From Microvenator marinus (GTDB taxonomy: Bacteria > Myxococcota_A > Bradymonadia > Bradymonadales > Bradymonadaceae), in the NCBI RefSeq assembly GCF_007993755.1, contig NZ_CP042467.1, positions 5,604,001-5,668,000 of the forward strand: a stretch of DNA of 64,000 nucleotides, given 5' to 3'. Both the position numbers and the translations under genes were made by a program. A model generated the notes under the pieces. That model made no database searches. It worked only from the letters and a program-made list of their open reading frames with translations, and had not been told where the DNA came from. Shown one piece after another: positions 1 through 64,000 of the stretch (positions within the stretch are counted from its first letter, which is position 1; each line of letters begins with the position of its first letter).

Positions 1-1411
1 CCATCTCCTCATCTTCATCAAACGCCATCTCGGGCTCCGTCGGGGCCGCAAGAGGTGGTGATTCAATCACACTGGGTTCTGGCTCAATCTTGGGTTCGGG
101 CAGTTGTGGTGGGATTTCAGAGGCAGCGAGTCCTGGTTCTTCCGTTGGTTCGGTCTCAGGGGTGCCATTGAAGGCGAAGATGAGGCCTCCAACTAAGACG
201 AGGGCTACAATCCCAATTCCTACGGCCATCTTCTTCGAGGAGCTTTCTTTTGATGGCAAAGAGCTAGTCTGAGCGGCTGGCGTGAAGACTGGGATAGGCT
301 CAGGTTTGGACTGCGTGAAGGTCCCGCTAGACGATTCCGCGCGACGTTCCGCAATCATCTGCTCCGAAATCCGTGGCATGGGCAGGGTAGGGCGCTCTAC
401 AACCTCCGCGGTGCCTGTGCGGTCGCGAGGGGTCAAAAGAGTGGGCGGAGCTTCAAAACCACCCGAATGCGACGGGGTTGCCGTAGTCGGAGCCTCGTCA
501 ATATTGGAGAAGGCCGAATAAGGGTCTTCAACTTGCGCCACAATCTGCGCCTCGCAAACCAGGTTCTGGTCCACCGAGTCGAAGGCCGCCTCAAGCTCGT
601 CGTACATGGCCATGGCGTGCGGGAATCTTTCGGCCGGATTACGTGAGCACGCGCGGCGCAAAAAAGCGGCGAGCAAGGTACCTTCGATTTCGTCGGGGAT
701 GGTGACGTCTTTGGTGAGGTGTTGGGCTACGATCTGGGCCGTGTTCGGACCCTGGCGCACGCGCGAGCCGGTGAGCATTTCCAGAATGATGAGCCCTATT
801 GCGTAAACATCCACACCGTACGTGATCCCCTCACCGCGCAGCCCTTCTGGCGCGAGATAGGGTATCGAGCCCAGGACCTCGCCGGACATCGTAAGTTCCG
901 TCTGCTCGCCCACTGATTTGGCGATGCCGAAGTCCAAGATCTTCGGAAGCTCGCGGCCTCGGCCAACCTTGGTGAGCATGATGTTTGAGGGCTTGAGGTC
1001 GCGGTGAATGACGCGATTTTCGTGGGCGGCACAGAGGGCGTCTAGGACCTGTTCGATGATTGTGCGTGTTCGCCCCACCGAAAACGCACCAGTCTTGTTG
1101 ACCAGCGCCTTCAAATCCTCGCCTTCAATAAACTCCATGACGATGAAGTTCATGCCGTCATGGGTTTGTCCAAAATCGTAAATCTCAACGATGCTCGGGT
1201 GTTTGAGACGCATGGCGATATTGACTTCGCGCCTGAATCTCTCAAGGTGGCGGTCGTTGTCCTGGTTTTCAGCCAGCACCATCTTCACAGCAACTTCGCG
1301 TCCCACGGCCAGCTGCGTGGCGCGGTAGACCACCCCCATTCCACCCCGAGCCAATACCGCATCGATTCGGTATCGCTCATTTACGGTTTCACCAACTGTG
1401 GGTAAGAGCAT
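1..1411 (-). CDS. Hanks-type serine/threonine protein kinase, C-terminus beyond the window
   Basis: Membrane-anchored protein kinase likely to phosphorylate Ser/Thr of unknown cytoplasmic targets. Translation from ATG at 1411 gives a glycine-rich loop (ARGGMGVVYR, about residues 21-30), the catalytic lysine in AVKMVL (K43), HRDLKPSN (136-143) and DFG (160-162), so the catalytic core is intact. A Pro/Glu/Thr-rich juxtamembrane linker follows. Then comes one transmembrane segment at about residues 395-413 and an acidic, proline-rich extracytoplasmic stretch that runs off the window. At least 470 residues are present. The bacterial PknB-like architecture is certain; the sensor domain, and so the signal, is not visible. 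Confidence 0.93.
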   Translation of the reverse strand, partial: MLLPTVGETVNERYRIDAVLARGGMGVVYRATQLAVGREVAVKMVLAENQDNDRHLERFRREVNIAMRLKHPSIVEIYDFGQTHDGMNFIVMEFIEGEDLKALVNKTGAFSVGRTRTIIEQVLDALCAAHENRVIHRDLKPSNIMLTKVGRGRELPKILDFGIAKSVGEQTELTMSGEVLGSIPYLAPEGLRGEGITYGVDVYAIGLIILEMLTGSRVRQGPNTAQIVAQHLTKDVTIPDEIEGTLLAAFLRRACSRNPAERFPHAMAMYDELEAAFDSVDQNLVCEAQIVAQVEDPYSAFSNIDEAPTTATPSHSGGFEAPPTLLTPRDRTGTAEVVERPTLPMPRISEQMIAERRAESSSGTFTQSKPEPIPVFTPAAQTSSLPSKESSSKKMAVGIGIVALVLVGGLIFAFNGTPETEPTEEPGLAASEIPPQLPEPKIEPEPSVIESPPLAAPTEPEMAFDEDEEM

Positions 1412-1499
1412 GTCCAAGCTTCATTGTGCGGAGTCCCTGAGCGTTGCGAGGATACATGAAGTTGATGGTTGTGTACAAGCGGGCACGTCCGCTTCGCCT

Positions 1500-2813
1500 C
1501 TACTCCGCACACCGGGCTTGAATTCGAGCCCTGACGGTTTCATCATCATCATAGATGCGGGCTTCGTCGCAAGCAGCGCCATGCAAAATGATTTTCTGCC
1601 CTGATTGCGTATATCCGTTTTGCGGGTCGAGAGGCACGCGACTGCCCAATACTTCGACCCAGAAATCGGTGTAGTTTCCAGCTGGTAAGGTAATCTCGCA
1701 CTTGAAGTCATACGAGAGCGCGAGTTCTTCTGCGTAGATCCCGTCAAGGGCGGCTCGAAGGTTTGTGACATTAGTCACCAAGTGTGGTTGGTCGTTGGAG
1801 AATGTCCCCCCCGTACCGCCTTCGGCCGCAAGACTCTCCGGAAGATTGGGAGATGCAAGCGCGTATTGATACCCAATGATGTGTGAGCGCACGTTTTGCA
1901 GCAACATGGTTCTAATCTCTTCAACCTCGTCGATCGTAAACATGCACCCAGTAGCGTCACCTCCATCAAAGATCAGAATGTGATTTCTACGCCCGGAACC
2001 AAAACCGTTGGGACCAAGCATTTCGGTTTGAACCGTCTGTAGTGCGCTACGTAGCGTGGCGTTTCCATCAGGCTCAAATCCCGCCCACGTCAAAGCAAGA
2101 GCGGTGGGCGAATGAATGCCAATATCTAAATGGTGTGAAAAACCCGGGCACGTTCCAGATTGAAAGGTGCCAAGCCCAAACCTTGTGGTGGAAATTTGGT
2201 CACCGAAAGATGAGCTGAAAAAGGCATTGCCAACCTCGTCGATCTTCGTGGCCATCGAGCCCGAGAGGTCCACGAGAACGTAGAACTCGGGAGGAATAAA
2301 GTCGTGCTTTAGCTCCTGCGTCAGGCAGAGCTCTCCGACCGGTTCGGGATTGCAGGCATCTCCAATTCCACCACTTTCACTCGCTTGAGATGGATTGTAG
2401 ACGTCCGGGCAGTTATCAAGTGAATCCGGTACGTTGTCCCCGTCGCGGTCGTTAGGAGTATTCTGGTCCGACGCCATATCGCCTAAGTCGAGATCAGCAA
2501 GGTCCGGCAAGTCGACGTCTTGCATGTCTTGGATTGGCGTATCAGGCATGTCTTCAATACCATCGCCGCCCGAATCTAAATCGCCTCCAGATGCGTCGTC
2601 GAAATCCAGATCCGATTCACCGGACATATCCGAGTTGTCCGATAATGGTTCCACGAGTGGCACACATTCTTTACCTGAAAAGACGACCCCTCCAGCGTTC
2701 AAACACACATTGTTTGCGGGGCAATCACTATCAGTTGTGCAGGTGTCAGATGCACAACCAGTAAATGCCGCAATAGAAAGGCCCATGCCTAAAAGGATGA
2801 CTTTCGCGTTCAC
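1500..2813 (-). CDS. VWA-domain lipoprotein with Asp-rich linker
   Basis: Predicted surface or periplasmic lipoprotein of 437 aa. It has a signal peptide with lipobox AAFTGC (Cys20), a short Cys-rich stretch, then a long Asp/Ser/Gly-rich linker. One thrombospondin-3/calcium-type repeat follows (DRDGDNVPDSLDNCPD). The main domain is von Willebrand factor A with the MIDAS motif DLSGSM and a later TLRSAL-type region. The start is GTG at 2813, chosen because AGAGG lies six bases upstream and the signal peptide begins there. VWA/MIDAS proteins bind metal and a protein ligand; the ligand here is unknown. It is monocistronic as far as can be seen. Confidence 0.85.
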   Translation of the reverse strand: MNAKVILLGMGLSIAAFTGCASDTCTTDSDCPANNVCLNAGGVVFSGKECVPLVEPLSDNSDMSGESDLDFDDASGGDLDSGGDGIEDMPDTPIQDMQDVDLPDLADLDLGDMASDQNTPNDRDGDNVPDSLDNCPDVYNPSQASESGGIGDACNPEPVGELCLTQELKHDFIPPEFYVLVDLSGSMATKIDEVGNAFFSSSFGDQISTTRFGLGTFQSGTCPGFSHHLDIGIHSPTALALTWAGFEPDGNATLRSALQTVQTEMLGPNGFGSGRRNHILIFDGGDATGCMFTIDEVEEIRTMLLQNVRSHIIGYQYALASPNLPESLAAEGGTGGTFSNDQPHLVTNVTNLRAALDGIYAEELALSYDFKCEITLPAGNYTDFWVEVLGSRVPLDPQNGYTQSGQKIILHGAACDEARIYDDDETVRARIQARCAE

Positions 2814-2869
2814 ACATAACCTCTGTATGAACCTAAGATATCTCGGGCGCGAGACTTGTACAAGCGGGC

Positions 2870-3211
2870 TCAGCTTCCGCGATAGGTCGAGAAGCCAAAG
2901 GGGTTTAAGAGAAGAGGGACGTGGTAGTGCTCGTCTGAAGCGTCCACAATAAAGTCGATGGAGACGGCAGGATAGAAGGTCTTCTGACCAAGCTTCGCAT
3001 AATAAGGCGCGACTTCGAAATGAATTCGGTACGTACCGTTCTTAAAGTCTGAATGATCTAGCAGGTCCGTGACGCGACCGTCTTCATTCGTGGTACCGCT
3101 GCCAATCTCTTCAAAGCCATTCTCGCCGAATCTCTCAAGTCTAATGCTTACGCCCTGAGCGGGTTTTCCACGAGAGGTATCCAAGATGTGCGTCGTGATT
3201 GGGCTTTTCAT
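2870..3211 (-). CDS. uraH: 5-hydroxyisourate hydrolase (transthyretin-like)
   Basis: Hydrolyses 5-hydroxyisourate to OHCU, the second step of urate breakdown. The 113-aa product has the family's N-terminal ITTHILDTSRGKPA histidine motif and ends with the diagnostic YRGS tetrapeptide. It has no signal peptide, so it should be cytoplasmic. Its ATG overlaps the uraD stop as ATGA, so it is the last gene of the urate operon and probably translationally coupled. Length and motifs match the PucM/HiuH family closely. Confidence 0.95.
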   Translation of the reverse strand: MKSPITTHILDTSRGKPAQGVSIRLERFGENGFEEIGSGTTNEDGRVTDLLDHSDFKNGTYRIHFEVAPYYAKLGQKTFYPAVSIDFIVDASDEHYHVPLLLNPFGFSTYRGS

Positions 3212-3711
3212 AGCTCGAGCTTCTCCAGTCTTAAGCGCGTGATTTTCGCCTGCTCTCCTTTGGCGATTTCAAACTCAACCTCAGGGGAATTCGGCAGCCG
3301 AGCCTCCAGGATTTGGAGCATCTCTTCGGCCGACTTACCTGTAGCGCAGACGATGAAAATATAGCCGAATTTCGCCTTGTAGGCGAGGTTGCCGTCCCGG
3401 AGTGCGTGAAGCGTGTCCTCCGAAGCTTGCGAAACGCTTGACTGTTCTCCTGCGGACCACGTGGCTGTAGACGCGAACTTTTGGCGCAAGAGGTCCACAT
3501 CCGCCCCGATTTCGGGGTGATGGGTGAAAGCCTCCAAGACGTCCTCGCGTCCGACCTCTGCCCAGAGTGCGTCTGCCGCCTCGTGAATTTCCTGCAGAGT
3601 TTCGAAGGGCCTGGATTCCGCCATTTTACTGGCCCAGGCCGACGAACCGCAGCATTTTTGGAAGACCGCAACGGCTTCGTTCCGCTCGAGTGCGTTCAGT
3701 TTGGCAATCAC
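3208..3711 (-). CDS. uraD: 2-oxo-4-hydroxy-4-carboxy-5-ureidoimidazoline decarboxylase
   Basis: OHCU decarboxylase, which converts OHCU stereospecifically to (S)-allantoin. The 167-aa product contains the family signature CCGSSAWASKM near residue 20 and the C-terminal QILEARLPN region of the alpha-helical fold. The start is GTG at 3711, one base inside the allantoicase stop (TAGTG), with GGAGG just upstream. It sits between allantoicase and HIU hydrolase in the operon, as expected for a complete urate-to-allantoin route. Confidence 0.94.
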   Translation of the reverse strand: MIAKLNALERNEAVAVFQKCCGSSAWASKMAESRPFETLQEIHEAADALWAEVGREDVLEAFTHHPEIGADVDLLRQKFASTATWSAGEQSSVSQASEDTLHALRDGNLAYKAKFGYIFIVCATGKSAEEMLQILEARLPNSPEVEFEIAKGEQAKITRLRLEKLEL

Positions 3712-4742
3712 TATTCCTCCCGGATTCCGTAGAGTCGCATTCTGGACAACCCGCCGTCCGGGAACGTGTTCACCCGAACATGAGTGATTGGGCCGGCAGA
3801 CTTGAGTTCATCCCTGAAATGGAAGCGTTTGTGCGATTCCATTTTGGTCCGAGGAATGATCTCGACCCAATCCTCAGAGTTGATCAAATCCGTAATCCTG
3901 GCGCCAGGTGCGTCGATTCCCTCGAGCGATGCACTCTCCGGAAAGTTGCCTTTGAAATATTGGGTGTCAAGCACAGCCATTGTGAGTGTTCCTCGTGCGC
4001 CGAGCTGCAGAATCATCCAGTCGTGGCCCGGTGTGCGCTTGCGCCGCGTCTCCCAGCCACCACCCATATTAGCGGCAGACCCAGGAAGAATGAGGTTTTC
4101 CATGGGGCTGAAGAACATATCGCTGCATGCCAACGCGCGCCCACCATTTCTCAAAGAAACCAAATCGACTTCGTTTGGCTGCACCATCACGATGGTATCT
4201 TCTCGGTCCTCCGTGAGCTTCCAATCGGTCACCACGTCGCCCCAAACTCTGAGTCGAGCAACGCCACCATCCGGGAAAATCCGGAGGCGAACGTGCGAGA
4301 TAGGCTCATCGCTCGGTGCGACAAAGATATTCTGAGAGCCCGGCTTGAGAGGCGATTGCGGCAAAATCTCGTTCCACTCCGCGTTTTGCAAATCTTCGAG
4401 ACTCGCATCCGGTGCAAAAACCGCGTCCAGAGCCGCGTAGGGTGGGTGGTTTCCGAGGAAATGGTTGGTGTCGATGTCGAGCGCCCGCACTTTTCCTGGC
4501 ACACCGAGCTTGAGGATGCACCAGTCGTGGTCGGCGCCTCCGCGGCGTCGTCTCGATTCCCAGCCATCCATCCACTTTCCGCGGTCCGTGTATTCGTCGG
4601 GCAAAAACACGCCACGGCCGGGCTTCACGAGATTTCCCATTTCGGCGAAAAAATCGTCCGAGCAAGCGAGTGCGCGGCCGCCAAGTTGCTGGGCAAGCAG
4701 GTCAACAAGACCCGTAAAAACAGTTTCAGATGTGTTCGACAT
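3711..4742 (-). CDS. alc: allantoicase
   Basis: Hydrolyses allantoate to ureidoglycolate and urea. The 343-aa protein is made of two homologous jelly-roll halves. Each carries the repeated pattern NGGRALACSDMFF / LGGRALACSDDFF, then GWETRRKR / GWESRRRR and HDW.ILQLG / HDWCILKLG, which is the duplicated allantoicase fold. It lies 17 bases after allantoinase and overlaps uraD by one base. No ureidoglycolate lyase was seen in the window, so the last step must be encoded elsewhere. Confidence 0.96.
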   Translation of the reverse strand: MSNTSETVFTGLVDLLAQQLGGRALACSDDFFAEMGNLVKPGRGVFLPDEYTDRGKWMDGWESRRRRGGADHDWCILKLGVPGKVRALDIDTNHFLGNHPPYAALDAVFAPDASLEDLQNAEWNEILPQSPLKPGSQNIFVAPSDEPISHVRLRIFPDGGVARLRVWGDVVTDWKLTEDREDTIVMVQPNEVDLVSLRNGGRALACSDMFFSPMENLILPGSAANMGGGWETRRKRTPGHDWMILQLGARGTLTMAVLDTQYFKGNFPESASLEGIDAPGARITDLINSEDWVEIIPRTKMESHKRFHFRDELKSAGPITHVRVNTFPDGGLSRMRLYGIREE

Positions 4743-4759
4743 TCTTTAAATCCTTCAAA

Positions 4760-6097
4760 TCATTTCGCAGGCGCGATCAAACGCACTTTCCCATTCGGAG
4801 CGCCCGGAAAACCGTCTTGTAGAGAATAAACTTTTTCGCCGCTCAGATAGGTGGCGAGTACTCGTCCTTTCACTTTCATACCTTCAAAAGGTGTGAAAGG
4901 GTGCCGCATGTATAGCGATTCTGATCCGATTGTCCACTCTTGATCGCCATCGAAGACCACGACATCGGCAAGCAAGCCGGGCTGCAAGGCGCCCTTCAAG
5001 TTGTCCAAGGACGCAAGCCTAGCCGTGTCGCTCGCCATCCATTTCACGATATCGGTCATCTCGAAGCCGCGTTTTTGCGCCTCGGTCCACATCAATGGCA
5101 GGGCGAGCCCCAGGCTCGCGATTCCGCCCCATGCCTGGCCGAAATCCCCGCCTCCCTTTTGTTTGAGCGCAGGCACACAGGGCGAGTGGTCAGTGGTGAC
5201 CATATCGATGATGCCGTCCCTGAGTCCCTGCCAGAGCGCCTCACGGTTGGCCGCGTCTCGGATAGGCGGACAGCATTTGAATTGCGTTTGGCCGGCGGCA
5301 ATTTGCTCCGACGAAAAGACCAGGTAGTGCGGGCAAGTTTCTACCGTGATGGGTAACCCTTCGGCTCGCGCTTCAGCGAGCATCTCTAAGCACGAAGCCG
5401 CCGCGAGATGGACGATATGGACCGGGCATCGGGTCTCCCGCACAAGTTTGATCAGCAGCGAAATGGCCTCGTATTCCCACTCTTGAGGCCGGGAGTTCAA
5501 GAAGTTCTCATAAACGGCTGGGCTTCCGGCGAGCTTGTGGCCGAGGTCCAACTCCGCGTGGGCGAGGAGTTTGAGGCCGTTCTTGGCGATAATCGGCATA
5601 GATTCGCGCAGAGTCTTTTCGTCCGATGCGGCAAACTCTGGAAGGCCCGAGTCGATCATGAAGGTCTTAAATCCCGGCACGCCCTGTGCCGAAAGGTCGT
5701 CGAGGTTCTTTACTTCTCCGGGGACTACACCGCCCCAAAAGCTAAGGTCTACCATCGCTTGTCCTTGAGCGGCCTTAACTTTCTGCTGAAGTGCCTCAAC
5801 GGAGGTGGTCACCGGAATCGAGTTCAACGGCATATCCACAAGGGTTGTCACACCGCCAGCAGCGGCAGCTTTGGTGGCGGACGCGATGCCTTCCCACTCG
5901 GTGTTTCCGGGCTCGTTGATGTGGACATGTGGGTCTACCAGTCCTGGTATCACCCATGCCTCACCTACGTCTTCGACGCGCTCGAGGCCTTCGAAATGGT
6001 AGGGGAAGATGGTTTGAATTCGGCCGCGATCGATGACCAGAATTCCTGGGGCAACGCTATGATTCGCCACTATCCGTGTGCTCTTAATTCCAAACAT
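4760..6097 (-). CDS. allB: allantoinase (cyclic amidohydrolase)
   Basis: Opens the hydantoin ring of allantoin to give allantoate. The 445-aa protein has the amidohydrolase metal motifs: DPHVHINEPG (HxH) near residue 58, the carbamylated-lysine region GFKTFM, LLAHAE, VHIVHLAA and TTDHSPC with the metal-binding Asp. A dihydropyrimidinase or hydantoinase is the usual alternative, but the position between the PuuD-type oxidase and allantoicase makes allantoinase the best call. ATG at 6097 is preceded by GGAG. Confidence 0.94.
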   Translation of the reverse strand: MFGIKSTRIVANHSVAPGILVIDRGRIQTIFPYHFEGLERVEDVGEAWVIPGLVDPHVHINEPGNTEWEGIASATKAAAAGGVTTLVDMPLNSIPVTTSVEALQQKVKAAQGQAMVDLSFWGGVVPGEVKNLDDLSAQGVPGFKTFMIDSGLPEFAASDEKTLRESMPIIAKNGLKLLAHAELDLGHKLAGSPAVYENFLNSRPQEWEYEAISLLIKLVRETRCPVHIVHLAAASCLEMLAEARAEGLPITVETCPHYLVFSSEQIAAGQTQFKCCPPIRDAANREALWQGLRDGIIDMVTTDHSPCVPALKQKGGGDFGQAWGGIASLGLALPLMWTEAQKRGFEMTDIVKWMASDTARLASLDNLKGALQPGLLADVVVFDGDQEWTIGSESLYMRHPFTPFEGMKVKGRVLATYLSGEKVYSLQDGFPGAPNGKVRLIAPAK

Positions 6098-6124
6098 TGT
6101 ACGACTCCGTGTACGTGTGGATGC

Positions 6125-6406
6125 TTAGTCGAAAACTTCTTCGCATTGGTTCTGAGTGCAGCGAACCTTCACCGTCTTATCGCATCCGCGGATGATCGAG
6201 ACATCATCGACTTTTTGTATTTTCAGATTTGCGGGCGGGCAATCCAGAGCTTTTGTGCCCCAGATTTTTTCGGGCGTATGCAGATTCTTGTAGACGTTCC
6301 AGCCGAAGAGACCCAGCGCACCTAGAAAGATGAGGATGGCCACGTTCGGATTCTTCTGAGCCCTCTGACGGGCCGCTTGTTCTCTCGGGCTGAGTTCTGG
6401 AAACAT
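6125..6406 (-). CDS. small single-pass membrane protein in the urate operon
   Basis: Unrecognised 93-aa protein. An upstream extension is rejected because it would run into the puuD coding sequence. ATG at 6406 sits seven bases after the puuD stop. It has an N-terminal basic stretch, one membrane helix (NVAILIFLGALGLFGWNVY, about residues 24-42) and a C-terminal extracytoplasmic tail with four cysteines (DCPP, RGCD, RCTQ, NQCEE) that could form two disulfides. Its position directly behind the membrane urate oxidase suggests an accessory or assembly role, which is inference only. Confidence 0.7.
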   Translation of the reverse strand: MFPELSPREQAARQRAQKNPNVAILIFLGALGLFGWNVYKNLHTPEKIWGTKALDCPPANLKIQKVDDVSIIRGCDKTVKVRCTQNQCEEVFD

Positions 6407-6413
6407 ATGTGTT

Positions 6414-7619
6414 TTAGGGGGCCTTAGCGCCTTGATAGACCCATGCGGCCAAGAGGAGGCGCTCGTCTTCGGTGATGGTGGACTTGTTGCCAAACGGCAT
6501 ATTTCTTACGTCCCACACGCGCGTCTTGATGGAGTCAGCGTATTGAACCATGGATTCGGTGTTATCGAATTTGACGCCATTGGGTGCGATGACGAAAATC
6601 TCGTCCGTAGGTGAGGCCGAGTGACAGGAGTAGCAATGTTTGGCCACCACCGCTTGGGCCTCGGCGAAGCTCACTGGCGCGTGGTCCTTGAGCGCCGCGC
6701 TCGAGTCCGCGTCCATGAAGCCAGGGCTTGTGACCCACGCGATTAGCGCAATAGCCACTGCCCCTGCGGGCATGACCCACATGGTGGCGTTCGATTTATG
6801 GCGTACGTTGAAGTGGTGGCGAATCGCGATACTCACGGCCGAAATCGCGGCGAGCACTGCCCAACCGTACGGGTGGCCGTAGGTCATAGGGAAGTGATTC
6901 GAAATCATGATGAAGAGCACGGGAAGCGTAAAATAGTTGTTGTGTCTTGACCTTAGGCCACCGTAGATGCCGTCCCACGGGTCCGGCTCTCGCCCCTCTT
7001 CAGCTGCCTTCACGAGCTTCTTCTGTCCGGGAATGATGACGAAAAACACGTTGCCCGCCATCATGGTGCCGATCATGGCGCCTACGTGGATATAGGCCGC
7101 TCGTGGTGCCAGATACTGGGAGAGTAACCATGCCGAGAAGGTTAAGAAACCGAACATCAAGACCAGCATCAGAGCAGGCTTCTTGAGGAGGGGCGTGCGG
7201 CAGATGACGTCGTAGAATATCCACCCGACCACCAGCGAGCCGATGCCGATGGCGATGCTGACGCCGGGACTGATGGCGGCCACGCCGGCGTCCACCATGT
7301 AGGCGCCAGCGTTCATGTAGTAGACGATGAAGAGCAAACATACGCCTGTAATCCACGTGGCATAGGCCTCCCACTTGAACCAATGCAAGGTTTCAGGCAA
7401 CTTCTCCGGAGCGACCTTGTATTTGGTGAGGTAGTAGAACCCACCACCATGAATGGCCCATAGATCGCCAGCAATTCCTTTGGGGAGGCTGTCCTTGTTC
7501 CGTTCTAAGTGGTTCTCCAACCACACGAAGTAGAAAGACGCACCGATCCACGCCACACCAACGATGACGTGAATCCAACGCACGACCAAGTTCAACCAGT
7601 CGAAGATATGAGACAACAT
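6414..7619 (-). CDS. puuD: PuuD-type membrane urate oxidase with C-terminal cytochrome c domain
   Basis: Cofactor-independent-looking membrane enzyme that oxidises urate to 5-hydroxyisourate and passes electrons to a fused cytochrome c. The 401-aa protein starts with the PuuD signature WIHVIVGVAWIGASFYFVWL and has about eight membrane helices. It ends in a periplasmic domain with heme motif CYSCH and a likely axial methionine in NMPFGN. ATG at 7619 was chosen over an upstream in-frame ATG at 7658 because AGGAAGG lies about eight bases before it. It is the first gene of the six-gene urate operon. Linking urate oxidation to the respiratory chain avoids peroxide formation. Confidence 0.93.
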   Translation of the reverse strand: MLSHIFDWLNLVVRWIHVIVGVAWIGASFYFVWLENHLERNKDSLPKGIAGDLWAIHGGGFYYLTKYKVAPEKLPETLHWFKWEAYATWITGVCLLFIVYYMNAGAYMVDAGVAAISPGVSIAIGIGSLVVGWIFYDVICRTPLLKKPALMLVLMFGFLTFSAWLLSQYLAPRAAYIHVGAMIGTMMAGNVFFVIIPGQKKLVKAAEEGREPDPWDGIYGGLRSRHNNYFTLPVLFIMISNHFPMTYGHPYGWAVLAAISAVSIAIRHHFNVRHKSNATMWVMPAGAVAIALIAWVTSPGFMDADSSAALKDHAPVSFAEAQAVVAKHCYSCHSASPTDEIFVIAPNGVKFDNTESMVQYADSIKTRVWDVRNMPFGNKSTITEDERLLLAAWVYQGAKAP

Positions 7620-7667
7620 ATGCAAAACCTTCCTCAAGTCAGGCCACTTCATTCGCACATTTTGAGC

Positions 7668-9860
7668 ATGTGGGCAAAGGCCTCGCTTCTGGCGATGGTG
7701 ATTCTTTTGGGATGCGGCGATGAAACGTCGGGAACACCGCCGGAGTGCGTGGGTGAAGATTGCACGCCGGATTTCTGCGGGAACGGCGTGTTGGACGCGA
7801 TTGAGACCGACGTGGACTGTGGCGGAGAGCTTTGCGACGCCTGTGATATCGGAAAACGATGTATCTCCGCGACCGACTGTGAGTCTGGGCTCTGTCCGGT
7901 TGGAAGGTGTCTAGACCCAAACGCGCCTGAGCCTGCATGTACGAGCCCCGATGATTGCTCGAGCGGGATTTGCCTTGGTGGACAATGCCAGCCCTCGCGA
8001 TGTGATGACGAGCGCCTGAACGGCTCGGAGACGGATGTCGATTGTGGAGGACTGACGTGTGACGGGTGTTCAGTGGGGCTTCGGTGCGAAGCAGACCCCG
8101 ATTGTGCGAGCGATATCTGCCTCAACGGGTTCTGCAGGAATGACCGTTGTGGTGACGGGCAAATCAATGAGGATGAGGTGTGTGATGATGGCAATCGGCA
8201 AGACGGTGACACGTGTTCGGCGGATTGCAGCGAGGTCACGTGTCGGGTAGGTGCGGACTTGTTGACCATCCAAGATGGCCTTAGTGCAGGCTGTCCGGTG
8301 ATCGTGCTCGGGGCGGGTGAGTTTTCAGAAAACCTCGTCATCGAACAACCCGTAGAATTGGTAGGGCAGGGGGCCGAAGAGACCCGAATCACGGCCTCTG
8401 GAATTGGAACCGTGGTGGATGTGCGCGCATCCGGTGTGATTCTGAGCAACTTGAGTGTGAGCGGCGGAGAAGGACCGGAGGGCGCCGGAATCAAGGTGGC
8501 TGCGGGTGCCGAGCTCCTCATCCAGGGCGGGGTCGTCGAAAACAACCTCGCGTACGAGCGCGGGGCGGGGATTCTCGTCTTGGGGCAACTTTCTATGGTC
8601 GATAGCAAGGTGCGTGGAAATCGCCTCGAGGGAAGTACTGAGGGCGTAGGCGGAGCTGGTGTGTTTGCGGAGGGTGCGACGCTCGACTTCGAAAACGTGG
8701 AGGTTCGAGAAAACACGATTGAACTCACGGGAGTTGTTTCGGCCTCCGGTGCCGGGCTCTATCTTGCGCAAGCTCAGTTCGGAGCTGAGGGCCTCAGCCT
8801 CGAAGACAATACGATCAACGTGCTCGAAGCGCCGGCAGAGCCGATGAGTTTAGGAGGCGCAGCCTTAGCGGCCGTGGAGTCCCAGATTCTTGTCCCAACC
8901 GGATTTGTCGCCTCCGGAAACTCAATTCAAGGCGTGACGGGGGAAGGGGGCGCAGAAGGTATCGTCATCTGGGCTCAAGATAGTTCCTTGGTCATCATCG
9001 ACGGACTCATTCAAGATACTCAAATGGCGGTGGAAGGGATGGATTTGAGAGGGGTTGCAATCTCAGGAAGCGGTGAGCTCGAGCTCAGCGGAACGACTTT
9101 GGAAAACTCCACACTCGCAGACACAGGCGTGGTGGCCGGACACATTTTTTGGAGTGGAAACGCCGATCTCGCGAATGTGTACATGCGGGCTCCATCTGGA
9201 ACCTGGAGCTCGGCCGAGTCTCTCGGACTCTACATGGTGCTCGTAGAAGGGGATTTTGGTGCACCCGGCCTAAACCTCATCGGGTCGGATATAGCTTCCA
9301 ATTCAGCGGATGGGAGCGTTTTCAGGCTAGAAGCCGAAAGTGAAGACGCGACGACCTTTGTGCAGCGAAGCTCTATAGCGGGACCTGCGGCCGGCTATGT
9401 GTCTGCCGGCGCAGATCTACTTTTGGACTTTGAAAACTCGACCGTGGCCGCCGGGATTGGACTCGTGGGTCCGGGGAGCGCTGTGGTTCGGCTGAGAAAC
9501 GCCACCGTGGTCGGTGGACTGCAGCTAGACGCTGGTCAAAACGCTCAGGTGGCCAACTCAATTGTCGACGCTGAGCAGGCTTGTGTGGCTGCCGACGGTG
9601 CAATTGTCTCGCTCGGATTTAATCTCTTTACGGGAACGGGTTGCCCGAACAACAACGATCTAGCTGTTGCGGACGCCAACCTCTTGCCGCTGGGCTATGT
9701 AGATTCTGAAACGGCGACATTTGAGCCGGAGGCGTTTTCATTGGCCGTGAATGCGGGCAACCCAACCGGTTGTGCGGGTATCGATGGAGAGATTCTCACG
9801 GTGGATCAGCGTGGTGTGCTGCGCGAGAACCGCTGTGATATTGGCGCTCACGAGAAATGA
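7668..9860 (+). CDS. Cys-rich lipoprotein with parallel beta-helix
   Basis: Predicted surface lipoprotein, 730 aa, unknown function. It has a signal peptide with lipobox VILLGC, then repeated Cys-rich modules of the type TDVDCGG.C..C and a DUF4215-like module (GDGQINEDEVCDDGN). From about residue 190 onward a long right-handed parallel beta-helix is suggested by recurring short Gly/Asn/Val repeats such as GAGIKVAAGAELLIQGGVVENN. The end resembles choice-of-anchor/pectate-lyase-like proteins (DQRGVLRENRCDIGAHE). ATG at 7668 was chosen because the signal peptide begins there. It is divergent from puuD, so the two share a promoter region of about 50 bases. Confidence 0.85.
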   Translation: MWAKASLLAMVILLGCGDETSGTPPECVGEDCTPDFCGNGVLDAIETDVDCGGELCDACDIGKRCISATDCESGLCPVGRCLDPNAPEPACTSPDDCSSGICLGGQCQPSRCDDERLNGSETDVDCGGLTCDGCSVGLRCEADPDCASDICLNGFCRNDRCGDGQINEDEVCDDGNRQDGDTCSADCSEVTCRVGADLLTIQDGLSAGCPVIVLGAGEFSENLVIEQPVELVGQGAEETRITASGIGTVVDVRASGVILSNLSVSGGEGPEGAGIKVAAGAELLIQGGVVENNLAYERGAGILVLGQLSMVDSKVRGNRLEGSTEGVGGAGVFAEGATLDFENVEVRENTIELTGVVSASGAGLYLAQAQFGAEGLSLEDNTINVLEAPAEPMSLGGAALAAVESQILVPTGFVASGNSIQGVTGEGGAEGIVIWAQDSSLVIIDGLIQDTQMAVEGMDLRGVAISGSGELELSGTTLENSTLADTGVVAGHIFWSGNADLANVYMRAPSGTWSSAESLGLYMVLVEGDFGAPGLNLIGSDIASNSADGSVFRLEAESEDATTFVQRSSIAGPAAGYVSAGADLLLDFENSTVAAGIGLVGPGSAVVRLRNATVVGGLQLDAGQNAQVANSIVDAEQACVAADGAIVSLGFNLFTGTGCPNNNDLAVADANLLPLGYVDSETATFEPEAFSLAVNAGNPTGCAGIDGEILTVDQRGVLRENRCDIGAHEK

Positions 9861-9863
9861 AGG

Positions 9864-11036
9864 TCAGGCAAGTTTCTTTCTGAGCTCTATAACCTCAACT
9901 GCGTGTCCTTGCGCGGTTTCGTGGTCTCCAATGCCTGTCTCGGCACGCATATGCCACTTCTCAAATGCCAAACGAATCAGAAGTTTATTGCGTTTGGTGA
10001 CCTTCATATAGTCCGAGAACTTCCCTCCGAGCAGCAGCTTCCATTCTCGCCACACTCTGCGCCTTGCCGGTAGCAGGAACTCCAGATCCTCTTCCTTAAC
10101 GATAGAGCGGTCTTCTGTACTCAAGTACTCCTTGATGAGTTTGGATTCGTGTCTGAGGGCGAACGCTGCGGTGACAAGCATCGCGATGAAGAAGGGGACA
10201 TTGACCACGAGTGCTTGGAGAGGAATTCTCAAGAATAGGGCTTCGACGCCACTCTCAACACCTGCCATGAAGATCCGCCCAACGGAGTTCCAGACGAAGT
10301 GGACGAACATCGCGAGCGCCATCGAAGCCATCAATATGATGTATCTAAGACCACCCCTTCGCATGACTCTGAAGGCGCCGAGTCCAGCACCGAAAATTGC
10401 CGAGTACGCCGCATGGGAGCCTACCCCCGAGACGATTCCACGCATCCAAAAAGTCACTATGATGCTATCGGAGCGAACGTAATAGAGAATGTTTTCGATG
10501 GTCGCGAAGCCTAGCCCAGCCAAAGCTCCATAGACCACGCCGTCCAACACATTGTCGAAGTGTTTTGGGAACATCACGTAAATCAAGACTAGCGCGAATC
10601 CTTTGGTGATTTCCTCGAAAAGAGGCGCCGAGAGGCTCGCGGTGAGTTGACCTACCATCATAGGGTCTTGAACAAAGGCCGAGAAGACTCCCCTCGAGAA
10701 CTCGTTTCCTATTATCGAAAGCCCCGTTGACGCGACAGCCCCCCATAAGAATGCCGCGGCCAGCAATGGCCAAGGTTCTTGCTCATTGCGGTCAATCCAG
10801 ACGTAAAAGAGTGCGTATGGTGCACAAATGAGGAAGGCAAGGAACGTCGCGATAACGAACTTCAGTGGTGCTGAAGTAAACTCGAACCAGAGTGTCGTGG
10901 ATACTGAGAGCAGCCCAATGACCCCGAAGATAAGCGTCAGACAACCACCACATCCAAGGGCCACCTGGCGCCCGGTTTCCGGCTTCTTCTTTCCCATGGC
11001 AATCGCCATTGTGCTGGGTGCTTTTTGCTCCCCCAT
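9864..11036 (-). CDS. PrsW-family intramembrane metalloprotease
   Basis: Polytopic membrane protein of 390 aa with the PrsW/CAAX-type glutamic motif: APLFEEITKG (E141-E142, K145), ATIENILYY (E181), a histidine in GVGSHAAYS (H208) and FVHFVWN (H246). These are the residues expected for the metal-dependent protease. PrsW in Bacillus makes the first cut in an anti-sigma factor, but no sigma/anti-sigma pair is adjacent here, so the substrate is unknown. The C-terminal cytoplasmic tail of about 100 aa is charged. Start ATG 11036 has GGAGG close upstream. It converges on the beta-helix lipoprotein, three bases apart. Confidence 0.85.
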   Translation of the reverse strand: MGEQKAPSTMAIAMGKKKPETGRQVALGCGGCLTLIFGVIGLLSVSTTLWFEFTSAPLKFVIATFLAFLICAPYALFYVWIDRNEQEPWPLLAAAFLWGAVASTGLSIIGNEFSRGVFSAFVQDPMMVGQLTASLSAPLFEEITKGFALVLIYVMFPKHFDNVLDGVVYGALAGLGFATIENILYYVRSDSIIVTFWMRGIVSGVGSHAAYSAIFGAGLGAFRVMRRGGLRYIILMASMALAMFVHFVWNSVGRIFMAGVESGVEALFLRIPLQALVVNVPFFIAMLVTAAFALRHESKLIKEYLSTEDRSIVKEEDLEFLLPARRRVWREWKLLLGGKFSDYMKVTKRNKLLIRLAFEKWHMRAETGIGDHETAQGHAVEVIELRKKLA

Positions 11037-11110
11037 AAGTCCTCCGAGAGTTGCTAGGTTGTGAGGTGAACTTAGCCGCGTTCGCGCGTTCTGGATAGTG
11101 ATTTTCGTTT

Positions 11111-12010
11111 CTATTTCAGAGCTATGGTGGCCAAGGCCTGACCGAGGTTCCTGAGCTCAGGTGTCATCGGGTGGCCGGTCTTCCAAACGAGCCTGAACAT
11201 ATCCACCAGCGGCTCCGTGTCTGAAAATACGCGCTTAAGCTTTCGTGCCTTGAGCTCCGGCTGCACGAAATAAAGCGGCAAGACTCCCACCCCTTTGCCC
11301 TCCAAAATCCTGAATTTTGCGGCGCTAATCGTTCCCAGATGTTCGCGTCGGCCAAACGTCCATTCTTCCTGCGGAGGCCGGACCTCTTGAAAATAACGAA
11401 AGAGGGGAAGCTCTGGGTGGACATCGATAAGCGTATGCGACTTGGCGTGTTCAGGCTTGGTGAACTCAACGGATTTGAGTAGTTGCGGCCGCGCCACAAA
11501 CGCGTAGCGCTCAGGATGCAATGCTGCGGTGCTCAGCCCGTGATGGGTTAGGCGTGCGCTTGTGATTGCGGCATCGATGTTCCCGCCCAAGACCTGCGAA
11601 ATCAGCGATTCCGAGTCACCGAATACGAGGTCGATATGGCGATTCGGCTCTTCAAGGTTCAAAGGCGTCAGCGCCGGGACAAGCCAGCTATTGCCGAGCT
11701 CGTAGCGCGTACCGACAGTGAGCGTAAATGGGGCTTGAGCACCTTCTCCGCGTGCCACACGATAGACTTCCTGCGCTTGACTCATCAGCTTTTGCGCAAC
11801 CGGAAGGAGGCGACGGCCTGCGGCCGAGAGCTCGACCGTGCGAGTGGTTCGGTGAAAGAGGGTTTCGTTGAGTTGGGATTCTAGGCGCGTGATTCGATCG
11901 CTAAACGCCGACGGCGAAATCGCAAGTTCGTCCGCAGCCTGCCGGAAATTCAGGTAGTGTGCGGCTCTTTCAAAACAGCGGATCGATTCAAGGTCTAGAT
12001 GAGGTGTCAT
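11111..12010 (-). CDS. LysR-family transcriptional regulator
   Basis: 299-aa DNA-binding regulator. The N-terminal winged helix-turn-helix (about residues 5-65) reads AAHYLNFRQAADELAISPSA followed by RITRLESQLNETLFHRTTR, the classic LTTR pattern. A LysR substrate-binding domain follows. It is divergent from the lipoprotein gene at 12108, with a 97-base gap where its operator would normally lie, so that gene is a candidate target. The effector is not predictable. Confidence 0.92.
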   Translation of the reverse strand: MTPHLDLESIRCFERAAHYLNFRQAADELAISPSAFSDRITRLESQLNETLFHRTTRTVELSAAGRRLLPVAQKLMSQAQEVYRVARGEGAQAPFTLTVGTRYELGNSWLVPALTPLNLEEPNRHIDLVFGDSESLISQVLGGNIDAAITSARLTHHGLSTAALHPERYAFVARPQLLKSVEFTKPEHAKSHTLIDVHPELPLFRYFQEVRPPQEEWTFGRREHLGTISAAKFRILEGKGVGVLPLYFVQPELKARKLKRVFSDTEPLVDMFRLVWKTGHPMTPELRNLGQALATIALK

Positions 12011-12107
12011 TGTTCGTCAATGGTGAATAATAGTGTTCTGATAATACCGATTGTTGGGACTATTGCCATTCTCTATTCTTCATTGGCAATCACAAAGGAG
12101 GTTGAAG

Positions 12108-13502
12108 ATGAAGAAAAATGTATTTTGGATAGTGAGTTTGGGGCTCGTTGGGTGTGTGGACCTTGAGAAGGAACCCTCGTCCTGGAGCCAGATTGAGGAG
12201 CCTACACCAAATCTTCCGGTCAACGAACCTGTTCAGACGCCAAACGAGACTCCTCCCGCCCCTGTCGAAGTGGCCTCTTGCACAGGGGCCGAGCTCCTCG
12301 AAGTTCGACCGGACTCCGTGCTCAAGGTCTTTCCTGATGGGTCAACGCAGACGTTACTCTCGTTCGGCGAGGAGTCCCAGAACTATGTGAACTCTTGGGA
12401 GAGCTATGGCGACACTCAGGTGCTTGTCTTGAGCACCTATTCGGGAGAAGAGGCGTTGACGAGGGTGATTCAGGTCACTGGTGGTGGCATTGAGGTTGTT
12501 GCTGAGCTCGAGACTTACCCGCGGGGTGTCCATCTCGGAGAAGACGGATTCTCAATCGACAACGGTGACGGAAGTTCGACAGTGATCGAAGCGGGTGTTC
12601 GGCGAAGCGTCTCTGCGTATGTTTCCTCGGGGCCAATCGATGGGCACGTCCTTGTCCGGGACCGAGTTGATGAGTGGGATCCTCAGGTGAAGTTCAAATG
12701 GTTGAACGTCTCGACTGGTGCTGAGCGACCGGTTCCAGAGCCTAGACCGTATTCATTGAAGCACGTCAAAGGCGGAGTCTTCTTTCAAACGTCGGATGAT
12801 GGGCTCATCATTTCTCGGCCCAACGAAGACGTGCGACTCGGAAGCCCGACTCAAGGTGAAGGGGATATCTACGGCGCCACAACCTCGCAGAACCGAGAGT
12901 GGCTCCACTTTCAACAAGAGGGAGGCGTGTATACCTTGGTGGACGTGAAATCCGAGCAGATCCATCGATTCGCCCTCGAGGATTTCAACGGGAACTGGTC
13001 TCGGGAGCTTTTCGTGGCAGACGACGGCGAACTGAGCATCAACGTCACGGCTGATGGCATGTCTCATGCCGAGGTTTCGAGTGATTTTGGGCAGACCTGG
13101 GAGCCTGTTGGAGCGCCTATGAATGCCGAGCACGAAGGGTTCATGCATAGCCTCGTGCCCCAGAAAAATGGCGAGAATATGGTGCTGACCAATATCTGGG
13201 TCGGCTACGGCTACTACCTGAACGAAATCCAATTCGTGCGAGACGGTGAAGTCTTGGACCAAATCCCAGCGTATGAGTTCTATACCGGCGGAGCGTATGG
13301 AATCAGCGATGCCCTGAGCATCTCGGACGACGGAGGATGTGTGGTGTTTTGGCGCTATACTGAGCCAGTCCCATCTCCGTTTTCGCCTGAAGCACGTCAC
13401 GAATTGGTGATGTTCGACTTCGCCAGTTCAGAGGCGAGCGTCCTGAGGACGGGAACCGTGTTCCAGCAACACTCAGGACGCCTCAAATTCCTGCCACGAT
13501 GA
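12108..13502 (+). CDS. predicted lipoprotein, possibly beta-propeller
   Basis: 464-aa protein of unknown function. Start ATG 12108 is fixed by a strong AAAGGAGG eight bases upstream and by the signal peptide MKKNVFWIVSLGLVGC, whose Cys is the lipid anchor. A Pro-rich linker follows. The rest is rich in short beta-strand pairs (for example DFGQTWEPVG, a BNR/Asp-box-like motif SSDFGQTWEP), which suggests a propeller. It converges on the next gene with two bases between the stops. The divergent LysR gene may control it. Confidence 0.75.
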   Translation: MKKNVFWIVSLGLVGCVDLEKEPSSWSQIEEPTPNLPVNEPVQTPNETPPAPVEVASCTGAELLEVRPDSVLKVFPDGSTQTLLSFGEESQNYVNSWESYGDTQVLVLSTYSGEEALTRVIQVTGGGIEVVAELETYPRGVHLGEDGFSIDNGDGSSTVIEAGVRRSVSAYVSSGPIDGHVLVRDRVDEWDPQVKFKWLNVSTGAERPVPEPRPYSLKHVKGGVFFQTSDDGLIISRPNEDVRLGSPTQGEGDIYGATTSQNREWLHFQQEGGVYTLVDVKSEQIHRFALEDFNGNWSRELFVADDGELSINVTADGMSHAEVSSDFGQTWEPVGAPMNAEHEGFMHSLVPQKNGENMVLTNIWVGYGYYLNEIQFVRDGEVLDQIPAYEFYTGGAYGISDALSISDDGGCVVFWRYTEPVPSPFSPEARHELVMFDFASSEASVLRTGTVFQQHSGRLKFLPR

Positions 13503-13504
13503 AC

Positions 13505-15535
13505 TCAGTAGATGCGCACGACGTAGGAGTTGGTGAATTCAGCCGGAGTCTCGGACTCGGGCTCGAGCATTTGATCAGTCGTCGCGTATGCCGCAAATTG
13601 GCCGCTTCTTGCCAGTGATGCGGCAAAGTGAGGGCTGTCCGTGTCGAACGCGTCTACAACGCGCTGGGCGAGCCCGTGATTGGACCAACGATAGTCGGCA
13701 CCGTAGTTGATGGCGTAGGTTTCTTGAGTGGTGTTATCCCAGACGTAGAGCTGCCAGAGACTGGCTACACCTGTTGGGCCGTCGGTTACGACGAGGTTCG
13801 TTGCAAGTGACGTGTAGAGCGCCCACCTTCCGTCCGCTGAGATACCAAGGGCGTTACTTTGCGCGTCTGGAAGTCCTTCCGCCGAGGTTGTAATGCGGGT
13901 ATTCGTGCCGTTGGCTCCGTCCCAAAAGTAGACTTGTCTAGAGTCGAAGGCGTTCGCTGAGCCGTCCAAGGGGCACTGAGTGTGGAAGAGCGCGAGTTCG
14001 CCGCTATCGTCCAAGAATGGTGCGCCAGAGCCTGCTGTACGCGTCGTTCCTGGACAAGGATTACCGTCTGTCAGAACGCTTAGACGCTGAACCGTCTTGG
14101 TCGTGAGGTCTTTGGCGTAGGAGTGGAAGTTTTCCACCGTGATGTCCGGGTCCACGATGTTTCTTGCAGCTGCCGACCAACCCATGAAATTGCCGTTTGC
14201 AGAAATGGTTGGGGTGAACGAGTTACTTCCCCAATAGAATTCATTGTACTCGTCCTCAGCGTTTAGGTCGGCAATGGAGAGATCTTGGTTGGAGCGATTG
14301 TAGCGATAGATAGTGAATTCAGCAGTTGCATCCACTGCCGAGAGATACCTACGACGTGTCGTGAAGAGGAGGATGTTTCCATCTCCAGAAAGGGCGACAT
14401 CTGCACCCATCGAAGGGTTACACTCCGAGCAGAATTCGGTGATTTGCTCGATCGCACCGTCTTCTAAGGTGTAGACGAACATCTCTACGTTATCTGGTGT
14501 GGTAGCCTCCATCGTCAGGTTCGTGGCCCCTGAAGCAAAGGCGACCGTCTGGCCGTCCGAGCTGATTTGGATGCTTCCAGCATTACCATCGGCGGGTCCG
14601 TTGAGACCGTTGGTCAAGAGTCGGGTTTCGCCGGTTTCAAGATCTTTCCAGAAGGCGTTTCGGACCACGTTTTCGGTGTCGTACGTGTCGGACGTGAGGT
14701 TGGTCGCAGTCGAGAGGAAGGCTACGTATCGCCCATTATCACTCACTACCGGTGTATAGACGTGGCCGTTAGGCTCGGAGCCATCTGTTGCAACACCGAT
14801 TTTCCAAACAGGGGGTGTATCGGTGATTTCAATAGTTACGTCGTCAATAGCAAACCCATCATAGGCAGTATCTGCAGATGAAACCGTGTGTTGGATGACA
14901 CCCTGATGGTCTGAATCGCGCGCCATATCAATGAGCGCGGTCACAGAAACAGTTTGAGGTGTGTCCCAGTTTTCGGCCGTGAATACTAGTTCTGTGGCAT
15001 CCAGTGAGATTTCTGCATCGGGGGTCAGAGTGACAGTCACGGTGTCGCACGGAATGTCGCCGAGGCTGACTTCGTAAGTGACTGGATCTCCACCCTCGTT
15101 GGCGGTCCCTGAGACTTCACTTATGACGAATGATGGCGCGTCGGTGACACAAACACATGCGGCGTCTTGACATACTTGGCCTTCGCCACAGGCTTCACCT
15201 GCGTTGTTGCCGGCGCAATCGGCGCTTGCCCCACAGAACGCTGCATCGGTCTGCGGGTCTATACACGCCCCGTCGCATGCAACCTGTCCTTCATCGCACT
15301 GCACTGCACACGCGCCGTCCACACATGACTCGCCCGCCGCGCAAGCATTTCCACAAGTTCCACAATTGTCGGTGGTGGTGGGGTCCACGCATTGGTCCGT
15401 ACAGAGCAGCTCGCCCGCGTCACATTCCAAATTGTTTTCAGGCTCTTCGATTTCGAAGCCTTGCGGACTGTTGTCGTCGCCGCAAGCTGCGGCGATCGGA
15501 AGTGCTGCCAATAAGAGAAATAGTACTCGTTTCAT
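13505..15535 (-). CDS. Cys-rich lipoprotein with Calx-beta-like and TolB-like propeller regions
   Basis: 676-aa predicted lipoprotein. The start at 15535 (MKRVLFLL) is preferred over ATG 15541 because AGG lies at good spacing only for the inner ATG. The lipobox is PIAAAC. After it come Cys-rich modules typical of myxobacterial surface proteins (CDAGELLCTDQCVDP, CGTCGNACAAGE). Then there is a domain with NEGGDPVTYEVSL resembling Calx-beta/Ig-like folds, and a C-terminal propeller with repeated ISADGRWALYTS / VSDNGRYVAFLS motifs, as in PD40/TolB repeats. It probably binds something at the cell surface; no catalytic residues are evident. Confidence 0.82.
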   Translation of the reverse strand: MKRVLFLLLAALPIAAACGDDNSPQGFEIEEPENNLECDAGELLCTDQCVDPTTTDNCGTCGNACAAGESCVDGACAVQCDEGQVACDGACIDPQTDAAFCGASADCAGNNAGEACGEGQVCQDAACVCVTDAPSFVISEVSGTANEGGDPVTYEVSLGDIPCDTVTVTLTPDAEISLDATELVFTAENWDTPQTVSVTALIDMARDSDHQGVIQHTVSSADTAYDGFAIDDVTIEITDTPPVWKIGVATDGSEPNGHVYTPVVSDNGRYVAFLSTATNLTSDTYDTENVVRNAFWKDLETGETRLLTNGLNGPADGNAGSIQISSDGQTVAFASGATNLTMEATTPDNVEMFVYTLEDGAIEQITEFCSECNPSMGADVALSGDGNILLFTTRRRYLSAVDATAEFTIYRYNRSNQDLSIADLNAEDEYNEFYWGSNSFTPTISANGNFMGWSAAARNIVDPDITVENFHSYAKDLTTKTVQRLSVLTDGNPCPGTTRTAGSGAPFLDDSGELALFHTQCPLDGSANAFDSRQVYFWDGANGTNTRITTSAEGLPDAQSNALGISADGRWALYTSLATNLVVTDGPTGVASLWQLYVWDNTTQETYAINYGADYRWSNHGLAQRVVDAFDTDSPHFAASLARSGQFAAYATTDQMLEPESETPAEFTNSYVVRIY

Positions 15536-15557
15536 GTCCATACCTGGGAGGAGAGGG

Positions 15558-15578
15558 AAAAAAGGCCGGCAAGCCGGC
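15558..15578 (-). terminator. Rho-independent terminator behind the 1041-aa lipoprotein gene
   Basis: On the minus strand the hairpin GCCGGCTTGCCGGC is followed directly by C and six T residues. It lies about 80 bases after the stop of the gene ending at 15658 and before the start of the next gene in the same direction, so it should separate the two transcripts. Confidence 0.75.
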
Positions 15579-15657
15579 ACACAATCTCTAAAAAGTGTTT
15601 GAGTTCCCGCAGGGTAATGGATTTTTTTGGGTTTGTCTTTGGAAACTTGTGCCCGAG

Positions 15658-18600
15658 TTATGGGCCGCTTGTACTTTCCGTCAACGCGCGACGAGCACCC
15701 TGAACAATGCCGGCTTCGAGCGCCCGGTCAAGGAGGGCTGGGTCGTTCAAATCGGCGCCGGGTGGCGCAATCTCCAGCCAAGCGCTTAGCGTACCCAGAT
15801 ACGTGTCCATTGCCACAGCTTGAACTGCTGGAGATTTTGGAGCCGTGAATCGTTCAACGAGGTGAGACAACCCGTAGAAGCCGTCCTCGCCACCCACCGC
15901 AGTAGCCGAGTAGTAGTCGATGGTCGCATCGACCACCATGGCAATGCTCGTGGTAAACGCATGTCCTCCAGTGTCCATGCTCAACCCGTATTCAATCTCA
16001 CGCCTGATATCCTCCATGTCCGTCCATTCAAATGCCGTGTGCATCTGGCCGAGCGCGAGGTAGGGCTGACCAGGTTGGTCGAATCCCGAGAAGATGTCCT
16101 GCCACAAGTAGGGGAAAGGCTCAGGAATGGTGCCGCCCAGAATTCCCGCGAGGCGCTCTTCGAGGGCGAGGTGTGCCGTCAAAGCATCTCGTTCCTGGAA
16201 GAGTTGGTGAACCTCTTGAATCTGGTCGCGAATCGGCAGTGCGATTTCGAGCGGCGGACAGCTCGGAAGGCCGCTCAGACCTCCGCAGGGCCTCATTCTA
16301 ATCTCCGCACGTTCACCGTCGTGTCTCAGGATTGCTGTCACAGGCCTTGGTCCATTCACACTCTCAAAATTCTCGGCAGTGATGGTTACCTTCTCTCCAT
16401 TGGACGTCTCTCCGTCTACATTCCAGAGCCAATCTGCGGGTTCGATAGTATCCGCATTGCAGGCCTGACGGGAGACAGAGGCAGTGAGTTCAAAGGACTG
16501 CGTGAGCTGGGACTCAGGAATCCAGAGGATGTCGCCATCCCTCGTTCCCAAATCTTGAGGGGAGTTGATGCCGATTCGTTTTCCGGTCTCGTCGATCTGA
16601 ATCTCAACTTCGTCGCGTCGCGAGTTACCATCGGCGTCTCGAACCTCCATGCTCAGAGTGACAGGACCGCTTGGACACGCTCGAAAACTCACGCCTGTGG
16701 AACCATTTCCTTCGGTCAAAGGGTTGCTCTCTAGCTGCTCACCGTCGAGCTCCCAAATCACCTCGCCGGGGGTGCTTTGGATCCAGTAGCGACCGGTGGC
16801 GAAAGTGGAATATCCCTCTGGTAAGTGCGCGCCGGCGAGCGGTGTTTGAATCTCGGCATCGAGGCGGACCTTCTTGACTTCAAATCCGCCTGAGATTTGT
16901 GAGGTTGGATGTACATTGCCCAGCAATACCCAGAACGAAGCCGTTTCGCCTGCCTCGAGCGAAATGAACTCCGATGTCTTTGGTGAACAACCGGGTCCCT
17001 GCCTGTAGATGGCGATTTGACCACCTGGGCCGAGCGTAGGTTCGATGGCCCAAGATTCGGCCTCGGTCTGAGCCTTGAACACCAGCTCGAAAGGTTGGGC
17101 TGAATTCGCCGCAATATTCTGGGAGTGCGAGATTTCTGCGTCTTCGACTTCGATCGTGTCCACGTGATCCCAGTTTGCGAATCGTTCGCACGCTTGATGC
17201 GACGCGTCGAGTGGTTCAAAGCCCTCGTAGAACTGGTTTCTCAGATACTCCCAAACCAAGGTCGGTAGGTTGAAGTCTTCGGCGCTGAGATAGCCAGATA
17301 GCCCTTCATAATCGTTTTCGAAGGCAAAATCTTGGTAGACTTCGAGTCCTTTCCCGAGCTTTCTCGCGAGGAAGATCCAGAAGTCTTGTGACTGATAGTC
17401 TTCGGGGTCTGCGATGATATTGTCTCTGAAGAGCGGGACTCGCACCGAAAGTGGAGAGCGATGGGGATCCCGCGCCGCGAGCCCGAGGGACGATTCTTGT
17501 GAAGCGACAGCTGTTCCCTCGAGGAAGAACGGGTCTACCGCAACGCCGGGGTTCATCATGAATTGGGTTGCGTGAAAGAGTTCGTGAGTGCCCACAAGCC
17601 CCATGCGGTGTTCATAGTCGAGCTTAGTGATGTTGGATGTCGTACTGATTGAATAGTCTGAGCGGTTGCTTGACCACGCCTCAAAAACGACGCGATTTCC
17701 GATGGCCCGTACCAGACGGCTGATTCCATGAGTAGCTGGGTCCTTGTCTCGTGAGCGCGAAAACTGATCCGCGAGCTTGAACGCAATGGTTTCGGGAGTA
17801 TCCGTGCTAGCGGCGGTCACTTCGTACGCCTTCCCATTGACCTCAATTCGGAATTTCTCCAGCGACTCAACGGACTGAATCTCGAAGTGCGGCGCGCGTT
17901 GGGGGCGCTTCCACACGCATGTCTTGGCTGCACCAGTGAGTACATTGTAGCGACCACGAACCATCTTGCCTTCCTCGTCGTAGTTGCAGAGCTTCGTGGG
18001 GCGTAGAAGCGAACGCGTGCGTACGCCCCTGAGGTAGAGTTTGGGTTGGCCTCCGAATGTGGTTCGAAGTAGCGGTGGTGGGTATCCGGCGTCCTGAAAC
18101 TTTTGGTAGGCGTCAACCATGAGCCAGTTGAAGGCTTCAGCAGTTTCGTAGTCGCAGTCACCGTAGTCTTCGCGTTCGCAATTGATCTCAAAACCACCTT
18201 GAAGCTCTTGACGCCGTTCTGCAGCCTCAGACTCCAGCGGTCTTGTAAACCACTCACCTTCACCTAAAACAAACGCCGTCGGGATCTCAAGTAGGCCGAA
18301 AATTGTGGTTTCAACGTACCCGTTTGAAACCTCGTAACCTTCCACGATTTCCCAGTGTTCATCAGCCTCTCCGTCGTCGAGCGCCTGGTCGGCGACCCAA
18401 ACGTCGTGGTCGCGAGACATCCAAAAAGCCACAACGAGGTTTTCCGGGTCTGCCCCGGATGGCAGTGGTATTCGGATTCGGAACGCACCTTCTGTGGTCC
18501 ATCGGCGTTCTGCGGCTTGAAATTCGTAGTGAGGGCTCACTTCAACGAGTGGTTCGGGCAGTGGAGGGAGCTTCGATTCGGAGTGTCTCAACTCTACCTC

Positions 18601-18783
18601 GACCGGTTCGTCGAGCGATTCCTTGTCCGCGAGGAGCACGATTCCGTCCGGGCCTTTGAGTTCTGAGCCCGGCGCTAAAGTGTCTCCAGCGATGAAACTC
18701 TGAATATTTTCGCACGACGTTCCGAACGCAAGGAAGAGAAGTATTAGCAAACAATAAATTCTTTTGAATTTTCGATAAGTCAT
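15658..18783 (-). CDS. large lipoprotein with HExxH zinc-peptidase-like motif
   Basis: 1041-aa predicted lipoprotein, unrecognised as a whole. ATG 18783 begins a signal peptide with Cys in LAFGTSC. The N-terminal region looks beta-rich. Around residue 400 is GTHELFHATQ (H400-E401, H404) and then FFLEGTA with Glu422, which fits the gluzincin pattern HExxH...E with 17 intervening residues. Downstream are Ig-like beta-domains (for example EVRDADGNSRRDEVEIQ) and a helical C-terminus. A secreted metallopeptidase anchored to the envelope is plausible but not proven, since no family was recognised beyond the motif. Confidence 0.75.
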   Translation of the reverse strand: MTYRKFKRIYCLLILLFLAFGTSCENIQSFIAGDTLAPGSELKGPDGIVLLADKESLDEPVEVELRHSESKLPPLPEPLVEVSPHYEFQAAERRWTTEGAFRIRIPLPSGADPENLVVAFWMSRDHDVWVADQALDDGEADEHWEIVEGYEVSNGYVETTIFGLLEIPTAFVLGEGEWFTRPLESEAAERRQELQGGFEINCEREDYGDCDYETAEAFNWLMVDAYQKFQDAGYPPPLLRTTFGGQPKLYLRGVRTRSLLRPTKLCNYDEEGKMVRGRYNVLTGAAKTCVWKRPQRAPHFEIQSVESLEKFRIEVNGKAYEVTAASTDTPETIAFKLADQFSRSRDKDPATHGISRLVRAIGNRVVFEAWSSNRSDYSISTTSNITKLDYEHRMGLVGTHELFHATQFMMNPGVAVDPFFLEGTAVASQESSLGLAARDPHRSPLSVRVPLFRDNIIADPEDYQSQDFWIFLARKLGKGLEVYQDFAFENDYEGLSGYLSAEDFNLPTLVWEYLRNQFYEGFEPLDASHQACERFANWDHVDTIEVEDAEISHSQNIAANSAQPFELVFKAQTEAESWAIEPTLGPGGQIAIYRQGPGCSPKTSEFISLEAGETASFWVLLGNVHPTSQISGGFEVKKVRLDAEIQTPLAGAHLPEGYSTFATGRYWIQSTPGEVIWELDGEQLESNPLTEGNGSTGVSFRACPSGPVTLSMEVRDADGNSRRDEVEIQIDETGKRIGINSPQDLGTRDGDILWIPESQLTQSFELTASVSRQACNADTIEPADWLWNVDGETSNGEKVTITAENFESVNGPRPVTAILRHDGERAEIRMRPCGGLSGLPSCPPLEIALPIRDQIQEVHQLFQERDALTAHLALEERLAGILGGTIPEPFPYLWQDIFSGFDQPGQPYLALGQMHTAFEWTDMEDIRREIEYGLSMDTGGHAFTTSIAMVVDATIDYYSATAVGGEDGFYGLSHLVERFTAPKSPAVQAVAMDTYLGTLSAWLEIAPPGADLNDPALLDRALEAGIVQGARRALTESTSGP

Positions 18784-18945
18784 TGAAATACCTAGGTCTG
18801 GTTCCCTTTTTTCCGCCAAAAATTGTGCAATGAGTTCTACGGGTACAATGAATAACGTTCCGAATCAAGCACTACCGGCAGGATTGATGTAGTCGCATGG
18901 GTCAGGGAAGTTGGGTAAAGTAGGTTTGAGGTTGGCCGGAGAGAT

Positions 18946-19302
18946 ATGACGAGAACTTTAGTGAAATGGTGTGATGACCGCGTTGTGGACGGCAAAGGGG
19001 CAGGGCTTGCGCATATCTGCGTGAGTTTCCTCAGAGCCAACGGGCAAGACGCTCACGTCTACGATAGCCTCGCCCCACATCCTTTTGCGGTTCAGGCCAT
19101 GCTGGAGGTCGGCGAAGAATTGCGAGACCTCGTGGTCCTGGCAGAATCTACGGAAGACGATCTGATAGTCGACCTCGACGACTTTGATCTCGATAACCCA
19201 CTTGAGGATTATGAAGATCTTTATAACGAAGAGCGGATTCACCGGTTCAGATCTGCGCGCGAGAGAATTGCGCAATTGGTGAGCAACGGCGAAATCATTT
19301 GA
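18946..19302 (+). CDS. hypothetical acidic protein
   Basis: 118-aa protein with no recognised family. Start ATG 18946 has GGAGAG seven bases upstream. The sequence begins [14 protein letters not shown], has a hydrophobic/helical middle, an Asp-rich stretch ([11 protein letters not shown]) at about residues 75-85 and a basic helical end. It has no signal peptide, so it is probably cytoplasmic. It is divergent from the large lipoprotein and sits 88 bases before the radical SAM gene. Confidence 0.65.
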
Positions 19303-19390
19303 CTTCCGGGGTGGAAATCGTCAAAAGGAGGCCGAATCAGGGTTCGTCCCCCAAGCGTACCGTCGCCCAAAGCGCCGCCGGAGTTTCGCC

Positions 19391-21433
19391 ATGAACATGC
19401 CAATCGCCCCAGAACTCTTCTCTTATCCCAAATACCGGGATGACCTCAAACCCGCTCCATTTCTGCCCATGAGCCGGGCCGAGATGAAGAAGCTCGGTTG
19501 GGATTCTTGCGATATCATCATCGTCACTGGCGATGCCTACATCGACCATCCGAGTTTTGGGATGTCTGTGGTGGGGCGAGTGCTTGAAGCGCAGGGTTTT
19601 CGCGTGGGGATCATCGCTCAGCCAGATTGGTCGAGTGCTGAGCCGTTTAAGATTCTGGGCAAGCCTAATCTCTACTTCGGAGTGACGGCCGGCAACATGG
19701 ATTCGATGGTGAACAAATACACCTCGGACCGGCGCAAACGAAGCAACGACGCGTACACGCCCCATGCTGAGCCAGATAAGCGTCCAGACCGCGCAGCGAT
19801 CGTCTATTCGCAACGTTGTCGCGAGGCGTACAAAGACGTTCCAATCGTGCTCGGCGGTATTGAGGCGAGCCTGAGGCGAATCGCCCAGTTCGACATCTGG
19901 AGTGAGAAGATTCGCCGGTCGATTCTGCTCGATGCTCGTGGTGATATCCTGCTCTTTGGCAATGCGGAGAGAGCCCTTGTGGAGGTTTCTCACCTCATCG
20001 CTCAAGGCGTTCCGGTCGAAGAAATCAAGCATGTCCGCGGTACGGCCTTTGCCGTTAAAGGGGTCCCCGAGCCGTTCAAGGAACTGGTCTATACAGCCAA
20101 AATGACGAGCCCGTGGAAAGAGCCTCGAGAGACCACGGTGATACGGATTCCGAGCTACGAAGAAGTGGTCGAAAACCCCGTTGCCTACGCGCAGGCATCT
20201 CGTGCCCTGCACTCGGAATCGAATCCGGGTAACGCGCGCGCGCTCATACAGGCTCATGGCAATCGAAACGTGTGGCTCAATCCTCCACCCATTCCACTCA
20301 CAATGCGCGAAATGGACGGCATTTACGAGCTGCCCTATGCGCGCGAGCCGCACCCCGTCTACGGCAACGCAAAAATCCCCGCGTGGGATATGATTAAGAA
20401 CTCCATCATCATCGAGCGCGGCTGTTTCGGTGGTTGTACCTTCTGTTCGATTACCGAGCACGAAGGGCGCATAATCCAGCGTCGCTCCAAGGAATCTATT
20501 ATTCGGGAGATCGAGGCGGTGTCACAGGCGCCGGGCTTCACAGGAGTGATTTCAGACCTCGGTGGCCCTACGGCAAATATGTACGGCTTGCAGTGCAAGA
20601 GCCGCGAAATCGAGGCTGCGTGCAGAAAACCTTCGTGTGTGTTTCCGGACGTCTGTCCGAATCTTCAGACCGACCATTCTGAGCTCATTGACCTCTATCG
20701 AAAGGCCAGGAACGTAGACGGTGTGAAGAAGGTGCTCGTGGCTTCTGGAATTCGATACGACCTGGCCGTCAAAGACCCGCGCTATATCCGCGAATTGGCC
20801 GAACATCATGTGGGTGGCTATCTCAAGATCGCGCCTGAGCATGTGGCGGACGGCCCGTTGAGCAAGATGATGAAGCCCGGGATCGGCACCTATGATAAAT
20901 TTGCCGAGCTCTTTGCGCAGGCATCGGAAGCGGCAGGCAAGGAACAATATTTGATCCCGTATTTCATCGCCGCGCACCCCGGTACCGAGGACTCGGACAT
21001 GCTCGAGTTGGCGCTCTGGCTCAAGCGCCAGAATATGAGGGTCGACCAAGTTCAGACATTCTTGCCAACACCGATGTCCACCGCGACCGCCATGTACTAC
21101 AGCGGCAAGAATCCTCTTCGCAAAGTGACCGAAGAGTCCGAAGAGGTAAACACGCCGAAGGGACTGAGGCAGCGCCGCCTTCACAAGGCGTTCTTGCGCT
21201 ACCACGACCCGGAAAATTGGGCGGCTCTGCGCGATGCGCTGACCGAGATGGGACGCCAAGACCTCATCGGCCGCGGTCCTCGCCATTTGGTGCCGCCCGA
21301 TGATCGTCGCGCACGCGAAGAGCTCGACAAAGTGCGCGCCCAGAAAGAATCTCGGACCAAAAAGAAGAAGTCTTCTGCTACAAAGCCCGCCAAAGGGTCG
21401 CAGAACAAGAATAGTCGGTCCAAAAGGAAGTAG
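19391..21433 (+). CDS. YgiQ-family radical SAM protein
   Basis: 680-aa member of the conserved YgiQ family, whose reaction is not established. The N-terminal domain ([20 protein letters not shown] and [18 protein letters not shown]) is the DUF part of the family. The radical SAM [4Fe-4S] motif is [11 protein letters not shown], with cysteines 345, 349 and 352. The C-terminal DUF3362-like part contains [14 protein letters not shown], followed by a Lys-rich tail. GGAG precedes ATG 19391. It is probably co-transcribed with the methyltransferase gene that begins two bases after its stop. Confidence 0.93.
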
Positions 21434-21435
21434 AC

Positions 21436-23043
21436 ATGAAAACCAAGGTGGAGGGACTCATTCAACGGTGTGATCGTCCCGACTTTACGCCGGGCAAACG
21501 CCATTTCCCTGAACTCTTGGAGCTGGCTGTTTCGGACGATGAAAGCATCCGAAAGAAGGCTATCTCAGCTTGGCTGCGCGCCGGCGCGCCGGGCCTCGAT
21601 TGGCTTGTGCGCGAGCTCGAAGGTCAGGAATTCTCGAGCACCTTCCGTGCACGCATCGCCCGCGTGATTCAACGCTTCGCAGCGGACGATGTGGGCAGCT
21701 CGCGCGTCCAGATGCAGGAGCTCTTAAAGGACCCCGACGAACAAGTTCAACGCGTCGTGATTCAGGCCATGGGGCAGTGGAAAGATGCCGAAGAGGTCCA
21801 GCTTGAAGCGCTCCTTCTAGACCATTGGAACTCAGTCAAAGAGCTAGCCACTGAGCGCGGAATCATCAAGACCTTGGGAAGAGTGGGCGGCGAGAAGTCT
21901 CTCGCCCTGATTCAAGACTACGTGGACCGTTTGGAAGAGATCGACGAAGCTACTCAGAAAACAATCGACAAGACCCGGCTTGAGATTGAGAGGCGGCTTA
22001 GCCGGTCCGAGGCCAACGGATTGGATCTCAACGTGCCGGTGCAAGCTAGGCTCCGCATATTCTCGAAGCCGGGGCTCGAATTCCTGGTTCAAGACGAGTT
22101 GAAAGAACACTCGCTCGTTTCAAACACTCCCGGCGAATTGGAGTGTGATTGGGACGCACCGCTCATTCAACTTTATAACTCACGCGTGATGCTCGGGTTT
22201 GCGATTGTGACATCGAGCGAATCAACGCGAGGTGGACTCGGACAGGCGCTCGCGAGGCTCTTGCAAAAGAAGTCGGTTCTCGGCGTTCTGAAGAGAGTGA
22301 CGCGCGGCCCTATTCGCTATCGAATCGAATGGATGGATCACGGAAAACTTCGAGCGGAGACGCTCGAGGCCGCAAAACTCTTGTCTGAGGGCTCGCCGGA
22401 GCTCGTCAACGACCCTTCTGAGCGCGATTGGGACATTGAGGTGTATCAAGTCAAGAAGTCCATCTACGCGCTTTTGAAGCCTCGTGTGGAGGATACTCGG
22501 TTCTTGTGGCGTCAAGAGGATGTTCCGGCTGCGTCCCATCCTACGGTGGCTGCAGCCTTGGTGCGTCTAGCCCAGGTCTTCGATAGGGCCAAGGTTTGGG
22601 ATCCATTTATGGGCTCAGCTCAAGAGCTTATCGAGGCTGGGAAAGTAGCAAACGAAGTCATTCTGGTGGGGTCGGATACCGATGCCGCTGCAATTGAAGC
22701 GGCGCGAAAGAACCTGGATGCGGCGGGCGTCAAGGCCAAGATCCATCAGACGATGGCTCAGAGACTCGATATCACGGGTCAAGACTTCATCATCACAAAT
22801 CCGCCACTCGGTTGGCGAATCCATGGGCCACATTCCGTGGGCAAATCACTTGAATCTTTGTTCAAAGAAGTCATCCCCAATCTTTCTCGAGCACTAAAGC
22901 CGGGCGGAAAGCTCGTCTGGATGAGCCCAAATCCTAAACTCACGGACCCCATCGCCAAGGCGCAGGGCCTTGAGCTCAGGATGAAGAAGCCCGTGGATTT
23001 AGGTGGGATGAACGCGACTCTTCAGGTCTGGGTCAAGCGTTGA
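21436..23043 (+). CDS. HEAT-repeat/RNA methyltransferase fusion
   Basis: 535-aa protein with two parts. Residues 1 to about 190 form helical HEAT-like repeats (ESIRKKAISAWLRAGAPGL, DPDEQVQRVVIQAMGQW). The second part resembles Trm14/RlmKL-type N2-guanine methyltransferases: a central region followed by a Rossmann fold with DPFMGSA (about residue 389) and the catalytic-type NPPLGW (about 455). It probably methylates rRNA or tRNA with SAM. AAAGGAAG precedes ATG 21436, two bases after the YgiQ stop. Its last bases overlap the convergent pepF stop by 11 bases. No full THUMP domain is clearly seen. Confidence 0.8.
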   Translation: MKTKVEGLIQRCDRPDFTPGKRHFPELLELAVSDDESIRKKAISAWLRAGAPGLDWLVRELEGQEFSSTFRARIARVIQRFAADDVGSSRVQMQELLKDPDEQVQRVVIQAMGQWKDAEEVQLEALLLDHWNSVKELATERGIIKTLGRVGGEKSLALIQDYVDRLEEIDEATQKTIDKTRLEIERRLSRSEANGLDLNVPVQARLRIFSKPGLEFLVQDELKEHSLVSNTPGELECDWDAPLIQLYNSRVMLGFAIVTSSESTRGGLGQALARLLQKKSVLGVLKRVTRGPIRYRIEWMDHGKLRAETLEAAKLLSEGSPELVNDPSERDWDIEVYQVKKSIYALLKPRVEDTRFLWRQEDVPAASHPTVAAALVRLAQVFDRAKVWDPFMGSAQELIEAGKVANEVILVGSDTDAAAIEAARKNLDAAGVKAKIHQTMAQRLDITGQDFIITNPPLGWRIHGPHSVGKSLESLFKEVIPNLSRALKPGGKLVWMSPNPKLTDPIAKAQGLELRMKKPVDLGGMNATLQVWVKR

Positions 23044-24910
23044 GAGCTTCGAGGGCGGCTTCGAGCTCGTCCACAAGCGTGTTGAGCTGATCAACAACCG
23101 CACGCACCGTGCCGGCATCGTTGAGGTCCACGCCTGCCTTCTTCAGCTGCTCCATCGGATGGTTGTTTCCTCCACTGCTCAAAAGCTCCAGATACCTCGC
23201 CCGAGTTGCTTCGCGCTCGGTTGGGTCCTCGTTGAGTAGGCCCTTGATGATTTGTGCTGAAGACGCAAAACACGTGGCGTACTGATAGACGTAGAACGGC
23301 GAGTTGAAGAAGTGCGGGATGCGCGCCCAGGTCAATTTGTAGAGCGGGTCTTGGTCCACAGCGTCGCCGTAAAACGAGTTCTGAACTTCGTCGTAGAGAT
23401 TTGAGAGCACCTCAGCGGTGATCGGTGCGCCCGACTCCACAAGGCGATGGGCCTTGAGTTCGTAATCCGCAAAAAGCGCCTGCGAGTAAAACGTTCCAAC
23501 GATTTCGGAAATGGCGTGCTGCAGCAAAATCGCTCGGTCGAGCGGCTCATGCCGTCTGGCCTTGAGATAGTCCAGCAAGAGGGCTTCGTTGGTTGTGGAC
23601 GCAACTTCGGCCACAAAGATGGTGTAGCTCGAGGTCGCAAAAGGCTGATGCTCGTGAGAGTAGACCGTGTGCAACGTGTGTCCCAGCTCGTGGACAAGGG
23701 TGAACACGTCGTTGAGCGTGTCTGTGTAGTTCAAAAGCATATAGGGGTGGACGCCGTAAACCCCCGCGGAATAAGCGCCTGAGCGCTTCCCGTCGTTTTC
23801 ATAGACATCAATCCAACCGCCTTCGAGAGATTCGGCGAGCTTCTCCTGGTACTCGGAGCCAAGCGGAGCCATCGCCTCGACGATCATCTCGGAGACGTTG
23901 TCGTACGGGTATTCCTCGTCCTTCTCTACCAGGGGCACGAAGCTGTCATAGAGGTAGTACTTGTCTAGCTTCAGGAACTTCTTTCGGAGTTTGTGGTACC
24001 GGCGAAGTGGCTCTGCGCCTTCGCGTGCGGTTTCAATCAATGTCTCCAACACGGACACAGGCACATTGTCCGAGTCGAGTGCAGCCTCGGCCGTACCGGA
24101 ATAGTTGCGGGATTGAGCGCTCATCCAGTCGCGCTGACAAATCGCATTGTAGATAGACGCAAAGGTGTTCTTCTTATCGTCGAAAATCGTGTACATCGCC
24201 TCGAACGCTTTGCGGCGGTCGTCCTGATTTCGATTGGTCTCCAACAGGTTCCGATAGGTACCGGGGGAGACGGTCGTCTCCTCACCGTTGGCCAGCGTGA
24301 TGGTGTTGTACTTTACATCAGCGGTTGAGAGGGCTCGGTACACGTCTCCAGGCGTGCTTCGAAACCTAGAACCGAAGGAGAGAAGTTGCTCACCGGCTTC
24401 ATCGAGGACGTGCTCTTGCGCGCGAAATGTCTCGGCAATCGGGAACTCATAGACCTTAAGCTCCGGTGTGCTAGCGACCCATCCCATGACCTTTTCACTG
24501 CCCAGGCTCAAGAGTTCAGGCGTGAACCAAGCTGTTCGGGTACCGTACTCGGCAAAGAGATTTTGGACCTGCTGAAGTCGGCTCTGGATCGCATTATTGC
24601 GCTGGTCCACGTCGAATTGTAGCTGCGGAAAACGATAGAGCTTGTAGGCAGTCATACCGATTCGGTCGCTCAACTGGTGAGTCTTTACCAAAACCTCTGG
24701 GCCTTCGTTGAGCTTGCCTTTGTAGGCTACAAACTCGTCCATGAGCCCACGCACAGACTGCAAGTCCTTCTCCCACGCTGACCAGTCCTCATAGATGTCT
24801 TCGACTCGCCATTTGAAACGATCGTCGATCTCGTCTCGGATACGTGTGGTGGGGCGAGAAGCGGATTCTTTGTGTTCGAAAAATTGCATGGTTCTACCGT
24901 ATGTTTTCAT
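23033..24910 (-). CDS. pepF: oligoendopeptidase F (M3 family)
   Basis: Cytoplasmic zinc endopeptidase for oligopeptides, 625 aa, about the usual family length. The active-site motif is LVHELGHTLHT (HExxH), with a downstream conserved Glu in AEVASTTNEALL. The start used is ATG 24910, eight bases after the upstream stop. An inner ATG at 24889 (MQFFEHKES) is a reasonable alternative, since neither has a strong Shine-Dalgarno sequence. It is probably in one transcript with the 283-aa gene before it. Confidence 0.93.
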   Translation of the reverse strand: MKTYGRTMQFFEHKESASRPTTRIRDEIDDRFKWRVEDIYEDWSAWEKDLQSVRGLMDEFVAYKGKLNEGPEVLVKTHQLSDRIGMTAYKLYRFPQLQFDVDQRNNAIQSRLQQVQNLFAEYGTRTAWFTPELLSLGSEKVMGWVASTPELKVYEFPIAETFRAQEHVLDEAGEQLLSFGSRFRSTPGDVYRALSTADVKYNTITLANGEETTVSPGTYRNLLETNRNQDDRRKAFEAMYTIFDDKKNTFASIYNAICQRDWMSAQSRNYSGTAEAALDSDNVPVSVLETLIETAREGAEPLRRYHKLRKKFLKLDKYYLYDSFVPLVEKDEEYPYDNVSEMIVEAMAPLGSEYQEKLAESLEGGWIDVYENDGKRSGAYSAGVYGVHPYMLLNYTDTLNDVFTLVHELGHTLHTVYSHEHQPFATSSYTIFVAEVASTTNEALLLDYLKARRHEPLDRAILLQHAISEIVGTFYSQALFADYELKAHRLVESGAPITAEVLSNLYDEVQNSFYGDAVDQDPLYKLTWARIPHFFNSPFYVYQYATCFASSAQIIKGLLNEDPTEREATRARYLELLSSGGNNHPMEQLKKAGVDLNDAGTVRAVVDQLNTLVDELEAALEALNA

Positions 24911-24918
24911 AAGAATTT

Positions 24919-25770
24919 CTAAGCCTCTGTATGAAGCATTTTCTGAGTCAAGGATTCCAACTTTTCACTAAATTTCTCATCTTTGAGCACGCGCCCAAGT
25001 GCGGCTAGAGCGTCTTTGCGGTCCTCCGGATGAAGCCCCAAGAGCCTCTCTTGCCAATCCGACTCAACGCCGTTCCAGATCTCTTGTGCCTTCCGGTTCG
25101 GGTCTGAAATCCAACGTTTGAATTCCCTCAAAAGCGGTGCGTGATGCGGGAAGTTGAAGTGCAGTGAATACACCGTAGCGTAAACGTCGGCTCGTTTGGG
25201 CTCAGCTGCCTCAGCAATCTTGTTGATGTCTTTGAGATAGGCCTTGTGGTCTCTCGGTTTGAGCCCAGGATTTTCAAGCGCCAAATATGCATCAGTGAGC
25301 TCCTTGATTTGATCCGCCTTAAACGGCTCACCGGCCATATAGGTGCTCAACAAGCCATCGATGGCTCGCCGTAGTCGTCTCGACTCAGCATGATCATCGT
25401 CGATAGCCGCGCTCGCTTTCGGCCGACGGACGAGTGGTTCGTCTTCGGTCTCCAGCGCTTCCTTCAACGACTGTGTCGCCCGGCTTTGCATGGGCTCCTC
25501 AAGCCACTCAAGGAAGGCGTCGATGGTCTCTCCCATGTCCCGCGTGCCAAACTCGAGTGCTGCCACTATTTCCACAAAATAATGTTCTTTCTGGCGTTCA
25601 GTGAGGCCGTTTTTCCAGTCGATATAAATGGCTGGTCGATGGGTCTCGCAAAACTTCACGAAAAGTTCTGCGAGCTCGCGTTCTTGGCTCCATATGGAGT
25701 CAAAGAGGTTGACCCCCTCAAGGGGACCATCCTGATTTTCTAAGAGGTCTTTCTCGTAATCACTGAGCAT
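24919..25770 (-). CDS. hypothetical helical protein
   Basis: 283-aa protein with no recognised domain. It is predicted mostly helical and highly charged, without signal peptide or membrane segment. Notable stretches are FDSIWSQERELAELFVKF near the N-terminus and a C-terminal LGRVLKDEKFSEKLESL. GAGGGAG precedes ATG 25770. Eight bases separate it from pepF, so the two are likely co-transcribed; a functional link to peptide turnover is only a guess. Confidence 0.7.
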   Translation of the reverse strand: MLSDYEKDLLENQDGPLEGVNLFDSIWSQERELAELFVKFCETHRPAIYIDWKNGLTERQKEHYFVEIVAALEFGTRDMGETIDAFLEWLEEPMQSRATQSLKEALETEDEPLVRRPKASAAIDDDHAESRRLRRAIDGLLSTYMAGEPFKADQIKELTDAYLALENPGLKPRDHKAYLKDINKIAEAAEPKRADVYATVYSLHFNFPHHAPLLREFKRWISDPNRKAQEIWNGVESDWQERLLGLHPEDRKDALAALGRVLKDEKFSEKLESLTQKMLHTEA

Positions 25771-25800
25771 AGCTCCCTCGGTTGCTTTATCCTAAAGGGA

Positions 25801-26406
25801 CTAGGTAGCACGTTTAGCCAGAAGTTGAACCACGGCCGACTTTCCGCGGTGATAGGCGCCTTCTTGAATGTCGCGCACGCGCTCTTTGAGATGCATGATC
25901 TCGAGGGATTCAAACTCCCGGCGCAAATCTTCGGTCTCGACGAGGAGTTCAACCACAGGTGGGCCGCCAGTCTTGTACTCAAGTTGTCGCGGCGAGTAGA
26001 GTTCGACGATGGCAACGCCGCCCGGTTTGAGGGCTTGAGCCGCCCAGAGGTGCATCTGTGCGCGTTTCGGAGCTGGAAGATGCGCAAAGATGGCCACTAC
26101 CGCGTCGAACGAGTCTTCAGGTGGCTTCCACTCGAAGAGGTCGGCGACCTGGGTTGAAATGGTCACACCACGGCTTTGAGCGAGCTCCTTGGCCCGCTCA
26201 AGACCAGCCTCTGCCTGGTCCACCGCCAGCACGTCGTGACCCTCCTGGGCAAGCCAGACGGCGTTTCTACCCTGGCCTTCAGCCAGGCAGAGCACCTTTC
26301 CCGATTTCGGGATGTGGCCTGCCACTTCTCGCAGAAAGTCATTTGGTTCCTCGCCGTACGCGAATTCTTCTTCTTTATATCGCTCGTTCCAAAAATCCTT
26401 GGACAT
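25801..26406 (-). CDS. class I SAM-dependent methyltransferase (TehB/type 11-like)
   Basis: 201-aa small methyltransferase. Start ATG 26406 is fixed by AAAAGGAGC upstream. It reads MSKDFWNERYKEEEFAYGEEPNDFL, a pattern common in TehB-like and thiopurine-type methyltransferases, then motif I VLCLAEGQGRNAVWLA and motif II VLAVDQAEAGLERA. The acceptor substrate cannot be told; tellurite resistance is a family annotation, not evidence. A short membrane-protein reading frame ends 13 bases upstream. Confidence 0.88.
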   Translation of the reverse strand: MSKDFWNERYKEEEFAYGEEPNDFLREVAGHIPKSGKVLCLAEGQGRNAVWLAQEGHDVLAVDQAEAGLERAKELAQSRGVTISTQVADLFEWKPPEDSFDAVVAIFAHLPAPKRAQMHLWAAQALKPGGVAIVELYSPRQLEYKTGGPPVVELLVETEDLRREFESLEIMHLKERVRDIQEGAYHRGKSAVVQLLAKRAT

Positions 26407-26419
26407 CTGTGCTCCTTTT

Positions 26420-26593
26420 CTAGTCTTGCGCCGAGCTGGCGTGCAGTTTCTTAAGGTCACCCAAAAACAAGGGCGTTGCCAACACAAGAAATCCGACGCT
26501 CAAGCCTGCCAGAAGGATCCATCGATTTAACTCCAAAGTGTGAAATGTGGCCGAACTGATGGCGAGCCAAAGCAGGGCGATGCCTGCTCGCAC
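26420..26593 (-). CDS. small two-helix membrane protein, possibly a truncated remnant
   Basis: A minus-strand frame ending in TAG at 26420-26422 encodes two convincing membrane helices (IALLWLAISS and LLAGLSVGFLVLATPLFL) and a short polar tail ending SSAQD. The best start is GTG 26593, giving 57 aa; the frame stays open to about 26661 without ATG. It ends just before the Shine-Dalgarno sequence of the methyltransferase gene, as a real upstream gene would. Its 5' end abuts the DUF6064 3' fragment on the other strand, so it may have lost its N-terminus in the same rearrangement. Confidence 0.42.
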   Translation of the reverse strand: MRAGIALLWLAISSATFHTLELNRWILLAGLSVGFLVLATPLFLGDLKKLHASSAQD

Positions 26594-26601
26594 GCGCTTG
26601 A

Positions 26602-26853
26602 GCTGGCTCGGCGACGACTTCCACGAAACAGGTTGTTGGGATGGCGCCCGACCCGCCCGTCATCTTGACGCTGGGCCTTCTTCTGGCCGCAGGAAAAACT
26701 CGGCTCTGGTTGTTGACTATCCCGACGTTGTGGTGCCTGGCGAGCGGAGCCACCGCGTGGGTCCTCGGCTACTGGCCCGGGCTCTTGATGCCAATCCTCG
26801 CCCTTGCGGCATGCGTGGTCGCTGTACTGGGAAATCGGTCGAAGCATTATTAG
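26602..26853 (+). pseudogene. DUF6064-type membrane protein, 3' fragment (inverted)
   Basis: Plus-strand frame open from 26602, with an ATG at 26641, ending at 26853. The product reads MAPDPPVILTLGLLLAAG then LWLLTIPTLWCLASGATAWV. This matches my recollection of the C-terminal half of DUF6064 proteins (FGxPxPTxIFTLGLLL, then a PLLWSxIG helix). The matching N-terminal half lies on the opposite strand at 28093-28602. There is no convincing Shine-Dalgarno sequence, so it is probably untranslated. The assignment rests on remembered family sequence, not a search. Confidence 0.6.
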
Positions 26854-26859
26854 GTTTGC

Positions 26860-27633
26860 TCAGTCTGTGCCCATATCGTTTGTCGGTTCAGAGACTGGAG
26901 GTTTGCTACAAAAGGACTTCAGGGTTGGACCCGCTTCAAGTAGTTCCTGCCGAACAAAATCATTATCCGCCACCAAGTCACCCTGGAGGTCAGCTTCTAA
27001 CTCTTCCAAAGTGACGCCATCGTGCCAGGACTCTGGAAGGTACTTGCACCCGCCGACCTCATTGATGGGGAAGGTGACCTGCCCTGCGGAATGGTTCCCC
27101 CACGGCATTTTCCCGGTGTGTAACACCCCATTGGTCTCCATGAGAAAGAGGACAACTTCCTGTCCAACCTGCAGCCCGGTGTCACCCGACCATCCAAGCT
27201 CGTCGCTCACTTCTATAGCGGGAGAGTTCGGCCATTCGGGAAGCCAAACGGCTCCCTCTCGTCGAATGGGCAAGCTTGCCCAGGTTAAGTATTCTGGTCG
27301 CACATTAACAAAGATCTCACCGCTTTCGCCCTTTAACGCCTGCGAGATTTGCACCCCAACTCGCAATGTCCACGAATAGCTGGTTTCCGCACAACCTGTG
27401 CGGTCATCAACCTCCAAGAAAGAAATCGAACTTACCTCACCAACCACGATTCGTTGGACAACCTCATCAACATCACCTCCGCTCAGATATCTCTTGTCCT
27501 CATCCTCACAGATTGAATGATCAATGCTGGAAGAAGGGAGTTTCAACTCCCTATTTTGGGGGGATGGGCTATCCCCATTGTTCGAACAGCCGAGCGCTCC
27601 CACCAATAAAAATAATATACTTTGCTTCTTCAT
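26860..27633 (-). CDS. predicted lipoprotein, unknown function
   Basis: 257-aa protein beginning MKKQSILFLLVGALGC, a clear lipoprotein signal peptide. The mature part contains a stretch VVGEVSSISFLEVDDRTGCAE resembling small beta-barrel or NTR-like secreted domains, plus four further cysteines. GGGGAG precedes ATG 27633, which lies one base after the stop of the frameshifted gene upstream. The DNA is visibly lower in GC and uses more A/T-ending codons than its neighbours, so recent acquisition is possible. Confidence 0.72.
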   Translation of the reverse strand: MKKQSILFLLVGALGCSNNGDSPSPQNRELKLPSSSIDHSICEDEDKRYLSGGDVDEVVQRIVVGEVSSISFLEVDDRTGCAETSYSWTLRVGVQISQALKGESGEIFVNVRPEYLTWASLPIRREGAVWLPEWPNSPAIEVSDELGWSGDTGLQVGQEVVLFLMETNGVLHTGKMPWGNHSAGQVTFPINEVGGCKYLPESWHDGVTLEELEADLQGDLVADNDFVRQELLEAGPTLKSFCSKPPVSEPTNDMGTD

Positions 27634-27634
27634 T

Positions 27635-28034
27635 TTATTCTCCCCATCTAAGGTAATTCGAAACAGTCCAATCTCCGATCCCGGAAGCTCCGTTGGCCGT
27701 GACTACCTGATTAAGGTGATTGAGAGCACCTCCTCGAACCACGCCAAACCCACAATCCCCTTTCACCAACGAAGTTGTTGTTCCACGATAACGAAAGATT
27801 CCACTCTTCCATCGACTGTAGGAGGGCTCCAATGACTTCATCTACTGTCAAACCTCCCAGCGTTCCTGACTCATCATACAAGAAATCTTCAAATGATTGA
27901 TAATGAAGCCAAACGTCAATTTCAGCATCGGGGTTACCTGCGTTGGCCACGCAATGTGCAGGGTCAGCATTAACCGTGTATGAAAAAAGCCAAATTATGA
28001 AAAAGGTGAAGAGCTGAAGAGCTGAAGAGTTCAT
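27635..28034 (-). pseudogene. frameshifted secreted protein, perhaps a matrixin-like remnant
   Basis: ATG 28034 (GGAGG upstream) opens a signal peptide (MNSSALQLFTFFIIWLFSYTVNA) and reads to LLQSMEEWN near 27808. That frame then turns unlike a protein and stops at 27711. In the frame shifted by one base the sequence continues sensibly as KSGIFRYRGTTTSLVKGDCG and ends at 27635 in front of the next gene. The WN...SG.FRY pattern recalls the N-terminal part of matrixin-type metalloproteases, but no HExxH follows. Either a true indel or a sequencing error would explain it. Confidence 0.55.
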
Positions 28035-28092
28035 GCGTTCCTCCCATGTCGTGAATCGTATCATCCATAACTCTCTCGATCAACAACAAGAG

Positions 28093-28602
28093 TTAGTGTG
28101 AGACGTTGCTTTCATGGATACCCCCGTCCAGTTTGCACACTTTCACCATGTAGATAACAGCGTTTGATTTCTTGAACTCTTTGAACCAAAGGTTCATGTT
28201 TTCTTCGCCGCCTCCGGGCCAGATAGGTGGCCCCGCCTCGAATGAAACTTTCCGGAGTCTTTCGTGAGATCGCAGTTTTGGAGGCGCCGCGATAGATACT
28301 CCGCTCAAAACACCCAAGCCGTAGAACGCCCAAACGAAGTAGGACGCGGCCCAGTTTAAGACGCTGTAGCGCCCACCAAAAAAATCCCAACCTACAAAGC
28401 CGACTAAGACGCAGACCATGAGCGCAGAAGCCAAGCGCCGCCCCTTATTGCCCCTAAGCGCGTAGACCGCAAAGAGCGCAGCCGCGATAGACGCCACGTG
28501 CAACGGGAAGTAGTCCTCGAACTGAGAGACGAAAATCTCCACGTACGCGTCTGCGTTGAACGGGATGAAGTCTTGGATGGAGTAAGAGAAGAACTCGGGC
28601 AT
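28093..28602 (-). pseudogene. DUF6064-type membrane protein, 5' part with aberrant C-terminus
   Basis: ATG 28602 overlaps the aldo/keto reductase stop (TGATG) and has GAGGGGG upstream. The 169-aa frame starts MPEFFSYSIQDFIPFNADAYVEIF and has three membrane helices, as in the N-terminal half of DUF6064 proteins. After about residue 105 it becomes soluble and unlike the family (ending GGIHESNVSH). The expected fourth helix and TLGLLL segment are missing; the latter occurs inverted at 26602-26853. It may still be translated as a shortened protein. Confidence 0.6.
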
Positions 28603-29513
28603 CAAGCCCCCTCAAATGCCTTTAGAATCGCATCACGACCGGCTTGGTCAGGCAGAGTACCCGTGCACGCCACCATATTCTCCTTCATATGCTCGACCTT
28701 TGACGTGGCCGGGATTGCACAGGTGACGGCCGGGTGTGAGACCACCCATTTTAGAAGAAGTTGCGGCCACGTGGTGCAGCCGAGCTCTTTGGCAATGTCT
28801 GGGAGTTTAGCGCGCCCTTTGAGTTGGTCCGGCAGGGTTCCTCCTTGAAATGGACGATTGGCTAAAACAGCGATGTTTCGGTCTTTCGCAAGAGGTAAAA
28901 GGCGGCGCTCTACCTCGCGATCATCCACATTGTAGGTCAATTGCACAAAGTCCAGTGGGTATCGCTTCATCACGGACTCGAAGTCAGAATGCCGGCGTCC
29001 ATGAGAGGTCGTAATCCCGACGTAGCGAATCTTTCCTTCCTTCTTCATTTCGAGGAGCCTTGGTAGATGTTCTTCCCAGTTGAGCAAGTTATGAACTTGC
29101 ATCAGATCGAATCGCTCTACGCCCCATTTGGAGCCAGACTGGTTGAGGTCTGCGGCTGTGTCACCACTGCGAGTCCAGATTTTATCCGCAGAGAATACCT
29201 TGGGTCTGTTAAGCTTGCTGAGGGCATAGCCCATCACGTTCTGGGCAGAGCCGTACATCGGCGACGAGTCCACCACTGTCCCTCCCGCCTCAAGGAATGT
29301 ACTCAGGACCTGAGTACGACTGTCCATCAAAGCCGTGTCAGTACCCACGTTAAACGTCTGCCACGTTCCCATGCCAATGACGGGTATCGCCTCTCCCGTA
29401 GAATGGATGGGCTTAGTCAATATCTTTGGACGTTGCGCACCAAAGAGTAGGGTAGGGCTGCTCAGGACCATGCAGTTTGCGGCACTCAAAATCAGAAAAT
29501 CTCGTCTTTTCAT
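28602..29513 (-). CDS. aldo/keto reductase with Tat-type signal peptide
   Basis: 303-aa NADP(H)-dependent oxidoreductase of the AKR superfamily. It begins MKRRDFLILSAANCMVLSS, a twin-arginine signal, so the enzyme is probably exported folded. The barrel shows GMGTWQTF, the catalytic Asp/Tyr region VVDSSPMYGSAQ, lysine in DKIWTRS and VQLTYNVDDREVE, as in Tas/YghZ-like members. Start ATG 29513 was chosen for the Tat motif and AGAGAG upstream. The DUF6064 gene follows with a one-base overlap. The substrate is unknown. Confidence 0.87.
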   Translation of the reverse strand: MKRRDFLILSAANCMVLSSPTLLFGAQRPKILTKPIHSTGEAIPVIGMGTWQTFNVGTDTALMDSRTQVLSTFLEAGGTVVDSSPMYGSAQNVMGYALSKLNRPKVFSADKIWTRSGDTAADLNQSGSKWGVERFDLMQVHNLLNWEEHLPRLLEMKKEGKIRYVGITTSHGRRHSDFESVMKRYPLDFVQLTYNVDDREVERRLLPLAKDRNIAVLANRPFQGGTLPDQLKGRAKLPDIAKELGCTTWPQLLLKWVVSHPAVTCAIPATSKVEHMKENMVACTGTLPDQAGRDAILKAFEGA

Positions 29514-29714
29514 AATTCTCTCTCGTTGGGCACAAAACGAGCGAAGTCGCTTATGATATTCCCACTTGTTTCTTGGAATTATCCTCTCTCTTCGATACGG
29601 TTTGCGGCCCACTAAGTCGTTTTTCTGTGTTTTTGCATCGACTGCAGAGAGATATGAACCTAGTTTCCGGTTTTAGATGTCTAATTTTATGTGTTCGTAG
29701 GAAGGATAGTAGTT

Positions 29715-30572
29715 TTGTTGAATTCCGAGATTCCGTGGGCACGTATTGCCGCGATTTGGGCTGAGCTTGCAACCGCCCCAGTCAATGCGCCGGACGAGGC
29801 GCTTCACCACCTCTTTGACTTGATTTGTGAGCTTACACGAGCAGACGATGCGATATGTGTGGTCGCGCTCCGATCGTTGCCTAGTGCAGATTGGGACACC
29901 GACCCACTCCATGGATGGCGCTGGATGCACACGTTTCGGTACGATGACCGTCATGACGTGACGTTTGCAAATTTCTGGTCGCAGGACCCGAAGAACACGA
30001 TTCATAGCCGTGTGTTGCAAAAGGCCGTGGAAGGTTTTGGTTCACATCGCGCCCTCCTGAAGAATGATGTCATCGGCGATGCGCCTTGGAGCGAGAGTCG
30101 AGTTGGACCACTCTTCACTCATTACGGTATAAAGGATCGCATCACCGCGGCCTACTCCTTGAGCTCAGATATCGAGGTGTTCTTTACGGTGGATAGAAAA
30201 AAGAGCGCGCGGCCGTTTGGCGAAAAGGAGCGCGATATTCTACTTGCAACACTACCGGGATTAGGTCCGATTTGTCTTCGACTCGCTATGAGTTTTGGTT
30301 TTGTTGGCTCCAAGATGAAGCTCACACCGCGAGAGCGGGAGACCTTGATTCATCTGCTCGACAAGAAAAGCGAGAAGGAAATCGCGGATGAAATGGGGCT
30401 TACTGTGAGGTCAGCCCATCAATACGTGGTCTCGATCTACCGAAAGTTTGAAGTCAATAGTCGCGCAGAGTTGATGGCGCTCTGGATGAGCACGCCACCG
30501 ATGCGCCAGACGCGAGATGACGTGGCTCGGCTTGCTAGCCTGGACGAAGATTCCGAGGGGATTTCGGGGTAG
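29715..30572 (+). CDS. LuxR-family transcriptional regulator
   Basis: Regulator of about 285 aa with a C-terminal LuxR helix-turn-helix: LTPRERETLIHLLDKKSEKE then IADEMGLTVRSAHQYVVSIY. The N-terminal 200 residues look like a sensor domain without a recognised ligand site. The start is uncertain. TTG 29715 has GGAAGG nine bases upstream; GTG 29691 is an alternative that would place this Shine-Dalgarno sequence inside the gene. It converges on the acp gene one base away and may regulate the neighbouring lipid operon, which is inference from position. Confidence 0.85.
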   Translation: MLNSEIPWARIAAIWAELATAPVNAPDEALHHLFDLICELTRADDAICVVALRSLPSADWDTDPLHGWRWMHTFRYDDRHDVTFANFWSQDPKNTIHSRVLQKAVEGFGSHRALLKNDVIGDAPWSESRVGPLFTHYGIKDRITAAYSLSSDIEVFFTVDRKKSARPFGEKERDILLATLPGLGPICLRLAMSFGFVGSKMKLTPRERETLIHLLDKKSEKEIADEMGLTVRSAHQYVVSIYRKFEVNSRAELMALWMSTPPMRQTRDDVARLASLDEDSEGISG

Positions 30573-30573
30573 T

Positions 30574-30819
30574 TTAGGAGGCGGAGCGAATCAATTTTGC
30601 AAGGTCGCTCAACTTGCTGACTTGTGCGAGGTCTTCATCAGGGAAGGTAGTGTTGAGGCGCTCTTCAATCACACCAACCATCTCCATGGTCACAACCGAG
30701 TCGATGGCGAGGTCACGGATTTTCATGTCCATGTTCGCAAGCGTCACTTCCGCTGATTTCCCCGGTGCGACTTCATCCAGTGCCTCTTTGATGAGGGCAA
30801 TCACTTCATTATCGTTCAT
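30574..30819 (-). CDS. acyl carrier protein
   Basis: 81-aa acyl carrier protein. The phosphopantetheine attachment site is the Ser of LAIDSVVTMEM (about residue 41), in the usual DSL-like context on helix II. Acidic, cytoplasmic, family length. It is the last gene of the desaturase-FAAL-methyltransferase operon, 53 bases after the methyltransferase. It is distinct from a housekeeping acpP context, so it probably serves as the dedicated carrier for the acyl chain activated by the FAAL. Confidence 0.93.
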   Translation of the reverse strand: MNDNEVIALIKEALDEVAPGKSAEVTLANMDMKIRDLAIDSVVTMEMVGVIEERLNTTFPDEDLAQVSKLSDLAKLIRSAS

Positions 30820-30872
30820 TCTGACTCCTTAGGGTCTAAAATCTGTGTATTTCAAATATCTGTTCAATAAGT

Positions 30873-31721
30873 TCAATCAATTCGGCGCAGAGCGTACTGA
30901 GCGAGAGATTGATAGTGATTCTGGAAGCCCACGACGCAAGTATGAAGGTAACGGTCGTAGTCTTCGAAAACTTTGTCGCCCCATTTGTCGCGGATGAGCG
31001 CTTCGTGGCTTCGAAGGCGGCGCAACCACTCTGCGCATGTCTTCTCATAATGCTCGCGACGCGTTTTGACTTCCATGATTTCCCAGTAGGGATTGACGGC
31101 CATGACGATGTCTTCGAGGCGAAGAGAGAGTCCGCCCGGGAAGATTTCCTGAGTGACCCAGCCGATATCTCTGAGGTGCTCACGGTTTCTTGGCACGCGG
31201 TTTCTCAAGATCGTTTGAAGGCCAAACCAGGCGCCTGGACGGGTCCATTCGTGCGCCTTGCGGAAATAATCGCGGTACATACCGATGTGTTTTCCTTCGC
31301 GGACCTCTTCAGGCGTGGCGATATGCTCCATCATGCAAATGGAGATGACGGCATCAAACTTCTCGGTGGGTTGGAAGTCCCTGTAGTCGGTCACAGTCGC
31401 GAAAACGTTGGGGATATTGCGATCAACAATCTCGGCGTGCTGGGCGCGACTGAGTGTGATTCCTGTGGCCATCGCCACGTGCCTTTGGGTGGCGAGGAAT
31501 TCGAGGTTTGCGCCCCATCCACAACCAATATCCAGTACAGAGGACTCGGAGTTCACGTGGGCAGCATCGGAGAGCCAATGCAACTTCTTCATCTGTGCTT
31601 CTTCGAGGTTATCAGTACCCTCATAGAGTGCGCAGGTGTAGTTCATCTTCTCGTCGAGCCAGAGCCGGAAGAACTCGTTGGAGACGTCGTATGAGACTTC
31701 GACTTCATCTTGTGTAGACAC
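30873..31721 (-). CDS. cyclopropane-fatty-acid-synthase-type methyltransferase
   Basis: 282-aa SAM-dependent enzyme of the CFA/mycolic acid methyltransferase family. It has YDVSNEFFRLWLDEKMNYTCA at the N-terminus and motif I VLDIGCGWGANLEFL near residue 64. It lacks the extra N-terminal domain of E. coli Cfa and so resembles the short mycolic-type enzymes. The GTG start at 31721 has AAGGA upstream. Following a desaturase and an acyl-AMP ligase, it probably methylates or cyclopropanates a double bond on the acyl-ACP, which is inference. Confidence 0.88.
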   Translation of the reverse strand: MSTQDEVEVSYDVSNEFFRLWLDEKMNYTCALYEGTDNLEEAQMKKLHWLSDAAHVNSESSVLDIGCGWGANLEFLATQRHVAMATGITLSRAQHAEIVDRNIPNVFATVTDYRDFQPTEKFDAVISICMMEHIATPEEVREGKHIGMYRDYFRKAHEWTRPGAWFGLQTILRNRVPRNREHLRDIGWVTQEIFPGGLSLRLEDIVMAVNPYWEIMEVKTRREHYEKTCAEWLRRLRSHEALIRDKWGDKVFEDYDRYLHTCVVGFQNHYQSLAQYALRRID

Positions 31722-31746
31722 GATACTATCCTTGTTCTGGTGCCGG

Positions 31747-33531
31747 CTAACGCGCGGTCACAGTGTACTTAACGCGGGTCCAAACGGACCGCGCGACATG
31801 TTTTGCCATGGTGAGTTTTTGCCCCGAAGAGCCCATTTGCCTCGAGCCTTGTGAGCCGAGAGAGCCTTCGAGGTAGAGTTGTCGAGTTTTTCGGCGCTGG
31901 AGCTTGCCCGAAGACGTCTTGGGAAGCAGTCCAGCATCGAGTACGACGACCTCAGCGACTTGGACAGAGAACTCTTTGCTAATCGCGTCCGTGACGGCCT
32001 CTCGAATCGTCTGGTTATCAGCGTCGGCGCGCTTCTCCAGCGCGATAACGAGCTCTTCGGTGGACAAGCCAGGAACCGAAAACGCCACCACATTGCCTTT
32101 TCGAACACCATCGATTTCCTGCAGAGGCCATTCGATGGATTGCGGGTGGATGTTGCGGCCGTTCAGAATAATCAGGTCCTTGAGGCGTCCTGTGACGTAG
32201 ATTTCTCCGTCCCAAAGATAACCCAGGTCACCGCTTCGCAACCAACCGTCGCGGAATGCTTCCTGAGTTGCCTCGTCGTTGAGGTAGTACCCGGGCATGA
32301 CCGAGGGCCCCTTCAAGCAGATCTCACCTTCGCATCCGTCAGGCATCTCTTGATGGGTTTCCGGAGAGACGATCTTGACTTCGTGGCCTGGGAAAATCGG
32401 TCCGCAAGAGACGTGTTCAAGAGCGAAATCACCGGTTGCTTCGATGGCCCGACCTTCATTCTCGAAAGCTTCGGGATCCACGTATCTTACGCGCATCGTC
32501 TGGCCGGCTTCCTTCAGGCTGATGGCGAGCGTGAACTCGGCCATGCCGTAAGCAGGTAGAATGGCGTTGGTCGGCATCTTGCTGTTTTCCGAGAAGAGCT
32601 CGACAAAGTCTCGAGCCGATTCCGGATTGATAGGCTCAGCACCCACGCCAACGATGCGGAGCGTGGAGAGGTCCCAATCTTTGATTTGGTTTGGCCGTGC
32701 ACGCCGAGCTGCAAGCCCGAGCGCGAACGGTGGCGCAAATGTAATGGTGGCCTTGTATCTAGACGCCGTCTCCATCCAAGAGTTTGGATGCTTGAGGAAG
32801 CGTAAAGTTGGGATGAATTGGCAACTGACTCCCCAGAATGCGGGTGCGATGACAAAGCCAATCAGCCCCATGTCGTGGTAGAGTGGAAGCCACGAAAGAC
32901 CGCGGTCATCCTTGTCCGGGTCCATCTCAAGGGTCGTCATGATACCAGTCACGTTGGCATGCAGCGTGCCGTGCGTCACAATGACGCCTTTCGGGTCGGC
33001 AGTCGAGCCGGACGTGTATTGCAAGAATGCAATATCTTCCTGAGTGATGGTCGGGAATATGGGCGCCGGGCCACCCTTTTTCAAAGACTCGATAGCCACG
33101 AGCTTTCGAACCGAGGGAACGCGATCCACCACCGACCAAAGCACGTTTTGGAGCTTCTCCGAAGCCAGAAGGACTTCTGCCTTTGCTGTGTCGAGGATTC
33201 GAGTCAAACGATCCATATAGGCGTCGATTTCGCCCATGGACATCGGTGGGTAGAGCGGAACAGGAATGACGCCGAGGCGAAGAGCGGCAAAGAAACTCAG
33301 GACAAAGTCTTCGGGTTCAATCACGATGATACCGACGCGATCTCCTTTTTTGAGTCCGAGCTTGGCCAGTGCTGCTGCGCGCGTGCCGGTTTCGTCCACC
33401 ATTTGTCCAAAGGTGTAAAACGTCTCCTTACCGGTCATGTCCTGGAAGGTAAAACCGTGTGTTGGATATGCTTCGGCGCTGGCTTCGAGGGCGGTTGCGA
33501 GTGTGTCGGAAACGGGTTCCATGCGTCTCAT
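31747..33531 (-). CDS. fatty acyl-AMP ligase (FAAL)
   Basis: 594-aa adenylate-forming enzyme that activates a fatty acid and loads it onto an ACP rather than CoA. It shows the AMP-binding signature LQYTSGSTADPKGVIVTHG, LPLYHDMGL, YGMAEFTLAIS (typical of FAAL rather than FACL), RSGDLGYLWDGEIYVTGR and the C-terminal lysine region LLPKTSSGKLQRRKTR. Start ATG 33531 overlaps the desaturase stop (TAATG) with GGAGG upstream. The adjacent ACP fits the FAAL function. Confidence 0.93.
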   Translation of the reverse strand: MRRMEPVSDTLATALEASAEAYPTHGFTFQDMTGKETFYTFGQMVDETGTRAAALAKLGLKKGDRVGIIVIEPEDFVLSFFAALRLGVIPVPLYPPMSMGEIDAYMDRLTRILDTAKAEVLLASEKLQNVLWSVVDRVPSVRKLVAIESLKKGGPAPIFPTITQEDIAFLQYTSGSTADPKGVIVTHGTLHANVTGIMTTLEMDPDKDDRGLSWLPLYHDMGLIGFVIAPAFWGVSCQFIPTLRFLKHPNSWMETASRYKATITFAPPFALGLAARRARPNQIKDWDLSTLRIVGVGAEPINPESARDFVELFSENSKMPTNAILPAYGMAEFTLAISLKEAGQTMRVRYVDPEAFENEGRAIEATGDFALEHVSCGPIFPGHEVKIVSPETHQEMPDGCEGEICLKGPSVMPGYYLNDEATQEAFRDGWLRSGDLGYLWDGEIYVTGRLKDLIILNGRNIHPQSIEWPLQEIDGVRKGNVVAFSVPGLSTEELVIALEKRADADNQTIREAVTDAISKEFSVQVAEVVVLDAGLLPKTSSGKLQRRKTRQLYLEGSLGSQGSRQMGSSGQKLTMAKHVARSVWTRVKYTVTAR

Positions 33532-34589
33532 TATCCGGCCTCCTGGTACGTGACCATGCGTGATTTTTCGGGGTCCCATACGCCACAGCTAAATACCTTG
33601 GCTATGACCTTTGGATGCCACGTAACGCGGCCTGGTGACTGGAGTTCTGGCATAGCGGCCATGGCCTCCGGAAGCCGGTAAAACGGGATATTATGGTTCA
33701 GGTGGTGAACGTGATGGTAGCCGATATTGCCGGTAATCCAGTGCATCCATCCCGGCATGTCGAACATGCTCGAAGAATTGAGCGCCGCGTAGGTGTAGTC
33801 CCAGTCGGCGCGTCCTCGAAGCTTACAATCAGGGAAGTTGTGTTGCGCGAAGAACAAGAAGGAGCCGAGACCCAACGCCACGATATGCGGGATGATGATG
33901 ATGCAGAGCGCGGTCCAGAGGTTGGTCAGCGCCCAAACGCCACCGAATAGGCCGAAATGAAGCAGAAGGGCCACGGGGCCGCCCCAGTGGTTCTTTGGGT
34001 CGCGTTTGAAGGGCGAAATCGCCATGCCAATCAAAAACACCGTGAAGTACCCGCCGAACACGTTAATCGGGTGCCTAGCCGCACGGTAAAGAAGCTTTTG
34101 TTTTTTGCTCATTCGGCGCCAGAGGCGAGTGGTCACGAGAGGGAATGACCCGATGGAAGAGCCGAAAAGCTTGGAATTGTTGCGGTGGTGGTAGTCGTGA
34201 GTTTCTTTCCAAACCGAGCGAACTGAGAGCTGGTAGAATCCAAGGCAAGACATGATGGCGCTTGCGAGTTTGGATTTCTTGAAAATCGCGCCGTGCAGGT
34301 AGTCGTGATAGAAAATAAACGCTCGGATTTGTACCAATCCGAACGCAATTCCGCAGAGGAGTTGAACCCACCAGATTGGGGCAAAGACGGCTCCGGCGGC
34401 CAGCGCAAAGAGCACCACAGCGGTCTCGATGAGCAGTCGCCACGACTTTGCGCGGTCTTCCTTAGCGAACTCTTTGGTTGCGCGTACGAGCTCGCTGTCA
34501 GTGCGCATTTTCGGCGGTGCTGGCTCGCTCAGGGCCTCGGGTTGATTTTGGGTATCGCTCAGTCCTAGAAGAGCAGAAGAAAAGATCAT
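33531..34589 (-). CDS. membrane fatty acid desaturase
   Basis: 352-aa integral-membrane di-iron desaturase. The three histidine boxes are HDYLHG (about residue 94), HDYHH (about 131) and YHHVHHLN (about 295), with hydrophobic segments between them. It introduces a double bond into an acyl chain, whether lipid- or ACP-bound. It is the first gene of the four-gene lipid operon, 92 bases downstream of the palindrome at 34681-34700. Confidence 0.93.
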   Translation of the reverse strand: MIFSSALLGLSDTQNQPEALSEPAPPKMRTDSELVRATKEFAKEDRAKSWRLLIETAVVLFALAAGAVFAPIWWVQLLCGIAFGLVQIRAFIFYHDYLHGAIFKKSKLASAIMSCLGFYQLSVRSVWKETHDYHHRNNSKLFGSSIGSFPLVTTRLWRRMSKKQKLLYRAARHPINVFGGYFTVFLIGMAISPFKRDPKNHWGGPVALLLHFGLFGGVWALTNLWTALCIIIIPHIVALGLGSFLFFAQHNFPDCKLRGRADWDYTYAALNSSSMFDMPGWMHWITGNIGYHHVHHLNHNIPFYRLPEAMAAMPELQSPGRVTWHPKVIAKVFSCGVWDPEKSRMVTYQEAG

Positions 34590-34680
34590 ATTTCTACCTG
34601 GATTTGCTCGTCAAAGTGAAAAGCGGGAAGTGCCTAACATGCTGAAACTGTGCGCGCAAGAGCTTGTTTCAGATGCTTAA

Positions 34681-34700
34681 AAAACCAACCGGTCGGTTTT
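34681..34700. promoter_or_regulatory. palindrome, candidate TetR-type operator for the lipid operon
   Basis: AAAACCAACCGGTCGGTTTT is a 20-base inverted repeat with one mismatched pair per arm and no loop, so it looks like a protein-binding site more than a hairpin. It resembles ACCNACCGGTNGGT sites bound by various TetR regulators. It lies 92-111 bases before the desaturase start and 18 bases after the MBL gene stop. A T-run on the minus strand leaves a terminator role open. Confidence 0.5.
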
Positions 34701-34717
34701 GTTTCTGAGGGAGCAAT

Positions 34718-35803
34718 CTACCAGTTTTTCCACCACGGTTGTTTGGGCTCGTAGACCCCAGGTTCGACGTATTCTCCGGGGCGCGGTGCGACCCAACGGT
34801 AGCCCTTTTCCTCGGCTATCTTGGCGAACTCTTCCGCGGGGTCTTTCCAGCCGTGGAGCCCGAGGCTAAAGGTGCCCCAGTGAATGGGCATGATCACATC
34901 GGCTTCCATCTGTTCGTAGGCACGAATGGCGTTTTTTGGGCCTAAATGAACGTCGCTCCATGCTTCATTGAACGCACCGACCTCGAACATCGCGAGGTCA
35001 AAGGGGCCATAGCGCTCAGAAATCTCCCTGAATCCCTCAAAATACCCTGTGTCACCGCTAAAGTAGACGCGGTGATTGGGGCCGATGATTGTCCACGATG
35101 CCCAGAGCGTGGAATCTCGGTTGAAAAGGCCTCGTCCCGAGAAGTGCCTCGAAGGCGTTGCGGCTATCTTGATGGCGCCGATTTGGATCTCATCCCACCA
35201 ATCGAGCTCGCGAAGGCGATTGGCCGGAATTCCCCGCTCTTCGAGGTGCGCCCCTACGCCAAGCGGGACAAGGAATAGAGCGTCTGTAGTGTCTACGAGT
35301 TCCTTGATGGAATTCATGTCCAGATGGTCGTAATGATCGTGAGAGATGATTATGGCGTCGATAGGCGGAAGGTCTTTGATGTCCACCGGAGGTAGGTGAA
35401 ATCGGCTCGGCCCGATCCACTGGAAGGGTGATGCCCGTTCAGAAAAAATCGGATCTAAGAGGATGTGTTGCCCAGCGGTTGAAACAACGACTGTGGAGTG
35501 TCCGAGCCAGGTCACGCGCAGCGATGCCGACGGAATGTCGGAGAATTCCGGAGTCAAGGTCGGCGGGTAATCTTCAGGGGTTGGGTCGGGAGGCTTGTTC
35601 CAAAACGCCTTGAAGAGCTCCCAGCGTTTTCCGGGCTTGATACCCCCGGTAGGAATGACGTTCTGAAATTTTTCCTCGACGTCATTCCATTGCTCTGACG
35701 CCTTCATGCGTTCGAGCCGTTCGCCATCGGGCGTCCCGCCAAACGAGGCTCCGCACGCGGTCAGGAAAAGTGCGAAGGAAGCGGTAAAGAATTTCTTGAA
35801 CAT
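34718..35803 (-). CDS. MBL-fold lipoprotein hydrolase (NAPE-PLD-like)
   Basis: 361-aa lipoprotein (signal peptide ending LFLTAC) with a metallo-beta-lactamase fold. The zinc motif is IIISHDHYDHLD (HxHxDH), followed by a later YFSGDTGYF aspartate region and MPIHWGTF histidine. The N-terminal TWLGHSTVVV and ILLDPIFSERASPF are typical of the UlaG/NAPE-PLD-like group. It probably hydrolyses a phosphodiester in the envelope, and a phospholipid is a fair guess. It lies just upstream of the lipid operon in the same direction. Confidence 0.87.
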   Translation of the reverse strand: MFKKFFTASFALFLTACGASFGGTPDGERLERMKASEQWNDVEEKFQNVIPTGGIKPGKRWELFKAFWNKPPDPTPEDYPPTLTPEFSDIPSASLRVTWLGHSTVVVSTAGQHILLDPIFSERASPFQWIGPSRFHLPPVDIKDLPPIDAIIISHDHYDHLDMNSIKELVDTTDALFLVPLGVGAHLEERGIPANRLRELDWWDEIQIGAIKIAATPSRHFSGRGLFNRDSTLWASWTIIGPNHRVYFSGDTGYFEGFREISERYGPFDLAMFEVGAFNEAWSDVHLGPKNAIRAYEQMEADVIMPIHWGTFSLGLHGWKDPAEEFAKIAEEKGYRWVAPRPGEYVEPGVYEPKQPWWKNW

Positions 35804-35864
35804 TCGGCACCCGAAGAAAGTTTGGTCTTCATCGGATGCATCAAATCCGTTTTAGTCGCAGGTT

Positions 35865-37040
35865 CTAACGACAACCGATACGTTCGGTGGCCACAACCAC
35901 GTCATCGTAGTGAATGATTTGTTCGTCGGAGACCGTTAGCCCGCGATCTTCCAACGCTTGTCGTTTGTTGTTGCTAGAGTTTCTCTCGTAGTAGGCGTCC
36001 AGAATGACGGACTTGAAACCGACTTCAGGGCTCGTGCGGAAGTTAAACCCTTCAAAGGGCATCGGGTCTGTGCATGCCGAGAAATCACATCCGTCGGTAT
36101 GGAAGTTAGCCCTAAGCCATGTTCCATCGGGATGGCCTTGCCGATAGTCTCCTACGAGCTCGTCATCGATCCAAAAGGTGAGCTCTCCGTCGTATTGGTT
36201 CGGTGTGTTCGCTTTGGCACGCATCTCAACGCAGAACCACTCGTTACGAGGGTAGGGTGTCTGCTCCGGCGGCTGGAAGACGTTGCCGTAATGGTAGGTG
36301 GTTCCCTGGTCTCCGGCGCAGCCCGGCGTGGTAGAGCCGTCGTTGCACCTTCCGGAGCGCATCTCGTGCCAGTAGACGTAGAAGTTGAAGACGTCGTCGT
36401 TGTTGATGTCGAAATCGAACCAAAACCCGTCTTCACCTGCGGGAACTGTGTTCGCGAGCCCGCTTCGATCCCATTCGGCATTGCCGGCCGAGACCCTCAC
36501 CCAGTGATGCGGATTGGGCGCGACCACCGGCATCCGAGCGTAGAAGCGCCAGTAGATCTCCTCTTGTCGGTCGAATCCGACCCGGGACTGTGAAGAAATG
36601 TACTCGGTCTCCTGGAGGTCTTGGCGAGTGACGCGTGATTGCAGGTATCCATTTCCGGAGTTCGCGGAATCGTTGGATTGCATGGTCAGGTATCGAGTAT
36701 CCTGCGAGGGGGCATCCCAGCGTCCCCAGCCGCTCTCGAAGTCGTCGAAGAAGAGCACCGCGGGGTCAGCCTCAATTCCTTCGTCGTTCGGGTATCGCTC
36801 GCTCAGAGTTCCCGCGTTTGGGTTGGCGTCAGGTTGGTCCTGGTCAGTGCCGGAATCTGGCGTGCCGGAATCGGGTACTGTGTTGGAGTTCGGGATGTCC
36901 GGTGATGACTGGTCCTGCTCAGCCGCATCTGGCAGACCTTGGTCTTGGTCAGGTCCAGGTGTTGTGGATTCGGAGTCTGATGAACAAGAGAGAGCTAGGC
37001 CGAGTGCGGTGGCCAGGATTACCGTTTTGAAGTCGCGCAT
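35865..37040 (-). CDS. lipoprotein with concanavalin-like (polysaccharide lyase-like) domain
   Basis: 391-aa predicted lipoprotein: signal peptide ending GLALSC, a long Asp/Pro/Ser/Gln-rich linker (residues 22-85), then a beta-sandwich domain. The domain begins VLFFDDFESGWGRWDAP and continues with EIYWRFYARM, NEWFCVEMRAKANTP and LTFWIDDELVGDY. This arrangement is typical of jelly-roll polysaccharide lyases or LamG-like binding domains. No catalytic residues could be assigned, so carbohydrate binding is an inference. It is divergent from the next gene. Confidence 0.78.
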   Translation of the reverse strand: MRDFKTVILATALGLALSCSSDSESTTPGPDQDQGLPDAAEQDQSSPDIPNSNTVPDSGTPDSGTDQDQPDANPNAGTLSERYPNDEGIEADPAVLFFDDFESGWGRWDAPSQDTRYLTMQSNDSANSGNGYLQSRVTRQDLQETEYISSQSRVGFDRQEEIYWRFYARMPVVAPNPHHWVRVSAGNAEWDRSGLANTVPAGEDGFWFDFDINNDDVFNFYVYWHEMRSGRCNDGSTTPGCAGDQGTTYHYGNVFQPPEQTPYPRNEWFCVEMRAKANTPNQYDGELTFWIDDELVGDYRQGHPDGTWLRANFHTDGCDFSACTDPMPFEGFNFRTSPEVGFKSVILDAYYERNSSNNKRQALEDRGLTVSDEQIIHYDDVVVATERIGCR

Positions 37041-37162
37041 GGTGGTCCCGGTGGGTATTGATAAACAGTTGTACGATGGTCTCCAGAATAAGTTGTTTTG
37101 ATGTATATTGCACGTGGCGTTGGCTTTTTGGTTCTTTGGCTTTGCGTGGTTGGTAGGTGTTT

Positions 37163-38506
37163 ATGGGCTTTGTTGTAATTTTTGTCCTCTTCTTGGCGGC
37201 ATGTGGTTCGGAGACGCCGATCATGGACACGGATCTCATGGACACGGATCAGCCAGATATGGCTCTGATCGGCGACGCATGGATGGAGGAGCCCGAACCG
37301 GAGCCTGAGCCCGAACCTGAGCCCGAACCTGAGCCTGAGCCCGAACCCGAGCCCGAACCCGAGCCCGAACCCATGTGCGAGTTCATCGAGGCATGCGACG
37401 AGGTGTCTGGCAGCGCCCAAGAGCATTTCATCGAAGAAATTGGTTCGTGTGCGTTTCAACTCGTGCTTTACGACCGTACTCAAGCAGCTCACGCAGAACT
37501 GGACCAGATTGCGGCTCAAGCAAAAGGTTATGTGAGTCTGAACGACCTCAATCTCAACCGTGAGGCAACTCCCGGTGTTAGTGCGGATACGGCCGACCGA
37601 CTCAAGAACCACGACTATTTCGGATTTCGATGGAACACGGGTGATAACGACACTACGGCCTGGTACCCACAAGGCATGACCGGGAACGAAGATGCCGGTC
37701 AAAGTGGGCGGCGCTTCCTTGTCTCCTGGTACGACAAAGCCAACAATCCTGCGAAGGGTGTACGTATCTCACTCGTGGATCTTCAGGACCCGAACAATAT
37801 TCGGTACCGCCATATTCTGCTGGTGGAGCCCACCGCCGATGGGTTTGGACCTGTGCTCACCGGAGGCGGCAATCCACTTCACGCTGGCGGCATCGTTTGG
37901 ATCGGAAACCTGCTCTATGTCGCGGACACGGGGCAAGGTTTTAGAGTCTTTGATTTGTCTCGTATCATCGAGGTCTCACATACCGATGACACGTCCAGGA
38001 TAGGCGTTTCCGCAGGACGCGTGGATGCGTTTGGCTACAGGTATATCGCGGGGCAAATCGCGAGGTACAGGCAGCCAAACGATGCGTGCAATATCCGCTT
38101 CTCGTTCGCTGGACTGGACAGGTCCACGCAACCCGCGACCATCGTTTCCGGTGAATACATGGTGGATAATACCACAGGCCGGCTCGCGCGTTGGCCGGTT
38201 GACCTCGCTAGTGGCTGGTTGATCGAGGAGGTGGGGCGAGTCCGCGCGACAAGCGCCTACATCGCTGGCCAGACCCGCATGCAAGGTGCACTGACCCGAG
38301 GAGACGAAATCTATATCTCGTCCTCAAGTCAGTACCAACGTTATGGCCGACTCTACCGGACAAGGGTAGGGCAGGAGAGCTCCATCTCGGCGTGGGTCTA
38401 TGGTGCCGAAGACCTCTATTACGAAGCTTCAACTGACCGTATCTGGACGCCCGCGGAACATCCCGGGGACAGAGACACCGTGTCGATTCCGAGGCGTGAC
38501 CCCTAA
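37163..38506 (+). CDS. lipoprotein with Glu-Pro repeat linker
   Basis: 447-aa secreted lipoprotein. ATG 37163 was chosen because GGTAGG lies upstream and the signal peptide MGFVVIFVLFLAAC starts there. A linker with 14 Glu-Pro pairs separates the anchor from a beta-rich domain with propeller-like phrases (GGIVWIGNLLYVADTGQGFRVFD). No family recognised. The extended negatively charged linker would hold the domain away from the membrane. It converges on the helicase gene. Confidence 0.78.
   Translation: MGFVVIFVLFLAACGSETPIMDTDLMDTDQPDMALIGDAWMEEPEPEPEPEPEPEPEPEPEPEPEPEPEPMCEFIEACDEVSGSAQEHFIEEIGSCAFQLVLYDRTQAAHAELDQIAAQAKGYVSLNDLNLNREATPGVSADTADRLKNHDYFGFRWNTGDNDTTAWYPQGMTGNEDAGQSGRRFLVSWYDKANNPAKGVRISLVDLQDPNNIRYRHILLVEPTADGFGPVLTGGGNPLHAGGIVWIGNLLYVADTGQGFRVFDLSRIIEVSHTDDTSRIGVSAGRVDAFGYRYIAGQIARYRQPNDACNIRFSFAGLDRSTQPATIVSGEYMVDNTTGRLARWPVDLASGWLIEEVGRVRATSAYIAGQTRMQGALTRGDEIYISSSSQYQRYGRLYRTRVGQESSISAWVYGAEDLYYEASTDRIWTPAEHPGDRDTVSIPRRDP
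37289..37372 (+). repeat. in-frame Glu-Pro hexanucleotide repeat
   Basis: Fourteen consecutive GA(G/A)CC(C/T/G)-type units encode (Glu-Pro)14. Third positions vary between units, so it is an imperfect repeat that evolved as coding sequence. The number of units could change by slippage without breaking the frame. Confidence 0.9.
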
Positions 38507-38518
38507 AAGATGGAGGGG

Positions 38519-39769
38519 TTAGTTGGTTCGGCGTGAGCGCTGCGAAGAGTTTCGCGGTGACGAATTGCGCGGACGAAACCCTCGACCACTTTTCTTCTTC
38601 TTCGGGGCAGGAAGCGCGCAAGCTTTGAGCGCCTCTTCCATGTGGAAATCGTGGTCCACGACATGGGGAATGCTCTCTCCGATGATCTTCTCGATATCCT
38701 TGAGGTAGCCAGTTTCGGTCTCGTCACAGAACGAGATCGACGAACCACTTCGCCCGGCACGACCTGTTCGACCGATTCGGTGAACGTAGTTCTCCGAGTC
38801 GTTCGGCAGGTCGAAGTTAAAGACGTGGGTGATTTCTTCCACATCAATTCCGCGTGAGGCGATATCGGTAGCGATTAGAAGTTGGCTCTTGCCGTTTCGG
38901 AAGGCGTCCAGAGCGCTATTGCGCGCACCCTGGCTCTTATTTCCGTGGATAACTTCAGCCTTAAATCCAGCGCCGAGAAGCTTCTTGTGAACCTTGTTCG
39001 CGCCGTGTTTGGTGCGAGTAAAGACGATGGCCTGACCAACATCCTCCGTCTTCAAGATGGACATCAAGAGTCCCGGCTTATCATTTTTGGCCACAAACAT
39101 CACCTGCTGAGAAATCTTCTCAACGGTGGACGATTGAGGCTGAACCTCGACCCTGACTGGGTTGTCCAAAAACGAGTTCGCGAGTTCTTCAATGGCCTTC
39201 GGCATCGTGGCTGAGAAGAGAAGGTTTTGCCTCTTTGCAGGCAATTGCTTCATGATTCTCTTGATGTCCGGCAGAAAGCCCATATCGAGCATGCGGTCAG
39301 CTTCGTCGAGCACGAAGAATCCGACGTTCGAAAGGTCTACATAGCCTTGATTTCCAAGGTCGATGAGCCTTCCTGGGGTGGCGACGATGATGTCCACACC
39401 TTCTTTGAGTCGGGCGATTTGGGGCTTTTCGTTGACGCCACCAAAAATCACGACCTGTTTGGTCTTTAGGAATCTTCCATAGGACTGAAAACTCTCACCG
39501 ATTTGAGCGGCAAGCTCACGAGTTGGAGAGAGAATCAAAGCCTTTGGGACCCGCTTTTTCGAGGGTTCGGATTGAGAGATATGTTGGAGAACTGGGAGCG
39601 CAAAAGCGGCTGTTTTTCCCGTTCCCGTCTGGGCACAACCGACCACATCGCGGCCTTGTAGCAGGGCCGGAATCGATTTGGCTTGAATGGCGGTTGGGTG
39701 GGTGTAATCGTTGGCTGTCAAAGCCTTCTGAAGAGGCTCGATAAGTTTCAAATCTGCAAATGTCGTCAA
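38519..39769 (-). CDS. rhlE: DEAD-box RNA helicase, RhlE type
   Basis: 416-aa ATP-dependent RNA helicase. Motifs in order: PTAIQAKSIP (Q motif), AQTGTGKTAAF (I), PTRELAAQ (Ia), VLDEADRMLD (DEAD box), FSATMP (III), IATDIASRGIDV (V) and HRIGRTGRAGR (VI). The C-terminus is short and basic (KKKKSGRGFRPRN), as in RhlE. The start is TTG 39769, supported by GGAAGG upstream and the family N-terminus TTFADLKLIEPLQKAL. It probably acts in ribosome assembly or RNA turnover. Confidence 0.95.
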   Translation of the reverse strand: MTTFADLKLIEPLQKALTANDYTHPTAIQAKSIPALLQGRDVVGCAQTGTGKTAAFALPVLQHISQSEPSKKRVPKALILSPTRELAAQIGESFQSYGRFLKTKQVVIFGGVNEKPQIARLKEGVDIIVATPGRLIDLGNQGYVDLSNVGFFVLDEADRMLDMGFLPDIKRIMKQLPAKRQNLLFSATMPKAIEELANSFLDNPVRVEVQPQSSTVEKISQQVMFVAKNDKPGLLMSILKTEDVGQAIVFTRTKHGANKVHKKLLGAGFKAEVIHGNKSQGARNSALDAFRNGKSQLLIATDIASRGIDVEEITHVFNFDLPNDSENYVHRIGRTGRAGRSGSSISFCDETETGYLKDIEKIIGESIPHVVDHDFHMEEALKACALPAPKKKKSGRGFRPRNSSPRNSSQRSRRTN

Positions 39770-39919
39770 GAATACCTTCCGGTCAATCGGAGCAAAGAAA
39801 AAAGCGCTCCATAAGTTAAAGCCGCCGGTTTGAATGAAGTGCGGCGACTACCCATACCGGTTCAGCGGGCGAAGCCTTAACAGAAGGAATGGGTCGTGTC
39901 CAATGTCAATGAAGGCGAG

Positions 39920-41341
39920 CTAGCAAGGGCAGTCGTACGAATGGACAGGCACCGAATGGGTGTTGACAAAGGTAGCGCCCACCTCTTCGAAGATTCTGTT
40001 CTCGCCCACAAAATACGTCTTTCCATCCACGACCACGGTGGCTTCCGGAACAAAGTACTCGCCGGGGTCACGTTGGTCGGTGAGCAAAACGGGCTTCTGG
40101 TCAGCACCGATTTTGTAGAGTGCCCAAAAGTAGCCGCCAAAATCACCACAGCCGGGACCCGCATCCACTGAAATGGACACGTATTTGAGATTTCCTTCGG
40201 ATGCGAAGGCTCGATAGCCCACAAACCCACCCGAGTCTTCCTCGTCCCAGAATCCTTTCTTCTGAAACTCTTCGCTAAACTCTTTCTGGATGAGTTTGTA
40301 GCCACTCAGCTCCCTAAACGCTTTCCTAACTGCGGCTTCAGTTTCCTCAGTTGTATCGAGGTTGGTGAGCGACGTTGCGGGAGCTTTGGGGTCAAGGGTG
40401 GCGAGCAAACCGCCGGCACAACGTTTGTCGAGCTGTCCGACGACAACACGTGAGGTTCCGGCGAGCTCCCATATTCCGGTGGCAATCTCGTCTTCTGAGG
40501 GGGCAGGGCCAAACTCACCCGTCCAGGCTTGTACCTGGCCAAAATGCGGCTCAACGCCGGCGTAAACATGCAACGACTCAATTTTGGCGGTGCAAATCGT
40601 CTGGTCCGGTCCAATCACTCGAGCCTCGCGCCCGATAAAAGATTTGAGGTCCTTCTCGTCCTTCACCGCTGCCATTGCGACACCGTGCGGGCTCATGAGT
40701 TTAGGTGGGTGATGGACCACATCGTCCTCATCCATGCTGAGGACGACCAGATTCTCATCGATAACAATCGCTGCGGTTTCGGGCGAATAGTCAGGAATGG
40801 GGTTTTCTTCATCGAGCTTCTGGGAGCGAAGCATTTCTTCACGCGCAATTTTTAGTTGGCCATTTTCAAGCACGACCGATAGCTGTTTTGGACCTTTGTC
40901 CTTGTAGTCTCCGGATTCCCAAACCTGCTCGAACTGAATGCCGGCCGTGGTCTTCGCAATCATGAAGGCTGGCTCAAGGGCCTGAACTTTCATCTGCTTT
41001 TTGAACATTCTCTCTCGGTCCTTGAGCCAATCTTGACGTCCGAACGTCGTGACTTTGGGGCCGGCACGTTTGATGCCACTGAACTTAGTGGCGTAGTGTT
41101 TTGAGTAGTCCTCAAAATTGCCTTCGTTTTGAGAAGCAAGCCAAGTCTTCAAGAGAGCTTGGAGGTCAGCCTCTGAAATTGATTTCTCTGGCTCTGGCTC
41201 GGACTTTTCTGGAGCTTGTTCGGTTGGAACTGACTTTGGCGCTACAGGAGCTGGGCCCGCGGGCTCTTTCTCTTTGCATCCTGCGAGAGCCATGAGCGAG
41301 AGGGCCAGAGAAAGTACTACTAATCTGTACGGTTGTTGCAT
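39920..41341 (-). CDS. lipoprotein with NTF2/SnoaL-like domain
   Basis: 473-aa lipoprotein: signal peptide MQQPYRLVVLSLALSLMALAGC, then an Ala/Pro/Glu-rich linker. Residues about 60-170 look like an NTF2-like fold (LLKTWLASQNEGNFEDYSKHYA, then FGRQDWLKDRERMF and FEQVWESGDY). Such domains sometimes accompany L,D-transpeptidases, but no catalytic domain is seen. The C-terminal half is of unknown fold and ends in a Cys pair, DCPC. ATG 41341 is preferred to an upstream ATG because of the signal peptide. Confidence 0.72.
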   Translation of the reverse strand: MQQPYRLVVLSLALSLMALAGCKEKEPAGPAPVAPKSVPTEQAPEKSEPEPEKSISEADLQALLKTWLASQNEGNFEDYSKHYATKFSGIKRAGPKVTTFGRQDWLKDRERMFKKQMKVQALEPAFMIAKTTAGIQFEQVWESGDYKDKGPKQLSVVLENGQLKIAREEMLRSQKLDEENPIPDYSPETAAIVIDENLVVLSMDEDDVVHHPPKLMSPHGVAMAAVKDEKDLKSFIGREARVIGPDQTICTAKIESLHVYAGVEPHFGQVQAWTGEFGPAPSEDEIATGIWELAGTSRVVVGQLDKRCAGGLLATLDPKAPATSLTNLDTTEETEAAVRKAFRELSGYKLIQKEFSEEFQKKGFWDEEDSGGFVGYRAFASEGNLKYVSISVDAGPGCGDFGGYFWALYKIGADQKPVLLTDQRDPGEYFVPEATVVVDGKTYFVGENRIFEEVGATFVNTHSVPVHSYDCPC

Positions 41342-41372
41342 CGCAAAAATCCCGTTTCGAGCGTTGAAAAAT

Positions 41373-41858
41373 CTAAAAGCCATCAAAATCGCGCATCACG
41401 ATAAAAAGTCCGGTGGCCTCAGCTAGAACCTCGTCACCATTAAGAATTCTTCCTTCAACAAATATCTTGCGACCCTCGACACGAGTCACCTCGGCCTCAA
41501 CATCGTAAGCTTGACCGAGTTTGACCTTTTGTTTGAAGCGTGTGGTGAGCTCTGCGGCGAGCACAGGGTGACCGGCCGCCCAACAAGCACTTCCGAGAGC
41601 TTCGTCTAGAACCGCTGCGATGCTGCCCCCGTGTGCGTGACCGGGTGGGCCTTGGGCCCCGGGGCCGAACCACGCGCGTCCTTTGAGCGTATCGTTGGGT
41701 CCGAGAAACCACCTGACATTCATGATGCCTTTGTCGTGGTGAGGTCCGGAGAGGAACGAGCGTTCGAAGGTGAGATGCGCGAGTCTATCATCTGCCCTCT
41801 GCAAGCCGGGGATATCGAGGTCCGCATCGTCTGGCCCCGGATGAGTGAAATCTACCAT
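41373..41858 (-). CDS. PaaI-type hotdog thioesterase
   Basis: 161-aa acyl-CoA thioesterase of the PaaI/hotdog fold. The family core is PPGHAHGGSIAAVLDEALGS, with the catalytic-type Asp/Glu on the central helix, followed by the hotdog strands VLAAELTTRFKQKVKLGQAY. It probably cleaves an aryl- or acyl-CoA. It overlaps the stop of the EF-hand gene by seven bases, so translation is probably coupled, although a shared function is not obvious. Confidence 0.88.
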   Translation of the reverse strand: MVDFTHPGPDDADLDIPGLQRADDRLAHLTFERSFLSGPHHDKGIMNVRWFLGPNDTLKGRAWFGPGAQGPPGHAHGGSIAAVLDEALGSACWAAGHPVLAAELTTRFKQKVKLGQAYDVEAEVTRVEGRKIFVEGRILNGDEVLAEATGLFIVMRDFDGF

Positions 41859-42583
41859 ACTGCGTCCTGTGCTGGATCGTCTTGAGCAAGCTCTGCGGGC
41901 TTAGTCTCGTCATCCTCGGTGAGCTCGGCAGGTAGGTCGAGCATTTCTCTAGGCTCCAGTGCGTTCAAGAAATCGTGTCCGCTGAGGTCGGCTTTGACTT
42001 GTGCCACGACGCGAGCCCTGAGTGTTTCCCACTCTTGAGAGTCGATATGTCCCGAGCCGTCGAGGTCGTATTCGTGAATCCAGCCAGGGGTCTGCGTAAT
42101 TTCGTCGAGCCTTTTGGCGACTTCGCTCGCGAGGATGGCATCCTTGTCGGATGAAATATGGGTCATGGCGGCCGCCTGAGGTGTGCGTTGCATTGCGCTT
42201 GGGTCGTTGGTGTTCATCAGCTGGCGCGCGTCTTCCAGCTTCATGTTGGGGGTAAGGTCCGCTGCGCTTTGATCGTGGAGCCCAAAGTCCGCCTCGATGT
42301 AGTGGTGGAAGGAGATATTTTCTCCGAACCAACTGCCGTACCACTCGCCGTCGATGGTTTTTTCCTCGCCATTTGAGCGGATGAAGGTCAGTGCAACTTT
42401 TCCGGGAACCGTTGGGCCGTATCGGCCCTTACGACGAGGTCTCTGCAGTCGAGTATGACTGACGTACCTGAGTCCTTTTGAGAGACAATAGGCCTTAAGG
42501 TCTGCCTGCAACCTATGGTTCTCAAAGCTGTAAATCAGGTAGAGCACCATGCCAAAAAGTACCAACGTTGCCCAAAACTCCAT
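41852..42583 (-). CDS. EF-hand membrane-anchored protein
   Basis: 243-aa protein. ATG 42583 has an excellent GAGGAGGTG upstream and starts one N-terminal membrane helix (MEFWATLVLFGMVLYLIYSF). A soluble domain of unknown type follows. Then there is one canonical EF-hand loop, DLDGSGHIDSQE (positions 1, 3, 5, 9 and 12 all suitable), within helices, and an acidic tail. Calcium binding is likely; the role is unknown. It precedes the PaaI thioesterase with a short overlap. Confidence 0.75.
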   Translation of the reverse strand: MEFWATLVLFGMVLYLIYSFENHRLQADLKAYCLSKGLRYVSHTRLQRPRRKGRYGPTVPGKVALTFIRSNGEEKTIDGEWYGSWFGENISFHHYIEADFGLHDQSAADLTPNMKLEDARQLMNTNDPSAMQRTPQAAAMTHISSDKDAILASEVAKRLDEITQTPGWIHEYDLDGSGHIDSQEWETLRARVVAQVKADLSGHDFLNALEPREMLDLPAELTEDDETKPAELAQDDPAQDAVW

Positions 42584-42651
42584 TTCACCTCCTCGTGGGG
42601 GATACCCTATTGGATCTTGGAGTTTTTGACCACTGAGAGCGCCAAGAAAGA

Positions 42652-42731
42652 CAAAATGCGGCATTGTCCCAATGCCGCATTTTGCTCATCTCCCCCTGGA
42701 GATGTGTTTGCCGGTGTCCCTTCCGGCAAAC
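42652..42731 (-). terminator. three tandem hairpins, terminator cluster
   Basis: Three inverted repeats stand in a row: a perfect 15-bp stem with 3-base loop (42652-42666/42670-42684), a 7-bp stem CATCTCC/GGAGATG (about 42686-42703) and a 9-bp stem GTTTGCCGG/CCGGCAAAC (42706-42714/42723-42731). On the minus strand they follow the stop at 42738. The last one ends in TTTTGTCTTT, as a Rho-independent terminator would. Confidence 0.65.
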
Positions 42732-42737
42732 GTATTT

Positions 42738-43619
42738 CTAAATTTGTACGACTCGAGTCCAGGAGTTCCCATCAAATTCCATCACGTCCTTTTCGCCGAT
42801 GGACCACATGATGCCGTCTGCTGCGCTTAGCCATCCACACGACGCTGGGTGGTCGTTTCCAAAATCCACCGCCTCAAACACACCATCTTTGAGCATGTAA
42901 ACGTCGTCCACAGTGGCAGCGTAAAGGTCGCCCTCAAACCACTCGAGCGCCCAGAGGTCGTCGGTGGCGGGGATGACGTTCGGAAGTACACTCCAAGAGG
43001 AGTGGCGACCCAAAACAAGTGTCCCTGCGTTTCCACCTACGTAGATTCCGTCGGGGGTGGCTCGCATACAATTCATATGGTTTGTGGTGGGGCTCGTGAG
43101 CTGTGTGAAGTTGGCCCCGTTCCATTTCCAAAGTTCACCTCCCGTACCGGAGGTGTAGATCTCCGAAGACGAGTAGCCGTCAATGCACTCGAACACATCA
43201 CTAGACGTGGACGGCTGACAATCGGCGTCAATACAACGCCAATCGCTGACGGCTACTCGCTCGTAGACTTGCCGCTCTGTACCCACCGCCAGTGCTGTTC
43301 CCGCAACACTTCTGATGTATCTGAGCGGCCCTCTCTTAGTGGGGTCCTCGCCACTAGAGGATACCCCTGTTTCAGACGTCCAAGTTCCCGTTGGATCCGC
43401 CTCCACCTCACCCCATTTCCCTAAGGCCAAATATCTTGAGTTGGGCACACTGCACACGGTTCCGCTGACCGCAGGCCAAGTCACCGTGTGGGAATCCCAG
43501 TCCGAGCCGTCCCATCGCCAGAGAGTCGTTGTCACGTGGTCATCATTGGTGGAGACTAAGTAGCACTCATCGGAAGCTCGAACTGTTCCACCCAATAATG
43601 TATGACCTTTAAACGACAT
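42738..43619 (-). CDS. beta-propeller-like protein, unknown function
   Basis: 293-aa protein with short repeated beta-rich units such as LWRWDGSDWDSHTV, LWKWNGANFTQL and VMEFDGNSWTRV, which suggest a WD/kelch-like propeller. It has eight or so cysteines but no evident signal peptide from ATG 43619, so either it is cytoplasmic or the true start is missed. AAGGG lies upstream. Strong hairpins follow its stop. No family recognised. Confidence 0.68.
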   Translation of the reverse strand: MSFKGHTLLGGTVRASDECYLVSTNDDHVTTTLWRWDGSDWDSHTVTWPAVSGTVCSVPNSRYLALGKWGEVEADPTGTWTSETGVSSSGEDPTKRGPLRYIRSVAGTALAVGTERQVYERVAVSDWRCIDADCQPSTSSDVFECIDGYSSSEIYTSGTGGELWKWNGANFTQLTSPTTNHMNCMRATPDGIYVGGNAGTLVLGRHSSWSVLPNVIPATDDLWALEWFEGDLYAATVDDVYMLKDGVFEAVDFGNDHPASCGWLSAADGIMWSIGEKDVMEFDGNSWTRVVQI

Positions 43620-43805
43620 AACTATCCCTTAACTTTGATTCAACACGTTAGACCTGCCTCAATCTCTATGAATTCAGAGTAGGGCATGCCCGTGAACATT
43701 TCATCTAGTTGAGGGGAGGTTTCAGCGGTTCTCAGAGCTTTTCAGGGAGTGGGCTCAAATGCGCAGGAGTGTACGTGGCATGCGCTTGAGAATGAGGCTT
43801 GGACT

Positions 43806-45839
43806 CTAGGTGGGCACCACTTCTGCCGAAGCATTCGAGATCACCACTACGCCGTCCTGATTCTTGACTTCGAGTCCGTAGGTGATGATACCGGCTGACT
43901 CGGACTCCTTCCAGATCGAAGTCGTGAGCGTCCAGCCCGGAAGCACCGGCTTAGAGAAGCGCACGCGTAGCCGCTGGAGTTTTTGCGGATCGCCGTCACA
44001 CGGGCCGTCGACGAGGGCTCGCGCAGCGAACGCCATGGTGCATAGGCCGTGGAGAATGACGGAAGGGTGCCCGGCGGATTTCGCGATTCCCTCGTCCACG
44101 TGGATGGGGTTCATGTCCAGCGAGGCTTTGGCGTAGCGAAGTGGTTGATCGGCAGCCACGGTCTGCGATTGCGAGAAGATAACCTCGTGTGCCACAGGCT
44201 CAGCTGGTGCCTTGGCCCCCGAGGACTTGCGCTCGGTGGCACGTACGAAGATGACGCTTTCCACCTCAGTCGTGAGTTTACCATCCACAAAGAGGCGCTG
44301 AGTGATGGTGACCAAATCGCCAGATTCTTTGGACTCGATCTTGGAGATCTCAGCTCTTGGTGTGGCTAAATCCCAAGGCTTGAGGTGCCGATGGAACTTC
44401 ATGTCTTGCTCGCCGTGGACCAAACGAAGCAGGTCGGCGTTGAGTTCAGGGTCGCTGATGGCTTCGGTGAGCATCTTGAAGAGCGGGCGCACTGGGAATA
44501 CGGGGGGCGCGATCATGTCGCCGTCCTCTTGCCCGAAATACTGAGGGTTTGTCTCATCGGTGGCTTTGGCATAGGCGACGATTTGGTCGCCGGTCACAAA
44601 TTCAGCACTTCCTCTGTACTTCTTTCCAAGTGCATCTTTGTTCAAACCTGCAGGTACTTGAGCGGTCTTAACGCCCAATGATGAGGCGGCTTCCATGAGG
44701 TCGAAATACTTTGAGAATTTCATCAAAATTCCCATGTTATCTGTGGTGACTTTTCCACTCATGAAGGCTTGCTCAGGAGCCATCTTTCCACTTGCCATTT
44801 CAAGTAAGGTTTCCGCGGAGTTAAACGTGACCTTCCCGGTGGGTTGTCCCGCAGAGCCTTCCTGGATAGTCGCCTTTCCTCCCGACGCGACCAGCGAATA
44901 GGTTTCAGGGCCAACCTCGAAGAGGATGGTGGCTGCCCAGTCTCCGGCCTTATCGGCTTTGAACGTGCCAGGGAGGGCCTGGAATAGGGTTTTGACTTCT
45001 TCGGAGCCTTCGCCTGTTGCATCGGGCTTGGCCTGGCTTGGCTTCGCGGTGATTTCCTTGAATCGGGCGCCCACATCTCTTGGGGTCCACCGTTTTTCTC
45101 CGAGGTCTACGCCAGGGGTGAGCTCGGTCACGTATTCAAAGTAATGGGACCCGTGACAACCAAAGATTCGGCCGGTGACACCTGCGGCGTCGTCGCTAGC
45201 CAACCAGCAGACAAGCGGCGCGATATCCTCGGGCTCAAAGCTTTCAGGAACCATCGAGATATCTTTGGTCATCGCTGTTTTTGCCACCGGCGCGATAGCG
45301 TTGACGGTGATGCCAGCTTTTTGGGTTTCGAGCGCGACGACTCGCGTAAACCCGGCGATTCCCGCTTTGGCTGAGCCGTAATTTGCTTGTCCGAAATTTC
45401 CTTTCAGGCCGGCGAGCGAGCTTGTGTTGATGATTCGCCCACCGTTTGAACCCATGGCCAATACAGCAGCTTTGGTGACCAGGTACGTGCCTTTGAGGTG
45501 CACAGCGAGCACGATATCCCACTCTTCCTCGGAGAGTTTGACGAGGGTTCGGTCGCGCAAGATTCCCGCGTTATTGACCACGATATCGAGTTTGCCGAAG
45601 GTGTCGACCGCGTGCTGGACCATGGCGTTTGCAGCCGCGTGGTCAGCGACAGAGCCCGCAAACGCGCTCGCCTCTCCACCCGCTTCTTTGATTTCGGCCA
45701 CCACTTTTTGAGCGGTGTCTTCACCGAGGTCGTTCACGACGACTTTGGCACCTTCTTTGGCGAAGATGTGCGCGTATGCACGACCGAGACCCGCGCCTGC
45801 GCCTGTGATGAGAGCGACTTTTCCGTTGAGAATTCCCAT
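43806..45839 (-). CDS. SDR-SCP2-MaoC trifunctional fusion (MFE-2-like)
   Basis: 677-aa multidomain enzyme probably acting in fatty acid or sterol side-chain beta-oxidation. Residues 1 to about 260 are a short-chain dehydrogenase (TGAGAGLG, NNAGI, YGSAK) for (R)-3-hydroxyacyl-CoA. About 285-395 is an SCP2 sterol-carrier domain (KVTFNSAETLLEMASGKMAP, AFMSGKV). From about 430 to the end is a MaoC/hydratase-2 domain (YAKASLDMNPIHVDEGIAK, ILHGLCTMAFAARA). Eukaryotic MFE-2 has the order SDR-hydratase-SCP2, so this order is different. GGAGGT precedes ATG 45839. It is downstream of the thiolase. Confidence 0.92.
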   Translation of the reverse strand: MGILNGKVALITGAGAGLGRAYAHIFAKEGAKVVVNDLGEDTAQKVVAEIKEAGGEASAFAGSVADHAAANAMVQHAVDTFGKLDIVVNNAGILRDRTLVKLSEEEWDIVLAVHLKGTYLVTKAAVLAMGSNGGRIINTSSLAGLKGNFGQANYGSAKAGIAGFTRVVALETQKAGITVNAIAPVAKTAMTKDISMVPESFEPEDIAPLVCWLASDDAAGVTGRIFGCHGSHYFEYVTELTPGVDLGEKRWTPRDVGARFKEITAKPSQAKPDATGEGSEEVKTLFQALPGTFKADKAGDWAATILFEVGPETYSLVASGGKATIQEGSAGQPTGKVTFNSAETLLEMASGKMAPEQAFMSGKVTTDNMGILMKFSKYFDLMEAASSLGVKTAQVPAGLNKDALGKKYRGSAEFVTGDQIVAYAKATDETNPQYFGQEDGDMIAPPVFPVRPLFKMLTEAISDPELNADLLRLVHGEQDMKFHRHLKPWDLATPRAEISKIESKESGDLVTITQRLFVDGKLTTEVESVIFVRATERKSSGAKAPAEPVAHEVIFSQSQTVAADQPLRYAKASLDMNPIHVDEGIAKSAGHPSVILHGLCTMAFAARALVDGPCDGDPQKLQRLRVRFSKPVLPGWTLTTSIWKESESAGIITYGLEVKNQDGVVVISNASAEVVPT

Positions 45840-45857
45840 GTTCTACCTCCTGCGCTC

Positions 45858-47009
45858 TCAGCGCTCGATGATTGTTGCGACAGCCATTCCGAATCCGATG
45901 CAAAGCGTGGCGAGGCCATACTGAATGTCTCGGCGCTCCATTTCGTGGAGCAGCGTTGTGATCAGACGTGCGCCGGAGCATCCGAGTGGGTGCCCAAGTG
46001 CCATGGCGCCTCCATTGACGTTCGTGCGCTCAAGGAGTTTTTCAGGGTCGTCCGAAAGGTCTTGCGCCCATGAAAGAACCACTGGTGCGAATGCCTCGTT
46101 GACTTCGAAGAGGCCGATTTCGTCCATAGTGAGGCCGGCTTTCTCCAAGACCTTCTGGGTGGCTGGGATGGGGCCCGTGAGCATAATCGTCGGGTCCACG
46201 CCGGCGACAGCCATGGCACGGAACTTAGCTCGTGGTGTAAGGCCAAGCTCGTCGGCCTTTTTCTTTGAGCCGATAAGAACAGCCGCGGCGCCGTCCGAGA
46301 TCTGCGATGAAGCGGCGGCGGTGACCACACCGTCGTCCCGGAATGCGGGCTTGAGTGACGCGAGCTTTTCAATCGTGGAGCCGCGTCGAGGGCCTTCGTC
46401 CGTATCAAATACCAGGGTCTCGCCCTCTGGGCCTTCGACCTCAAGCGGAATGATCTCCTTCTTGAAGTAGCCATTGTCTATGGCGTGGAGTGCACGCTGG
46501 TGGGATTCGAGCGCCATTCGGTCGAGCTGCTCGCGGGTCTGGCCCCACTTCTTGGCGATGAGCTCCGCCGAGTGTCCCTGCTGGATGATGTCGAATCGGT
46601 CGAGGATGTTCTCGCTCAAGGCGGCGCCGTCAGTCCCCATGGCGACGCGAGTCATGGACTCGACGCCAGCGCCGATGACAAGGTCGTGCATGCCGCTCAT
46701 GACGCCCTGGGCGCCAAAGTTCACGGCCTGAAGGCTCGAGGCACACATGCGATTGACGGTTGTACCCGTGGTCGTGACCGGAAATCCCGCGGTGAGTGTG
46801 GCGAGTCGGCCAATATTGAAGCCCTGTTCGCCGATCTGAGTCACGCAACCCATGATGACGTCTTCGACGTGCACAGGGTCGAGCTGGTTGCGCTCGACGA
46901 GGCCTTTTAGCGTGTAGCCGGCAAGGTCGTCAGGACGGGTTTTTGAGAGCATTCCTTTGCGGCGACCAATCGCTGAGCGACCGGCGTCCAAGATATAGGC
47001 GTCTTGCAT
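45858..47009 (-). CDS. acetyl-CoA acyltransferase (thiolase)
   Basis: 383-aa thiolase, the last step of the beta-oxidation cycle. The acylated cysteine is in RMCASSLQAVN (about residue 88). GGAMALGHPLGCSGARL carries the active-site His and CIGFGMAVATIIE the second Cys. It is cytoplasmic and full length. It is followed after 18 bases by the dehydrogenase-hydratase fusion, so together they can complete most of the cycle. A palindrome at 47027-47042 lies just upstream. Confidence 0.94.
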   Translation of the reverse strand: MQDAYILDAGRSAIGRRKGMLSKTRPDDLAGYTLKGLVERNQLDPVHVEDVIMGCVTQIGEQGFNIGRLATLTAGFPVTTTGTTVNRMCASSLQAVNFGAQGVMSGMHDLVIGAGVESMTRVAMGTDGAALSENILDRFDIIQQGHSAELIAKKWGQTREQLDRMALESHQRALHAIDNGYFKKEIIPLEVEGPEGETLVFDTDEGPRRGSTIEKLASLKPAFRDDGVVTAAASSQISDGAAAVLIGSKKKADELGLTPRAKFRAMAVAGVDPTIMLTGPIPATQKVLEKAGLTMDEIGLFEVNEAFAPVVLSWAQDLSDDPEKLLERTNVNGGAMALGHPLGCSGARLITTLLHEMERRDIQYGLATLCIGFGMAVATIIER

Positions 47010-47026
47010 GATGAACTCCTCATGGG

Positions 47027-47042
47027 GTTAGTGTTCGCTAAC
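47027..47042. promoter_or_regulatory. inverted repeat, candidate operator upstream of thiolase
   Basis: GTTAGTGTTCGCTAAC has 5-bp perfect arms (GTTAG/CTAAC) with a 6-base centre. It ends 18 bases before the thiolase start codon. Its spacing and symmetry suit a TetR- or GntR-type repressor of fatty acid degradation; no regulator is adjacent. Confidence 0.35.
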
Positions 47043-47157
47043 TTGGGGTTCTATCCGATCGTGGGAGCAAGTGTCTATACCGCAAGATGGCAGATTATCG
47101 GGCAGCGCAAATGGGCGTTCATTTCTCTTTGAGCGTTGAAACACCCGTTGCAACGAA

Positions 47158-47523
47158 TCAGCCGAAAAGTCGGTCCCAAAGACCTGTATTCTTGCCAAGT
47201 AACCACTCCGCCTTCTTCTTATAAGTATCCTTGTCGCGCGCGCCCACAATCGCGTCGGCGACCTTTCCGTCCTTGATCATGAGAACGGTCGGAAGTCCAC
47301 GAATGTTGAACGCAGCGGCAAGTTCGGGGTGCTCTTCGGTGTTGATCTTGTAGAAGTCCACGGGTTCTTGGTCCAACTCTTGGGCCGCGGCCTCATAATG
47401 TGGCGCCATTGCGCGGCACGGTCCGCACCACGAAGCCCAAAAGTCGATAAGGGCTGGATTGGCGTCTGCCGCGAGCACGGCTTTAAGTTCGTCCAAGGTC
47501 TTGATTTCTTTCGTGTGACTCAT
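47158..47523 (-). CDS. thioredoxin
   Basis: 121-aa thioredoxin with active site FWASWCGPCRAMAP, cis-Pro in IRGLPTVLMIKDG and family length. Start ATG 47523 is chosen over longer frames because of AGAGGAGGATGTC upstream. It is cytoplasmic, with no signal peptide. It is separate from the thioredoxin-like exported protein at 58.5 kb. It is divergent from the caspase-like gene. Confidence 0.93.
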   Translation of the reverse strand: MSHTKEIKTLDELKAVLAADANPALIDFWASWCGPCRAMAPHYEAAAQELDQEPVDFYKINTEEHPELAAAFNIRGLPTVLMIKDGKVADAIVGARDKDTYKKKAEWLLGKNTGLWDRLFG

Positions 47524-47660
47524 GACATCCTCCTCTGAAAAAGGTCTGAATCGAAAGAGTTGCATCTGCATAACGCATACCAATCGACTCTGCTTGCAGG
47601 TTTGAGACTAGGTGACTAGGGTCCTGATTCTAGAGATTTGGAACCTGCGGAGGCGCGAAA

Positions 47661-48935
47661 ATGTTGAAGAAATGGTTAATTTGTCTTGGGCTTGGCGGTG
47701 TACTGTTGGGTGGTCTAAGTGGATGCGCTGCGTCAAATAGCGCGATGGCCACCAGAGAGATACCTTCCTCAGCTCGTGTCTTTGTGGAGGTGCGCCAGGA
47801 CACGATCATGGCCAGCGGAGTCAAGGACGACGTTGCAGGCAAGCTTAAGGAGAATTTGCTTGCCACTCGCCAGGGCGTCCCAGTCAACTCACGTGAAACG
47901 GCGGACCTGGTTATTGAGGTGGACGTTTTGGACGTCAATTTCACCCACGCGATCAAATGGGAGTGGAACGTGTACGACAGCTCGGGCGCAGTGGTCCTTG
48001 CAAAGGCAGATACCTCAGCTTTTGGAGCGAGTGGCGAAGCTATCGCAACTCAAGTCGTCTCTGCGCTGGGTGAAATCGATACGATGGCCTATTCAGGCGG
48101 CGCCACGCCAGCGGTTCGGGTGGCGGCAAAGCCCGCCCAGAGCTCTACGGGCGAGTTTCCGCAATCGAACACCGACGGGTCCAATTCATGGGCGGTGGTG
48201 ATTGGGATCGAGAATTATCGTGAGTCACTGCCCGCTGCATCAGGCGCCGAGCGCGACGCTCGCGCGTTTGCGGACCTCGTCCAGAAAACGTTGAATGTGC
48301 CGGAAGCCAATATCAAGGTCTTGACCGGTGAGCGGGCCAGCAAGGCGGATATCAGCGCGGCTCTCTTTGAGTGGCTGCCTCGAAACGCTGTTCAGAAGGG
48401 TGGACGCGTCTACGTGTTCTTCTCGGGGCACGGAGCGCCAGATGTGGAGAATGGGACGTCGTTCCTCGTGCCCTATGATGGAAACCCTACCTATATCCGT
48501 TCGGGCGGAATCCAAGTGGCGGAGGTTCAGGGCGCGCTCTCGAACCTCAAAGGCCAAGATGCGTATCTCTTCTTGGACTCATGTTTCTCGGGTACCGGAG
48601 ACCGTAGCGTGCTTCCCGAAGGGACGCGTCCGTTGGTGCCGGTCAAAGAGTTGGAAGGCGGCTCCGTCTTTACCTTCACGGCATCAGGCGCACGTGAGAC
48701 CACGGGCGCTCATCCTGAGAGCGGACACGGGCTCTTTACCCACTATCTTTTGGACGGAATGAAGGGGCTTGCGGACTCCAATAAGGACGGGAACGTGAAC
48801 GTCTCGGAGCTAAAAGGCTTTGTTGTGGACAATGTGAAGGTCGAGGCGCGTCGCCAGAACCGTGAGCAGACGCCTTCCCTCCTTGTGCCCGCCTCAAAGT
48901 CCGGGGCGGCCGTGGTTCAAGGGCTTCAACCTTAG
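47661..48935 (+). CDS. caspase-like (C14) lipoprotein with EF-hand loop
   Basis: 424-aa protein. The signal peptide has lipobox LSGC (Cys22). Residues about 35-150 form an N-terminal domain of unknown type. From about 185 there is a caspase/metacaspase fold: WAVVIGIENY, catalytic His257 in FFSGHGAP and Cys308 in LFLDSCFSG. A canonical 12-residue EF-hand loop, DSNKDGNVNVSE, lies near residue 375, suggesting calcium control as in metacaspases. It is probably an envelope-anchored cysteine peptidase; substrate unknown. Its end overlaps the convergent thrE-like gene by four bases. Confidence 0.88.
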   Translation: MLKKWLICLGLGGVLLGGLSGCAASNSAMATREIPSSARVFVEVRQDTIMASGVKDDVAGKLKENLLATRQGVPVNSRETADLVIEVDVLDVNFTHAIKWEWNVYDSSGAVVLAKADTSAFGASGEAIATQVVSALGEIDTMAYSGGATPAVRVAAKPAQSSTGEFPQSNTDGSNSWAVVIGIENYRESLPAASGAERDARAFADLVQKTLNVPEANIKVLTGERASKADISAALFEWLPRNAVQKGGRVYVFFSGHGAPDVENGTSFLVPYDGNPTYIRSGGIQVAEVQGALSNLKGQDAYLFLDSCFSGTGDRSVLPEGTRPLVPVKELEGGSVFTFTASGARETTGAHPESGHGLFTHYLLDGMKGLADSNKDGNVNVSELKGFVVDNVKVEARRQNREQTPSLLVPASKSGAAVVQGLQP

Positions 48936-50191
48936 AGGGCGCGACGTGCTGGGATGAGTAGGTTCGCCAGCAAGAGCCCTGCTACGATCGCCATTGCGAT
49001 GAGGATCATTGAGAAGGCGGTTTCGACGCCTCCAATGACGTCCGCGGAGAGCATGGCAGTCATGCTCTTGAATCCAATACTTCCGGGGACCAGAAGCAGG
49101 ATTCCTGGCACGAGTAGTACGCTTGCGGGTCGGTCGAGCGTTCTCGCCATGATATTGGAGAACGAAGCCACGACGAGCGCGCCGAAAAAGGCTCCGAGCT
49201 GGGCGCCGAAGAGCGATGCCCCGGCGCGTGCGCCGATGAACCCGAAGATACCAGCGACTAGGATCGGAAAGAGGTCGCGCGCACGAGCTTGAAAGAGGAC
49301 TCCGAACGCGAGTGGGAGCGCTCCGAGGGCTATGATTTCTGCGGCGAGCGGAACATTGGTTGGCGTGACCGTAAAGTGAAACTCGCTTGAGAGAAGGGCC
49401 GCGAGTTTCTGACCCAAGGCCACTCCAAATCCGAGTTCGAGGAAGATGAGCGCCGCACTCATTAGGCGGGCCGTTCCGCTTACAAGGTTTCGTGTGGCGA
49501 GTTCTGTCATCGCGAGTGTGAGCGTGAGCCCGGGCACGAGCGCGATAAGGCCAGCGATGGTGATCACGTAGACGGTCATGCTCGGAAAGAGCGCGCCCAA
49601 GATACCTGCCAGGATCGCGGTCGCAAGTGCAGCGAGCGGCTCCATGACTCGGGAGGTTTCAGGCTTCTTGTAGAGCACGACAGCCATCATGCCGACCACC
49701 GTGCCGATCAGGGCAGCCGCACTGACGTCTAAGAGGTGCCCCCCGAAGAAAGCGGCCGTGCACATGCTGGAAATGGTATGGGCGGCGACAATGGTCTTTG
49801 GGCCAAATCGTTTTGGGTTCGAGACGATTTTGGCGATTTGTTCTGAGCCCTGGTCTGGGGTCAATTCGGCACGCAAGACCTTGCTCGCGATTGCGTCTAG
49901 TTCAGCGAGTTTGCCGAGTTCAGCTACACCGGGGTCAACCCGCATCATGGCCATTTGTTGATTACCTATGGGCCCAAATGCTGCGGTGATGGAGGTTGGC
50001 GTGGTCAAGAACTGGCCGTCGAGGCCCAACTGTTTGGAGACGCGCATAAGAGCGTCCTCGAGCTGGTGAGCAGGCGTTCCGTATGAATGAAGTGCACGTC
50101 CGAGTTCGAGCACAAATGCTTGTCCAGATTTTTCTTCCACAGAAGAAGGCCTCGCCTCGAAATACCTGATGTTTGATACTGAAGAGCCCAT
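48932..50191 (-). CDS. ThrE-type threonine/serine exporter family protein
   Basis: 419-aa membrane protein combining both halves of the ThrE family. The N-terminal conserved domain reads VLELGRALHSYGTPAHQLEDAL followed by FLTTPTSITAAFG. After it there are about ten membrane helices, with the second half containing SVLLVPGILLLVPGSIGFKS. It probably exports threonine/serine or related small amino acids. ATG 50191 is used; GTG 50200 is an in-frame alternative. A small hairpin lies in the leader. Confidence 0.9.
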   Translation of the reverse strand: MGSSVSNIRYFEARPSSVEEKSGQAFVLELGRALHSYGTPAHQLEDALMRVSKQLGLDGQFLTTPTSITAAFGPIGNQQMAMMRVDPGVAELGKLAELDAIASKVLRAELTPDQGSEQIAKIVSNPKRFGPKTIVAAHTISSMCTAAFFGGHLLDVSAAALIGTVVGMMAVVLYKKPETSRVMEPLAALATAILAGILGALFPSMTVYVITIAGLIALVPGLTLTLAMTELATRNLVSGTARLMSAALIFLELGFGVALGQKLAALLSSEFHFTVTPTNVPLAAEIIALGALPLAFGVLFQARARDLFPILVAGIFGFIGARAGASLFGAQLGAFFGALVVASFSNIMARTLDRPASVLLVPGILLLVPGSIGFKSMTAMLSADVIGGVETAFSMILIAMAIVAGLLLANLLIPARRAL

Positions 50192-50197
50192 GACAGA

Positions 50198-50213
50198 CAC
50201 CCACGGGGGTGTT
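50198..50213 (-). other. small hairpin in the exporter leader
   Basis: ACACCCACGGGGGTGT can fold as a 6-bp stem with a 4-base loop directly before the exporter start codon, covering the place where a Shine-Dalgarno sequence would lie. It could lower translation. It matches no riboswitch known to me. Confidence 0.25.
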
Positions 50214-50284
50214 GAGATATCACCCCTTGAGCGGCGGGAATGTAGGGATGGGTGATCCCATAATCAAGAGCAGATTTGGTGCAA

Positions 50285-50959
50285 TTATTTCATGCCCATT
50301 TTGGCTTTAAGCGCGGCGAGCTCATCGTCCGCTCCGGCCATGGCGTCTACCTTGGCAAACTTGGCTTCAAGGTCTTGATCTTTGGTGGTTTGGGAGAGTT
50401 CGGCGCCGGCTTGGACCTCGATCTCAAACTCATCGATTTTGCCTGCGTGCCTCTCGAACTCGTCAAACGCGTTTCCGCCACTCATGGACTGTGCAGTGGT
50501 GGCCATAGCTTGTTTGGCTTCGACCTGCTGAGCTCTCGCGACAAGCGAGTTCCGCTTGCGTTTGGCTTCTTCGATTTTGGTGTTGAGCTGTTTAAGAGAG
50601 ACCTTCAGGTCCTCCACGAGGCCCTTTTGTTGCTCCGCACTTGATTGAAAAGCAGCTGCTTGTTCGTCGTAATGAGATTTGCGAGCAAGAGCCTCGCGAG
50701 CGAGGTCGTCTTCACCTGCGCGCACGGCGTTCATCGCCTTTTTCTCCCAATCTTCAGCTTGCTTCTTGGCGTCAGCGTATTGCTTCTCGAGACGCTTTTG
50801 ATCAGCGAGAGTATCTCTGACCTGAATCTTGGCGGCGTTCAGCTGCTCCTGCATGTCGAGGAGCAACTGGTCCAAAATTTTCTTAGGATCCTCGGCCTTT
50901 GACGCAATGTCGTTGACGTTGGATTTGATGAGAGTTTTCATTCGGCCAAAAATACCCAT
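50285..50959 (-). CDS. pspA: PspA/IM30-family membrane stress protein
   Basis: 224-aa coiled-coil protein of the PspA/Vipp1 family, which coats and stabilises the inner membrane. It starts MGIFGRMKTLIKSNVNDIAS, the family N-terminal amphipathic helix, followed by EDPKKILDQLLLDMQEQL and long helices. ATG 50959 has AAGGAG upstream. No pspF or pspBC genes are beside it. Its nearness to the respiratory cluster could reflect protection of the proton motive force, which is speculation. Confidence 0.93.
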   Translation of the reverse strand: MGIFGRMKTLIKSNVNDIASKAEDPKKILDQLLLDMQEQLNAAKIQVRDTLADQKRLEKQYADAKKQAEDWEKKAMNAVRAGEDDLAREALARKSHYDEQAAAFQSSAEQQKGLVEDLKVSLKQLNTKIEEAKRKRNSLVARAQQVEAKQAMATTAQSMSGGNAFDEFERHAGKIDEFEIEVQAGAELSQTTKDQDLEAKFAKVDAMAGADDELAALKAKMGMK

Positions 50960-51042
50960 TGGAACTCCTTGATTTCTCAGGTTCAACCTCAAGTCTACTT
51001 GGAGTATTCCCTCGTGCAAGGAAGAATGAGTCTCTCAATCGG

Positions 51043-51459
51043 CTACTTCTTGGTGTGCAGGTAGGCGATGATGGCGCGGGCTTCTTCCTGCGTGACGGGT
51101 GGTGTTGCCATTGGGGTCTTGTACTCTTCAAAGAGTTTCTTTGCCTCTGGGTCGGTTTTCACGAAGTTCAGAGGGTCAGTGATCATGGACTGCAACCACT
51201 CAGGCGAGCGTTTTGCTGTGACGCCTTTGAGAGGAGGTCCGACAACCTTATTGTCCCATTGGTGGCATGCGTTGCAGGTTTTTGCTGTGAAGAGTTTTTC
51301 TCCCTCGGCAATGACGGCTGGGTCGGTTGAAATAGTGAACGTCGCAGACGAAGCGCCCGCAGCCTTGTCGGCTTTTGCGGGTGCCTTTGCTTCGGACTTG
51401 CACCCCACGAAGGCGAGGAGGGCGGCGATTACGAATGATGCGATTAACGTGTTTCTCAT
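51043..51459 (-). CDS. lipoprotein cytochrome c
   Basis: 138-aa monoheme cytochrome c anchored by a lipid (signal peptide with FVGC). The heme motif is CNACH at about residue 67. The axial Met is probably in YKTPMATPP. Class I fold, with helix ARAIIAYLHTKK at the end. It is likely the electron donor to the heme-copper enzyme whose genes follow on the upstream side. An FNR/DNR-like box lies 65 bases before its start (51524-51535). Confidence 0.9.
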   Translation of the reverse strand: MRNTLIASFVIAALLAFVGCKSEAKAPAKADKAAGASSATFTISTDPAVIAEGEKLFTAKTCNACHQWDNKVVGPPLKGVTAKRSPEWLQSMITDPLNFVKTDPEAKKLFEEYKTPMATPPVTQEEARAIIAYLHTKK

Positions 51460-51523
51460 GTTGTGCTCCTATGGAACGAGGACCTGACAGAGGGAAACTA
51501 ACGGCAATTCGATGGGTGCTTTA

Positions 51524-51535
51524 TGATCCAAGTCA
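51524..51535. promoter_or_regulatory. FNR/DNR-like box upstream of cytochrome c
   Basis: TGATCCAAGTCA (TGAT-N4-RTCA) lies 65 bases before the cytochrome c start. The surrounding 16 bases (TTATGATCCAAGTCAT, 51521-51536) are identical to the minus-strand sequence at 62051-62066 in front of ctaB. Confidence 0.65.
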
Positions 51536-51543
51536 TCGGTTTT

Positions 51544-53595
51544 TCATTTTCTTGGCGAGTTTGGAGAGCTGAGTGTCCAAACACCTTCTTCGAATGTGAA
51601 AACGTGGCGCTCCATCTGACGGAAGACGAGCTGTGCTTCCTTGACGTGAGTCCATCTGTCAGCATGGCCGACTTCGATTTTGACCTGATGCTCGCCCTCA
51701 CCGACGGGAATCTTTATCAACGCGAAGCTAGGGCCGTCTGAGGCGAGCCCATGTGGCTCGTAGGTGGCTTGGTGGACCACACTTGGCCCGACGCTCACAC
51801 GAACGTTGACATCGGGTCTGGAGCGCTCACAGATTGTGTCGGACTTCATGTGCCGCATCATCTTGGCTTTTTCCTCTTCGGTTGCCGGCCTGCAGAGTTC
51901 TTCGACCTTGGGTCGGTACTTCAACGAAAGCACGAGTTCCGGACTCGGGTCTGCCTCGAATAGGCTCGCCATGTTTGAAGGGGCCCAGACGAGCGCAGAG
52001 AGTGTCGCCGCGACTAAAACGCCCTTAACCCAGTGCTTGGGTTGCACTTTGAAGCCCGATGGCTTTGCGAGGGAGTCTGTTCGATAGGCGTCAATATCGG
52101 CCAGCATGGAGACGAGGTCTCCGCGCGGATGAAGTATGAACCTGACTCGGCTCGTGTCCACCTTTTCAAGCCTCATCTGAGGTGAGCGTTTGGCGTCGAG
52201 CCTGTCTTGTGTGAACTCGACTCCTTCCCTGAAAGGTGGGTCGCTGCAGCCGCACCCGACCACGAGAACTCCCTTCGCGCCGCGTCTGAGTGCTCTTTCA
52301 ACGGTGATGGGGTTGACCCAACCCGAGCAAGGTACTTGAACGCATCTGAAGCCGGGGAGTTCGGTTGAGACTCCGTTTTCGTCGATTGAAAAGTCGCCGG
52401 CAGCCGAGTTTGCGCAAAGGAACGCGATGAGAGGCTCCTCGCCATCGTTTTGGACCTGGTCAACCCATTGGTCCACGACCTTTCTCTTGTCTTGGACGGG
52501 GAGGCTTGGGATGCCGATTCCGGCCGAGTTGCAGGAGCCGGAGCAAATGGTGCAGCCTACGCAGAGGTTTGGGTCAACCTTTGCTTCGAGCTCCCATGGG
52601 CGTCCGTCCGTGCGAGGAACCATGGTGATAGCGCCGTAGGGGCAGTCGTTGGCGCAATTTGTACAGCCGTTGCAGCGGTTGAGGTCGACTTGAGCTTTTT
52701 CGGGCTCCTTACGGCTGAGCGTCCACGGAATCGTGAAGAGCAGCAAACCGAGCACAAAGGCTGCGGTCCAGATCACGCCGGTGCCGAGGCGGTCAGCGAC
52801 GGCCAGCGGGAAGAGGTACCACCAATCCATAGTCTCGAAAGCAGGCTTGATGCTCATGTCGGCTTGTTCGGAACTCAATGCAGGAAAGGCGATGGAGACC
52901 GCTAAGAGTGAGGCACCAAGCCACGCACCCATGGGTTTGGACGTGAGGAATTTTGCGCGTGCGACACGGCTGATATGCATCCAAATCGCCACCCCGATGA
53001 CCAGTGGGATGAGCATGTGGAAGAAGAATACCGTCACAAAGAGTCCACTTGAGACTGCTTCGTTGACGACGAAGGTGCGGGAGAGTGGGTCGGTGAAGAT
53101 TGGGATAGGCTCAACAAGCCGAGCGCTGATCGTGGCGAGGCTTTGAGCGCGAGAATCCCAGACGAGCCAGTAGCCGAGCCATCCTACAAACCAGAGGGTC
53201 CCGAGGCTAAACACGCCGGTGACCCACGCCACCCAGCGCGGGCCTGAGAAGCGAGACGCAAACAAGAGTTTTGCCGCATGGAAGAGCACCAGGAGCATGG
53301 TTGCGTCAGATGAATAGCGGTGCACCGAGCGTGTGAGCTGCCCGAGCGCGCTCATGTTTTCGAGCGATGCCCAGGCTTCGTGCACGCTTGGGCTGTACCA
53401 AAATAGCAGCAGTACGCCGGAGATCGCGGCGATGATAAAGGAGACGTTAGCAAGCGCGCCGGTCTGGGCGAACGGGTTCATCGAAGGCGGCAAATGCGCC
53501 TCCATGAGCCTGTCGAGCGCGACGAACGGCGCTTGCAAGAGATCGAAGAGGCGCGGCCAGCGCGACTGGTTCGAGAGTTTTTGTGGATTTGACAT
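51544..53595 (-). CDS. cytochrome b / ferredoxin / MvhD-like fusion protein
   Basis: 683-aa membrane electron-transfer protein. The N-terminal part is a cytochrome b/b6-like four-helix bundle with two heme b ligand pairs, H92/H106 and H193/H207, each 14 residues apart. Then two [4Fe-4S] motifs follow: C308, C311, C314, C318 in RCNGCTNCANDCPYG, and C345, C348, C351, C355. The next domain looks like MvhD (hydrogenase iron-sulfur subunit): AFLCANSAAG, RCVQVPCSG and VVGCGCS. One membrane helix and a C-terminal beta-domain end the protein. ATG 53595 (GGAGG upstream) lies two bases after the SCO stop. It may oxidise quinol and feed the heme-copper enzyme. Confidence 0.88.
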   Translation of the reverse strand: MSNPQKLSNQSRWPRLFDLLQAPFVALDRLMEAHLPPSMNPFAQTGALANVSFIIAAISGVLLLFWYSPSVHEAWASLENMSALGQLTRSVHRYSSDATMLLVLFHAAKLLFASRFSGPRWVAWVTGVFSLGTLWFVGWLGYWLVWDSRAQSLATISARLVEPIPIFTDPLSRTFVVNEAVSSGLFVTVFFFHMLIPLVIGVAIWMHISRVARAKFLTSKPMGAWLGASLLAVSIAFPALSSEQADMSIKPAFETMDWWYLFPLAVADRLGTGVIWTAAFVLGLLLFTIPWTLSRKEPEKAQVDLNRCNGCTNCANDCPYGAITMVPRTDGRPWELEAKVDPNLCVGCTICSGSCNSAGIGIPSLPVQDKRKVVDQWVDQVQNDGEEPLIAFLCANSAAGDFSIDENGVSTELPGFRCVQVPCSGWVNPITVERALRRGAKGVLVVGCGCSDPPFREGVEFTQDRLDAKRSPQMRLEKVDTSRVRFILHPRGDLVSMLADIDAYRTDSLAKPSGFKVQPKHWVKGVLVAATLSALVWAPSNMASLFEADPSPELVLSLKYRPKVEELCRPATEEEKAKMMRHMKSDTICERSRPDVNVRVSVGPSVVHQATYEPHGLASDGPSFALIKIPVGEGEHQVKIEVGHADRWTHVKEAQLVFRQMERHVFTFEEGVWTLSSPNSPRK

Positions 53596-53597
53596 GC

Positions 53598-54524
53598 TCA
53601 CACCTCCGCGAGCAACACCTTGAGGGCAGTCTTGAGCCAGTTCTGGTGCCGTTCACCAAGGCTCAAGCGGTAAGCAATCGTTTGGTTACGATCGACGAGA
53701 ATAAACATGTTGGCGTGTTCGATGACGCCGGTTTCGGGGTTGGTCCAACGTGCAAAGTTGAGGTTGTCCAAGAGTGCGTTGACGGTGTCTTTGTCCCCGT
53801 TGACGAGGTTCACCCTTGGGGCGAAGAGTTGGTGGGCATCCGCATTCTTCTTCAACTTCTCGGGCGTGTCGTTTTCTGGGTCGAGGGTGATCGCCACGAC
53901 CGTGACTTTTTCCAGGTCCTCGTCGCTCAGGGTGTTGAGCGTTTTTCGCAATGTGGTCAGGATCATGGGGCACGTATCAGTACATGTGGCGTAGATTGCC
54001 GTGATGATGACCACACGGTCCTTTAGGTCTTCGGAACGGATTCGCTCCCCCTCTTGGTTGAAGAGGTCGAATTCGGGAAGAGGCATGGCGGTCCGAAGTC
54101 TTTCGGCCGGAAACGGGCGTTCCTGATCTGGGACTTCGGTAGGGCCTAAGAGGTAGAGGCCAACGCTAAGGCCTACAACGGTGACCAGCGAATATGCGGT
54201 GATCTTGAGGATGCTCGAGCGAGCGTCTCTCCAAGCGAGGTTGAGCGGGCGCCACCAGATACCGGCGACGATTCCAACCAGCATGAGCGGGTTTAGAATC
54301 ATGACGGCGACATAGGCCCAGTTCATGGTTCCTGCGTTCGGATCGTAGCTAAAACACCAGGTTTTGAAATCCTCCACAAAGGCACCGAAAGGGGTCTCGG
54401 TGACGGGAATGACCAAGATGGCGCTCATGAAGAGGGTGGCAAAGACGAGGATGCCGATCATGAACGCGGCAAACACGTGTCCTGAAAAGAGGCGCTCGAA
54501 CGCATGAACTGGGCGAATAGTCAT
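53598..54524 (-). CDS. SCO1/SenC-family copper chaperone, membrane fused
   Basis: 308-aa protein with an N-terminal portion of three membrane helices, longer than usual for SCO. The C-terminal thioredoxin-like domain carries copper ligands C and C of ATCTDTCPMI and the His of IEHANMFILVD. It delivers copper to the CuA or CuB site of the oxidase. It lies three bases after the subunit I stop and is followed by the cytochrome b fusion. The order COX2-COX1-SCO is that described for norS-norY-senC in ammonia oxidisers. Confidence 0.92.
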   Translation of the reverse strand: MTIRPVHAFERLFSGHVFAAFMIGILVFATLFMSAILVIPVTETPFGAFVEDFKTWCFSYDPNAGTMNWAYVAVMILNPLMLVGIVAGIWWRPLNLAWRDARSSILKITAYSLVTVVGLSVGLYLLGPTEVPDQERPFPAERLRTAMPLPEFDLFNQEGERIRSEDLKDRVVIITAIYATCTDTCPMILTTLRKTLNTLSDEDLEKVTVVAITLDPENDTPEKLKKNADAHQLFAPRVNLVNGDKDTVNALLDNLNFARWTNPETGVIEHANMFILVDRNQTIAYRLSLGERHQNWLKTALKVLLAEV

Positions 54525-54527
54525 GGT

Positions 54528-56219
54528 TTACCTCACCCACCAGAGGTCGGCCAGAGCCTTCCAGTTTGCGAAGTAGTAGACCACGAACGAGATGAGCAGA
54601 ATCATCACGAGCACCATGGTTCCAGGTGCACGGCCCGCGCTCGCCTCGGCTTCGGCAGCTTCGGCTTCGGCCTGGGATGCCACGATTGGGGGAGTTCCCC
54701 AATCGAAGATCGCGCGTCCTTTGTTGGATTCACCGAAGAATACCGCCCAGACCGTGAGCAGGATGTAGATGAGCAGGCCTGTGAAGGCCAGCACGCCTCC
54801 AACGCCCATGATGCCGAGCATCAGGTGGGCTGTAGAGCCGTAGATGCCAGCGGCGTCGATATCCCAAGTTCGTCTTGCGACACCGTTGGTGCCCGCGAAC
54901 GACATACCCAAACTCACCATCACGATACCGATGGCAAAGATATAGGGCTGGAGCCGGGCCAGCCACTTCATCGGGTAGTCGCGCTGGAAGAATAGCGGGA
55001 CCACGTAGTAGGTCACGGCCATGAACGAGAGCGTGGTTCCGCCTACTACCGTGGCGTGGAAGTGCCCGGGAATGCGCATGGTGTTGTGGGCGAGGATGTT
55101 GATCTGTTGTGTTCCCAACGTTACGCCGGTGATGCCGCCGATGAACCCAAAGATCACCAGGGAGAGGAAGAAGCCGGAGAAAGCTGGGTTCTTCCAGGGT
55201 GCGTTCCAGAGCCAGCCGAAGAGGCCGCGTCCGTAGCCTCGGATGCGCATGCCGATTTCCATACCCGCAGGGACTGTAAATCCGTGGATGAGCGACGCGA
55301 GCACAGCGAGGTACATAGCGTAGGACGTGTTCCAGATCTTCCAGCCTGCACCGACACCTGGGTCCACCAAAAGGTGGTGAGCCGAGGCGAGGTTGATGAA
55401 GAGGATGTAGAGGAGGAATGCGGCTCTGGAGACGAATTCGTTGATGGGTTTTGCGCCGGTGGTCAGATAGGAAATCAGGTACCAAATGGAGACCATGGCG
55501 GCCACGTTGACCTGCTGTGATTGGTGTCCAAGTCCCCACCAAATCAAGCGATACCACATTGGGTCGGGTTCGGGTGTGAGGCCGAGTGAGAACGTGAACG
55601 TAGGCACGAGAGCGATGGCACCGTGCAGGAGCGCGAGAACGGCGATGATGGCGGCCGTCATGGCTCCGAAGGTAACCAAAGGCATGGAGCCTTCGTAGTT
55701 TTTGTCTCGTTTGGCCACGTAGAGCGTGCCGAAGAAGTTTCCAACGCCAACCAGCGTTCCGACCGCAACGAGGATGATTCCAAGGTAGAATAGAGGGTGT
55801 GCAAGCAGTGGTAGATACGACGTCATCATGACGTCTGCTTTGCCCATGAAGATGGTGTAGTCCGTCATCACGGACCCAACGACCATTAAACCGAAAGACA
55901 CCCACGCGAGTTTTCGAGAGAAAAGCTTTGTATTGAGAAGGGTTGTGCAGGCAAAGTAGAGGACGGCGACTTCGAAGAAGAGAATCCAAAAGATGAGCAT
56001 ATTGATCCCGTGCAGGGTCAAGATGCGGTAGAACCACGCGGTGTCCAAGAGGTGCACGGCGGGCCATCGGGTGAGGACCAGGAGTAGGGCAGCGATTGCA
56101 CCTACGAGAAGATACACAACGGCCATGACGGCGTTGAGCTTGATGAAGGCCTGCGCGTCGAGACACACGGGGAGTCCCGTCGTGTCGCATCGTCGCATTC
56201 CTGGCTTGAGGTCAGACAT
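54528..56219 (-). CDS. B-family heme-copper oxidase subunit I lacking the HPxxY tyrosine
   Basis: 563-aa, 12- to 13-helix catalytic subunit, close in sequence to Thermus ba3 subunit I (matching phrases GRGLFGW, PWKNPAF, NTxxxPGHFH). Low-spin heme ligands are H70 and H388; the high-spin heme ligand is H386; CuB ligands are H232 and H281-H282. The residue four after H232, tyrosine in oxygen reductases (HPIVY), is glutamine (HQSQQ, Q236). All metal ligands are kept, so it is probably active but with altered chemistry, perhaps NO reduction (sNOR/bNOR-like). AAAGGAG precedes ATG 56219. It lies ten bases after subunit II. Confidence 0.9.
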   Translation of the reverse strand: MSDLKPGMRRCDTTGLPVCLDAQAFIKLNAVMAVVYLLVGAIAALLLVLTRWPAVHLLDTAWFYRILTLHGINMLIFWILFFEVAVLYFACTTLLNTKLFSRKLAWVSFGLMVVGSVMTDYTIFMGKADVMMTSYLPLLAHPLFYLGIILVAVGTLVGVGNFFGTLYVAKRDKNYEGSMPLVTFGAMTAAIIAVLALLHGAIALVPTFTFSLGLTPEPDPMWYRLIWWGLGHQSQQVNVAAMVSIWYLISYLTTGAKPINEFVSRAAFLLYILFINLASAHHLLVDPGVGAGWKIWNTSYAMYLAVLASLIHGFTVPAGMEIGMRIRGYGRGLFGWLWNAPWKNPAFSGFFLSLVIFGFIGGITGVTLGTQQINILAHNTMRIPGHFHATVVGGTTLSFMAVTYYVVPLFFQRDYPMKWLARLQPYIFAIGIVMVSLGMSFAGTNGVARRTWDIDAAGIYGSTAHLMLGIMGVGGVLAFTGLLIYILLTVWAVFFGESNKGRAIFDWGTPPIVASQAEAEAAEAEASAGRAPGTMVLVMILLISFVVYYFANWKALADLWWVR

Positions 56220-56229
56220 AGGAACTCCT

Positions 56230-56754
56230 TTATTCGACGAAGATTTTGCCGATCATGGCGTGGTGGCCGATGCCGCAAAATTCGTTGCAAACGATTGTGA
56301 ATTCGCCAGTGTGGGTCGGCGTGATGGTCAAAACGTGGTCGTAGCCCGGCATGACTTGGAAGTTCATGTTGATGGGCTGCAACGAGAAGCCGTGCTGCAA
56401 ATCTGCGGACGAGATGTGCAGGCGGTACGTCTCACCCTTGCGAAGCTTGAGTACGGGGTACCAGCTCCACATTCTGGCGAGCAGGTATGCGTCGCCACCG
56501 GGAGGGGGCTCGGCAACAGGAATACCATTGTGTTCCGAGACTTTGTTGGTCTGGGCGAACTTCTCTGCGCGTTCGGTGAACTCAGCAGGTGTGACGCTAT
56601 AGGATTCGCCTGTGCTGTTTTGCTTACCCTTGAAGTGCCAGAAGGGCATCATGGCGAACATGATGAGGCACCAGACAAGGGCAAGCCCGATCCAGAGGCG
56701 CTCGTGCCCGTGCGGCATCTGAAACCAATCGGGGGCTGGACTATGAATGGACAT
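56230..56754 (-). CDS. heme-copper oxidase subunit II with complete CuA site
   Basis: 174-aa protein with one N-terminal membrane helix (about residues 20-38) and a cupredoxin domain. The CuA ligands are all present: H121 in LQHGFS, C156, E158 and C160 in CNEFC, H164 and M167 in GIGHHAMIGK. It receives electrons from a cytochrome c and passes them to subunit I. It is short, as in ba3 and NorS types. AAAGGAG precedes ATG 56754. Confidence 0.94.
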   Translation of the reverse strand: MSIHSPAPDWFQMPHGHERLWIGLALVWCLIMFAMMPFWHFKGKQNSTGESYSVTPAEFTERAEKFAQTNKVSEHNGIPVAEPPPGGDAYLLARMWSWYPVLKLRKGETYRLHISSADLQHGFSLQPINMNFQVMPGYDHVLTITPTHTGEFTIVCNEFCGIGHHAMIGKIFVE

Positions 56755-56764
56755 GAGAACTCCT

Positions 56765-56920
56765 TTAGGGAAGGGTCGCTTTGGTGATGGTGAGAAGCTC
56801 GAGCCAACCCCACGCGGTGTAGCTGATGAACGGAATCAGAAGCCCGAGCGCGAGCAAGAGCCATGGGTTGTCTAAGAGCTTCTGAAGGGGATGTGTTTTG
56901 TTTTCGGCATCTTGGCTCAT
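56765..56920 (-). CDS. 51-aa single-helix membrane subunit
   Basis: Small protein from ATG 56920, which overlaps the stop of the preceding gene as ATGA and has GGAGG upstream. It has a short polar N-terminus (MSQDAENKTHPLQKLLDN) and one membrane helix (WLLLALGLLIPFISYTAWGW). Its size and place just before subunit II recall the single-helix subunit IIa of ba3 oxidases. A longer frame extending upstream through the subunit-I-like gene is rejected. Confidence 0.8.
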   Translation of the reverse strand: MSQDAENKTHPLQKLLDNPWLLLALGLLIPFISYTAWGWLELLTITKATLP

Positions 56921-58398
56921 GGTGTGGCCTCCTTGGTGTAAGTCATTCCAACGATTGATTTGAGCTTGAGCGCGATAAGCGGCGTGCTTTCGCGAAGAAA
57001 GATGAAGATAAAGGCGAGCCCGCCGGCCACGGCGACCAGCCCGCCGAGCCCCATGATGCTGAGACCTAGCCAGTCCCAGACGCCACGAACGGCTTGTTCC
57101 GCACCGTAGACCTTGCGGCCCATGCCGTGTGCCCCTGCCATTGCAAATCCAATCGCAAACACGAGCTGGCCGACCCCGAAGAGTACCGGTTGGAGGGCGA
57201 AGAGCCTGGAGTAGCGGTCTTTTGAGGTACGATGTGTTTCGTAATTGGTGTGTGTTGCGGTACGAGACGTATCGTACTTTATTACGTCTGTATGGAAGAG
57301 CGGTGTGGCCTTGAGACCAAAGCGCTGTGGCGCAATGAGCACCAATGCTACAGTCATGAACGAGACGGTGACGGCTCCAATCGCGGCATGGTAGTGCGCG
57401 GGGATCATCGTGTTCGAGCCCCGAATCATGGCGCCCAGAATGAAGCCCGTGACGGTGAGCGATGCGGACGTTGCAAAGCCCACCAGTCGAGGGTCGCGCC
57501 ATGACCAAACGTGGCTTGTCTTCTTGAGTTCCCAGAGGATGAAGCCGAGCATGGTGAGCACTGCCGGGAAGATCCCCCAGCGCATCAATTGGGTGGCGCC
57601 ATTGTAGTAGAGAGCCGAGCTTGTCCCAGCCAGGGTGAATGCGGGCATCGCGAGGTGTGGGGTGACCAAGAGCCCGAAGAGGAACGCTGCTTTTCCACGC
57701 GAGAGAACAGGGCGCTTGAGAATGGTTCCAATCAGGATGAGCCAAACCGAGAGCATCGCGGTCTCGCTGGCTAACTGCAAGACGTGTCCACCGCCCCAGG
57801 CGATGAGTTCATAGTAGGCGGCATTCTCGAGCTCGCGCGGCGTACTCAACCAGGCCCCGTAGAAGGTCAAGGCGGCCGCAAATGTGGCGATAGCACAAGC
57901 CCTGAGCCCGATCCGGGCGTCTGGGAAAACTGGGAAGTAGCCTGCCGTTTCGTCGTCAATCAGACGCGGCGAGAGCATCGCCGCGAGCACGCCGATGCCG
58001 AAAAGAACGAGTCCTGTGATGAAGAGGGGGTGGTCAACAACTGGGACGTAGTTCGCGAGCACTGGCTCGGCGTGTTTGATTCCAGCCGAGAGCACCATCA
58101 GGACGATACCTATAATGGCAGGCGTCGTGCCTCGCCACGCCCCGTACCAGGCACCTGCTTTGGTTGCCACCAGTTGCATGAGCGCCGCGATGAAGGCGTA
58201 AAACCACACGATGAGCGCCAGATCCACGTGCACGACGAGTGCTCGGCGAAAGAAGTCGGGGTCATTGATGATGTTCGCAAAGATCGGGACTCTCGCGACG
58301 ACCAATGCCATCGAGAAGCAGCCCGCGAGCATAAGAGAGCCAATGGAGATGCCCATCCATCGAGCGGTGTTCATCTGGTCGGTGTTCGGATCGGACAT
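56917..58398 (-). CDS. second heme-copper oxidase subunit I-like protein, degenerate
   Basis: 493-aa polytopic membrane protein distantly related to subunit I, NorB or CcoN. Recognisable helix positions are H57 (VVHVDLALIVWF), H205 (WGGGHVLQLAS) and H335/H337 (PAHYHAAIG). Where a catalytic subunit has two adjacent histidines, this one reads GTSSALYYNG, so CuB cannot be formed normally. It may carry a heme for electron transfer or have lost catalysis. First gene of the operon; AAAGGAG precedes ATG 58398, and an FNR/DNR-like box lies 62 bases upstream. Confidence 0.82.
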   Translation of the reverse strand: MSDPNTDQMNTARWMGISIGSLMLAGCFSMALVVARVPIFANIINDPDFFRRALVVHVDLALIVWFYAFIAALMQLVATKAGAWYGAWRGTTPAIIGIVLMVLSAGIKHAEPVLANYVPVVDHPLFITGLVLFGIGVLAAMLSPRLIDDETAGYFPVFPDARIGLRACAIATFAAALTFYGAWLSTPRELENAAYYELIAWGGGHVLQLASETAMLSVWLILIGTILKRPVLSRGKAAFLFGLLVTPHLAMPAFTLAGTSSALYYNGATQLMRWGIFPAVLTMLGFILWELKKTSHVWSWRDPRLVGFATSASLTVTGFILGAMIRGSNTMIPAHYHAAIGAVTVSFMTVALVLIAPQRFGLKATPLFHTDVIKYDTSRTATHTNYETHRTSKDRYSRLFALQPVLFGVGQLVFAIGFAMAGAHGMGRKVYGAEQAVRGVWDWLGLSIMGLGGLVAVAGGLAFIFIFLRESTPLIALKLKSIVGMTYTKEATP

Positions 58399-58459
58399 CG
58401 TAACTCCTTTTGAAGTCGGCTTACGATGTGGATACTACGGAAGATTTTGAGCTGGTTTG

Positions 58460-58471
58460 TGATCTGGATCA
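58460..58471. promoter_or_regulatory. FNR/DNR-like box upstream of the oxidase operon
   Basis: TGATCTGGATCA (TGAT-N4-ATCA palindrome) lies 62 bases before the start of the subunit-I-like gene, a spacing that suits activation from about -41.5 of a promoter. Confidence 0.65.
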
Positions 58472-58495
58472 GGAAAGGCGACTAGTTTTTCACGC

Positions 58496-58942
58496 TTATT
58501 CCACGACCTTCTTGAGCTCTTCGAGCGTGTCGGGGTGGGCGCCGCTGGCCGACCAAATCTCGCAATGGTTCGCGTCGAGGACGATAGTCCAGGGAAATGC
58601 TCTGGGCGCTACTCGCTCTAAGATTCGAGAGTCTGTGTCCCAGATGACCTTAGGGTCTAACGCGTATTTCTTCAGAAAACTTTGAGCGCGATGGGTGTCT
58701 TTCTCCGAGTTTATGGCGACCACGGCGACGCGGTCCGAAGCGAGCTCTTGCGCATGCTTAAGAGAGACGACGCAAGGCGCACACCACGTGGCCCAGAACT
58801 CGAGGATGACCTTTTTGCCCTGGAGCTCTTCGTAGCCTTGGTGAACCGAGAGCTCATCGGACCAATCTCGATCTGCGGGACATTCGGCCGCGGCATTCGA
58901 GCTGATAATGAGGGAAATTAGTGTGACGAGCAGATAGCGCAT
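58496..58942 (-). CDS. TlpA-like exported thioredoxin
   Basis: 148-aa secreted thiol-disulfide protein. The signal peptide (MRYLLVTLISLIISSNAAA) is not a lipobox type. The active site is ILEFWATWCAPCVVSLKHA, with the cis-Pro in APRAFPWTIV. Proteins of this group reduce cysteines of apocytochromes or of CuA sites, which fits the neighbouring oxidase. ATG 58942 has AAGGAGG upstream. It is its own transcription unit with an FNR/DNR-like box 48 bases before the start. Confidence 0.9.
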   Translation of the reverse strand: MRYLLVTLISLIISSNAAAECPADRDWSDELSVHQGYEELQGKKVILEFWATWCAPCVVSLKHAQELASDRVAVVAINSEKDTHRAQSFLKKYALDPKVIWDTDSRILERVAPRAFPWTIVLDANHCEIWSASGAHPDTLEELKKVVE

Positions 58943-58989
58943 GGAGCCTCCTTCAGAGTCCAAACTAAGGACGTCTGAGCCGGACGAGC

Positions 58990-59001
58990 TGATCTAGATC
59001 A
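58990..59001. promoter_or_regulatory. FNR/DNR-like box upstream of the TlpA-like gene
   Basis: TGATCTAGATCA is a perfect 12-base palindrome. It overlaps the stop codon of the nnrS-type gene and stands 48 bases before the TlpA-like start, so it serves the latter. Confidence 0.65.
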
Positions 59002-60207
59002 CCCTGGGCGCCCATCGGGCCGAGGAGTCAGCAACATATGCGCGTGTTGAGTCAGGTATAGGAGGAAGGCAGCCGACCAAAGTCCGGCCGAGACTACGAT
59101 GGATGTCATCACGGCCGAGCCGCCGACAATCGGTCCTCCGACACGCGTTAGAACCGCACCGACCATGAGCACGAAGGCTAGGGTGGTGAGTTTGTCCGTG
59201 GTGAGGTCTCTGCCCGTGTGGCCGCGGGTGACGCGGGCCATCATACCGAGGCAAAGGATGCCGATGACTCCTGTGGTTAAGCCGTGAATGGCCACGCTTG
59301 GAGCCAGCACCCCCCACGAACTTACGGCGAGCAAGGTAAAACCAAGGATAAGCCAGAGATTTCCGAAATGTAGGATCCAGAGCAGAGGCACCTTGAGGGT
59401 CTTGAGGCTTCCCCACTTCCAAGAGCGGACGACAAGCGCCAGTGCTAGTGCGAGCGCGACCCACGGAACCAGGACTTGGATCCCCGAAGTGGAGATAGCC
59501 GCGAAGAGTACCGCGAGCCCCACACAGAGTTTATCGACCTTGGGATTCGACTGGATGCTCATGTCGTCGAGCGCGTTACGTGTAAATAGTGGGACAATTC
59601 TTCCTGTGATTAGAATCACAATGACCAAAATCATATGCAAAGCTAAATACAAAGATTTCATGCCCATTCCGCTCGTTATGCCGTAAACGTCTAAATGCGT
59701 GAGCAGATTTGACGCCCACATAACCATTAGTATTATTGGGAATACGTAGTTGCGTTTGTTCTTCGTCTTGAAGATTGGCCTCGCAATAGTACCTGCAAAG
59801 ATTGGCAAAAACGCGAGGTCAATCGCGCTCACAATAGGATAAAAAGCCTCGGGCAGAAAACCGCAGAGAAGGATTCCAATTCTGCCGGCCAGCCAGACCG
59901 AAAACACCCCCAAAAGGAGCCAGCCCTCTGCCGTAGATTCGCGTGTCCAATTGCTCACAGCCGTCAGCAGAAAGCCTGCGATCACGGCTACCGTAAAACC
60001 GTGGAGCATTTCGTGGGCGTGCCAGACAATGGGGCCGAACGGACCTGTGGCGCCGCCCTTGAGATACACCCATGCCCAGAGAGGCATATAGAGCACGGCA
60101 AAGAGCGCGGCCCCCAGGAAAAACGGGCGAAAGCCTTTGCCGAGTAACGCAAAAGGAACCTCCGCGGCGGGAGGATCGATGAGTGAAATAGATTTTGGTG
60201 TCGTCAT
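58999..60207 (-). CDS. NnrS-family membrane protein
   Basis: 402-aa protein with about 12 membrane helices. Family motifs: FALLGKGFRPFFLGAALFA, IVWHAHEMLHGFTVAVIAGF with histidines that probably bind heme/copper, and LLTAVSNWTRE; later THLDVYGI, HMILVIVILITGRIVPLFTRN and MMARVTRGHTGR. NnrS proteins are linked to nitric oxide metabolism and protect against nitrosative stress. ATG 60207 overlaps the preceding stop (ATGA). Its presence is the main contextual support for an NO-related role of this cluster. Confidence 0.93.
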   Translation of the reverse strand: MTTPKSISLIDPPAAEVPFALLGKGFRPFFLGAALFAVLYMPLWAWVYLKGGATGPFGPIVWHAHEMLHGFTVAVIAGFLLTAVSNWTRESTAEGWLLLGVFSVWLAGRIGILLCGFLPEAFYPIVSAIDLAFLPIFAGTIARPIFKTKNKRNYVFPIILMVMWASNLLTHLDVYGITSGMGMKSLYLALHMILVIVILITGRIVPLFTRNALDDMSIQSNPKVDKLCVGLAVLFAAISTSGIQVLVPWVALALALALVVRSWKWGSLKTLKVPLLWILHFGNLWLILGFTLLAVSSWGVLAPSVAIHGLTTGVIGILCLGMMARVTRGHTGRDLTTDKLTTLAFVLMVGAVLTRVGGPIVGGSAVMTSIVVSAGLWSAAFLLYLTQHAHMLLTPRPDGRPG

Positions 60208-61127
60208 AGGAAGTTCCTCTGCACACTGATGCCGCCGGAAACGCCGGTTCGCGGGAGGTTCTCTCCTAGAAACATATCCGTGCCAGCCGAGAAATTGATG
60301 TCCCAGAAGGGAAAGGCGAGCGATTGGCGCCAGTGCGCACCGAAGGTTAGACGGCGCATTCCCGAGCCGTCAATGATCTTGCCTGCGGTAGTGATTTCGG
60401 AATGCATGGATCCACGGACAAAGAGCCCGGCAGACCAGAAGATGCTGCCTTCGTAGGCCCAGCCGAGGACTCCTCGAAGCTCCGAACCGGGCTTGACCGC
60501 AAAGGACTCGCGACCCAATTCTACGTCATGTGAAAACTTGTAGAGCCAGTCTGCGTTGAGCCTCAGGGCATGAGATGGCACCACAAACTTGATGACGCGC
60601 ACTCCGGCTCCGAGTGAGTGCGAGCCGGTGCTCGTGATATCGGCGCCGAACGGGTCTTCGCTCGTTTTAGTCGCGTTGCCGGTTGCGATTGACCCCATCA
60701 GGACGAATTCCAGGAACGGAGTTGGGTCGTGCGAAAGGCCCAACATCGGGTCTTCTAGGGCTAGCCATCCAGTGCTAAACGCAACATCTCCAAGGGCCCA
60801 TTGGGTGCTGCCGAGTGCTTGAGCTGACCTGTGCTGCAGGTGATACGGGACGAGCAAGCCCACTCGAACGGACTCTACCGGCCGTATTCCGCCCGAGACT
60901 GTGAAGATGATGTCTTCGCTCTGGGTCTCTTCGAAAGTTTCTCTATCTCCTTGTGCGTTGAACGAGGCGACACCGTGGTCAAAGGTCATGCCGGCCTGGA
61001 GCATCGCCTTGTGGCAACGGCCTACCACACCTGCTTCACCGGCAGACGTGGCGCTGCAACACGCCTGAGCCCATAGGTCTGTGCTCCAGAGGGCAACCAG
61101 AATGGCTGCCAACAAAGTGATTTTCAT
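60204..61127 (-). CDS. outer-membrane-like beta protein, unknown function
   Basis: 307-aa protein with signal peptide MKITLLAAILVALWSTDLWA. The mature part is made of alternating hydrophobic strands separated by short turns, as in outer-membrane barrels (VRVGLLVPYHLQH, LEFVLMGSIATG), and ends in Phe-Leu. An early CC pair (QACCSATS) and CHKA may bind metal; this resembles barrels annotated as transporters or as part of heavy-metal clusters. AAGGAGGTC precedes ATG 61127. A longer frame upstream is rejected as shadow of ctaB. Confidence 0.75.
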   Translation of the reverse strand: MKITLLAAILVALWSTDLWAQACCSATSAGEAGVVGRCHKAMLQAGMTFDHGVASFNAQGDRETFEETQSEDIIFTVSGGIRPVESVRVGLLVPYHLQHRSAQALGSTQWALGDVAFSTGWLALEDPMLGLSHDPTPFLEFVLMGSIATGNATKTSEDPFGADITSTGSHSLGAGVRVIKFVVPSHALRLNADWLYKFSHDVELGRESFAVKPGSELRGVLGWAYEGSIFWSAGLFVRGSMHSEITTAGKIIDGSGMRRLTFGAHWRQSLAFPFWDINFSAGTDMFLGENLPRTGVSGGISVQRNFL

Positions 61128-61138
61128 GATGACCTCCT

Positions 61139-61996
61139 TCAGCCGTGCAAGAGCGCGGCAATGGTCATAAGGGGAAGATACGCAAGTCCCGAGAAGAAGA
61201 GTCGTTTTGCCCATAGCTCGGGGATTTTGACTTTTGTGAAGGCGAACCCTAGCGGAAGAGCAGCCCCTGCGAGGCCAAGGATGAAGCTTGCGCCTTGTTC
61301 TACGACAAGGCCCGCGGAGAGGGCGAAGAGGACAACGGAGAGGATCCGCGCCCAGCGTACGGCGTTTTGAAGCTGGTGGTCTCGGCAACCAATGGCAAAC
61401 CCGGCGTCCAAGTATTGTTTCGCCCGGCGGATGCTGATGGCCAAGAAGTGCGGGAGCTGCCAGACGAAAAGGGCTCCGAAGAGTAGCCACGCGGTGGCTT
61501 CCCAAGCAACGTGCGCTGCGGCCCAACCGATAAGTGGTGGAATGGCTCCAGACACCGCACCCACAGGTATGGCAACCCACGAAACTCTCTTAAGCGGGGT
61601 GTAGATTCCAACGTAGATGACGCATGCTAGCACGCCGAGCAGGGCCGCCCCGAGGCCCCCGTAAACAGCGAGCACCAGGCTTCCCGCGATCAGCAAAAAG
61701 GTGGCAATTCCAGAGGCGAAGTTTCGGCTAAATATGCCGTCGGCCACCGGGCGACTCGAGGTGCGAGGCATTCTCGCGTCAACGTCGGCTTCGAGCTCTT
61801 GGTTCGCCGCACCGCAGCCTGCCACGAGGAGCGCCACGCCCAGTCCGACTGAAACCACAAGGTCAGGACGGCCCGCAACGGCAGTGCCAACTCCGGCCAT
61901 CATGGCGTTCGTGACCACGATTCCGGGTTTGGTCAATTTGAGGAGCGATCCCACCTGGGCCGTGATCTGCGCGTCGTTACTGGTCAAAGAAAGCAT
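61139..61996 (-). CDS. ctaB: heme O synthase (protoheme IX farnesyltransferase)
   Basis: 285-aa UbiA-family prenyltransferase with about eight membrane helices. The first Asp motif is NQELEADVDARMPRTSSRP, characteristic of CtaB/CyoE, and YTPLKR follows the usual helix. It adds a farnesyl group to heme b to give heme O for heme-copper oxidases. No ctaA was seen here. GGAGG precedes ATG 61996. It leads the transcript ctaB-barrel-nnrS; an FNR/DNR-like box lies 56 bases upstream. Confidence 0.93.
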   Translation of the reverse strand: MLSLTSNDAQITAQVGSLLKLTKPGIVVTNAMMAGVGTAVAGRPDLVVSVGLGVALLVAGCGAANQELEADVDARMPRTSSRPVADGIFSRNFASGIATFLLIAGSLVLAVYGGLGAALLGVLACVIYVGIYTPLKRVSWVAIPVGAVSGAIPPLIGWAAAHVAWEATAWLLFGALFVWQLPHFLAISIRRAKQYLDAGFAIGCRDHQLQNAVRWARILSVVLFALSAGLVVEQGASFILGLAGAALPLGFAFTKVKIPELWAKRLFFSGLAYLPLMTIAALLHG

Positions 61997-62051
61997 GGTG
62001 CCTCCGTTCTAAGCCACGTCTCCAAGCTACTCCCCGGTGATTTTGAGGATA

Positions 62052-62063
62052 TGACTTGGATCA
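62052..62063. promoter_or_regulatory. FNR/DNR-like box between ctaB and nadA
   Basis: On the minus strand it reads TGATCCAAGTCA, 56 bases before the ctaB start and 55 bases before nadA. The 16-base context is identical to the site at 51521-51536, which favours ctaB as the target. Confidence 0.65.
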
Positions 62064-62117
62064 TAAACTGCGACGATCACCGCGATATGTTGGGCGAGTC
62101 TTTTGTGTGGCGGTAAG

Positions 62118-63068
62118 ATGCAGAAGCCCGATGGTGTGCATTTAACAGATTTTGAGTGGGAGCTGGTTCGGCCTTTGATTCAAGAAATCGAAGAGCTCAA
62201 GGCCGAGAAAGATGCGCTGATCCTTGCGCATAACTATCAGCGCTCCGAGCTCTACCACAGCGTCGCGGACGTTCGCGGCGATTCCTTAGCATTAGCCGTT
62301 GCTGCAACGACGCACGCCAAACGTGGTCCGATTGTGGTCTGTGGCGTTCACTTCATGGCCGAGACCGCCAAGATTATGAACCCAGATCGTGTGGTTCTGA
62401 GTCCCGATCCAAGCGCGGGATGCTCCCTGGCGGATTCGATCAGCGCCGACGATATGAGGCATCTTCGCCAATCAAATCCAAACATTCCGATTGTGGTTTA
62501 CGTTAATACCAGTGCGGAAGTGAAGGCATTGGCTGATGCGTGCTGCACCTCTTCGAATGCGGCCCGTGTGGTGAATTCGTTCGAGGAGGACACCGTGATT
62601 GTGGCTCCCGACCAGCACCTGGCTGATTGGGTGCGCTCTCAAACGACGAAGACGATTCTGACCTGGGACGGGTCGTGTGAAGTACACCGGCTCTTCACCA
62701 CCTCCGATGTGGCAGAGCTTCGCCAGATGCATCCCGACACGCATGTGCTGGTGCATCCCGAATGCGAAGTTAGCGTCCAGGAGTCCGCGGATTTTGTGGG
62801 GTCCACGTCCCAGCTCGCCGACTATATCGAGCGGAATCGTCCTCAAAAGGTGTCGCTGCTCACGGAGTGCACCATGAGTGATAACTTACGCTCGGGCTAT
62901 CCACAGACTTCGTTTGTGCAACCGTGCTCGCTTTGTCCGCACATGAGAAAGATTACCCTGGAAAGTGTCCGTGATTCGTTGAAGCACGGCTTCGGTGAAG
63001 TTCATGTGGACCCCGATGTGTCGCGCCGCGCCAGACGTTCACTGGAATACATGGTGCGCGTCGGATGA
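62118..63068 (+). CDS. nadA: quinolinate synthase
   Basis: 316-aa [4Fe-4S] enzyme condensing iminoaspartate with dihydroxyacetone phosphate to quinolinate in NAD synthesis. Family features: ALILAHNYQRSELYHSVADV, VVCGVHFMAETAKIMNP, PDPSAGCSLADS, VLVHPECEVSVQES and CSLCPHMRKIT, giving three cysteine regions for the cluster. ATG 62118 is used; a TTG at 62103 is less likely. Its stop overlaps nadB as ATGA, so the two are coupled. Confidence 0.95.
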   Translation: MQKPDGVHLTDFEWELVRPLIQEIEELKAEKDALILAHNYQRSELYHSVADVRGDSLALAVAATTHAKRGPIVVCGVHFMAETAKIMNPDRVVLSPDPSAGCSLADSISADDMRHLRQSNPNIPIVVYVNTSAEVKALADACCTSSNAARVVNSFEEDTVIVAPDQHLADWVRSQTTKTILTWDGSCEVHRLFTTSDVAELRQMHPDTHVLVHPECEVSVQESADFVGSTSQLADYIERNRPQKVSLLTECTMSDNLRSGYPQTSFVQPCSLCPHMRKITLESVRDSLKHGFGEVHVDPDVSRRARRSLEYMVRVG

Positions 63069-64000
63069 AGTACGACGTCATTGTTGTGGGTGCTGGTGTT
63101 GCAGGGTTGAGCACCGCACTCTCTCTAGCTGGGCGGCGGGTTCTCTTGGTCGCTGGGCGCGAATCCGCGAGCCGAATGGCACTTGGAGGCGTCGCGTTTC
63201 CTCTGAACACGGATGATATCGATTCGCATATCTCGGACACCTTGAAAGCAGGTGCCGGACTCTGCGTGGAATCTAGTGTTAGAGGCATCATCAACGACGC
63301 CCTAGACACCCTGGAGTGGCTGGAGAGCACAGGTTTTAGATTTGATAAGGGTTTGAATCACGAAGGAGGGCACGAAGTTGCCAGAGTCCGACGCTGCGGC
63401 GGAGACCGAAGTGGTGCAACGCTAACTACGCATCTGGACAACCGTCTCGGTGGACGTGTTGAGCGCGTGGATGCGCGCCTTACGGGCCTGTTTTTAGACG
63501 AATTTGGTGGACGAATCCGCGGAGTGGAGCTTCAGCGCGAGGGAAAGACTCAGCGCGTGGACGCAGAGACGGTCGTCCTGGCAACTGGTGGAATTGGGGG
63601 CCGTTTTGAAGCCTCGTCAAATCCGCTCAACGCCACGGGCGCGGGACTTGAGCTAGCACTTGCCGCTGGTGCAATGGTTCGAGACCTCGAAATGATTCAG
63701 TTTCATCCCACGGGCTTGGACGTCCTGACGCGACCTACACCCATCATCTCGGAGGCTTTGCGTGGTGCGGGTGCGCGGCTCGTGGACTCTAGCGGTCAGC
63801 CGTTTATGCAAGAACTTGGCGGCGATCTCGCGCCTCGGGATATTGTGGCTCGCGGCGTAGAAAGGGCACTTCAGACCGGCGGCGCATTTTTAGATTTGAC
63901 GCCCATCAAGGACCTTCAGAGGGAGTTTCCAAGTGCTGCCCTGGCGCTCCGGACCTGGGGGTTGAGTCTTGATCGCGTCCCGATTCGGCCACTCGTTCAT
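63065..64000 (+). CDS. nadB: L-aspartate oxidase, C-terminus beyond the window
   Basis: FAD enzyme oxidising L-aspartate to iminoaspartate, the substrate of NadA. The 312 visible residues begin KYDVIVVGAGVAGLSTALSL (FAD-binding GxGxxG), then TVVLATGGIGG and MIQFHPTGLD, ending in LRGAGARLVDSSGQPF and the PRDIVARGVERAL active-site region. It starts within the nadA stop. The gene continues past position 64000. Succinate dehydrogenase/fumarate reductase flavoprotein is excluded by the operon and motifs. Confidence 0.95.
   Translation, partial: MKYDVIVVGAGVAGLSTALSLAGRRVLLVAGRESASRMALGGVAFPLNTDDIDSHISDTLKAGAGLCVESSVRGIINDALDTLEWLESTGFRFDKGLNHEGGHEVARVRRCGGDRSGATLTTHLDNRLGGRVERVDARLTGLFLDEFGGRIRGVELQREGKTQRVDAETVVLATGGIGGRFEASSNPLNATGAGLELALAAGAMVRDLEMIQFHPTGLDVLTRPTPIISEALRGAGARLVDSSGQPFMQELGGDLAPRDIVARGVERALQTGGAFLDLTPIKDLQREFPSAALALRTWGLSLDRVPIRPLVH

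Follow-up and report, generated by a model that had tools for sequence, protein, structure and literature searches.

Within the window, a 64,000-nucleotide stretch of the Microvenator marinus genome, eleven co-directional genes separated by short gaps run from 61996 to 51043 on the minus strand. In order of transcription they encode CtaB, a probable outer-membrane protein, NnrS, a ResA-like thioredoxin, a second protein with the heme-copper oxidase fold (P2), a 51-aa protein with one transmembrane segment, a CuA subunit II, a heme-copper oxidase subunit I (P0001), an SCO protein, a cytochrome b-ferredoxin-FlpD fusion, and a c-type cytochrome. The presumed catalytic subunit, P0001 (563 aa, 54528-56219), is preceded by the CuA subunit II (174 aa, 56230-56754), which carries a CNEFCGIGHHAM motif from residue 156 together with H121 (CxxxCxxxHxxM), and is followed by a membrane-anchored SCO1/SenC copper chaperone recognized by Pfam (308 aa, 53598-54524). 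The nitrosative-stress protein NnrS (402 aa, 58999-60207) was likewise identified with Pfam, at 361.6 bits. The first-pass annotation of this DNA had already pointed to these three neighbours, all of which lie on the minus strand as P0001 does, but it made no mention of P2 (493 aa, 56917-58398) or of the small conserved subunit (51 aa, 56765-56920). The latter, with the pattern DNPWLLL..P..SYT.WG..EL..LP, is comparable to subunit IIa/CbaC, and most loci from the group to which P0001 belongs encode the same peptide between P2 and the CuA subunit.

The 685-aa fusion of cytochrome b, two [4Fe-4S] ferredoxin units and FlpD (51544-53601) is a possible electron input, and the monoheme c-type cytochrome (138 aa, 51043-51459) is a possible donor to CuA. 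The thioredoxin/ResA-like protein (155 aa, 58496-58963) is probably involved in CuA or cytochrome maturation. Farther upstream are the probable outer-membrane protein (307 aa, 60204-61127), which has no Pfam match and whose membrane class was judged by eye, and the CyoE/CtaB heme o synthase (285 aa, 61139-61996), whose score of 178.8 bits is below the curated cut-off of 210.3. P2, the small peptide, the CuA subunit, subunit I, SCO and the large cytochrome b protein form a core that is found again in different phyla. The cytochrome b-ferredoxin-FlpD protein, also found in proteobacterial and gemmatimonad eNOR clusters, is a recurrent partner in several phyla and may be an electron-input module. 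In two relatives' loci (L076 and L078), a divergently oriented upstream gene encodes a regulator of the Rrf2 type, to which the NO sensor NsrR also belongs. On a Thermus plasmid, genes for a nitrite reductase, an Rrf2 regulator and a DUF542 protein are found in the vicinity of the eNOR copy. Elsewhere in the window, an ORF on the plus strand (47661-48935) encodes a 424-aa lipoprotein-like product with the look of a caspase-type (C14) peptidase, judged by eye from its HG and DSC motifs.

The interval originally proposed for subunit I was correct, with the strand left out: translation gives an intact 563-aa ORF on the minus strand of 54528-56219, and stop codons abound on the plus strand. The protein scores 217 bits against Pfam COX1, and its closest relatives in the PDB are ba3-type oxidases (7deg, E=4e-45; Thermus ba3, ~1e-41). 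No eNOR model in NCBIfam matched P0001, and the oxidase models did so well below cut-off. An AlphaFold2 model built from 38 sequences (pLDDT 82.9, pTM 0.86) adopts the ba3 fold, with ba3 as its best match (TM 0.79). In alignment with Thermus ba3, all six claimed histidines fall on the metal ligands, H70 and H388 for the low-spin heme, H386 for the high-spin heme, and H232, H281 and H282 for CuB. The other claim at the active site holds as well: Gln236, within GHQSQQVN, aligns with ba3 Tyr237, the cross-linking tyrosine of oxygen reductases. Compared with the Thermus thermophilus enzyme (1xme), P0001 shares the fold, all metal ligands and the K-path positions S309, T315 and Y248 (Y247 in P0001), but differs by the changes Y237 to Q236, Y244 to V243 and T312 to H312, and cannot form the His-Tyr cross-link at the usual site.

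The homologues came from four sources: 237 genomes of the window's phylum, plasmids, named genome contigs (80 loci), and one order of Pseudomonadota. The cross-link column is Gln in all 139 aligned homologues, whereas Tyr-type B-family relatives have HPxVY, HAIVY and similar sequences at the corresponding motif; Gln236 is therefore neither a chance substitution nor a sequencing error. The motif HxxQQ[VI]N is present in every one of the 83 plasmid and contig members, and W228, H232, Q235, Q236, N238, W246, Y247, S309, H312, E321, R449 and R450 are invariant throughout the 139 sequences. Active-site ligands are equally invariant with one exception, a Thermus thermophilus plasmid eNOR (L040, 7992-9674) in which the low-spin heme ligand H388 is changed to Lys (GHFK instead of GHFH). 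At the positions of the ba3 K-path, mapped on the ba3 alignment, Y247, S309 and H312 do not vary and T315 is T or S, a pattern that fits one proton channel. It had been suggested that a tyrosine supplied from another helix would return the protein to the oxygen reductases. At the single known alternative, the C-family cross-link position, which we take from cbb3 structures to be six residues before the TM7 His-His pair, all 139 sequences have Ile or Leu and none has Tyr; the rule is consistent with the cbb3 oxidase of the Microvenator marinus genome itself. Y300 and Y303 on TM8 are conserved tyrosines.

The recently recognized eNOR family reportedly goes back to Hemp and Gennis (2008), and its biochemical characterization, on Rhodothermus marinus, is said to be that of Murali et al. 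(PNAS, 2024). A published table of active-site residues (PMC8756737, Table A4) gives Y for oxygen reductases, E for c/qNOR, N for sNOR, Q for eNOR, D for gNOR and N for CuANOR. The same source identifies eNOR by the Gln and places the family in Archaea, Chloroflexi and Proteobacteria, with a Thermus protein in its sequence set, and eNOR is counted among the biochemically characterized NORs (PMC11388526). P0001 combines Gln at the cross-link position with the six histidines and a CuA subunit II encoded immediately upstream, and it shares with the family the ba3-related fold and the conserved proton-path residues. On the basis of these features, it is very probably subunit I of an eNOR-type, CuA-containing, ba3-related NO reductase that converts NO to N2O, an assignment that follows the published residue. 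P0001 is thus a further member of a known family in which the Gln is an already documented signature. Relative to the features listed for the family, the Microvenator cluster has in addition a CuB-less paralogue, P2, directly upstream.

Phylogenetic analysis is in line with this grouping. In a tree of 49 sequences, inferred by a quick method with an aa3/cbb3 outgroup, a long P2 branch and no Asn-type sequences, the Gln-type, P2-type and Tyr-type proteins each fall on one side of a branch, with SH-aLRT values of 87 for the Gln group, 98 for the Tyr group and 99 for Gln plus P2 against Tyr. The Gln group hence stands apart from the B-family oxygen reductases, and a placement inside them, raised beforehand as the outcome that would overturn the NO-reductase reading, was not recovered. 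The homologues gathered include Thermus, Accumulibacter and Balneolaceae members and no named Rhodothermus sequence. The group of P0001 itself, with members from Myxococcota, Verrucomicrobiota, Leptospiraceae, Calditrichota, Balneolaceae and others, is mostly 63-77% identical to it; most proteobacterial proteins are at 52-56%, and those of Thermus and Thermomicrobium at 43-47%.

Other readings of P0001 have to be weighed against these data. The first-pass annotation favoured a CuA-linked heme-copper NO reductase over an oxygen reductase, which agrees with our results, but its proposal of an sNOR/bNOR-like enzyme or a new type does not, since the published eNOR residue is Gln and that of sNOR/bNOR is Asn. 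Membership in the sNOR or bNOR (CuANOR) groups was suggested by the norS-norY-senC gene order, and the likeness is real: the order of CuA subunit, subunit I and SCO is shared, both groups are related to ba3, and the Bacillus CuANOR cluster also includes a small membrane peptide of 46 aa (PMC3475470). However, these enzymes carry Asn at the active-site position (PMC8756737; PMC3475470 for Bacillus), where Gln is invariant in the 139 sequences, and we regard this reading as extremely unlikely. When Asn-type sNOR sequences were sought in Pseudomonadota and in one of its orders, only Tyr- and Gln-type proteins were recovered. Gln236 likewise excludes P0001 from gNOR, for which Asp would be expected and in contrast to which all three CuB histidines are present, and from cNOR/qNOR, which have Glu at this position, lack a CuA subunit and are distant in sequence, even though the predicted reaction, 2 NO to N2O, is the same.

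It could also be argued that P0001 is a high-affinity B-family oxygen reductase that works without the cross-linked tyrosine, as its fold is ba3-like, a CuA subunit accompanies it and its homologues are annotated as oxidases. This we consider very unlikely, given that HQSQQ replaces the HPxxY motif, that the 139 sequences have no tyrosine at either the A/B- or the C-family cross-link position, that the genome already encodes aa3 and cbb3 oxidases, and that the gene context is NO-related. Some other nitrogen-oxide chemistry, such as detoxification of NO to a different product or action on another small ligand, might be read from the invariant Q235, N238 and H312, which are not seen in ba3-type relatives, and from unusual partners such as P2 and the cytochrome b-ferredoxin-FlpD protein. 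It is the least likely of the three, because the family is cited as a characterized NO reductase (PMC11388526) and the simpler NO-reductase reading fits everything seen. The idea that P0001 is an NO reductase is well supported, and the protein most likely reduces NO to N2O rather than O2 to water.

The genome is 5.85 Mb in one contig. At a distance of ~85 kb from the eNOR cluster it has a nirS-like gene of the cytochrome cd1 type (L126, genome 5572387-5573535, minus strand), whose product bears a heme c motif in its N-terminal part; nirK (CuNIR) is present above cut-off, and no nosZ was found above cut-off in the genome. Only four COX1-family proteins are encoded, namely an aa3 oxidase, a fused cbb3 oxidase, P0001 and P2. 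The genome therefore lacks cNOR and qNOR, and the eNOR is its sole heme-copper NO reductase candidate. A few kb past the end of the window (L194, 4466-5637 and 10696-12513) are a Crp/Fnr-like regulator gene beside a hemerythrin-like gene and a second CuNIR-like multi-cupredoxin gene.

Building on what was observed directly, that is, the sequence features and their conservation, the fold, the gene context and the absence of another NO reductase, a mechanism can be proposed. A periplasmic cytochrome c, and perhaps the cytochrome b-ferredoxin-FlpD protein as well, would supply electrons to CuA on subunit II. CuA would hand them on to the low-spin heme with its two His ligands (H70/H388), from which they would arrive at the high-spin heme (H386) and CuB (H232, H281, H282), where two NO would be converted to N2O. 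Four-electron splitting of O2 would be disfavoured because there is no His-Tyr cross-link to give an electron and a proton. Gln236, with Q235 and N238, plausibly aids substrate binding or proton delivery. Protons would probably be drawn from the cytoplasm through a modified ba3 K-path (Y247-S309-H312-T315), and with such uptake turnover could be electrogenic.

The less explained part of the cluster is the CuB-less neighbour P2, which deserves follow-up. A single-sequence search of the PDB with P2 gave no match, whereas a profile search found ba3 subunit I (E ~1e-10), and the P2 model (pLDDT 87, pTM 0.89) is a complete oxidase fold with Z 25-27.6 over ~400 residues. Across 39 members, H57, H205, H335, H337 and the R428/K429 pair do not vary, and variable residues replace the TM7 His-His pair of CuB. 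Judging from these residues, both hemes should bind, and H205 could ligate the second heme; a CuB site is not expected because the His-His pair is not conserved, which also rules out that P2 is another NOR with ordinary catalysis. In a search for a named family, no NCBIfam model matched P2 and Pfam COX1 did so only below cut-off; there was no match in the plasmid collection. No description of P2 or of CuB-less heme-copper oxidase homologues was found in the literature searched, the main eNOR paper being outside its reach.

P2 is found together with eNOR in the window's phylum and in other phyla, and seldom without it. Of 237 genomes of the window's phylum, 25 carry P2 and one more has a fragment of it, 29 carry eNOR and 24 carry both; P2 adjoins eNOR in 24 of the 29 eNOR genomes. 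In four of the five eNOR genomes that lack P2, the eNOR gene lies at the edge of a contig, and the two P2 genomes without eNOR (G103 and the fragment-bearing G014) also break at contig edges. Outside the phylum, P2 is present in 11 of 18 eNOR genomes and is sometimes unlinked. The class of the Balneolaceae genome has nine genomes with both, five with eNOR only and two with P2 only, so eNOR can do without P2, and P2 is not strictly tied to eNOR. P2-type proteins without an adjoining eNOR were seen at three loci (L189, 6875-8275; L190, 7162-8556; L191, 7745-9262). Neither the L189 genome nor the L190 genome yielded an eNOR match, and an Rrf2-like gene lies a few kb from the P2-type gene in L189.

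Distances among P2 proteins correlate with those among subunits I over 32 pairs (Mantel r 0.81; none of 5000 permutations as high), which fits joint inheritance, as would be predicted by shared organismal descent as well. In the tree P2 is sister to eNOR subunit I (99), and long-branch attraction would be expected to draw it in the opposite direction, to the aa3/cbb3 outgroup. P2 is most likely an ancient duplicate retained as an accessory heme subunit; an independent NO-handling or NO-binding cytochrome is the alternative. Beyond this, we propose only tentatively that in many bacteria the eNOR forms complexes with P2 in which a heme-copper oxidase core has given up catalysis to serve as a diheme electron relay or in NO binding or sensing, and has been passed on together with the catalytic subunit in different phyla. 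If P2 is a true subunit, it would be an unusual reuse of the heme-copper oxidase fold minus the copper site.

As eNOR-type genes are annotated as cytochrome c oxidases, the capacity to reduce NO, and hence to produce N2O, is readily overlooked when genomes of Myxococcota, Verrucomicrobiota, Gemmatimonadota, Pseudomonadota and others are examined. Microvenator marinus would otherwise seem to be an NO-producing organism without a reductase to remove the NO.
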